Of a stretch of DNA of 32,487 nucleotides, positions 1-32,487 are shown piece by piece. Position 1 is the first letter of the stretch, and each line of letters starts with the position of its first letter. The stretch comes from Candidatus Saccharimonadota bacterium (GTDB lineage Bacteria > Patescibacteriota > Saccharimonadia > Saccharimonadales > UBA4665). The translations under genes and the position numbers were made by a program. The notes under the pieces are model-generated. The model searched no databases and was not told the origin of the DNA. It saw nothing but the letters and a program-made list of their open reading frames with translations. The DNA is taken from NCBI GenBank assembly GCA_020427985.1, contig JAGQNR010000009.1, positions 1 to 32,487 on the forward strand, in the 5' to 3' direction.

Positions 1-308
1 ACCTGCGTTCACAACGCCGTCAGACACTTCGGTCTCTATCCGCTGTGGGCGTCGGACGTGTGAGCGGAGCTCGCCCTAGTACGAGAGGACCGGGGCGGAC
101 GCACCGCTGGTGTATCAGTTGTTCTACCAAGAGCATTGCTGAGTAGCTATCGTGCGGAATAGATAAGCGCTGAAAGCATATTAAGCGCGAAACTAGCCTC
201 AAGATTAGATTTCCCCATGGAGGCCCCAGAAAGACTATCTGGTTGATAGGCGCAAGATGGAAGTGCAGTAATGCATGTAGTCGAAGCGTACTAATAGGCC
301 CATTGACT
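1..308 (+). rRNA. rrl: 23S ribosomal RNA, 3' end (partial)
   Basis: The 3' terminal part of a 23S rRNA gene enters from the left edge. The sarcin-ricin loop core AGTACGAGAGGACC is at 78-91, and the sequence ends with the usual terminal stretch including GTACTAATAGGCC near 288-300. The exact 3' end is uncertain by about 10 nt. Antisense reading frames here are shadows of the rRNA. The 5S gene follows on the same strand, so this is the distal end of a 16S-23S-5S operon. Confidence 0.97.
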
Positions 309-606
309 TTTTACGTTCCATGAACTGGGCATTTACTTGCCTGATTCATGGAAAAACAAAAGTGCATTGACTAGTTATTGGTGTGTTGACCGTTAGGTTC
401 AGTACGCTAGTAGCAACGTTTGTCCAACAAACAGTGCTTTTACATCTAACATATCCGTTCTTTTGTAATGGACATCGATATAGGTTGTGGCTTGCATCCC
501 GTGACAGGGAAGAGCAGTCGCGTTTCCGATATAGTCGGAATTCGGATTTATTCCGAAAGCGACGATGAGAAACCCCTTTAGGGGTGTCTCATAAGGCGTA
601 GCCGCC
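309..606 (+). other. 23S-5S internal spacer (about 295 nt) with hairpins, no tRNA
   Basis: No tRNA gene or plausible protein is seen between 23S and 5S. The spacer holds a 9-bp inverted repeat TTCCATGAA / TTCATGGAA at 316-324 and 345-353 just past the 23S end, a likely processing stem. Near 525-557 are two overlapping hairpins, TTCCGA / TCGGAA and TTCGGA / TCCGAA, which could be alternative folds. A CCCC-TTTA-GGGG hairpin lies at about 574-585, just before 5S. These are probably precursor-rRNA processing elements (inference). The spacer is long for a 23S-5S junction. Confidence 0.6.
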
Positions 607-720
607 TCGGTGCCCATAGCGAGAGGGAAATACCTGTGCCCATACCGAACACAGCAGTCAAGCCTCTCAGCGGTTACAATACTTGGGTCTTCTAGCCCTG
701 GGAAAATAGCACGGTGCCGT
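607..720 (+). rRNA. rrf: 5S ribosomal RNA
   Basis: A sequence of about 113 nt shows 5S features. Terminal helix I pairs CGGTGCC (608-614) with GGTGCCG (713-719), including two G-U pairs. The internal CCCATACCGAACAC motif of loop B/helix III lies near 638-651, and the late CCTGGGAAAATAGCACGG stretch is present. It follows 23S rRNA and is followed directly by an intrinsic terminator. The ends are set from helix I and could move by 1-3 nt. Confidence 0.93.
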
Positions 721-727
721 TTTATAT

Positions 728-757
728 AAAAAGAGATCCGAAAGGATCTCTTTTTAT
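728..757 (+). terminator. Intrinsic terminator of the rRNA operon
   Basis: A perfect 12-bp stem AAAAAGAGATCC / GGATCTCTTTTT (728-739 and 744-755) closes on a GAAA tetraloop and ends in a T-run. It ends the rRNA operon about 8 nt after 5S. The A-tract on the other side would let it work in both directions. Confidence 0.93.
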
Positions 758-796
758 TTGTACCAAAACGCTCATGGCTAGGTAATCATACCCATT

Positions 797-802
797 TACA
801 AT
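797..802 (+). promoter_or_regulatory. -10 element, leaderless-type start for the gene at 810
   Basis: TACAAT ends 7 nt before the ATG at 810 and no Shine-Dalgarno sequence precedes the ATG. Transcription would begin at or next to the start codon. No convincing -35 is seen. Confidence 0.5.
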
Positions 803-809
803 AGTAGCC

Positions 810-1340
810 ATGAGTGAGATTAACCCCTATGGGCTGTATGTTTCTCGCATGAAAGACCCGAACTGTTATTTCGATTGCCAAGGGATTGTGGCGCAAAATG
901 TGAATGACGCACTGCTTTCGCTAGGGTATCCGATCGCATCACCACAAAGAGACGTGTCTAGGATTGGACATACCTGTTTTATATTTAGACAGTATGGGCA
1001 AGAAGATGGCGATATAGTAGCTTTGCCGTGGCACATTAATCCAACTGCCCGAGAAAGGGCCTATAACGGAGGGCGTCACCCACTTGTTGTTAATGAGTTT
1101 TTCGATGCTATTGGCAGGGGAGATTGCAGAGAATTTATGGTTACTAATTTATTTGGGCGAGACTATGTCGGTACATACAATGTGCAGACTAATAAAAAAA
1201 CACTTTGTATTGACCCACACTTCTGTTTGGATTTCCAGAATCCTACTGATTTTGACATGGCAACAGGCCCCTCGCCAAAAGCAGCGAAAGGCTTGATGGT
1301 CTCAAAATATTTCTACGAAAAAGCTTCGATGAATGGGTGA
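810..1340 (+). CDS. Hypothetical protein, 176 aa
   Basis: I do not recognise this protein. It is 176 aa, soluble-looking, with no signal peptide or membrane segment. It is rich in aromatic residues and has five cysteines, two of them close together near the N-terminus (NCYFDCQG, about residues 18-25), with others near 55, 105 and 131-139. The composition looks like a folded, real protein rather than a chance frame. The start at 810 is supported by a TACAAT -10 box 7 nt upstream and the lack of a Shine-Dalgarno, as for other leaderless-type genes in this window. It stands alone after the rRNA operon, and the next gene has its own promoter, so it is probably monocistronic. No function is proposed. 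Confidence 0.72.
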   Translation: MSEINPYGLYVSRMKDPNCYFDCQGIVAQNVNDALLSLGYPIASPQRDVSRIGHTCFIFRQYGQEDGDIVALPWHINPTARERAYNGGRHPLVVNEFFDAIGRGDCREFMVTNLFGRDYVGTYNVQTNKKTLCIDPHFCLDFQNPTDFDMATGPSPKAAKGLMVSKYFYEKASMNG

Positions 1341-1507
1341 CTATTGAGGAAGGTGGTATTGGGTACAGGGAGGCATGCCCGGGAAATGACTTCTAATAAC
1401 CTGAAGCTACCGAGAGTAAAAGATAATACGTTGTTATATACACAATTACATACAGATTAACAGATGTGAATATCATATCAAAGCCGTTGCTTTTGTAACT
1501 ACATCTA

Positions 1508-1576
1508 TTGACTACCCCTGTACTGCACCGTATTATGAGCAGGTACAACTCTATCTCTATTGACTGACGGAGATAG
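1508..1576 (+). promoter_or_regulatory. Promoter and 5' leader hairpin of the WxL-like gene
   Basis: TTGACT (1508-1513), a 17-nt spacer and TATTAT (1531-1536) form a near-consensus sigma-70-type promoter. Transcription would start near 1543, giving a leader of about 77 nt. The leader holds a 7-bp hairpin CTATCTC / GAGATAG at 1551-1557 and 1570-1576, then an A-rich stretch and a Shine-Dalgarno. The gap 1341-1507 contains no gene that I can see. Confidence 0.7.
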
Positions 1577-1619
1577 GTACAAAATAAAAACAACAACAAA
1601 CAAAAGGAGCTTATGCAAA

Positions 1620-2231
1620 ATGCGTAAGAAAATAAGTTTGCTTGCGGTGTTTGCGGCAGTTGTAGCAGTGGCCACGCCATCTGTTTCATTGGCGGCGACA
1701 AACCCAAGCTTTACCCAGGTTATTAATGCTGGCACACAGTCTGTCGACATCGTTGACGGCAGTGGTGTCTCAGTAGCAAGCCCTTCAGTTGCCTTTGGCG
1801 CAGTCAACTTTGACTTTGCATGTCAAACTGCAACTGGTACTCTTGGTACAGCAACTCAAAAAATTGCGGTTAAAAACCCAAAGAAGGCTGGAATTAAGGT
1901 GGACCTTAATGCTGTTACTCCAGCTACAGATAAATGGACAAGCGGTACAGACAACTATAAGTACAATGACGCCACAAACACGGGTTGTGATTTTGGGCAG
2001 CTAACAGTTGGTGCAGGTACGTTTACCAAGACTGCGGGTGGCGGTACTCCAACACAGACCACTCCTGGCGGTGCTTTCTCTAGCTCGTCACCTGTTACGC
2101 TTCTCAACAGTACCGGCACAACTGCTTACAATGCAGAACTTACTGGCTATTCTTTGAGTCAGAAGGTTCCAGCCGAACAAGCTCCAGGCTCTTACTCTCT
2201 TCCTATGAACATTACGTTCACTCAGCAATAA
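1620..2231 (+). CDS. Secreted WxL-like surface protein, 203 aa
   Basis: The protein begins with a classical signal peptide: MRKK, a hydrophobic stretch, then a cleavage region near SLAA-TN (residues 22-27). The mature part of about 178 aa is a Thr/Gly/Ser/Ala-rich beta protein. Residues from about 40 to the end are paralogous to the C-terminal part of the protein at 3971-5227, sharing SVASPSVAF, FDFACQT and an ending of the type LSQ..P-(A/P)E....Y.L...IT. The paralog has a W-T-L motif at the equivalent place, while this copy has lost the tryptophan there, so the link to WxL proteins is by architecture and neighbours, not by a clear motif. The start is fixed by AAGGAG at 1604-1609, 10 nt upstream; an upstream in-frame extension would precede the signal peptide. 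A terminator follows. It probably binds the cell wall or its membrane partner (inference). Confidence 0.82.
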   Translation: MRKKISLLAVFAAVVAVATPSVSLAATNPSFTQVINAGTQSVDIVDGSGVSVASPSVAFGAVNFDFACQTATGTLGTATQKIAVKNPKKAGIKVDLNAVTPATDKWTSGTDNYKYNDATNTGCDFGQLTVGAGTFTKTAGGGTPTQTTPGGAFSSSSPVTLLNSTGTTAYNAELTGYSLSQKVPAEQAPGSYSLPMNITFTQQ

Positions 2232-2249
2232 TCTCTCTAGATTATTTTG

Positions 2250-2283
2250 ACAACCCACGCCCTATTGGCGTGGGTTGTTTTAT
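2250..2283 (+). terminator. Intrinsic terminator after the WxL-like gene
   Basis: A 12-bp stem ACAACCCACGCC / GGCGTGGGTTGT (2250-2261 and 2267-2278) with a 5-nt loop and T-rich tail. It separates the first WxL-like gene from the DUF916-like gene, which therefore needs its own promoter. Confidence 0.93.
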
Positions 2284-2335
2284 AACCATAATACTACTGG
2301 TATTGATAAGCAAAAGCGTGTACTCTAGTTGTAAG

Positions 2336-3967
2336 ATGAAGCGATGGATGTTTGGGGCTGCAGCTGGTTTTGTGCTTGGCATACTGGGCATGGCGGCTGG
2401 GGGTATTTTGGGTATTGTATATGCACAGTCGTTATCGATTGGCGGCAATCCGGCCTATCCTAGACCAGATAACCCTCGAAGTGCCAATATATTTATAATA
2501 GAGCTTAAGCCTGGAGCTCAAGGCAAAGATGGCATTCGTATTTCAAACCCCACTACTATTACGCGCACCGTTAATCTAGGCGCCGTAGATTCGATTGCAG
2601 CAGTTGACGGTTCCTTTTCTTGCAAGCAAAACAAAGAAGCCACCAAAGAGGTTGGTAAGTGGATTAAGTTAGACAAAAATCAAATTACACTTGCTCCAGG
2701 CAAAGAAGAGGTTGTCGATTTTACAGTTACGGTGCCCACAGGCGCGAGCCCGGGGGAACATGGTGGCTGTATAACTTTTCAGGACACCAAGAGTTATGCT
2801 AAAACATCGGGAGCAGGCATACAACTTGGGTTTAGAGGGGCCGTGCGCCTTGCAGTAACTGTGCCGGGTGAAATCAAAAAAGAGCTCACGATTGTGCGTA
2901 TTACTACAAGCCGCAACCCCGACGGCTCCTACATGGTGTCGCCGGTTGCTAAAAATAGTGGCAATGTATCGCTGGATGTCCAGGCAAGGGCACAACTACG
3001 CAGCATATTTGGGCAAAAAACACGTATTCTTGATGATGCTAAGTACCCAATTATGCCTGGTGCAACCATGGGTTGGCCCTATAGGTTTGAGCGTCCTTTT
3101 TGGGGGGGCTTTTATAAAGCGTACACCTCACTCAGCTATAATGCTGACCCATCATCAGGTATCGGCGAAAATGTAAGCAATACACAAAAGGCTCGTAAAG
3201 AATCAGGTTACTTCTTGATGGTACCGGCTCCGCTAGCAATTGGTATTTATGCGGCGGTACTGCTGCTAGTTTTTGGAGGGCCGATATATTGGTTGCTTAG
3301 AAAACGCAAAAAAAAGTCTATCAAGAAGAAGTGGCAAAAGTATACTGTACGCCAACACGATACCATTATGAGCATTGCACGCATGCACACTATAAAGTGG
3401 AAGAAGCTGGCCAAAATAAATAAGCTAAAACCACCATATGAGCTCGAAATAAACCAAACTTTACTTGTGCCCGCTGGTGTCACTACGTTCCAAGAGCAGA
3501 CGGCAACACCCGCTATGACTAAGAGCAGTACCTCAGCCAACCAAGCGGTTACGTTGGGGGAAAAACAGAGTCGAAAGACGCCCTCACCTCAGCCAACCCG
3601 GGTAAACAATACTCAGGCAGAGCAACCAATATCCAGGTCAAATCTAAGTTGGGAGCTACCTCGTTCAGCACCGCAAACAGCCCATCAGCAACCCGCACAA
3701 CAGGCTACCCAGTTCCCTGAGTTTTATCAGTCGCATCAGCCGACCACATACGAAGTCCCCTCACGGGGTGACAGCTGGACGGTACCTGGCAGTGAGCAAA
3801 CGCATGGTATCATCGATGACCCAGACCTGGTTTCACAACTACGCTCAGTATGGGGAGAAACCGAACAAAATGATGTTTTGGAGAGCTCGCCCGCCAAAAA
3901 AATAAAACCAAAGACAAGCAAGAAGGCCAAACCTACTAAGAAATCCCGAGCTAAAAAGGACCTATAA
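2336..3967 (+). CDS. DUF916-like (WxL-interacting) membrane protein with cytosolic-side LysM domain, 543 aa
   Basis: An N-terminal signal/anchor (about residues 8-31, ending near YAQS) is followed by an extracellular beta-rich region (about 35-295). This resembles the DUF916/DUF3324 pair of WxL-interacting proteins, for example the LAPGKEEVVDFTVTVP and SPGEHGGCI segments. A second membrane segment lies at about 299-321, then a strongly basic RKRKKKSIKKK patch, a LysM domain at about 334-380 (YTVRQHDTIMSIA ... INQTLLVPAG), a Pro/Gln/Ser-rich linker and a Lys-rich tail. By the positive-inside rule the LysM and tail should be cytosolic, which is odd for a peptidoglycan-binding module. Start 2336 is chosen because any earlier start would lie in the preceding terminator; a weak TACTCT -10 box ends 9 nt upstream. 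It is followed 3 nt later by the second WxL-like gene, so the two are co-transcribed. Confidence 0.82.
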   Translation: MKRWMFGAAAGFVLGILGMAAGGILGIVYAQSLSIGGNPAYPRPDNPRSANIFIIELKPGAQGKDGIRISNPTTITRTVNLGAVDSIAAVDGSFSCKQNKEATKEVGKWIKLDKNQITLAPGKEEVVDFTVTVPTGASPGEHGGCITFQDTKSYAKTSGAGIQLGFRGAVRLAVTVPGEIKKELTIVRITTSRNPDGSYMVSPVAKNSGNVSLDVQARAQLRSIFGQKTRILDDAKYPIMPGATMGWPYRFERPFWGGFYKAYTSLSYNADPSSGIGENVSNTQKARKESGYFLMVPAPLAIGIYAAVLLLVFGGPIYWLLRKRKKKSIKKKWQKYTVRQHDTIMSIARMHTIKWKKLAKINKLKPPYELEINQTLLVPAGVTTFQEQTATPAMTKSSTSANQAVTLGEKQSRKTPSPQPTRVNNTQAEQPISRSNLSWELPRSAPQTAHQQPAQQATQFPEFYQSHQPTTYEVPSRGDSWTVPGSEQTHGIIDDPDLVSQLRSVWGETEQNDVLESSPAKKIKPKTSKKAKPTKKSRAKKDL

Positions 3968-3970
3968 CAA

Positions 3971-5227
3971 ATGTCGATACTAGAAGGCAGGAAGCTCCAG
4001 GGCAGGTTTTTGGTAATTTTACTGGAGCTTGCTTTTCTATCCCTGCCGATGGCTCTGGGTGGGGCTAAAACCTACGCAGTAGCAAAAATGGTCCAGGTGC
4101 GGACGGCTGCAGCTAATGCCTCAACGGTAAGCGCTACCCTTAGCCCCGCTGCGAAGCCGAACCACTTACTTGTTGTGGTTTGTGCTGCCCGTACTGTAAT
4201 TGCTTTTACTACTCCAACAGGATTTTCGGTTGCCAAGTCAGAGTTGACGACCGCACCCGTCCAAGCTGTTTACTATAAAGTGGCGGTCGGCGGCGAGACA
4301 TCCTTTAGTTGTGCGGGCGGGAGGAAAGCTCGTCGGGGCATTCAGCTTTACGAATACTCGGGGACCGCAACCACGTTGCCGCTAGAGGCTGTTAACGCCA
4401 CGTCGGCAACAGGATCGACGGCGAGCGCATCGACGGGCTCTGTGACAACAACCAGTGCAAGCACACTAGTTTTAGGAGCAATCGTTGCTCGGTCATCGGG
4501 AACTGGGGCATCAGCGTGGTCGAATTCTTTCACAGAAAGAGCAGACTTTACAAAGACCGCTCGGTTTGTCGCTGCCGACAGATACCCAACGACGAGTGGA
4601 GCGTATTCCTCGACTGCGACAATGTCCGTTGCCTCATCTTGGCGAGGTCAAATAGCGGCCTTTAAGCTACTACCTATAACATTGAGTGCTGATATCGTAA
4701 ACGCTAGCAATGTTTCGGTAGCAAGTCCATCGGTTGCGTTCCCGGCTAAGGGCTTTGACTTTGCCTGCCAAACAAGCGCGGCAACTCTTGGGGTGCCCAC
4801 GCAGCAACTAAGAGTTGTAAATACAACCGCAAATACACTTTGGACACTTAGCATAGGCGCTACAAATGGCCCGGCTGCCGTATGGTCAGATGGTGGCACA
4901 AACGCTTACGATTATAATGACACGACTTCAGGTGGCTGCGCAGACGGTTCAGATGCTGACGGTGCCGCAGGCAGCCTAACAGTAGATCCTTCTGCCGCCA
5001 CGATCACTCCAGACGTTAGCTGTAGCCAGACGGGTGTTACTCGCGGGGGTATTGCTACATTCGCTGAAGGTGTTGTTGACTCCATAACACTGGCAACAGG
5101 CACGGCGACTAGTGAAACGAATTGCATGTGGAATATTACAGGTATTGGCTTGTCGCAGCAGATACCTCCTGAGCCTTCGGCAGCGGCCTACAATCTAGGC
5201 CTTACCATAACATTAATCGCAAATTAG
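3971..5227 (+). CDS. Secreted two-domain surface protein with C-terminal WxL-like domain, 418 aa
   Basis: An N-terminal hydrophobic segment (about residues 12-38, ending near TYAVA) acts as signal peptide. Residues about 40-235 form a beta-sandwich-like domain often seen in secreted proteins (LLVVV ... VYYKVA ... LYEYSG ... WRGQIAAFK). Residues about 240-418 are paralogous to the protein at 1620-2231 and include N-T-L-W-T-L-S, a good match to the first WxL motif, and an ending LSQQIPPEPSAAAYNLGLTIT. The gene starts 3 nt after the DUF916-like gene with AAAGGA upstream, so translation is probably coupled. In Firmicutes, WxL proteins and DUF916 proteins form operons and bind each other on the cell wall; the same pairing is inferred here. 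Binding target unknown. Confidence 0.8.
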   Translation: MSILEGRKLQGRFLVILLELAFLSLPMALGGAKTYAVAKMVQVRTAAANASTVSATLSPAAKPNHLLVVVCAARTVIAFTTPTGFSVAKSELTTAPVQAVYYKVAVGGETSFSCAGGRKARRGIQLYEYSGTATTLPLEAVNATSATGSTASASTGSVTTTSASTLVLGAIVARSSGTGASAWSNSFTERADFTKTARFVAADRYPTTSGAYSSTATMSVASSWRGQIAAFKLLPITLSADIVNASNVSVASPSVAFPAKGFDFACQTSAATLGVPTQQLRVVNTTANTLWTLSIGATNGPAAVWSDGGTNAYDYNDTTSGGCADGSDADGAAGSLTVDPSAATITPDVSCSQTGVTRGGIATFAEGVVDSITLATGTATSETNCMWNITGIGLSQQIPPEPSAAAYNLGLTITLIAN

Positions 5228-5249
5228 CTTCAGCGAACCCATATTGTAG

Positions 5250-5277
5250 TTGAAATTGTTTCATGGTCTGTCATAAT
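5250..5277 (+). promoter_or_regulatory. Promoter of the frameshifted membrane-protein gene
   Basis: TTGAAA (5250-5255), a 16-nt spacer and CATAAT (5272-5277). The ATG at 5292 lies 14 nt after the -10, so the leader would be only about 7 nt and there is no Shine-Dalgarno. Confidence 0.5.
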
Positions 5278-5291
5278 GACAACAGGTTTCT

Positions 5292-6052
5292 ATGAAACAA
5301 AAACAAATCAGTCTGGTCATGTTTGCGGCATCTTTCATTGGTTGTCTGGCTTTTATTGGTCATGTCGTAGCGCTCGATACAACATTTTACCAATCCATCC
5401 GGCCGGTTAACTGCACTATCAGCAATGTACAGATAGGGTCGACGACCATTACCGATTACTCTGCGGCCTGTGGACGGGTTATTGTACCTGGTAAACCGTA
5501 TCCGACCAGCCTTAGGAGTACGGAGAGCTTTCCGAACAGTGGCGGAACGCCGAGTTCTAGCTCACCGCAGCGTGAAGCAGGTGAGGACTAGTATATCTTA
5601 ATGATATTGAGGGAATTTATCGTCCCGGCGGCGTAACTTTACTGCTCAAAAAAGATCTTGTCTACACCTTTCGGGTCGAAGGCGACAATGCATTATTTGC
5701 GCCGCGGACACTAGAAGTCTTTCACATGACCGTTTCAAGTGTGGATCTACAACTTTCGTCCTACGAAGGCGTCGTCCATCTAGCGGTCGGTAAAGGCCAG
5801 AAGATAGACGTCTCAAATGACGGCGCGGCTGACGCTATGTTCAGTATGCAAGGCTTCCAGTCACCGAACACGGCCCTTGTGCGAGTTGGATTGTTGACGA
5901 GGCCAAACGGGGTTATCCAGACAAATAAATTGGCTTTTGCACTGTCTCTTACAGGGGTTATGCTCGTTGTTGTGCTGACACAGCTTTATCATCGCCGCCG
6001 CTTGCCGCCGCTTGGGAGACACTGGCGCGTGCTGCACATATACCATCAATAG
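5292..6052 (+). pseudogene. Frameshifted type I membrane surface protein (two frames, about 255 aa if joined)
   Basis: The first frame (5292-5591, 99 aa) has a signal peptide (residues about 6-27, ending GHVVA) and a short extracellular part ending in a Ser/Pro-rich stretch before a TAG. A different frame is open from 5585 to 6052 and reads as a continuing extracellular beta domain (GIYRPGGVTLLL ... YTFRVEGDN ... SSYEGVVHLAVG) with a C-terminal membrane segment (LAFALSLTGVMLVVVL) and a basic cytosolic tail. The two frames overlap only at 5585-5591, where a -1 shift would join them. No classic slippery heptamer is present, so an indel or assembly error is more likely than programmed shifting. 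The family is not recognised; it follows the WxL-like locus and has the same secreted character. Confidence 0.6.
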
Positions 6053-6062
6053 TAGATTGCCA

Positions 6063-6102
6063 CAACAATATTGTTGACATAAGCAATATTGTGTGATAGT
6101 AT
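6063..6102 (+). promoter_or_regulatory. Strong promoter with two CAATATTG operator-like palindromes
   Basis: TTGACA (6074-6079), a 17-nt spacer and TAGTAT (6097-6102) form a near-ideal promoter. A perfect 14-bp palindrome CAACAATATTGTTG (6063-6076) overlaps the -35, and a second CAATATTG (6084-6091) lies in the spacer, centre to centre 18 bp away. Two identical palindromic cores placed on the polymerase footprint suggest a repressor operator. The regulator is unknown. Confidence 0.75.
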
Positions 6103-6108
6103 AAGCAT

Positions 6109-6204
6109 AATTCGATAAGAATAAGAGGGTTCTTGCCGTCCTGTGAGGGGATGGTAGGGGCCCTTTTCTTATTCGAATCAACTAACATAACGGAGGTGTT
6201 TCTG
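6109..6204 (+). promoter_or_regulatory. Structured 5' leader of the KGG-type gene
   Basis: From the predicted transcription start (about 6109) the leader contains a long imperfect hairpin. TTCGATAAGAATAAGAGGG (6111-6129) pairs with CCCTTTTCTTATTCGAA (about 6160-6176), with a G-rich inner part. After it comes GGAGG (6192-6196), 8 nt before the ATG. The hairpin leaves the Shine-Dalgarno free, so mRNA protection is more likely than translational masking (inference). Confidence 0.5.
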
Positions 6205-6408
6205 ATGGCAGGAACCAAAGCTGGCGGCCAAGCGGCTGCTGCAACCAACAAGAAAAAATACGGTGCAGATTTTTATGCAAAAATCGGTGCCAAAGGTGGT
6301 AAGCTCGGTAAAACTGGTGGCTTTGCCGCTGGTGATGCCGGCCGTGAACGTGCACGTGTGTACGGCGCTATCGGCGGACGTATTAGTCGCCGTACCAAGA
6401 AAGCCTAA
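6205..6408 (+). CDS. Small basic Gly/Lys-rich KGG-type protein, 67 aa
   Basis: A 67-aa basic protein dominated by Ala, Gly, Lys and Arg, with the repeat-like segments YAKIGAKGGKLGKTGG and VYGAIGGRISRR. This resembles the KGG motif of stress-induced GsiB-like proteins and of small basic proteins common in CPR genomes and phages. No membrane segment or signal. The start is set by a full Shine-Dalgarno GGAGG 8 nt upstream; in-frame codons upstream fall in the leader hairpin. Strong promoter, palindromic operator, structured leader and downstream hairpins suggest a regulated, well-expressed, monocistronic gene. Nucleic-acid binding or stress function is only a guess from charge and motif. Confidence 0.8.
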   Translation: MAGTKAGGQAAAATNKKKYGADFYAKIGAKGGKLGKTGGFAAGDAGRERARVYGAIGGRISRRTKKA

Positions 6409-6777
6409 CAAAACCTTCGTAGCAGTCGGCAACTCAAGCAATCAAGTGGCTTGAGGAGCCGACTTCTTCGGTTATTGCGTATTTTTCCTTTGCGATGCTC
6501 GATCACCGTATAGTAATACGGCTTTCTACGCTTCTCAAGGAGAAAATACACACTAACTCGAAGTACGCATGGTTATATTCTTGGCTGCAAAAGTTTCAGC
6601 CCCAAGTAAAATACTTATCTGTTATGCGCAGTAACCCAAGTAAACCTGGACAACATTGCAGGTAAGGGGACTAGGGGCTGGTCATCTCAGACATAGACAT
6701 AGACACCCGTCTAGGTGCGCCTTAGAAAGAGCAGCCCGGGTAAAAATGACACCTTTTGCCCGGAGCGATGAGATAGC
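6409..6777. other. Convergent intergenic region with three structured segments
   Basis: No gene is seen. (1) A two-part hairpin at 6424-6464: AGTCGGC / GCCGACT outside and CTCAAGC / GCTTGAG inside, followed by a T-rich stretch, the likely terminator of the KGG-type gene. (2) At 6479-6549 a long-range stem GTATTTTTCCTT / AAGGAGAAAATAC encloses a perfect hairpin CCGTAT-AGTA-ATACGG (6506-6521). (3) A 10-bp hairpin CCGGGTAAAA / TTTTGCCCGG at 6736-6763, which may end the minus-strand transcript of the HExxH gene. The middle element could be a small RNA or an extended 3' UTR. Confidence 0.55.
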
Positions 6778-7260
6778 CTAGATTCTCTCATTGCGGCGTC
6801 TATACGGGCGACACAGACGGCTGCGAGTAACGTGCCAGGTGGTTTGACAATTATGGCAGCGGTAGGTGGTTTGATTTATCTGAAGCGAGCGTGCGTAACA
6901 AGTGGGACAAGTGGAACGCACATGCAGCCAGTCGCGGTAGCTATCGGTGCAGTCTTCGATGTGGTCTTGGTCTAGTGTGATACCGTACGCCTCAGCAAGT
7001 TCATGCGCTTTGACCCAGGCTGCTACTTCCATTTGCAGGAGCTGTATATCGGTCGTGTAATCAGCGTGCTTAAGCAGGGCGTGGCCTACCTCATGCAGAA
7101 GTGTGTGGGTGCTTTTTTCGGAGCTTAAACTCTCGGGTCTATAGGATACTACACGGCTACCCCCATGCCAAGAAAACCGATTTGCAGCCACAAAGTCAAT
7201 CTTGGGGTAGTCCCGCTGTAATTGTTCTAGGAGTAAAACCGAAGAAAGTATTTTAGGCAT
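6778..7260 (-). CDS. M78/ImmA-like HExxH metallopeptidase with zinc ribbon, 160 aa
   Basis: The HEVGH motif (residues 56-60, in LLHEVGHALLKH) is a zinc-metallopeptidase signature. A Glu at about 78 in QMEVAAW matches the third ligand of the M78 (ImmA/IrrE-like) family. The C-terminus has a zinc ribbon, CPTC (118-121) and CHNC (135-138), then a basic tail. M78 proteins usually cleave or respond to a DNA-bound repressor; no such partner is next to this gene. The start at 7260 gives a normal N-terminus and overlaps the end of the ROK gene by 8 nt, so the two are co-transcribed and probably translationally coupled. An upstream in-frame Met at 7305 is inside the ROK gene and less likely. Confidence 0.78.
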   Translation of the reverse strand: MPKILSSVLLLEQLQRDYPKIDFVAANRFSWHGGSRVVSYRPESLSSEKSTHTLLHEVGHALLKHADYTTDIQLLQMEVAAWVKAHELAEAYGITLDQDHIEDCTDSYRDWLHVRSTCPTCYARSLQINQTTYRCHNCQTTWHVTRSRLCRPYRRRNERI

Positions 7261-8062
7261 AGAGTTGTTTAGCATAGTCATAGCAGCCATAGGCGACGGC
7301 TTCATCGGGTCGCTGTGCGCCTAATATGGGTGGTATGGTGAGCATCGGGGTTTCATATTTCTTGAGGTCGGCTACCAGAAAATCGTGGAATTTATCTAGG
7401 TAGTGGCCAGCGCCGCCACCAATAACAATTGCCTCGGGTTCTAGTATGGCGATAAGTTCAATAAACCCAGGGGTAATGTTGCGTACGATTTTTTTCCAGG
7501 TGGCCTTGTCGTTGATTTCACTTGCCATTTTACCGTAGGTTTCTACGATGGCTTTGCCCGAACCAAACGACTCCCAGGGTACAAGCTTGCCATCGCGCAT
7601 GAATAGCATAGAGCGTCCACCACCGTCGCCGATTTGTGCATCAATCTTTTGGTCAACTATCAGACCAATGCCAATGCCAGTGCTGATAGTTACATAAAGT
7701 ACTCGGCTATACTTGCGCTTAAGAAGCATGGCTTCGCTCAGACCACCCAGCTTGGCATCGTTTTCGACGCGCATAGGGCACCCCGTGATACGTTCGACAT
7801 CATGTAAGACAGGAATATCTTTCCAGCCGAGGTTGCCCAGCATTACAATACGACCGTGTTTGCGGTCAACCTCTCCTGGTACGGCGACACTTCCTGCACG
7901 AAAGTCTCTGGTCTTTAAGCTCTCGACGGTGGCCCTGAGCTGTGTTTTCCATTCGGCATAGTCTTTGGGGGTAGGGAACTTGACTGACTCTTTAATAACA
8001 CCTTCGTTTGTGAGCACACACACTAATGTTTTTGTGCCGCCAATATCAACCCCTATGTACAT
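7253..8062 (-). CDS. ROK-family sugar kinase-like protein lacking the zinc motif, 269 aa
   Basis: The N-terminal phosphate-binding loop DIGGTKT (residues 6-12), the VENDAKLGGLSEA segment with the catalytic-type Asp, and TISTGIGIGLIV are typical of ROK sugar kinases (glucokinase-like fold). The usual E-x-G-H and CxCGxxGCxE zinc-binding region is replaced by GDGGGRSMLFMRDGK, so the ROK zinc site is missing. It may still be a hexose or N-acetylhexosamine kinase; the substrate cannot be told from sequence. There is no DNA-binding domain, so it is not a NagC/XylR-type repressor. A Shine-Dalgarno-like GGGGG (8067-8071) and a -10 TACACT (8093-8088 on the minus strand) support the start. It is divergent from rpsA. 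Confidence 0.85.
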   Translation of the reverse strand: MYIGVDIGGTKTLVCVLTNEGVIKESVKFPTPKDYAEWKTQLRATVESLKTRDFRAGSVAVPGEVDRKHGRIVMLGNLGWKDIPVLHDVERITGCPMRVENDAKLGGLSEAMLLKRKYSRVLYVTISTGIGIGLIVDQKIDAQIGDGGGRSMLFMRDGKLVPWESFGSGKAIVETYGKMASEINDKATWKKIVRNITPGFIELIAILEPEAIVIGGGAGHYLDKFHDFLVADLKKYETPMLTIPPILGAQRPDEAVAYGCYDYAKQLYA

Positions 8063-8087
8063 GCTGCCCCCTTGTTACGATACTCCT

Positions 8088-8093
8088 AGTGTA
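8088..8093 (-). promoter_or_regulatory. -10 element of the ROK/HExxH operon
   Basis: TACACT on the minus strand ends 25 nt before the ROK start codon. The leader would be about 20 nt and contains a GGGGG Shine-Dalgarno-like run. The divergent rpsA promoter is about 85 bp away. Confidence 0.4.
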
Positions 8094-8177
8094 GCATCAC
8101 TCAGAAAAGCGGTAAACGTGGTGCAAGCAGAATCGCATGTAGAAATCAAAACCCTTTACTTTCAGGGGTGAAACAGA

Positions 8178-8183
8178 TATACT
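8178..8183 (+). promoter_or_regulatory. -10 element of rpsA
   Basis: TATACT at 8178-8183, with no clear -35 in the usual place. Transcription from here gives a leader of about 85 nt before the rpsA start. S1 leaders are often autoregulatory, but I see no specific structure to call. Confidence 0.5.
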
Positions 8184-8274
8184 ATAGAGTAATCTTTCTT
8201 GAGGTACAGAGTAGCTTACATGGCTCGCTGTGCCCACAGGAAGAAATACACTACAAAGGAGGCATCGTAAGAAA

Positions 8275-9342
8275 ATGCCAAAGAATTCAACAATAACAAT
8301 GGATGAGCTGCTTGCTGGTAGCGACATCAAACAACTCGCGACGGGCGATGTTGTAGAAGGAACTATCAAATCTGTGCGCAAGCATCAGGTATGGATAGAT
8401 CTTGGTCCTCAGGGGGTCGGAGTCGTCATGCGACGTGAGGTCGGTCATGGCCAAGCTCTCGAAGAGGGACAGTCGGTAACCGTGAGTGTTATCGACCCAG
8501 AGATGGACGAAGGCTACGCGCTTCTTAGTATGCGTCGTGCTGCCAAAGACCGTGGCTGGGATGAACTGCAGCGTGTGTTTGACGCTGGTGAAATTATCGA
8601 AGTCCAAGCCTACGACGCAAACCGTGGCGGTTTGTTGGTAGAGCTTGAGGGCATTCGTGGCTTCTTGCCGGTTTCACAGCTGGCTGCCGGGCACTATCCA
8701 CGGGTGAGTGGCGCCGACAAGGATGAGATTTTGCAGAAGCTTAACGCTTTGACTGCCAAACCAATCCGCGTGCGTATTCTTGATGTGAGCCGCAAAGACA
8801 ACAAGCTTATTTTCTCCGAGAAAGAGGCCGTTAAAGACGACATGCAAGCTCGTTTTGCCGAACTAAAAGTTGGTGACGAGGTTGAAGGTGTTGTAACAGG
8901 TGTTATCGACTTTGGTGCATTTATGAACGTCGACGGCATCGAAGGCTTGATTCACATCAGTGAAATTAGCTGGGAGCGTGTCGAAAACCCACGTGACTAT
9001 GTTAAGGTTGGCGAGACCGTCAAAGCAAAAATTATTGCTATAGACAAAGACCGCCTAAGCCTGAGTCTAAAGCAAATGCAGGAAGACCCATGGCTCAAAG
9101 AGGTCAAAGCCTTCAAGTCTGGCGAAATGGTCGAGGGTAAAATTACCCGTATTACACCATTTGGCGCATTTGTGCAGCTGAGCCCAAGCGTCGAGGCACT
9201 TGTTCACGTGAGCGAAATGAGCGACGATGACAACGTTGACCCCGAAAAAATCTTCCAGCTCAACGAGAAAAAGCAATTCAAGGTGCTCGACATTGATGTC
9301 GAAGCCCGCAAGATTTCGCTGAGCCTCAAGGGAGCAAAGTAA
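8275..9342 (+). CDS. rpsA: Ribosomal protein S1, four S1 domains, 355 aa
   Basis: Four OB-fold S1 RNA-binding domains can be read at about residues 22-90 (GDVVEGTIKSV), 105-178, 192-263 (GDEVEGVVTGVIDFGAFMNVDGIEGLIHISEIS) and 277-352 (GEMVEGKITRITPFGAFVQLS). S1 helps the 30S subunit bind and unfold mRNA leaders. The protein has four domains instead of six as in E. coli, like S1 of Gram-positives and CPR. Start 8275 is chosen because AGGAGG lies at 8257-8262; an in-frame GTG at 8230 would add 15 basic residues and precede the Shine-Dalgarno. infB follows after an 86-nt spacer containing a heptamer-repeat hairpin. Confidence 0.95.
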   Translation: MPKNSTITMDELLAGSDIKQLATGDVVEGTIKSVRKHQVWIDLGPQGVGVVMRREVGHGQALEEGQSVTVSVIDPEMDEGYALLSMRRAAKDRGWDELQRVFDAGEIIEVQAYDANRGGLLVELEGIRGFLPVSQLAAGHYPRVSGADKDEILQKLNALTAKPIRVRILDVSRKDNKLIFSEKEAVKDDMQARFAELKVGDEVEGVVTGVIDFGAFMNVDGIEGLIHISEISWERVENPRDYVKVGETVKAKIIAIDKDRLSLSLKQMQEDPWLKEVKAFKSGEMVEGKITRITPFGAFVQLSPSVEALVHVSEMSDDDNVDPEKIFQLNEKKQFKVLDIDVEARKISLSLKGAK

Positions 9343-9343
9343 C

Positions 9344-9408
9344 CAGGGTGTAGGGCATAGGGTTTAGGGCGTCAAAGAACGTACCCGGAACCCTAAACCC
9401 TGAACCCT
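9344..9408 (+). repeat. Telomere-like heptamer repeat pair forming a hairpin between rpsA and infB
   Basis: The left arm reads as degenerate heptamers AGGGTGT, AGGGCAT, AGGGTTT, AGGGCGT (9345-9372). The right arm (9389-9408) reads as ACCCTAA, ACCCTGA, ACCCTCA. AGGGTTTAGGG (9359-9369) and CCCTAAACCCT (9391-9401) are perfect complements, so the RNA forms a stem of about 18 positions with a few mismatches and a 21-nt loop. It lacks a T-run after it, so it may attenuate or process the message but is not a classical terminator. Confidence 0.75.
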
Positions 9409-9428
9409 CATGAAAGAAAGGAACAGTC

Positions 9429-11186
9429 ATGGCAACTCAGATTGAAATAGATGACCATATCACTGTAGGTGCTTTGGCTGAAGTACTGCGCCTGCCCGTC
9501 TCTAAGCTTATCGGCGAGCTGTTCAAAAACGGCATCATGGCAACTATCAACGAGCGACTCGACTTTGATACTGCACAGATTATTGTTGGTGAGCTGGGGC
9601 TTGACGTTACCCTTACCAAAAAAGTATCTTATACCGAACCAGTAAAGCGCGAAAAACCCCAACACGGTAAAAATGCAGCCCAGCGCCCGCCGGTTGTTGC
9701 AGTGATGGGGCATGTTGACCACGGCAAGACCAGTTTGCTTGACGCTGTTCGCGGGGCCAGTGTAGCTAAGGGCGAGGCTGGTGGCATTACTCAACATATC
9801 TCTGCTTACCAGATTGAGCACAAAAATCGCCTCATAACTTTACTCGACACTCCAGGTCACGAGGCATTTGCGGCAATCCGCGAACATGGTGCGCACTTAA
9901 CCGACATCGTTGTGATTGTAGTGGCGGCAGACGATGGGGTTAAACCACAAACTATCGAAGCGATTCGCTTTGCGCGCAAAGCAGGCGTGCGCATTGTTGT
10001 AGCGATTAACAAGATCGACAAAGAGGGTGCTAACGAAAACCAAGTTAAACAGCAACTTGCCGAGCAAGAGCTCCTTGTTGAGGAGTGGGGTGGCGACATC
10101 GTGGCTGTACCGGTGAGTGCCAAAACCAAACAGGGTATTCCTGAGCTACTAGACATGTTACTGCTTATCACCGACGTCGAAGAACTCAAGGCCGACGCTA
10201 CTATGCCGGCGCGTGGGCTTATCATCGAGGCACACGTGGAACATGGTCGTGGCTCAATCGCTCATGCCCTCATCGAGGAAGGAACGCTCAAGGTCGGTGA
10301 CTTCGTGGTAGCTGGTCCAGCCTATGCCAAGATTCGTAACCTCGAAACCACAAAGCACGAGCCAATTACCTCCGCTGGTCCATCGACCCCAGTCATTATC
10401 ACCGGTTTTAAGGCACTGCCTGAGTTTGGCGACCCATTCATAATCGTCAAGACCGAAAAGGAAGCCCGCCAACAGGCCACTATTGCAGCCTCAGAACGCT
10501 CAAGTGGTCAGCGCTCAGAAATCAGTGGTACCGAAATGCTCCGCCTCATTACTCGCAAAGACAATTTGCAGGAGCTTGCCATTTTGGTCAAAGCCGACGT
10601 GCAAGGCTCGTTAACCTCTGTTATCGATAGCCTCAAAACGATTGATACCGACGAAGTCGCGGTGCGAGTGGTGAGTTCAAGCGTGGGCGTAGTGAACGAA
10701 AATGATATTCATATTGCTCATAGCTCAAAAGCGATTGTTTATGGCTTTAACACTAGTGTTGCGAGCAATGTCAAGCGCATCGCCAGTCGCGACCAAGTGT
10801 CCATCCGTTTGTACAACGTCATATATGAGTTAATCGATGATGTTAAGGCAGAGCTGAGCGAATTGCTCTCTCCGGAGGTGATTGAGCACGAAATTGGCAC
10901 ACTTGAGGTGAAGGGTGTGTTCAAAACCACCAAAACCGAAATAATTTGTGGTGGCGAGGTAAAGAGTGGCAAATTGGTAGCTCCTGCCGAGGTACGCATC
11001 TTTAGGGGCAAAGAGCAAATTGCAGAAGCCAAGCTTAAAGGCCTCAAGCGCGGTCCCAATGATGCCCGCGACCTTACCGAGGGTGAACTTGGTGGGTTAG
11101 AACTGCAGACAGTGGGGCGTATTGCGCTTGAAGTTGGTGACACCATCCGCTTCTTTACCCGCGAAACCAAACAGCGAACCTTGTAG
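9429..11186 (+). CDS. infB: Translation initiation factor IF-2, short form, 585 aa
   Basis: IF-2 is the GTPase that brings fMet-tRNA to the 30S P site and promotes subunit joining. A short N-terminal IF2_N domain (about residues 1-60) is followed almost directly by the GTPase domain with G1 GHVDHGKT (94-101), G3 DTPGH (140-144) and G4 NKID (about 194-197). Domains II, III and IV follow to the C-terminus. At 585 aa it lacks the long, variable N-terminal region of E. coli IF-2 (890 aa), as is usual in reduced genomes. An AAGGA Shine-Dalgarno (about 9418-9422) supports the start. It follows rpsA and precedes a separately promoted DUF5663-type gene, not nusA or rbfA neighbours. Confidence 0.96.
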   Translation: MATQIEIDDHITVGALAEVLRLPVSKLIGELFKNGIMATINERLDFDTAQIIVGELGLDVTLTKKVSYTEPVKREKPQHGKNAAQRPPVVAVMGHVDHGKTSLLDAVRGASVAKGEAGGITQHISAYQIEHKNRLITLLDTPGHEAFAAIREHGAHLTDIVVIVVAADDGVKPQTIEAIRFARKAGVRIVVAINKIDKEGANENQVKQQLAEQELLVEEWGGDIVAVPVSAKTKQGIPELLDMLLLITDVEELKADATMPARGLIIEAHVEHGRGSIAHALIEEGTLKVGDFVVAGPAYAKIRNLETTKHEPITSAGPSTPVIITGFKALPEFGDPFIIVKTEKEARQQATIAASERSSGQRSEISGTEMLRLITRKDNLQELAILVKADVQGSLTSVIDSLKTIDTDEVAVRVVSSSVGVVNENDIHIAHSSKAIVYGFNTSVASNVKRIASRDQVSIRLYNVIYELIDDVKAELSELLSPEVIEHEIGTLEVKGVFKTTKTEIICGGEVKSGKLVAPAEVRIFRGKEQIAEAKLKGLKRGPNDARDLTEGELGGLELQTVGRIALEVGDTIRFFTRETKQRTL

Positions 11187-11194
11187 GGAAGTGG

Positions 11195-11200
11195 TACAAT
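11195..11200 (+). promoter_or_regulatory. -10 element, leaderless-type start for the DUF5663-type gene
   Basis: TACAAT ends 6 nt before the ATG at 11207, with no Shine-Dalgarno. The promoter lies at the very end of infB, so this gene can be expressed independently. Confidence 0.55.
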
Positions 11201-11206
11201 AGTAGT

Positions 11207-11896
11207 ATGCTAAAACTCGATAACAATCTCCTGCAAGAAATCGGTCTTGGTAGCCTTCCCGAAGACCAAAAGCGTTCCATGCTTCAGCATATTTACGACA
11301 CGCTTGAGCTGCGTGTTGGCACCCAACTTGCTAACCAAATGACCGACGCTCAGCTACAAGAGTTTGAGCGATTTATCGACCAAGGCGGTGACCAAAACCA
11401 AGCCGAAGCACTCAAGTGGCTCGAGGGTAATTTACCCAATTACAAAGACGTTGTGCAGCAAGTATTTGTCCAGCTCAAGGGCGAGATTGCCCAAATGGCT
11501 CCGCAAATTTTAGCGAGTGCACCGGCTGCCGCTCAGCCACAGCCAAGTATGCCCGGCGCTGTTCCGCAATCACCAGCGGAGCCTATACAGCCGGTGTATG
11601 CGGCACCACAGCAGTCACAGCCCCTGCAGCCACAACCCACTCAAAGCTACGATGCGTATCAGCCGGCGCCTACCTCCGGGTACCAACAGCCTCAGCCAGG
11701 TTTTGCTGGTCCAGCGCCAGACCCAGCGGCTATGCCGCAGTCAGCCTATGTTCCACCGGCACCTCAGCCCATGCCAGATCCTGCTCAGCAGCAATCATAC
11801 CAACAAACTCCGCCAACCTGGCAGCCACCCCAGCCATTAACCGACGATACTCAGCACTATGGCCAGCCACAATCACCACAGCCCAACCAGCAGTAA
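11207..11896 (+). CDS. DUF5663-type protein with Pro/Gln-rich tail, 229 aa
   Basis: The N-terminal half (about residues 1-105) is predicted helical and matches in style the DUF5663 proteins of CPR bacteria (LLQEIGLGSLPEDQK, RVGTQLANQMTDAQLQEFERFI, ALKWLEGNLPNY). The C-terminal half (about 106-229) is low-complexity Pro/Gln/Ala/Tyr and likely disordered. There is no signal peptide or membrane segment. The family function is unknown; disordered P/Q-rich tails often mediate assembly, but that is a guess. The start is supported by the -10 box 6 nt upstream. It converges with fmt, 35 nt away, and I see no clear terminator between them. Confidence 0.75.
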   Translation: MLKLDNNLLQEIGLGSLPEDQKRSMLQHIYDTLELRVGTQLANQMTDAQLQEFERFIDQGGDQNQAEALKWLEGNLPNYKDVVQQVFVQLKGEIAQMAPQILASAPAAAQPQPSMPGAVPQSPAEPIQPVYAAPQQSQPLQPQPTQSYDAYQPAPTSGYQQPQPGFAGPAPDPAAMPQSAYVPPAPQPMPDPAQQQSYQQTPPTWQPPQPLTDDTQHYGQPQSPQPNQQ

Positions 11897-11931
11897 TTTT
11901 ACCTGGGATGACACCGTAACTTCTTATAATT

Positions 11932-12882
11932 TTACTTGGTTTTAATATTTTTGCCATAGCCAGCAATAAATGCTGCTGCGCTCATCTCGTTTTTGCCAGC
12001 TGGTTTGAGTTTGTCGATAATGAGTGCATTATCACTCGTTTGAATATAGAGTTGCTTGTTAGTAATATAGGCTGAACCAGGTGTATCGAGTAAGCCCTCA
12101 GTTTTCGTTATATGGGCTGCGGTAATAACGACATCTTTGCCAGCTATGGTGGTGCAGCTGCCTGGCCAGCCGGCATAGGCGCGCACTTCACGCTCAAGCT
12201 GCACGGCAGGCTTGGTAAAGTTGAGCACGCCATCTGCTTTAGTGATGCGTGTATCGTAGGTAGCAACAGCGTCATCTTGCGGCCGAGCAACGCACTCGCC
12301 CGAGAATATCTTAGGCAGCATGCTACGTAGCATACTCGAGCCTATGTCGCCGATAGTCTCAGCTAGGGCTTGCTTGGTCTCGTTGCCGACGAGCTCCACG
12401 GGGGCCTGGGCGTAGACGGGGCCAGCATCCATGGATCGTACCAACGCCATGAGTGATACGGCAGTCTCAGAGCTGCCATCTAGCATAACTGCTTCAAGCG
12501 GAATTGGCCCACGGTGCTGCGGGAGTGCAGAGGGGTGGATATTGATAATTCCCTGTGGAAACAGTGAGATAACGCTCTCTGGCACCATCTTGCCATAGGC
12601 AGCCAAGATGCCAGCCTCTGCCCGCAGTGCTTGCAGATTGTCATATATGTCAGCTAGTTTTTTTGGCGAAAAGTAGGGTATATCGTGAGATTTCGCAAAC
12701 TCCTCAACCTCAAGTGTACGCTGCTTGCGTGATGCAGTACCGCTATCGCTGGCAACAATTGCAGCAACTTTATATCCCTCTTCGAGAAGCATAGTAAGGA
12801 TGGGCAGATTAGTTACTACACCGGTCGCCAATCGCTCATTACCAAAAAAAACAATCGAGGGTTTAGTCCCAGAGTTCGGCAT
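11932..12882 (-). CDS. fmt: Methionyl-tRNA formyltransferase, 316 aa
   Basis: Fmt formylates initiator Met-tRNA with 10-formyl-tetrahydrofolate. Catalytic residues are in the expected places: N114 and H116 in INIHPSALPQHRG, and D152 in SMDAGPV (E. coli N106, H108, D144). The C-terminal OB-like tRNA-binding domain follows (ADGVLNFTKPAVQLEREVRAYAGWPG). The length matches the family. The start overlaps the end of def by 20 nt on the same strand, with GGAG about 12 nt upstream, so def and fmt form the classic deformylase-formyltransferase pair, here in the order def-fmt. Confidence 0.95.
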   Translation of the reverse strand: MPNSGTKPSIVFFGNERLATGVVTNLPILTMLLEEGYKVAAIVASDSGTASRKQRTLEVEEFAKSHDIPYFSPKKLADIYDNLQALRAEAGILAAYGKMVPESVISLFPQGIINIHPSALPQHRGPIPLEAVMLDGSSETAVSLMALVRSMDAGPVYAQAPVELVGNETKQALAETIGDIGSSMLRSMLPKIFSGECVARPQDDAVATYDTRITKADGVLNFTKPAVQLEREVRAYAGWPGSCTTIAGKDVVITAAHITKTEGLLDTPGSAYITNKQLYIQTSDNALIIDKLKPAGKNEMSAAAFIAGYGKNIKTK

Positions 12883-13435
12883 TGTTTTTTATCTCCGTGT
12901 CGTAGTGTTTTGGAGTTAGCTTGCCATTATTCTCTAGCGTATAAAACGCGGTCGGGTCATCCTTAATATGGTCGATAAACACAACACCGTTCGTATGGTC
13001 TATTTCGTGCTGAAAGACTCGGGCCAGGAACCCTTCGGCGGTAACGCGGAGTTCCTTACCGTCCATGGCAAGTGCTTTAACGCGCACCTTAGAATGGCGT
13101 GCGACACGGCCGTAGACATTGCGGATACTTAGACAGCCTTCATAGTCTTCGAGTAGCTCGCCTTCATATTTGGTGATTTCGGGATTGATGAATACTTGGA
13201 AGCTGCGGTCTGCTTTGTTATCAAAATCGTTACGAATAATAACAACACGCTGTAGGACATCAATTTGCACTGCCGCGAGCGCCACGCCGACTTCGTGTTC
13301 TCGGCCGTCTTCCCAATCTAGGGTAGCTTGAATCATAGTATCGATGAGTTCTTTGACCTCATCGCCAACAAAACCGACTTTTTTAGAGCGTTGGCGCAGA
13401 TGAGGATTGGGCAGCGTAATAAGTTGTCGTGACAT
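12863..13435 (-). CDS. def: Peptide deformylase, 190 aa
   Basis: Def removes the formyl group from nascent N-terminal methionine. Its three metal-site motifs are visible: motif I as GVALAAVQ (50-57), where the usual third-position Gly is Ala and Pro is Val; motif II EGCLS (99-103, Cys101 ligand); and motif III QHEIDH (142-147, His143 and His147 ligands, Glu144 catalytic). The start is supported by TATACT on the minus strand ending 8 nt before the ATG with no Shine-Dalgarno, i.e. a leaderless-type start. Together with fmt and map in this window it covers most of N-terminal Met handling. Confidence 0.95.
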   Translation of the reverse strand: MSRQLITLPNPHLRQRSKKVGFVGDEVKELIDTMIQATLDWEDGREHEVGVALAAVQIDVLQRVVIIRNDFDNKADRSFQVFINPEITKYEGELLEDYEGCLSIRNVYGRVARHSKVRVKALAMDGKELRVTAEGFLARVFQHEIDHTNGVVFIDHIKDDPTAFYTLENNGKLTPKHYDTEIKNNAELWD

Positions 13436-13443
13436 TACAAACT

Positions 13444-13449
13444 AGTATA
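13444..13449 (-). promoter_or_regulatory. -10 element, leaderless-type start of def-fmt
   Basis: TATACT on the minus strand ends 8 nt before the def ATG. It lies in the short gap between priA and def, so def-fmt can be transcribed without priA. Confidence 0.6.
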
Positions 13450-13495
13450 TCAGACTGAGTTCTGTGCGAAACCTGGGTACATGACAAACGAGGAG

Positions 13496-15439
13496 CTAAA
13501 GCAGGTTAGTCGGGTCAAGGTCGTGTGTCCAACCCGAGGGGAGCGATGCTACTATTGCCACAAGTTGTTTGCGCGATGTACTTTTGACAATAAGTTGCCA
13601 TTTGTACTTAGTGTTTTCGCGCGGGTGAAAGGCCGGTGAAGGACCTTCGACAATTAGCCTGGGGTAGGCTTTATATATCTGTTGCTTTAACTTTGTTGCG
13701 GCATTTTCGGCTGCAGCACTCGTCGCACGTAAACATGAAAGTTTAAGTAAAAACACGTAAGGGGGAAAATGATAAAGCTTACGTTCGGCTAGCTCGCGTT
13801 CGTAAAACTCGTCGTAATTTTGACGTATAGCCGACACAATAATCGGGTTGGTTGGTGCAAAAGTTTGAATGTAGGTTGTGCCAGCACGGTGGCCGCGCCC
13901 GACACGACCAGAAACTTGGCTAATAAGCTGAAAGGTGCGTTCGGCTGCCGTGTAGTCAGGTATTAACATGCTACTATCGGCCGACAGCACCCCAACTACG
14001 CTTAGTTGGGGTAGGTCTAACCCTTTTGTAATCATCTGTGTGCCCACCAGTATGTCGGTGTCACCTTTGGCCAATGTAGCAAGTTGCTTTTCAAGCTGTT
14101 CGGCCTTAGTGACATCAGTGTCGAAACGCTGGACTTTGGCGTGAGGAAACAGGCGCTTTACCTCGTCTACCACGGCCTTGGTGCCAATGTTTCGTAGAAG
14201 TATATCGGATTGACCACACTCTGGACAAGCCGAGGGCAGTGGGTGTAGTCGGCCGCAAACATGGCAACGAACAGTGTGGGTATCACCGTGGTAAGTCAGC
14301 GGCAAATCACAGTGGTCGCACAGAGCTTGCCATCCACAGTTATTACAGAGTATGGCATTAGCGGTACCACGTCGATTGAGAAACAATAGTGACTGTTCGT
14401 GCTGCTGTAGGGCTGTCGCGATGCCGTCTAGCAAACTGTTACTTATAATGTTACTGCGACTAAATGCAGTACGGTCCCGCAGGTCTATAAGCTTGGTGGT
14501 GGTTGTTTGCTGCTCGGCCGTGGTGAGTGCGCGCTTAGTCAGCGAGATGACAGGACGGTTTTTGGCCCGCGCAATAAACATATCCTCCACCGATGGTGTG
14601 GCCGATCCAACCACTAACGCACAGTCGTGCAACTGAGCGAGCTTGGCAGCAACGCGCTCGGTACGGTAGCGGGGCGCGCTGTCGCTCTTGTAGGCCTGGT
14701 CGTGTGCTTCATCAATAACGATGAGTCCGATAGATTGGAGTGGTGAAAATAAGGCTGAGCGTGCGCCGACAACAATGCGCGGCTGAGTGGCACTAACGAG
14801 GTCGTACCAGATAGTGCGACGCTGCGCGACGGTCAACCTTGAATGAAGTATGACAACCGCATCACCAAATAACTGCTTAAAATCAGCGGCCAGCTGAGTC
14901 GTTAGCCCAATCTCGGGAGTAAGGATGATGCAAGACTTGCCAGCAGTAATACTCTTTTTAGCCAATTCTAGGTAGACTCGGCTTTTGCCCGAACCAGTCA
15001 CCCCGTGCAGTAGATGGTAGCCCGAGGGCTCGATAGCTGCAACTGCTTTTACCTGTTCGGTAGTCAAAGAAGGCGGCCGTGCCGTCGATTTTGAAGTGAG
15101 ATTTGGGGCTGTGTTGTTTGTTATTGTTGTAGGGAACGAAGTACTAGGAGGCAAAAACTGTCGAACAACTACCCCGAGGGGGGCTGGATAGTAGTCGTGC
15201 AACCACCACATAAGCGTAATGGCGGTTTGGGGCACTGTTTGGCCTGGAGCAACTGCCGACAGCGGTTTAGCAGTGAAGTTGGGCTGTGGCACTTCAGCAG
15301 TGACAATCGCCAAGACCGGTCTATTACGTAGATGAGCACGCACAATCGTCCCAACAGGCAAATGTTCGTCGTGGCTATATGTCAGCACATCATTACCATG
15401 AAAATGGCTATCGCCAACCAACACCTCGTAGTAGTACAT
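13496..15439 (-). CDS. priA: Primosomal replication-restart helicase PriA, 647 aa
   Basis: PriA is a 3'-5' DNA helicase that reloads the replisome at collapsed forks. An N-terminal 3'-end-binding domain begins MYYYEVLVGD. The helicase core has Walker A GVTGSGKS (about residues 146-153) and DEAH (about 243-246), and between the helicase lobes is the PriA zinc-binding insertion with paired CxxC motifs (CNNC, CDHC, CHVC, CPEC, about 370-415). I place the start at 15439, not at the in-frame ATG at 15505. A TATACT -10 box (15452-15447) ends 7 nt before 15439 and lies inside the longer version, and the extra 22 residues do not look like PriA. The start is leaderless-type. The ATG at 15505 remains possible only if another promoter is used. 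Confidence 0.92.
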   Translation of the reverse strand: MYYYEVLVGDSHFHGNDVLTYSHDEHLPVGTIVRAHLRNRPVLAIVTAEVPQPNFTAKPLSAVAPGQTVPQTAITLMWWLHDYYPAPLGVVVRQFLPPSTSFPTTITNNTAPNLTSKSTARPPSLTTEQVKAVAAIEPSGYHLLHGVTGSGKSRVYLELAKKSITAGKSCIILTPEIGLTTQLAADFKQLFGDAVVILHSRLTVAQRRTIWYDLVSATQPRIVVGARSALFSPLQSIGLIVIDEAHDQAYKSDSAPRYRTERVAAKLAQLHDCALVVGSATPSVEDMFIARAKNRPVISLTKRALTTAEQQTTTTKLIDLRDRTAFSRSNIISNSLLDGIATALQQHEQSLLFLNRRGTANAILCNNCGWQALCDHCDLPLTYHGDTHTVRCHVCGRLHPLPSACPECGQSDILLRNIGTKAVVDEVKRLFPHAKVQRFDTDVTKAEQLEKQLATLAKGDTDILVGTQMITKGLDLPQLSVVGVLSADSSMLIPDYTAAERTFQLISQVSGRVGRGHRAGTTYIQTFAPTNPIIVSAIRQNYDEFYERELAERKLYHFPPYVFLLKLSCLRATSAAAENAATKLKQQIYKAYPRLIVEGPSPAFHPRENTKYKWQLIVKSTSRKQLVAIVASLPSGWTHDLDPTNLL

Positions 15440-15446
15440 ACTACCG

Positions 15447-15452
15447 AGTATA
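15447..15452 (-). promoter_or_regulatory. -10 element that decides the priA start
   Basis: TATACT on the minus strand ends 7 nt before the ATG at 15439, the same geometry as at def, ftsA and the gene at 25449. No strong -35 is seen. Confidence 0.55.
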
Positions 15453-15534
15453 GGCCATACTCTAGCAATTATCGAATCACACATGTACAAGGTCGGACCT
15501 TGCACAAATAGGCATGTAGTAGTAAATTTGGGTG

Positions 15535-15616
15535 TTGAAAAGCCGACAAATGCGCGCTATACTAAGAGTAATCACGTTGTGGTAACAACAATAAAAGGAA
15601 TTATGGTAATTTAGAC
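15535..15616 (+). promoter_or_regulatory. Promoter and leader with a three-codon mini-ORF before the winged-helix gene
   Basis: TTGAAA (15535-15540), a 17-nt spacer and TATACT (15558-15563) form a good promoter, giving a leader of about 47 nt. A small hairpin GTTG / CAAC lies near 15585. AAAGGA (15594-15599) is placed before a mini-ORF ATG GTA ATT TAG (15603-15614), whose stop is 2 nt before the real ATG at 15617. The spacing of AAAGGA to 15617 is too long (17 nt) for direct use, so re-initiation after the mini-ORF is possible. Confidence 0.6.
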
Positions 15617-15904
15617 ATGCTAGACGTATTTATCACCTCAAGAGTCCGACGCAAGATTATTGTAATCTATGCTAAATACCCCGATTTTAAAACGCATGTT
15701 CGTGGTCTTGCCAAGCTCATCAAAGAAGACGCTGGCAACATCCAGCGCGAACTCAAGCGCCTTGAGAAAGCCGGTTTCCTAATCTCTGAAAAGCAGGGCA
15801 ACACCAAGATTTACCATACCAACAAGCAATTTATTATATTTAAAGAACTCCAGAGTATTGTGCTCAAGAGCCAACGTACCGCCCAAAAACGGAACGTCAG
15901 CTAA
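15617..15904 (+). CDS. Small winged-helix (ArsR-like) DNA-binding protein, 95 aa
   Basis: The protein is almost entirely one winged-helix domain. Helices precede a recognition region (HVRGLAKLIKEDAGNIQRELKRLEKAGFL, given here in part: LAKLIKED ... NIQRELKRLEKAG), followed by a beta wing (ISEKQGNTKIYHTNK) and a C-terminal helix. This is the layout of ArsR/MarR-type regulators that bind DNA as dimers. No metal-binding Cys pairs are seen, so it is not a classic metal sensor. It has its own promoter, an unusual mini-ORF leader and tandem terminators, so it is monocistronic. Its target and signal are unknown; autoregulation is possible. Confidence 0.8.
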   Translation: MLDVFITSRVRRKIIVIYAKYPDFKTHVRGLAKLIKEDAGNIQRELKRLEKAGFLISEKQGNTKIYHTNKQFIIFKELQSIVLKSQRTAQKRNVS

Positions 15905-15913
15905 GAAATAACA

Positions 15914-16025
15914 AGAGAACCGAGATAGGCTCTCTTATCGTGCAGACAAAATCGAAAGATTTTGTCTGACTGCTCTTTTCTGATAATTATAAAAATATCC
16001 TCGCAATGAATTCAGGGATATTTTT
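15914..16025 (+). terminator. Tandem terminators after the winged-helix gene
   Basis: Three hairpins follow the gene: a weak AGAG-type stem at 15914-15933; a perfect 11-bp stem CAGACAAAATC / GATTTTGTCTG with GAAA loop at 15943-15968; and a 10-bp stem AAAAATATCC / GGATATTTTT at 15991-16025 with A and T tracts on both sides. The last is a strong bidirectional intrinsic terminator. Confidence 0.85.
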
Positions 16026-16098
16026 GTTTGCATGACTAGGCACAAGCACAGGTCTACGCTACTCGTTGTTCTTGATGGAGTTAGTACGGAAATCTCAC

Positions 16099-16127
16099 TT
16101 GCGATAGCGCCTCTGTTACTGTATACT
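16099..16127 (+). promoter_or_regulatory. Promoter of rpsU
   Basis: TTGCGA (about 16099-16104), a 17-nt spacer and TATACT (16122-16127). The ATG at 16138 is 10 nt after the -10 and there is no Shine-Dalgarno, so the mRNA has a 5' leader of 0-4 nt. Confidence 0.75.
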
Positions 16128-16137
16128 CTCCCTCTGT

Positions 16138-16353
16138 ATGATAGAAGTAACTCGTAAAGACGGCAAAGAGTCGGCCGAAAACCTGATCCGACGCTTTAAT
16201 CGCCGTGTTCAGCAGTCAGGCCTTGTCCTGACAGTCAAATCAGGTCAGTACTTTGAAAAGGGTCTGAGCAAGCGTGAGCGCCGCAACAAGGCAATTATTC
16301 GCACTCAGCGCAAAGCCCTTAAGCTTAAGAAAATTAAGCTCGGTCAAAAGTAG
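16138..16353 (+). CDS. rpsU: Ribosomal protein S21, 71 aa
   Basis: A short, highly basic protein with the S21 pattern: an N-terminal strand EVTRKDGKESAENLIRRF, then NRRVQQSG, then a helix ending in a KRERRNKAIIRTQRKALKLKK-type basic tail (shown in part: LSKRERRNKA). S21 sits at the 30S platform near the anti-Shine-Dalgarno end of 16S rRNA. The gene itself lacks a Shine-Dalgarno and has a near-leaderless start, notable because S21 affects Shine-Dalgarno pairing. It is followed by a 109-nt hairpin and then yqeY, the neighbour it has in many bacteria. Confidence 0.93.
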   Translation: MIEVTRKDGKESAENLIRRFNRRVQQSGLVLTVKSGQYFEKGLSKRERRNKAIIRTQRKALKLKKIKLGQK

Positions 16354-16354
16354 C

Positions 16355-16463
16355 ATCCAGACAAAGCGCACCCTAGGGTGTGGTGTAATCTGTAGTCACG
16401 GCGTCACTGATGTCGTTGACTAGAAACATTGCACCACACCAAGCTGTTGCGCGACGTCTGGAT
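16355..16463 (+). ncRNA. 109-nt extended hairpin element after rpsU
   Basis: Nearly the whole interval folds into one long hairpin. ATCCAGAC (16355-16362) pairs with GTCTGGAT (16456-16463); GCGCA (16366-16370) with TGCGC (16448-16452); GGTGTGGTG (16377-16385) with CACCACACC (16432-16440); AAT with ATT; and AGTCA (16394-16398) with TGACT (16417-16421). It ends in TTTT-C. It could be an rpsU terminator or 3' end stabiliser, a small RNA, or a small inverted-repeat element. The apical loop does not match the SRP RNA signature and the size is too small for 6S RNA. Confidence 0.55.
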
Positions 16464-16469
16464 TTTCAC

Positions 16470-16499
16470 TTGAGAAACTACTGCAGTATTAAGTACAAT
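16470..16499 (+). promoter_or_regulatory. Promoter of yqeY-adk-map
   Basis: TTGAGA (16470-16475), an 18-nt spacer and TACAAT (16494-16499). The ATG at 16508 follows after 8 nt, so the transcript is leaderless or nearly so. The GGAGA next to it would lie mostly upstream of the transcription start. Confidence 0.7.
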
Positions 16500-16507
16500 G
16501 GAGATAT

Positions 16508-16963
16508 ATGGGAGAGCTAAAACAGCGTTTACAGGATGAAGTCAAAAAGGCAATGTTGGCTAAAGATGCCGCACGTTTAGAGTGTTTGCGTGGGCTAAAG
16601 AGCGTTATTTTGTATGCTGAGGTGGCTGCGGGCAAGCGCGACAACGGGCTCGAAGATGCCGAGGTAGAGTCACTTTTAGCCAAAGAGGCAAAAAAACGTC
16701 AAGAAAGTGCCGACCTGTATGTACAGGGCGGCTCACAGGAGCGAGCCGACAAAGAGCTCGCCGAGAAGGCTATGATTGAGGAATTTTTGCCCAAGCAGCT
16801 CTCGGAGGCCGAGATATCGGCAGTTGTCGACGAAATTATATCCCAGGTAAAACCCAATGGCGCACAACAGATGGGGCAGGTGATAGGCCAGGTAAAATCA
16901 CGCCTAGGTAACACCGCCGACGGTGCATTGATTGCAAGACTAGTAAAGGAGAAATTACAGTGA
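16508..16963 (+). CDS. yqeY: YqeY/GatB-tail domain protein, 151 aa
   Basis: A helical protein of the family length with the features of YqeY, a free-standing relative of the GatB/Asn-tRNA amidotransferase tail: L..EVKKAMLAKDAARL..LR at the N-terminus, EKAMIEEFLPKQLSE in the middle, and MGQVIGQVKSRL..TADGALIARLVKEKL at the end. The family is linked to tRNA binding or amidotransferase-like functions, but its cellular role is not firmly known. It often follows rpsU, as here. It has its own promoter with a leaderless-type start, and its TGA stop overlaps the GTG start of adk (GTGA). Confidence 0.92.
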   Translation: MGELKQRLQDEVKKAMLAKDAARLECLRGLKSVILYAEVAAGKRDNGLEDAEVESLLAKEAKKRQESADLYVQGGSQERADKELAEKAMIEEFLPKQLSEAEISAVVDEIISQVKPNGAQQMGQVIGQVKSRLGNTADGALIARLVKEKLQ

Positions 16964-17493
16964 TTCTACTAATGGGTCCGGCCGGCGCTGGCAAGAGTAT
17001 GCAAGGACACAAACTAGCCGATGAGTACGGCTATGCCTATATATCCACCGGTGAGGTGTTTCGCCTACTTATAACCGGGCGTCGTCGGGCTGAAATGTTG
17101 GAAGGCAAGCTCCTGAGCGACGCCGAGACGATTCACGTGCTTGACAAAGTACTCGAGATTATCGACACCAAAGAACAGTTTATTCTAGATGGTTTTCCTC
17201 GTACTGCGAATCAGGTCACCTGGATGTTGGGCGAGATTGCAGCTGGTCGGTTTGAGAAACCAACTGTTGTGCACCTAAACATCACCGAAGATGAAATCCG
17301 TAGCCGCCTCAGCAAGCGTGGTCGCCCAGACGACACCGACGAGGCCATTACCCGGCGATTTTCTTCGTACCAGAACGAAACGCGCCCCATCCTTGAGCAA
17401 ATGAAGCAATCGGGTATAGAAATCATTGAAGTTGACGCTGTTGGGTCGCCGGTCGAAATTCATAAGAATATTGTAAAAGCACTTGGAGTCTAA
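16960..17493 (+). CDS. adk: Adenylate kinase, short-lid form, 177 aa
   Basis: Adenylate kinase balances ATP, ADP and AMP. Walker A GPAGAGKS (residues 6-13), the AMP-site DGFPRT, and the RSRLSKRGRPDDTDEAI region with lid arginines are all present. The lid is short and has no Cys4 zinc site, giving 177 aa against about 215 for long forms; another nucleoside monophosphate kinase specificity cannot be excluded. The start codon is GTG at 16960, with AAGGAG at 16946-16951 exactly 8 nt upstream, and it overlaps the yqeY stop. The adk-map order is that of the ribosomal spc operon, here away from ribosomal protein genes. Confidence 0.92.
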   Translation: MILLMGPAGAGKSMQGHKLADEYGYAYISTGEVFRLLITGRRRAEMLEGKLLSDAETIHVLDKVLEIIDTKEQFILDGFPRTANQVTWMLGEIAAGRFEKPTVVHLNITEDEIRSRLSKRGRPDDTDEAITRRFSSYQNETRPILEQMKQSGIEIIEVDAVGSPVEIHKNIVKALGV

Positions 17494-17498
17494 ACGCC

Positions 17499-18245
17499 AT
17501 GCAGCCAAAAACTACGGCTGAAATTGAGGTGATGCGACGCAGCGGGTATATTCTGGCAAGCGTACTCGAAAAAATCCGGCATGAAGCTCGAGCAGGTATG
17601 ACCCCAAAGGACATATCGGCTTTGGCAGCAACCGAAACCGAAAAATTAGGCGGCAAACCGGCGTTTAAAGGGTTTGAGGGCTTCCCCGACATTATATGTA
17701 TATCCAATAATAACGAAGTGCAACACAGTATACCGAGCGGTGTGCCGTTTAAAAATGGTGACATTGTGAACTTTGACTATGGAGTGATTGTTGATGGCAT
17801 GGTAACTGATGCGGGCCTAACCATCTGTATTGGCGGCAAGCCTGACAAAGCAGGTGCACGATTGCTTAAAGGCACCGAAGAGGCGCTTTACGCAGGCATT
17901 GCAATGGTGCGCGAAGGGGCACGAGTCGGCGATATATCAGCTGCAATTGAAAAGATATTGCGTGCACATGATTTAGGCATTGTGCGCGAATTAGTGGGTC
18001 ATGGAGTAGGGCATGAACTGCACGAGTCACCCGAAATACCAAATTACGGACGGGCAGGTACTGGGATGGTGCTTCGTGCTGGTATGACGATTGCTATTGA
18101 GCCTATTACTACACTTGGGAGTCGTAAGATATTTCAGGCGCATGATGGCTGGACGCTACTGACAGTTGATGGCAGTCGGAGTGCACAGTTTGAACACACG
18201 GTACTAGTGACACCGCGAGGCTACGAAATCCTGACCCAGGTATAG
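17499..18245 (+). CDS. map: Methionine aminopeptidase type I, 248 aa
   Basis: Removes N-terminal Met from nascent proteins after deformylation by Def. The five metal ligands are at the positions expected from E. coli Map: D93 (NFDYG), D104 (VTDAG), H168 (VGHGVGHE), E201 (IEPITT) and E232 (FEHTV). It has the family length without a zinc-finger extension. It starts 5 nt after adk, with GGAG about 9 nt before the ATG, and is the last gene of yqeY-adk-map. No clear terminator follows at once. Confidence 0.96.
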   Translation: MQPKTTAEIEVMRRSGYILASVLEKIRHEARAGMTPKDISALAATETEKLGGKPAFKGFEGFPDIICISNNNEVQHSIPSGVPFKNGDIVNFDYGVIVDGMVTDAGLTICIGGKPDKAGARLLKGTEEALYAGIAMVREGARVGDISAAIEKILRAHDLGIVRELVGHGVGHELHESPEIPNYGRAGTGMVLRAGMTIAIEPITTLGSRKIFQAHDGWTLLTVDGSRSAQFEHTVLVTPRGYEILTQV

Positions 18246-19059
18246 TGATAATAAGTTGTCATTTCCACCCATTTGACTTTGCTTTGGGACAAGCGACATA
18301 GCTCACATTGTGTAGATTTATGCAAAGAAGCAACAAATCTTCCTTTATGTCTATGCGCTTCCGATACCCGATTCACTAAACCCTAAACCCTCTGCCCAGA
18401 CAGCTCTTAGTACGCCCGCAAGATGTCGCGGAGGCCGAGGACAGACATGTCCTTTTGATGCTGTAGGTTGCATGGGTCAGCTTCGGCCGATACTTGCCGT
18501 AAATTAACAAAAGCTTCTACATAGCTCAAAACAAATACGCCTATCTTACGCGAAGAAACCTCATCATACGTAACGGCCTTTTCTTGACATGGTCTACTTA
18601 TTGAGCTGCTCGAAATTGTCTTCAAAAAACGATTTCTTTACTCCAGAAAAAGGAAGAGCTTTTTCTTGATACATCGGGGGTCTCTCATTCAGCAAATAGC
18701 CATGGCGGCACTCAGACGATTCTGAGCTTCGGGAGAAGGATCTTCCAGAATGGCTGCCAGAAGATTGAACGTACGGAACCTGCTTGAGCCAGCGCTTTGG
18801 ATATGACCAAGAGAATCCGCGAATAATAACTGCCAAGAAAAGTCATTGATGCCCTGTCAGATCTCTTGTTGGCGCGGAGGGCCTATGTCGGGAGCTGCGA
18901 TGCCCGACAACCCATAGCCGACAAAGGTATCAACCTGAATCTACATATATTCCGGGGAAAATGGATTCATTTGCTATATTCTATGTACTATTTTATAAAA
19001 ATCAAGCTACGATTCATTTACTTGCCTAAGTCAAAGCTATAGCGGTATACTAGGGCAAT
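18246..19059. other. 814-nt gap without an intact gene; heptamer repeat and possible decayed minus-strand coding
   Basis: No convincing complete gene is seen. Near 18373-18392 is CACTAAACCCTAAACCCTCT, a member of the heptamer repeat family. On the minus strand from about 18860 to 18407 short open stretches in different frames look protein-like: one of about 55 codons without a start (LLFADSLGHIQ ... LEDPSPEAQNRLSAAMAIC), then QEKALPFSGVKK, then a 72-aa frame (18407-18625) containing VLSYVEAFVNLRQVSAEADP. They may be remnants of a frameshifted gene, but chance is possible. A GC-rich hairpin (stem at 18880-18892 with 18903-18919) could belong to a small RNA. The ftsA promoter is at the right end. 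Confidence 0.4.
19022..19051 (+). promoter_or_regulatory. Promoter of ftsA, leaderless type
   Basis: TTGCCT (about 19022-19027), an 18-nt spacer and TATACT (19046-19051). The ATG at 19060 follows after 8 nt and there is no Shine-Dalgarno. Confidence 0.65.
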
Positions 19060-20292
19060 ATGCGTACAGAAGCAGCTGCACCACACTTTGTCGGGCTTGA
19101 TATTGGGACCTCGACTGTTCGTTGCGTAATCGGTACCCGTGACGAACACACCGGAGTTATATCGGTTATTGGTCACGGTAGCGCGCCCAACCAGGGTATG
19201 CGCAAGGGTGTGATTATGCATGTCGATGACTCGGCCGAAGCAATTGTTCAGGCAGTGACCGAGGCCGAACGTATTGCGGGTATACGAGTCGAGCGCGCTA
19301 CTATTAATGTTAACGGTGCTCATGTAACAGGAATGAATTCACGCGGAGTAATTGCCATTAGTACTGCCAACCGCGAGATTACTGTCGAGGACAGAGAGCG
19401 CGTCGAAGAGGCCGCAGCCATCGTAAAGTTACCGGCTAATCGCGAAATACTGCAGGTATTTGCCAAGAATTACCGCCTTGATGGTCAGGATAATCTTAAG
19501 GACCCTGTTGGCATGCGCGGTGTTCGACTAGAAGTAGACTGTCATATTGTGACGGCAGCAACCCCAAATGTTCGTAATCTGGATTTGGCGCTCGAGAAAG
19601 CTCAAGTGACCATTGCTAACCGTACGGTTTCGGCGCTAGCAGCCGCCGAGGCAACACTTGACCGTAAGCAAAAAGAAGCCGGTACAGTAGTGCTCGACAT
19701 TGGTGCCGGCACAACCAATCTAACAGTTATTGAAGACGGTGAAATTCAGCACGTCGCAGTCATTCCTATGGGGGGCACTCATATTACCAATGACCTAGCT
19801 ATTGGCCTCAAAACTGACCTTGATGTGGCCGAGCAGGTCAAGCTTAAGCATGCTCGACTCGGTGACACCACCGATAAAACCTTTCGTATCATCGTTGATG
19901 GCGTTGGTCACACTTTTGAACAGCTCGAAACGAACATGATAGTTGAAGCCCGTGTTGAGGAACTATTTGAGTTTGTCGATAAGGAGTTACAGCGGATTCA
20001 TCGTTCGCGAAAGCTGCCGGGCGGTGTGGTGATTGTTGGTGGGACAGCTTCGTTACCAGGCATTGCCGATTTTGCCAAGGAAAAGCTTGAACTTCCGGCC
20101 CGACTAGGCAAAATAAAGGGGCTTGAGGGATTGGTGGACACTGTGGATGACCCAAGCTTTGTGACCGGCACCGGGCTTATGCTGCTTGATGTTATATTCG
20201 CCCCGTTTGCAGTTGACCAGGTACCACCTACAGAGATGTTTAGCGGCAATATCCAGTCGCTCTCAAAGTTATTTAAGAAATTTAAGCCGTAA
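19060..20292 (+). CDS. ftsA: Cell division protein FtsA, 410 aa
   Basis: FtsA is the actin-like ATPase that tethers FtsZ filaments to the membrane. The N-terminal phosphate-1 loop VGLDIGTST (about residues 8-16), an SHS2/1C subdomain (about 85-165), the second phosphate motif VLDIGAGTTN (about 210-219) and the adenosine motif VIVGGTASLPG near 325 are visible. The C-terminus ends in a basic amphipathic stretch QSLSKLFKKFKP, consistent with the membrane-targeting helix. The length is typical. Leaderless-type start. ftsZ follows but is separated by a terminator and has its own promoter, unlike the tight ftsAZ coupling in many bacteria. Confidence 0.95.
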   Translation: MRTEAAAPHFVGLDIGTSTVRCVIGTRDEHTGVISVIGHGSAPNQGMRKGVIMHVDDSAEAIVQAVTEAERIAGIRVERATINVNGAHVTGMNSRGVIAISTANREITVEDRERVEEAAAIVKLPANREILQVFAKNYRLDGQDNLKDPVGMRGVRLEVDCHIVTAATPNVRNLDLALEKAQVTIANRTVSALAAAEATLDRKQKEAGTVVLDIGAGTTNLTVIEDGEIQHVAVIPMGGTHITNDLAIGLKTDLDVAEQVKLKHARLGDTTDKTFRIIVDGVGHTFEQLETNMIVEARVEELFEFVDKELQRIHRSRKLPGGVVIVGGTASLPGIADFAKEKLELPARLGKIKGLEGLVDTVDDPSFVTGTGLMLLDVIFAPFAVDQVPPTEMFSGNIQSLSKLFKKFKP

Positions 20293-20314
20293 GGGGCGCT
20301 TTCTAATAAATTTT

Positions 20315-20346
20315 TCCTCCCGTGTCTCGAGCGGTGAGGATTTTTT
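20315..20346 (+). terminator. Intrinsic terminator after ftsA
   Basis: The stem TCCTC-CCG / CGG-T-GAGGA (20315-20340), with one bulged base, is followed by TTTTTT (20341-20346). It separates ftsA and ftsZ transcription, at least in part. Confidence 0.75.
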
Positions 20347-20434
20347 GTATACATCCCTTTTTTTACTTAAAAAGTTCGAACTCAGTAACTACTCAGGCAT
20401 TTTGGTCTATACTCTTTTTTGTATGCGCCACCCG

Positions 20435-20463
20435 TTGAACTGGTGGACAAGCTCAGTTATACT
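20435..20463 (+). promoter_or_regulatory. Promoter of ftsZ
   Basis: TTGAAC (20435-20440), a 17-nt spacer and TATACT (20458-20463). It gives a leader of about 30 nt with an AGGGGAG-type Shine-Dalgarno before the ATG at 20500. Another TATACT at about 20408-20413 may be a second, weaker promoter. Confidence 0.7.
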
Positions 20464-20499
20464 AGTAAAAGAATATAAGGGGATAAGGGGAGCAACCAA

Positions 20500-21849
20500 A
20501 TGGCACAAGCAGTCGACCCGGCAATCGAAACGTTTGCACGTATTAAGGTCATAGGAGTCGGTGGTGCCGGTGGTGCAGCCGTGAACCGTATGATAGAGGC
20601 GGGAGTAGATGGCGTAGAATTTGTGGCTATTAACACAGATGCCCAGGCGCTCCATAACTCCAGGGCGACGACCAAGATTCATATTGGGCGTGACACTACT
20701 CGCGGACTTGGCGCAGGTGCCGACCCCACAGTGGGTGAGCGAGCTGCCCAAGAATCAACTGACGAGATTAAAGCGGCTATTGAGGGCGCTGATATGGTGT
20801 TTGTCACCATTGGTGCTGGTGGAGGTACTGGGAGCGGTGCTGGCCACATTGTGGCGCAAATCGCTCGTGATATGGGTATATTGGTGGTTGGATTTGCAAC
20901 GAAACCCTTTGCTTTTGAAGGTGAAAAACGTCGTCGTAACGCCGATGTTGCTATTGAGCGCTTACGCGCAGCCGTAGACACCCTAATTATTATTCCCAAT
21001 GACCGCCTGCTCCAAACAATTGACCGCCAGACCCCACTACTTGAAGCCTTCAAGGTGGCCGATGACGTTTTGCGCCAAGGAGTACAGGGCATTTCTGACC
21101 TTATTACCGTTCACGGACTGATTAACCTCGACTTTGCCGACGTTAAGGCTGTCATGAGTAATGCTGGCTCGGCTCTGATGGGTATTGGTCGTGCGAGCGG
21201 CGAAAACCGTGCTGTTCAGGCAGCTCAACAAGCTATCGATTCACCTCTTCTTGAGGTCTCAATTGATGGGGCCCGGGGTATTTTGTTTAACGTTATTGGT
21301 GGCCAAGACCTCTCAATGCACGAAATCAACACTGCTGCCGAAGCTATCACTGCCGCTGCCGATCCCGATGCCAATATTATCTTTGGGGCTACGATTAGCC
21401 CAGAGCTTGAGGGTGAAATTATTATCACCGTAGTTGCTACCGGTTTTGATGCTGCTTACTTCTCCAGCCGTACAGTCCCCACGGGCTTGCCCGAATTTGA
21501 GCCACTTGCCAACACACAGCCCGAAGTTCGCGAAATAGAACCACCCGCCGCAGTGACAGCCGAATTTGTTAAGAACGACGAAAGCAAAAACCCAGACATG
21601 ACATCGCTCGACATGACTATTAAAGACGAGCCAGTTGATTCCGAAACCGACTTTACTAATGATGTACCGGTTCCAAACATTTGGTCAATGCACGAAGACG
21701 AAGACAAAACTGATTCCTCCAATGCTTTGTCGGGGTCAGTCATTTCTTCGGCTCAAGAAGACGAACTAGAAAAGCCTTCATTTTTGCGTCGACTTACAAA
21801 ACGACGCCAAAAAACTGAAGACGAAGACAAAGACAAAACTGATAAATAA
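20500..21849 (+). CDS. ftsZ: Cell division protein FtsZ, 449 aa
   Basis: FtsZ is the tubulin-like GTPase of the division ring. The GTPase domain has [15 protein letters not shown] (about residues 17-31), the tubulin signature GAGGGTGSG (105-113) and the T7-loop region [11 protein letters not shown]. The C-terminal domain ends at about 320 and is followed by a long acidic, disordered linker and the conserved tail peptide KPSFLRRL (about 424-431) used to bind FtsA and other partners, then a charged end. Somewhat longer than average because of the linker. A Shine-Dalgarno supports the start, and the gene has its own promoter. Confidence 0.97.
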
Positions 21850-21897
21850 CAGATATAAGCAGCCATAACTGTCATAAATAATACAGCGTAAAAAGGC

Positions 21898-21953
21898 TTT
21901 ACGGCCGCTACCAGTAGCGGTATGATAAGTACATAGAACACCATATATAGCCC
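21898..21953 (+). promoter_or_regulatory. nrdR promoter with spacer palindrome and candidate NrdR box
   Basis: TTTACG (21898-21903), a 17-nt spacer and TATGAT (21921-21926) make a promoter. The spacer is almost filled by the palindrome CCGCTA-CCAG-TAGCGG (21905-21920), an operator-like or hairpin-forming site. Just downstream, at about the transcription start, ACACCATATATAGCCC (21938-21953) matches 12 of 16 positions of the NrdR box consensus ACACWATATATWGTGT, with the left half and centre intact and the last three bases different. NrdR may therefore repress its own operon. No second box is evident at the usual spacing. Confidence 0.5.
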
Positions 21954-22011
21954 TTAGAGTGGAAATAAGGGGTGTAACAGGGTCGCTCTTTATAAAACAA
22001 CAGGGGGTAAA

Positions 22012-22482
22012 ATGAAGTGTGGCCAATGTGATTTTGATGACACAAAAGTTATCGAAAGCCGGGATGTGGCAGAGGGACAAGCTGTGCGGCGACGCCGAGA
22101 ATGTACGCACTGCGGCTATCGCTATACGACCTATGAGCGGGTAGAACGACCTCAGCTTATTGTCGTGAAAAATGATGGTACGAGGCAGCTGTTTAGTCGC
22201 CAAAAACTACTCGGAGGGTTGTATCGGGCCTGCGAAAAAACACCCGTTACCAGCGTTCAGTTGGAGCATCTCGTTCATAGTATCGAACAAGAGCTATATG
22301 CCTGTGCTGAGCCAGAGGTAAAATCGGGTAAAGTTGGCGAAATGGTAATGGTTCGACTAGCCGAGCTAGATGAAGTGGCCTATGTGCGCTTTGCGAGTGT
22401 TTACAGGCGGTTCCGCGATATTGCGAGCTTTGAGCAAGAGCTTTCTCAGATACGAGAGCGCAAGATAGCTGGCACGCTCTAA
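22012..22482 (+). CDS. nrdR: Transcriptional repressor NrdR, 156 aa
   Basis: NrdR senses ATP/dATP and represses ribonucleotide reductase genes. The N-terminal zinc ribbon has C3, C6, C31 and C34 (KCGQCDF ... CTHCGYR) with the conserved RRRREC segment. The ATP-cone domain follows from about residue 46 (PQLIVVKNDGTRQLFSRQKLLGG, in part) to about 135, and VAYVRFASVYRRFRD is present. The length is typical. A GGGGG-type Shine-Dalgarno lies 5-10 nt upstream. nrdJ follows after 59 nt with no terminator or obvious promoter, so regulator and target are probably co-transcribed. Confidence 0.97.
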   Translation: MKCGQCDFDDTKVIESRDVAEGQAVRRRRECTHCGYRYTTYERVERPQLIVVKNDGTRQLFSRQKLLGGLYRACEKTPVTSVQLEHLVHSIEQELYACAEPEVKSGKVGEMVMVRLAELDEVAYVRFASVYRRFRDIASFEQELSQIRERKIAGTL

Positions 22483-22541
22483 ATAAGAACTACTAAACAA
22501 AAAGCACTACAAAAATAACAAAATAAGAGGGGAGCATCATT

Positions 22542-25340
22542 ATGGGACAAGCAACTAATCAGAGCGTAAAGCGATTCTTTACAAAGCCAAAGTCAAAGGC
22601 CTACGACCAAGTTAAATGGGAAAAGCGTGATTCGGAACTCAAGAACCCTTTTACGGGTGAAATAGTTTTCCAGCAAAAGGGAGTAGAAATTCCAGAGGGT
22701 TGGTCGATGAACGCTCTCAATATTGTCGCGCAAAAATACTTTACTGGTACTCCAGGTGATGCTGACCGCGAAACATCCCTAAAACACCTCATAGACCGAG
22801 TGGTCGATACTGTGGTGCGACAAGGGCAGCAAGAGGGATACTTTGACAACGACACTGACGCCGAAAACTTTCGCGAGGAACTCAAATATGTCCTGGCGAC
22901 ACAGCGCGCAGCCTTTAACAGTCCAGTTTGGTTTAATATTGGCGCGCCAGAGCGTGCTCAGCAAGCGAGTGCGTGCTTTATTCTTGGCGTCGAAGACACT
23001 ATGCCGTCTATTTTGCAGTGGTACACCGACGAAGGCATGATTTTTAAGGGGGGTTCGGGAAGTGGTGTCAATGTTAGCTCGATTCGCTCAAGTGTTGAGC
23101 CTCTTGGCAAGAGTGCGGGGACTGCCTCGGGTCCGCTGAGCTTTATGCGCGGTGCCGATGCCAGTGCGGGCGCTATCAAGAGCGGCGGTAAAACCCGTCG
23201 TGCGGCTAAGATGGTGATTCTCGATGTTGACCATCCAGACGTAGAAGAGTTTATTTGGTGCAAAGCCATCGAAGAACGCAAGGCACGTGCCTTGCAAGAA
23301 GCTGGGTTCGACATGAGCCTTGATGGCAAAGACATCTTTAGTGTGCAGTACCAAAATGCTAACAACTCTGTACGTGTGACTGATGAGTTCATGCAGGCCG
23401 TAGTTGATAACAAAGATTGGGATCTTAAGGCAGTTAAAACCGGTAAAACCGTTCGTACAGTCAAGGCTCGCGACATTATGCGCCAGTTTGCCGAAGCAAC
23501 CTGGGAATGTGCTGATCCTGGCATGCAGTTCGACACTGTCATTAACAAGTGGCATACCACGCCAAATGCTGGGCGTATCAATGGCTCTAACCCCTGTAGT
23601 GAGTATATGCACCTTGATAATTCTGCCTGTAATCTCGCTAGCATTAACCTGCTTAAATATCTCAATGACGACTTTAGTTTTGATGTCGAGAGCTTTAAGC
23701 ACACGGTTGAACTGGTATTTACCGCTCAAGAGATACTAGTTGGCTACAGCGAATACCCAACCGAACGCATTACCAAAAACGCCAAAGCCTATCGTGAACT
23801 TGGTATTGGCTATGCTAACTTGGGTGCACTTTTGATGGCGCAAGGGTTGCCCTATGATAGCGATGAGGGTCGTGCTCAGGCAGCGGCTATCACTGCACTG
23901 CTAACTGGTCATTCATACGCTACAAGCGCTCGAATTGCCCAAAAGGTTGGCCCATTTGCCGGTTACCACAAAGACCGTGACAATATGCTTCATGTGCTTC
24001 GTATGCACCGTGAGGCGGTCAACCACATCGATGCGGGGTTAGTGTCTGAGGACCTGCTTAGCGCTGCAGCTACTGCCTGGGATGAGGCGGTCGAACTTGG
24101 CGAATTGTACGGTGTGCGTAACAGCCAAGCCAGCGTTTTGGCTCCAACTGGCACCATTGGTCTAATGATGGATTGCGACACAACAGGTATTGAACCCGAC
24201 CTAGGTCTGGTGAAGGTCAAGAAGCTTGTGGGCGGTGGCACCATGAGTATTGTGAACCAAACAGTACCACGTGCTCTTAAAGCACTTGGCTATACTCCAG
24301 AGCAGGTGAACGACATCGTAGCCTACATTGACACCGAAAAAACCATCCTTGGCGCCCCACACCTGCAACAATCGCACGAACCCGTTTTTGCTTGTTCAAT
24401 GGGTGATAACTCTATTCATTACCTTGGTCATGTCAAGATGATGGCCGCTGTTCAGCCATTCCTATCTGGCGCAATTAGTAAAACGGTCAATATGCCAGAG
24501 ACGGCAACTGTCGAGGACATTGAGCAACTCCATATCGATTCATGGCGCATGGGTCTTAAGGCAGTTGCTATTTACCGTGACAACTGTAAAGTCGCCCAGC
24601 CACTCAGTATGGCTAAAAAAGACGGTGACACTCCGAAGGACGCTGTTCAGGCTGCGCCATTGGTGGTTGCCGACGACGGCAAGATTGTCATTAAAGGTGC
24701 AGTACGCCGTAAGATGCCACGCAAACGCACTAGTCGAACTTACCGGTTCGAGGTTGCTGACCTCGAGGGATTCTTTACAGTTGGTGAATACGCAGACGGT
24801 ACTCCCGGTGAAATCTTCATCACTGTTAGCAAACAGGGTTCAACCTTGGCGGGGCTCATGGACTCTTTTGCGATTAGTATGAGTCATGGCTTGCAATATG
24901 GTGTACCGCTCAAGAGCTACGTTAAGACGTTGCGCGGTACCAGCTTTGCACCTTTTGGTATTACCGACGACCCAGATATTCGCACCGCTAGTTCAGTGAC
25001 AGATTACATTATTCGTAGGCTAGCGCTCGACTATTTGAGCTTTGATGACCGCCTAGAGCTTGGTCTTGCTAGCTTCGACGACATGCCAGAATCCCAGACG
25101 AGCTTGCTCGACGAAGAAACTGAGCCAGTAGAAACCGAAGGTATTGAAGTAGCTGAAACACGTCCAGTACAAATGAGCGTGCCAAAAGCTACTATTGCCC
25201 AAAGTACTGCGAGCGATACCCCCCAGGCCACAACCAAGGACTCAACAGCACCGCTTTGCTATAACTGTGGTAATCAGACACAGCGCTCAGGCAGCTGTTA
25301 TGTTTGTACCTCTTGTGGCAGCACAACTGGTTGTAGCTAA
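22542..25340 (+). CDS. nrdJ: Adenosylcobalamin-dependent (class II) ribonucleotide reductase, 932 aa
   Basis: Reduces ribonucleotides to deoxyribonucleotides using adenosylcobalamin to create a thiyl radical; no beta subunit gene is nearby. Family landmarks are an active-site cysteine in ASACFILGVED, the region NPCSEYMHLDNSACNLASINLL (in part: NPCSEYMHLD, CNLASIN), and PTGTIGLMMDCDTTG. The C-terminus carries a zinc-ribbon-like CYNC...CYVCTSCG...C tail (last 30 residues) typical of this NrdJ type, which relays reducing power. No intein is seen. GGGGAG precedes the ATG. The organism must obtain cobalamin, likely from a host or surroundings (inference). It is regulated with nrdR. Confidence 0.96.
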   Translation: MGQATNQSVKRFFTKPKSKAYDQVKWEKRDSELKNPFTGEIVFQQKGVEIPEGWSMNALNIVAQKYFTGTPGDADRETSLKHLIDRVVDTVVRQGQQEGYFDNDTDAENFREELKYVLATQRAAFNSPVWFNIGAPERAQQASACFILGVEDTMPSILQWYTDEGMIFKGGSGSGVNVSSIRSSVEPLGKSAGTASGPLSFMRGADASAGAIKSGGKTRRAAKMVILDVDHPDVEEFIWCKAIEERKARALQEAGFDMSLDGKDIFSVQYQNANNSVRVTDEFMQAVVDNKDWDLKAVKTGKTVRTVKARDIMRQFAEATWECADPGMQFDTVINKWHTTPNAGRINGSNPCSEYMHLDNSACNLASINLLKYLNDDFSFDVESFKHTVELVFTAQEILVGYSEYPTERITKNAKAYRELGIGYANLGALLMAQGLPYDSDEGRAQAAAITALLTGHSYATSARIAQKVGPFAGYHKDRDNMLHVLRMHREAVNHIDAGLVSEDLLSAAATAWDEAVELGELYGVRNSQASVLAPTGTIGLMMDCDTTGIEPDLGLVKVKKLVGGGTMSIVNQTVPRALKALGYTPEQVNDIVAYIDTEKTILGAPHLQQSHEPVFACSMGDNSIHYLGHVKMMAAVQPFLSGAISKTVNMPETATVEDIEQLHIDSWRMGLKAVAIYRDNCKVAQPLSMAKKDGDTPKDAVQAAPLVVADDGKIVIKGAVRRKMPRKRTSRTYRFEVADLEGFFTVGEYADGTPGEIFITVSKQGSTLAGLMDSFAISMSHGLQYGVPLKSYVKTLRGTSFAPFGITDDPDIRTASSVTDYIIRRLALDYLSFDDRLELGLASFDDMPESQTSLLDEETEPVETEGIEVAETRPVQMSVPKATIAQSTASDTPQATTKDSTAPLCYNCGNQTQRSGSCYVCTSCGSTTGCS

Positions 25341-25359
25341 ATTTTGCTCTGCAGCAATC

Positions 25360-25392
25360 ATAAAGAGAACCGGCAAGGCCGGTTCTCTTTAT
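25360..25392 (+). terminator. Bidirectional intrinsic terminator after nrdJ
   Basis: A 14-bp stem ATAAAGAGAACCGG / CCGGTTCTCTTTAT (25360-25373 and 25379-25392) with a 5-nt loop ends the nrdR-nrdJ operon. Confidence 0.9.
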
Positions 25393-25435
25393 GATGTCAA
25401 TCTTTCGCGTCCTAGACCCCAACTGCTAAGTTATG

Positions 25436-25441
25436 TATACT
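25436..25441 (+). promoter_or_regulatory. -10 element, leaderless-type start for the gene at 25449
   Basis: TATACT ends 7 nt before the ATG at 25449; no Shine-Dalgarno and no clear -35. Confidence 0.55.
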
Positions 25442-25448
25442 TGCTATC

Positions 25449-25718
25449 ATGAAGATACTAGTGCTTTATCGGCCAAATTCTGAGCATGCCAGGGGGGTGG
25501 AATCGTTTTTGCACGATTTACAGAAGCAGCATTATATACAACCACGTAATCTCAAAACGCTCAATATGGACAGCCGGGAGGGAATTTCAACTGCGAGCAT
25601 ATACGACATCATGGCGTTTCCGGCAATTCTCGTAACAGCAGACAACGGACAGTATATGAAGCACTGGGAAGGTAATTTGCCACTTATGAGTGAAGTTATG
25701 AGCTACACGCTGGTCTAA
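25449..25718 (+). CDS. Cysteine-free thioredoxin-fold-like protein, 89 aa
   Basis: The sequence follows a thioredoxin/glutaredoxin pattern. A first strand MKILVLYRP is followed by a helix at about 13-27, a strand around LNMDS, a helix at about 44-54, then a MAFPAILVT segment with a likely cis-proline, a GQYMKHWEG turn and a last helix. The protein contains no cysteine at all; where CxxC would sit there is RPNSEHAR. It therefore cannot do thiol-disulfide exchange. It lies just after the ribonucleotide reductase operon but is separated from it by a terminator and has its own leaderless-type promoter. It could be a structural or regulatory redoxin relative. The fold assignment is inference from pattern. 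Confidence 0.65.
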   Translation: MKILVLYRPNSEHARGVESFLHDLQKQHYIQPRNLKTLNMDSREGISTASIYDIMAFPAILVTADNGQYMKHWEGNLPLMSEVMSYTLV

Positions 25719-25759
25719 TTGTTGTCGCCGATGTTCTCTTTACGGCGCTGGGTAAGGCC

Positions 25760-25788
25760 TTGAGAAAACAGGCGATAGACGCTATTAT
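25760..25788 (+). promoter_or_regulatory. Promoter of the T-box / ileS operon
   Basis: TTGAGA (25760-25765), a 17-nt spacer and TATTAT (25783-25788). The start near 25795 gives a leader of about 220 nt that holds the T-box element. The short stretch 25719-25759 shows no gene. Confidence 0.75.
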
Positions 25789-25794
25789 GTACAT

Positions 25795-26014
25795 AAGGAC
25801 GCTGTAGTTTTGCTACGTGAGTGAGTATCGGTCACGAAGTCCGTGGACAGAAAAGGCCCGCGCCCAAGTAGATTCCACCGCGCATGCTGCGATAAAGCAA
25901 GTAACGAAGTGCTAAAAGAACGGTTATCACCGCTTTTAGAAACCGGATGGTACCCCCCATTTTACCTGGGGTCCGGTGTCTAACAGGGGTGATTTTTATT
26001 TGGAGTTAACTATT
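25795..26014 (+). promoter_or_regulatory. Isoleucine T-box riboswitch with short Stem I
   Basis: The T-box bulge TGGTACC (25948-25954) matches the UGGNACC consensus. It sits inside an antiterminator-like helix: ACCGG (25942-25946) pairs with CCGGT (25973-25977), and CCCC (25955-25958) with GGGG (25968-25971). Directly before it is a perfect Stem III, CTAAAAG-AA-CGGT / ACCG-CTTTTAG (25912-25939). Near the 5' end the hairpin CGTGA / TCACG (25816-25836) has the loop GTGAGTATCGG with an ATC codon (25827-25829), a specifier for isoleucine like the very short Stem I of actinobacterial ileS T-boxes. UGGU fits a tRNA with discriminator A, as tRNA-Ile has. ileS is the second gene downstream. The expression switch is unclear: a T-run (25993-25997) suggests termination, but no strong terminator stem is obvious, and I do not see a good anti-Shine-Dalgarno. 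Confidence 0.82.
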
Positions 26015-26614
26015 ATGAGCACAATCCTTATCTACGGCGATTCTAATACCTGGGGACAAGATGCCTATTTGCAACGCTATCAAGAAGCGGTTCGATGGGT
26101 GGCGCAGCTAGGCCAAAAACTTGGCCCGAATTATCGGGTAGTACCTGCAGGGCTATCGGGCAGGGTTGCTGGCAACAGTAGTGCCATAGTGCCAATCAAG
26201 CGAGGAAAAGATTCATTTGAGCTTGTATACCGCCAAACTTTTCCGGTTGATGTGGTTATTATCGCGCTTGGCACCAATGATATTAAAGAAAAATACAACA
26301 TATCAGCCGCCACGATAGTTGACGACTTGTTGTGGTACAAGCAAAAAGTTGAGCATTTGACGGACTACACCGGAAAGCCGTTACGGCCTAAGGTGCTATA
26401 CATTGCACCGCCAAATTGCATCTGTGGAACCGTGCATTTTGCTGGTGACGAAGCAAAGCGGCGGGCGATTATTGCAGGGCTACAAGCCAATAATGTCGAC
26501 ATGGTTACAGCAGAGGATATTGATTTAAGCGAAGACGGGGTGCATTTTTCGCCAAAAGGGCACATACGTATGGCAGAAATAGTATATGACAAGCTAAAGG
26601 AGATGAAACTATGA
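26015..26614 (+). CDS. SGNH/GDSL-family hydrolase, 199 aa
   Basis: The SGNH esterase/lipase blocks are present: block I YGDSNTWG with nucleophile Ser10, a Gly in PAGLSGR (about 45-50), block III GTND with Asn88, and block V DGVHFSPKGH with Asp174 and His177. There is no signal peptide, so it acts in the cytosol, perhaps as an arylesterase or acyl-hydrolase; the substrate is unknown. Start 26015 is set by GGAG at 26002-26005, 9 nt upstream; an in-frame GTG at 25976 would lie inside the T-box helix. It is the first gene under the isoleucine T-box and its stop overlaps the ileS start (ATGA), which ties it to ileS expression. Confidence 0.9.
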   Translation: MSTILIYGDSNTWGQDAYLQRYQEAVRWVAQLGQKLGPNYRVVPAGLSGRVAGNSSAIVPIKRGKDSFELVYRQTFPVDVVIIALGTNDIKEKYNISAATIVDDLLWYKQKVEHLTDYTGKPLRPKVLYIAPPNCICGTVHFAGDEAKRRAIIAGLQANNVDMVTAEDIDLSEDGVHFSPKGHIRMAEIVYDKLKEMKL

Positions 26615-29601
26615 AGTTCAAAAGCGGTACCAGGCGACGAGCGCTAGAGTATGAAAAGGATATTGCTAAGCGTTGGGAGCGGGACAATACCTTTGAGAGG
26701 TCGGTAGAGCAACGGCCAGAAAGCAACAAATGGGTATTCTATGACGGACCACCGTTCTTAACAGGGACACCGCATCACGGCCATCTGCTCGTGAGCACCG
26801 TCAAGGATGCCATGGGCCGATTTCACACCATGAAGGGCCAGCGGGTTGAGCGTACCTGGGGCTGGGATTGTCATGGCTTACCGGCCGAGGTGTATGTAGA
26901 AAAACAACTAGGCATTGCCAGTAAAAAAGAGATTGGGACCAAAATCAGTGTTGAAGACTACGTTAAGGCGTGCCGGGCAGCCATGGTAAAGACAGGTACC
27001 GAATGGGAAGACACTATTGAGCGCCTAGGGCGCTGGGTAGAATTTCGAGGCGCCTATAAAACCATGGATAAAGAATACATGGAATCTGTTTGGTGGGCAT
27101 TTAAAACCTTGTATGAAAAGGGCAAGATTTACGAAGGTGAAAAGATTCTTGTTTACTGCACCAAAGATGCCACGCCAATTAGTAAGAGCGAAGTAGCTAT
27201 GGAGAATAGCTACCAAGTCGACACTGACCCGAGTGTATTTGTCTACTTTAAGCTCCAAGACGCCGACGAATACCTTTTGGCCTGGACAACAACACCCTGG
27301 ACACTTCCCGCTAACGTGGCTGCGGCCGTACATAAAGATGAAGAGTACTCGCTCTTAGAACACGACGGCAAAAAGTTTTATGTTGCCACCGACGCAGTTA
27401 GTCGCGTTATGCAAGATACTAAGAAACAACCATTACAGTACAACGTTGTTAAAAAAATACAGGGTTCAGAATTGGTCGGCAAAAAGTATGAGCCACTTTT
27501 CGAGAATCGTGGTCCGTCTGCTCATCAAGTGTTGCATGCAGACTTTGTGACAACAGTAGATGGCACTGGTATCGTACACGAAGCACCGGCCTACGGCGAA
27601 GAAGACTACGAACTCTGTAAGGCGCATGGCATTCCTGTGGTATCGATTGTCGATGCCGACGGTAATTACACCGAGGGCCATTGGCAGGGGCAGAACATTT
27701 GGGAGGTGAACAAGCTTATCGCTAAAACCCTTGTCGAAGAGGGTAGGGCGCTCAAGGTCGATTACATTCAGCACGAATACCCCCATTGTCACCGCTGCGG
27801 CACCAAGTTGATGTACCGGGCGCATCCAAGCTGGTTCATGGATATTCAGGGCCAAAAGCACGAGATGCTGCAGGCAAACGCTGAAACTCGCTGGGTACCA
27901 GATGTACTCAGAACAGGTCGTTTTAACAACATTATTGACCAAGCACCAGATTGGAACTTGAGTCGCGACCGCTATTGGGCAACTCCAATCCCCGTCTGGA
28001 AAGGCGTACGCAATGATGGCACCGAAGAAGTCAAGGTATTTGGGAGCTACGAAGAATTTGCGCAGTATACTGGGTTATCGCTTGATGACTACCACTTACC
28101 ACAGGTCATGAATGTGACATTTGAGATGGATGGGGTGACCATGCGGCACATAGGCAAGGTATTGGACTGCTGGTTTGAGAGTGGCAGCATGTCATTTGCG
28201 CAGTTCCACTATCCGTTCGAGAACAAGGCTAAATTTGAATCGAGTTACCCGGCCGATTTCATTATCGAGGCTATCGATCAGACTAGGGGATGGTTTTATA
28301 GTTTGCTGGCGGTTAATGTTGGGCTGTTTGACAAAGCGCCCTGGAAAAACCTGATTTGTACGGGATTTATTAACGCAGCCGATGGCAAAAAAATGAGTAA
28401 GAAACTCAAAAACTACACGGATCCAATGGAGTTGATGGACAAATATAGTGCCGATAGCTTTCGGTTTTTGATGCTGAACAGCCCACTCACCAACGGTGAG
28501 AACTTTGCCTTGGCCGACAAGGACGTTGCAGACGTAGCGCGCAAACTGAGCATGGTTTGGAATATGTACGATTTCTTTACCATGTACGCCGAAGTCGATA
28601 ACTTCTCGTTTCCGTACTCTGCATCGCGAGCAGATGCGTTTCTGGTTCACGGTATGTCTCATACCGCTCACACCGATACTCCTGCTTCCTTGCACAGCAA
28701 CAAAAACCAGAAGTTCTTAGTTGAGGTTGTGCTCGATAGACTACAAAACCCGCTCGATAGGTGGATAGTTTCGCGCTTGCATCAGTTGGTGGCTGAGGTA
28801 GAAGAGCGTACTGAGGCCTATGATCTTCAGGGAGCACTCAAGCCAATCTTGCCGTTTCTGGACGACGCCAGTAACTGGTATGTGCGTCGCAGTCGACGAC
28901 GTTTTTGGAAAAGCGAAGACGACACCGATAAAGCTGATGCTTACAAGACGCTGCATTACGTTCTGACGCGACTTTCGTACCTGCTCGCACCATTTACGCC
29001 TTTTATGGCTGACGAGCTACACAACAAGCTTGTGGGGGGCGAGAGCGTGCATCTGCAAGACTGGCTGCCAGCCGGGAGTGTCGACAGCCAGGTCTTGGCT
29101 GATATGTCACGGGCACGTCAGGTGATAGAACAAGGGCTCGCTGCTCGTATGCAGAAATCCGATAGCGAAGAGCAGGTTAAGGTGCGTCAACCACTAGCTA
29201 CACTGGTCTACGGTGGCCCAAAGCTCAATGCTTTTTACGAAGCGATGATAGCCGACGAGGTAAATGTCAAAGAAGTCAAAAACGAATCCCAGGTGAAAGA
29301 AAGTGAAGTACTGCTAGACAAATCGATCACCCCAGAGCTTAAGCGCGAAGGAATGATGCGCGAAGTAGTACGTGTTGTTCAGTCAGCCCGCAAGCAAGCT
29401 GGATTGCAAGTTGACGACCATATTTCATTAGTACTCAAAACGGATGATACTATGCTTAGCCAAGCGATAGATGACTTTAAAACAACAATTTTCAAAGAAA
29501 CATTAACAGATAAAGATGCAATAGTTAAAGATATGTTTACAACGACATCAACGATTGATGGAGCCGAAATAGCGATTGCATTAGCAAAGGTATCGGATTA
29601 G
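26611..29601 (+). CDS. ileS: Isoleucyl-tRNA synthetase, type 2 (eukaryal-like), 996 aa
   Basis: Class I synthetase charging tRNA-Ile. The HIGH motif is HHGH in TGTPHHGHLL (about residues 53-58) and KMSKS is KKMSKKL (about 594-600). The CP1 editing domain lies between them (about 190-410) and the anticodon-binding region follows. Segments GWDCHGLPAE, ESVWWAFKTLYEKG and the C-terminal LDKSITPELKREGMMREVVR are closer to the eukaryal-like type 2 IleRS than to the E. coli type; this type is often linked to mupirocin tolerance (known for the family, not tested here). A CHRC pair is seen near 390. The start overlaps the SGNH hydrolase stop by 4 nt. Controlled by the T-box upstream. Confidence 0.96.
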   Translation: MKFKSGTRRRALEYEKDIAKRWERDNTFERSVEQRPESNKWVFYDGPPFLTGTPHHGHLLVSTVKDAMGRFHTMKGQRVERTWGWDCHGLPAEVYVEKQLGIASKKEIGTKISVEDYVKACRAAMVKTGTEWEDTIERLGRWVEFRGAYKTMDKEYMESVWWAFKTLYEKGKIYEGEKILVYCTKDATPISKSEVAMENSYQVDTDPSVFVYFKLQDADEYLLAWTTTPWTLPANVAAAVHKDEEYSLLEHDGKKFYVATDAVSRVMQDTKKQPLQYNVVKKIQGSELVGKKYEPLFENRGPSAHQVLHADFVTTVDGTGIVHEAPAYGEEDYELCKAHGIPVVSIVDADGNYTEGHWQGQNIWEVNKLIAKTLVEEGRALKVDYIQHEYPHCHRCGTKLMYRAHPSWFMDIQGQKHEMLQANAETRWVPDVLRTGRFNNIIDQAPDWNLSRDRYWATPIPVWKGVRNDGTEEVKVFGSYEEFAQYTGLSLDDYHLPQVMNVTFEMDGVTMRHIGKVLDCWFESGSMSFAQFHYPFENKAKFESSYPADFIIEAIDQTRGWFYSLLAVNVGLFDKAPWKNLICTGFINAADGKKMSKKLKNYTDPMELMDKYSADSFRFLMLNSPLTNGENFALADKDVADVARKLSMVWNMYDFFTMYAEVDNFSFPYSASRADAFLVHGMSHTAHTDTPASLHSNKNQKFLVEVVLDRLQNPLDRWIVSRLHQLVAEVEERTEAYDLQGALKPILPFLDDASNWYVRRSRRRFWKSEDDTDKADAYKTLHYVLTRLSYLLAPFTPFMADELHNKLVGGESVHLQDWLPAGSVDSQVLADMSRARQVIEQGLAARMQKSDSEEQVKVRQPLATLVYGGPKLNAFYEAMIADEVNVKEVKNESQVKESEVLLDKSITPELKREGMMREVVRVVQSARKQAGLQVDDHISLVLKTDDTMLSQAIDDFKTTIFKETLTDKDAIVKDMFTTTSTIDGAEIAIALAKVSD

Positions 29602-29604
29602 TAG

Positions 29605-30300
29605 GTGAGTAGCAAAACAACAACGCCTGTAATAGGTATTACACCACATTTTGATAACGGCGTGAAGCTTCCGAAGGCCGGCCGGTCAATGATACTGAGG
29701 CGTGAATATACCGAAGCAATTGCTGCCGTTGGTGGGACACCTCTCGTGCTCAACCCAAGCATGTCGGTTGAGATAGCCCTGAGCTTATGCGATGGGTTAG
29801 TGTTATCTGGTGGTGAAGATGTGCCAGCGCATCTGTACGGTGCCACTCAGACACTTTATTTAGAGGAGCCACTCGAGAGAGTCGAGTGGGAAACGAAGCT
29901 TATTCGAGCGTTTCGACATGCTAAAAAGCCGATTTTAGGGGTATGTTATGGCATGCAACTTTTGGCGGTTGTGAACGGTGGTGCGCTTCATCAGGATATC
30001 GACACCGAAATTCCCGATGTACTGGTGCACCACAATGCCGTGACAAATGCCAGCATGAAGCATATGGTGACGTTTAGCGATGATTTTTTGGGATTTACGG
30101 CGGGACAGCAGGTAGAGGTAGCTTCGCGACATCATCAGGCAGTCGCGTTGGTGCCCGGCGAGTTTCATGTAGCAGCCAAGGCTCCCGATGGAGTGATTGA
30201 GGCGATACGCGGCGACAGGGTATATGGTATACAATGGCACCCCGAGTCAGATGAAACGGCGATGAGAATTTATCGCTCATTTGTTAAGCTTTGTGAGTAA
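29605..30300 (+). CDS. Class I glutamine amidotransferase / gamma-glutamyl hydrolase (peptidase C26), 231 aa
   Basis: The catalytic triad is visible: nucleophile Cys114 in GVCYGMQL and His211/Glu213 in QWHPES. The substrate loop LVLSGGEDV (about 66-73) is typical of the C26 family that includes PuuD (gamma-glutamyl-GABA hydrolase). The real substrate is unknown and could be another gamma-glutamyl compound. The GTG start at 29605 is 3 nt after the ileS stop, so translation is coupled and the gene is the third of the T-box operon. There is no signal peptide. A terminator-like hairpin follows at 30435-30472. Confidence 0.9.
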   Translation: MSSKTTTPVIGITPHFDNGVKLPKAGRSMILRREYTEAIAAVGGTPLVLNPSMSVEIALSLCDGLVLSGGEDVPAHLYGATQTLYLEEPLERVEWETKLIRAFRHAKKPILGVCYGMQLLAVVNGGALHQDIDTEIPDVLVHHNAVTNASMKHMVTFSDDFLGFTAGQQVEVASRHHQAVALVPGEFHVAAKAPDGVIEAIRGDRVYGIQWHPESDETAMRIYRSFVKLCE

Positions 30301-30642
30301 GAACTCGATATTGTAACTCCATTTTAACCGAAGTGGCCCGCACTGTGTAGCTTTAGTCAAGAAGTGAGAAATTTGTACCCACATCCATCTGTTACATACT
30401 ACCTATTTTCATTTCATTAACCCTTAGTTTCATTGCGAAGGCCGCGATAGCGGCACTCGCTCTCCTTTTTTGCCGGAATTTTTCTAAGTTCTAAGTTCTA
30501 CGATCTAAGCTCTGTGTGCCTTTGTGCTTTGACACTCGATACCCTGAGCCAGAAACCCTATCCCCAGCTCTGAGCTCTCTGCGTTCAACTCACGTCTCTG
30601 CTCGGATGGCTTTTCAACGCCGTAGGGTTGTAAAACAGAGGT
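30301..30642 (+). other. Intergenic region with terminator-like hairpin and heptamer repeats
   Basis: No gene is seen. The hairpin GCGA-AG-GCCGC-GATA-GCGGC-AC-TCGC (30435-30460) followed by CTCCTTTTTT is a likely terminator of the T-box operon. At 30484-30511 the sequence is a tandem of heptamers TCTAAGT, TCTAAGT, TCTACGA, TCTAAGC. Near 30537-30566 CGATACCCTGAG and AAACCCTATCCCC belong to the CCCTAAA-like repeat family. Confidence 0.6.
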
Positions 30643-30718
30643 AGGGTATGGTACAATTGTGCGGTTATAAGCAATCCGCTCAAAAACAAGAAGAGCGGGC
30701 TAACTTAAGGGATAACAG
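30620..30718 (+). promoter_or_regulatory. rplU promoter and leader with mutually exclusive hairpins
   Basis: TTGTAA, an 18-nt spacer and TACAAT form a promoter ending at about 30658. The leader of about 55 nt can form GCGG (30661-30664) / CCGC (30676-30679) or CCGCTC (30676-30681) / GAGCGG (30693-30698). The middle strand is shared, so the two hairpins exclude each other. AAGGGA precedes the ATG. The layout suggests a ribosomal-protein leader, perhaps controlled by L21. Confidence 0.5.
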
Positions 30719-31027
30719 ATGAAAAAAGCAATTATTGCTACCGGCGGAAAACAATATGTCGTATCCGAAGGTGAAACACTATCCATCGAGAGGCTCAAAA
30801 GTGACGACAAAACCGTCAACTTTGATGCACTACTCGTTGTAGACGGCGACAAGACTACTGTGGGCGTACCTACGGTTAAAGGTGCGGTAGTAAAGGCTAC
30901 TGTTGTAGACGCTGAGGCACGTGCCGCTAAAGTAACAGCCATCCGCTATAAAGCCAAAAAGCGTGTACATAAGGTACACGGTCACAAACAGCACCAAACA
31001 GTTATCAAGATTGATAGCATCGGTTAG
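30719..31027 (+). CDS. rplU: Ribosomal protein L21, 102 aa
   Basis: L21 of the 50S subunit, of normal length. It has the N-terminal IIATGGKQYVVSEGE motif and the conserved C-terminal region with KKRVHKVHGHKQHQT-type basic residues that contacts 23S rRNA (KAKKRVHKVHGHKQ). The start is supported by AAGGGA. In most bacteria rpmA (L27) follows; here a terminator comes 24 nt later and rpmA is not in the window. A structured leader precedes it. Confidence 0.95.
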   Translation: MKKAIIATGGKQYVVSEGETLSIERLKSDDKTVNFDALLVVDGDKTTVGVPTVKGAVVKATVVDAEARAAKVTAIRYKAKKRVHKVHGHKQHQTVIKIDSIG

Positions 31028-31050
31028 GCTACTTTTTTTGTCAGTGGCGG

Positions 31051-31077
31051 ACACCTCGGGTAACCGAGGTGTTTTTG
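31051..31077 (+). terminator. Intrinsic terminator after rplU
   Basis: A 9-bp stem ACACCTCGG / CCGAGGTGT (31051-31059 and 31064-31072) with a GTAA loop and a T-run. It makes rplU monocistronic. Confidence 0.92.
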
Positions 31078-31251
31078 TGAGTAGCCTCCCTGTACTTTTG
31101 TGTTTCCGATACCCTACGCCCTAAGCATCTTTGCCTCTGCTTTCACGGTTTTTAGTAGCTCCAGCAGCCAGGGAGATGACAAATATTCTACTGTAGGCTG
31201 TGGATAACTTTTTGCAAAATTATATAATGTTGACATTATTACTTCAATTTC
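31078..31251 (+). promoter_or_regulatory. Intergenic region with heptamer repeat, single DnaA-box-like site and promoter
   Basis: CCGATACCCTACGCCCTAAG (31106-31125) is another member of the heptamer family. TGTGGATAA (31199-31207) is a perfect reverse-strand DnaA box, but only one is seen. TGGATA, a 16-nt spacer and TATAAT (31223-31228) make a likely promoter for the downstream surface protein gene. From about 31200 to 31500 the DNA is clearly more AT-rich than its neighbours. Confidence 0.45.
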
Positions 31252-31524
31252 TTGATAGAACATTTGCTCATTTATACCCAGAATCAACATTTAGCAACAG
31301 AGGTAGAAATATTAAGTTGTAAAAAATGCTTCAAATTCTTGATGAGTCTTATGCAAAATGGACACAAATTTTCGTATACATTTTTTGCTTGTTTGGGGGT
31401 AGTAAGGAAGTCATACTGGCTATCAGGAAACGCCAAAAATCAAAAGGCACATCCAAAACAAAACTTGGCTCTTTCGCAAAAAGCGACAGAAACCAACACA
31501 AACACCTTCAAATCAACCAAATGA
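31252..31524 (+). CDS. Possible leader ORF before the surface protein, up to 90 aa
   Basis: An open frame from a TTG at 31252 ends in TGA at 31522-31524, overlapping the ATG of the surface protein gene (ATGA). The N-terminal part contains SCKKCFKF; the C-terminal part is low-complexity Lys/Thr/Asn/Gln. No Shine-Dalgarno precedes the TTG, and an internal in-frame ATG at 31339 is another option. The next gene has no Shine-Dalgarno or -10 box of its own, so translation coupled to this frame would explain how it starts. It may equally be a non-coding, AT-rich leader. Confidence 0.28.
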   Translation: MIEHLLIYTQNQHLATEVEILSCKKCFKFLMSLMQNGHKFSYTFFACLGVVRKSYWLSGNAKNQKAHPKQNLALSQKATETNTNTFKSTK

Positions 31525-32487
31525 CAAAACCTAAACCCAGATTGCTGGCGATATTCGCCCGTATCCTCTCTCGCTTTACCGTGAGAGACTTTGTCGTTTC
31601 GGCTACGCGAATTGCTCGACCACAGTTGGCTGTGGGGCTTGTTTTGCTCGCCCTACCCCTGTTTTCCCTTACGCACGTAGGCACGTACGTAGGCGTGGGC
31701 AACGACCACGCCTATGCCGCCACCAGTGACAACCTCAACTTCCAAGCCAGGTTAGAAACCGCCGCTGGTGCTATTGCTGCCGACGGCTACTACAACCTCG
31801 AGTTCAAGCTCTACACCACCACTTCTGGTGGTTCTGCCCTCTGGACCGAAACCTACACTGGTGCGAACAAGGTCAGGGTTGCCAATGGCTACATCACAGT
31901 CAACCTTGGCTCACTCACCAGCTTCCCTAGCACCATACCTTGGGACCAACAGCTCTACCTCACCATGAACGTTGGTGGTACTGGTGCGAGTGCTTCTTGG
32001 GACGGAGAAATGAACCCAAGACTAAAGCTCACAGCTGTGCCATACGCCTTCAACGCCAAAACAGCCTCTGAACTTACCAAGAGCAATGTCAGTGGTACTC
32101 TTCTCTCCACTCTCTCCATCCAAGCTCCCACTGGCGGTAACCAACTCTTCCAGATTCCTGACCAGGGAGCAGGGGGAACCTACACACTTCTGACCCAAAA
32201 TACTGCCAACGGAGCATACATCCAAAACCAAAACGGTGCCGCCCAAGCTGCTAACTACTGGATAAATGGTACCGCCCGAGCCGATACCGCCATCATCACC
32301 CCGGCCCTCCGTCCAACTGCCGATGGCACTACAGCTTTCCAGATTCAAAACGCCGCCGGCACGGCAACTGTCATGAATGTCGATACTACAAACGGCACAG
32401 CAACCTTCCAAGCTATAGATACTAACGGTGCTACCATTACTACCAACACTGTCCTGGTCAGAAAGAACGCCGCCGGACAGGCTAACG
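31521..32487 (+). CDS. Large secreted adhesin/fibre-like protein, N-terminal 322 aa (partial, runs off the window)
   Basis: The frame is open to the window edge without a stop. A basic N-terminus (about 1-37) and a hydrophobic stretch (about 38-55, LAVGLVLLALPLFSL), with a likely cleavage region before AYAATSDN (about 69), form a long signal peptide. Residues about 70-200 match a common N-terminal domain of large bacterial surface and fibre proteins: NFQARLETAAG, GYYNLEFKLYTTTSGG, ALWTETYTG, ITVNLGS and the ending PRLKLTAVPYAFNAKTASEL. After that come short repeats of the type FQIQNAAGTATVMNVDTTNG (also LFQIPDQGAGG, YIQNQNGAAQA), as in stalks of long adhesins. Host-cell contact is a reasonable guess for an epibiont. 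Upstream is an overlapping small ORF and an AT-rich leader. Confidence 0.85.
   Translation, partial: MTKPKPRLLAIFARILSRFTVRDFVVSATRIARPQLAVGLVLLALPLFSLTHVGTYVGVGNDHAYAATSDNLNFQARLETAAGAIAADGYYNLEFKLYTTTSGGSALWTETYTGANKVRVANGYITVNLGSLTSFPSTIPWDQQLYLTMNVGGTGASASWDGEMNPRLKLTAVPYAFNAKTASELTKSNVSGTLLSTLSIQAPTGGNQLFQIPDQGAGGTYTLLTQNTANGAYIQNQNGAAQAANYWINGTARADTAIITPALRPTADGTTAFQIQNAAGTATVMNVDTTNGTATFQAIDTNGATITTNTVLVRKNAAGQAN

Follow-up and report, generated by a model that had tools for sequence, protein, structure and literature searches.

The leader RNA encoded upstream of ileS in this Candidatus Saccharimonadota genome is very probably an isoleucine-specific T-box riboswitch, with an anatomy resembling that of Class III T-boxes and an output by transcription attenuation. 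Beyond this locus, T-boxes with a short Stem I are probably spread throughout the Patescibacteria, covering at least Ile, Val, Asp, Asn, Tyr and Lys; in the Saccharimonadia they would constitute a new expression platform, where Stem III itself is the antiterminator and the T-box arm is present in either state.

The window, i.e. the whole stretch of 32,487 nucleotides analysed here, is the 45th contig of a 0.98 Mb genome that is 97.6% complete. Its leader sits between a sigma-70-like promoter, ending seven bases 5' of the leader start, and the start codon of an SGNH hydrolase gene. The following ileS overlaps the stop of the SGNH gene (ATGA), and a third, amidotransferase-like gene begins 3 nt past ileS:

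25760..25788, + strand: sigma-70-like promoter TTGAGA-17-TATTAT (1 found, 0.4 expected by shuffles)
25795..26014, + strand: T-box leader RNA (start of transcription predicted from the promoter position)
26002..26005, + strand: Shine-Dalgarno-like GGAG, outside the predicted terminator stem
26015..26614, + strand: SGNH/GDSL hydrolase, arylesterase-like, cargo gene (PF13472, 9.9e-11; PDB 3dci arylesterase, 4.3e-16)
26611..29601, + strand: ileS (PF00133, 6.8e-120; PF08264)
29605..30300, + strand: class-I glutamine amidotransferase-like / peptidase C26 protein (PF07722, 2.5e-45)

In several relatives, TATAAT-like boxes are visible by eye 5' of Stem I. Further upstream of the leader, positions 22542-25718 of the window hold a ribonucleotide-reductase-like gene, so named on the basis of its sequence alone, and an 89-aa ORF. 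In many relatives, too, the leader comes after the end of a small ORF that resembles it.

The leader contains the following elements. Since the minimum free energy (MFE) fold of the whole leader mixes mutually exclusive states, it was not used to define them. Helix numbers and pairing percentages refer to an alignment of 65 Saccharimonadia leaders:

25797..25842, + strand: Stem I region, with basal helix GGAC/GTCC and a side hairpin
25804-25816, + strand: side hairpin GTAG-TTTT-GCTAC, seen in the window sequence
25821..25835, + strand: Stem I specifier hairpin GTGA-GTATCGG-TCAC, 4 bp (helix 1, 99.6% paired)
25827-25829, + strand: specifier AUC in the hairpin loop, a codon that tracks the downstream gene in other leaders
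25843..25878, + strand: Stem II, GUGGA/UCCAC with a GGC/GCC cap (helix 2, 95.7% paired; both-side changes in 5/5 pairs)
25879..25899, + strand: Stem IIA/B pseudoknot, CGC/GCG and UGCU/AGCA (helix 3 and own-versus-swapped pairing)
25907..25941, + strand: RRRxG-Stem III-AA motif, comprising flank AAGUG, Stem III and AA (helices 4 and 5, both covarying)
25942..25977, + strand: T-box arm, helices A1 and A2 (helices 6 and 7, 98-99% paired; both-side changes in 8/9 pairs)

The Stem I region measures only 46 nt in total, leaving no room for a distal T-loop (IDTM) arm. Its basal helix pairs GGAC (25797-25800) with GTCC (25839-25842). A position-free test of this helix among the relatives did not separate it from controls (9.8 versus 9.3 after swapping). 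A position-fixed test, chosen after seeing that result, found a complementary trinucleotide in 37/65 relatives versus 9.3 expected after swapping, with a maximum of 18 in 1000 swaps. The window itself does not match the strict basal-helix motif, its own helix lying in a slightly different register. The specifier hairpin had been described from the letters as 5 bp long with AUC in its loop. The hairpin and its AUC are present; the CGTGA/TCACG pairing (25816-25836) turns out to be an alternative register that borrows a base of the neighbouring hairpin, and the homologous form has 4 bp.

Stem II carries an S-turn motif, recognised here as a sequence string (CAGAA ... AGUAGA, the latter at 25867-25872); its UAGA string is found in 65/65 leaders. 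The pseudoknot, which is not part of the covariance model used below, scores 8.6 with its own strands versus 5.4 when these are swapped (maximum 6.4 in 200 swaps), and reaches at least 3 bp in 58/65 leaders. Stem III is formed by CTAAAAG/CTTTTAG (25912-25939). By regular expression, the RRRxG-Stem III motif is recovered in 59/65 leaders and the AA in 63/65. In the T-box arm, ACCGG (25942-25946) pairs with CCGGT (25973-25977) and CCCC (25955-25958) with GGGG (25968-25971), enclosing the bulge UGGUACC (25948-25954), with Stem III just 5' of it; this arrangement, already reported in the sequence-only reading, is fully in place. AUC and UGGUACC are kept in the relatives as well, UGGU being read in 57/65 Saccharimonadia leaders. 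The window shows some oddities, among them a G instead of an A right after the specifier, and a C-G closing pair of helix A2 instead of the G-U wobble named as a steric sensor. Among the 65 relatives this closing pair is G-U in 26 (the commonest) and G-C in 17; the wobble was described, in a review, from glyQ/glyQS discriminators and may not strictly define Class III.

The ileS genes of related genomes are preceded by the same leader. We built a covariance model, R1, on 16 Saccharibacterial ileS leaders, one of them that of the window. In that set, aligned with MAFFT under a hand-made structure and not fitted to any model, 89.6% of cells are paired, against 35-46% in slid controls; 23/30 pairs show both-side changes and no shuffle equalled the score. 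In an alignment of 65 Saccharimonadia leaders, covariation extends to each of the seven helices; 95.6% of cells are paired (33-50% in slid controls) and both-side changes occur in 27/30 pairs. Their covariation amounts to 0.626 versus 0.251 in shuffles (0/500 shuffles reach it). Another 80 leaders from other Patescibacteria covary likewise; these two larger alignments were fitted to R1 and so lean towards its structure. As far as comparative sequence evidence goes, the T-box structure of the window is not due to chance, because hundreds of relatives carry it before ileS and every helix shows compensatory changes among them.

R1 matches 265/393 Saccharimonadia genomes, most of them outside the training set. 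In a phylum-wide sample it matches 133/380 genomes, about 100 of which lie outside the Saccharimonadia. The T-box identity proposed at the outset is thereby borne out by both covariation and distribution. The standard Rfam model, RF00230, had been suggested as a check along with compensatory changes in relatives. The latter abound; RF00230 itself has no match on the window, either at its gathering cut-off (93 bits) or even at E 10. At 13/20 sampled relatives' loci it gives sub-threshold matches of 30-75 bits, which supports the T-box assignment independently of R1. With E 0.01, RF00230 matches are found in 132/380 sampled Patescibacteria genomes, of which only 13/380 pass the cut-off, none of them from the Saccharimonadia. 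These RF00230-like T-boxes of other Patescibacteria come from the same phylum as the window and share its target type.

Outside the Saccharimonadia, R1 matches precede ileS, valS, aspS (mostly non-discriminating), lysS, tyrS and a few others, and the loop triplet follows the gene. Specifiers were called by a rule allowing one or two bases between the triplet and the end of the hairpin loop; downstream genes were named by NCBIfam for 30 representatives and otherwise by the nearest labelled neighbour. With these definitions, AUC is found at 26/31 ileS and 0/30 valS loci, and GUC at 27/30 valS and 1/31 ileS loci. The aspS leaders (n = 11) carry GAC in five cases and AAC in five, and the tyrS leaders UAC; two lysS leaders have AAG, read by eye outside the scripted count. 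In total, the triplet is cognate in 64/75 loci; 5000 label shuffles gave 23 on average and at most 37. The initial assignment of AUC as an isoleucine specifier is supported by this behaviour.

Several further observations concern these specifiers. The Val, Asp, Asn, Tyr and Lys specifiers before matching synthetases come from loci L093-L172, and some of the genomes have 2-5 matches each. Four AspRS genes, two of them non-discriminating, are preceded by a loop AAC (tRNA-Asn) and not GAC, which fits indirect Asn-tRNA formation. Six leaders of one family (f63) place a GUC hairpin, e.g. CCGG-CUGUCA-CCGG, at or just 5' of the match start, followed by a second hairpin, as a further variant of Stem I. 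Finally, a GUC-like loop is seen in one T-box leader before an aroE-like gene.

At the other end of the tRNA, five relatives have a tRNA-Ile(GAU) with ACCA as its 3' end, the complement of UGGU. Three relatives have UGGC or UGGA in place of UGGU; in one of them (G052), UGGC mismatches the discriminator A of its own tRNA-Ile. Two sequence patterns did not find the tRNA-Ile gene of the window's own genome, which may be explained by the contig starting inside an rRNA operon. The window holds the 23S rRNA 3' end, 5S rRNA and a tRNA-Thr(GGT) gene, at 1-722 and 31664-31758.

Among known systems, the window is closest to Class III T-boxes (Nocardia farcinica and Mycobacterium tuberculosis ileS; 'class II' in TBDB). 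The two share a short Stem I, a specifier in the apical loop, Stem II with an S-turn motif, the IIA/B pseudoknot, the discriminator, isoleucine specificity and ileS as a target. R1 itself retrieves ileS leaders of Micromonospora, Planosporangium and Allorhizocola, with E of 8e-15 to 5e-6, in support of the suggested likeness to actinobacterial ileS T-boxes with a short Stem I; the same search gave no match at ileS loci of Spirochaetes, Planctomycetota and Alphaproteobacteria. Judging from these matches, the sensor part is homologous to Class III or closely convergent with it. Unlike Class III, the window has a predicted terminator instead of Shine-Dalgarno sequestration and an extra side hairpin in Stem I, and related leaders of other Patescibacteria carry codons for Val, Asp, Asn, Tyr and Lys before other synthetases. 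With Class I, the canonical transcriptional T-boxes (RF00230), the window shares the UGGN/ACC arm, Stem III, control of termination and a synthetase target; it differs in having no long Stem I, and in that the 5' strand of its predicted terminator is Stem III. In TBDB, the class with a short Stem I was searched in Actinobacteria only, apart from a re-scoring of class I matches with a truncated Stem I (PMC7778990). We found no relevant paper on T-boxes in Saccharibacteria, Patescibacteria, Parcubacteria or CPR in the open-licence literature searched; a prior description is possible.

The output of the switch had appeared unclear at first sight, with a variant suspected. It is most likely transcriptional: an intrinsic terminator would compete with Stem III and not with the T-box arm. 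The predicted elements are the following:

25926..25940, + strand: predicted terminator 5' strand, AUCACCGCUUUUAGA, equal to the loop and 3' strand of Stem III
25979-25993, + strand: predicted terminator 3' strand, UCUAACAGGGGUGAU, from the MFE of the window segment
25993-26001, + strand: U-tract, UUUUUAUUU; a U-tract is present in 65/65 Saccharimonadia leaders

The U-tract lies 8-24 nt past the T-box arm in 64 of these leaders and 64 nt past it in one. The MFE of the window segment forms the terminator, at -33.1 kcal/mol versus -24.5 kcal/mol with the downstream strand left free. Freely computed MFE folds form it in 60/65 leaders and keep the T-box arm in 58, often taking in the purines 3' of Stem III; a clear terminator of the Stem III type is absent in 5/65. 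A simple hairpin-rule scan of the window found no terminator, because the terminator encloses the T-box arm.

The nearest described architecture, the actinobacterial Class III ileS T-box, is mostly translational (PMC10482949), and R1 finds actinobacterial ileS leaders too; charged tRNA could then lead to sequestration of the ribosome-binding site here as well. We consider this improbable. The actinobacterial leaders found by R1 do look translational: TTTT occurs within 90 nt in 0/14, and GAGGAG-type sites are present in most of them, along with TCGTCCTCGC in the arm as the complement. Among the named leaders from Patescibacteria, in contrast, 23/25 show TTTT within 40 nt, a contrast weakened by the difference in GC content, and the GGAG of the window lies 3' of the U-tract, outside the predicted stem. 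Because base composition differs between the actinobacterial and Patescibacterial groups, the pairing of each leader with its own strand is the stronger argument for termination. The strand preceding the U-tract pairs with its own Stem III segment at a mean of -15.5 kcal/mol, versus -9.9 kcal/mol for swapped segments (best of 50 swaps -10.6), a control weakened by the sequence that relatives share. An exact 7-nt complement is found in 54/65 leaders with their own strand, versus 15.7% for other genomes' strand types.

The same measurements bear on a terminator of the conventional kind. The terminator 5' strand of canonical T-boxes is built from the A1 and A2 3' strands, and purines on either side of Stem III clamp the duplex of tRNA and T-box (PMC7583486). 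Were this rule to apply here, the pairing with Stem III would be a coincidence. Arm-strand terminators do appear in 28 of the 80 Patescibacterial leaders outside the Saccharimonadia, in a rough sorting of folds that also gave 23 local hairpins, 10 enclosing terminators, 17 unclear cases and two leaders without a U-tract. The window itself would allow such a pairing, at -10.3 kcal/mol, between CCCC of the arm and the GGGG that precedes the U-tract. Against this, across the 65 Saccharimonadia leaders the strand before the U-tract pairs poorly with the arm (-6.7 kcal/mol), and a local hairpin yields only -1.1 kcal/mol. Its pairing with the Stem III region is not explained by Stem III itself, because much of it falls in the Stem III loop, and compensatory changes affect loop bases that are unpaired in Stem III. 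A conventional terminator therefore has only a slim chance of being correct. Weaker still is the idea of a degenerate, non-functional relic: the window deviates in the closing pair of the specifier loop, the base after AUC and the closing pair of A2, but every helix is intact, as are UGGUACC, AUC, the promoter and the predicted terminator, and it scores 107 bits with R1, in whose training set it is included.

We propose the following course for attenuation with Stem III as the switching element. The anticodon of tRNA-Ile(GAU) would dock on AUC. When the tRNA is uncharged, its ACCA end would pair with UGGU and the purines flanking Stem III would latch onto the resulting duplex; Stem III would be kept closed, and the polymerase would read into the SGNH-ileS-amidotransferase operon. 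With charged tRNA-Ile the discriminator would not be closed and Stem III would open. Its loop, its 3' strand and the purines that follow could then base-pair with the strand downstream, beneath the T-box arm, forming the terminator, and transcription would end at the U-tract. The T-box arm would be possible in both states. That tRNA binding protects Stem III we infer from canonical T-box structures; likewise, we infer from predicted folds that a stem capped by a large structured region would act as the terminator.

Between leader and synthetase, the operon varies. The leader lies 17-82 nt 5' of ileS in about two thirds of the 60 loci examined; in about one third, cargo of at least 200 nt is placed between them, encoding, among others, GNAT, inositol phosphatase (IMPase), methyladenine glycosylase (TagA-like), NUDIX, serine hydrolase, HAD or SGNH proteins. 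The SGNH gene is one passenger among many, and not the ancestral or defining target of the switch, because the leader directly adjoins ileS in most relatives. Cargo genes in this position recur in nine relatives' loci as well as in the window (26015-26614). In one locus (L211:2891-5251 and 1356-2828) ileS is split over two frames, possibly by an assembly error, and GNAT and serine-hydrolase domains lie inside the synthetase in the first of them.

Gene regulation in CPR bacteria is poorly understood. Going by the genomes sampled, the T-box family is large in these ultrasmall organisms, and its Saccharimonadia members are missed by the standard Rfam model. T-boxes with a short Stem I are described for actinobacterial ileS; here, related leaders follow five further codons, so this minimal architecture can evolve its specificity. 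In the Saccharimonadia, transcription appears to be stopped by a route undescribed for other T-boxes in the open-licence literature. A Stem III switch would combine the same sensor with a different output, which is relevant to how T-boxes change between translational and transcriptional control. If most of the sampled Saccharimonadia do control ileS by a tRNA-sensing attenuator, this circuit would be common and testable in these epibionts and would tie their synthetase expression to amino acid supply.
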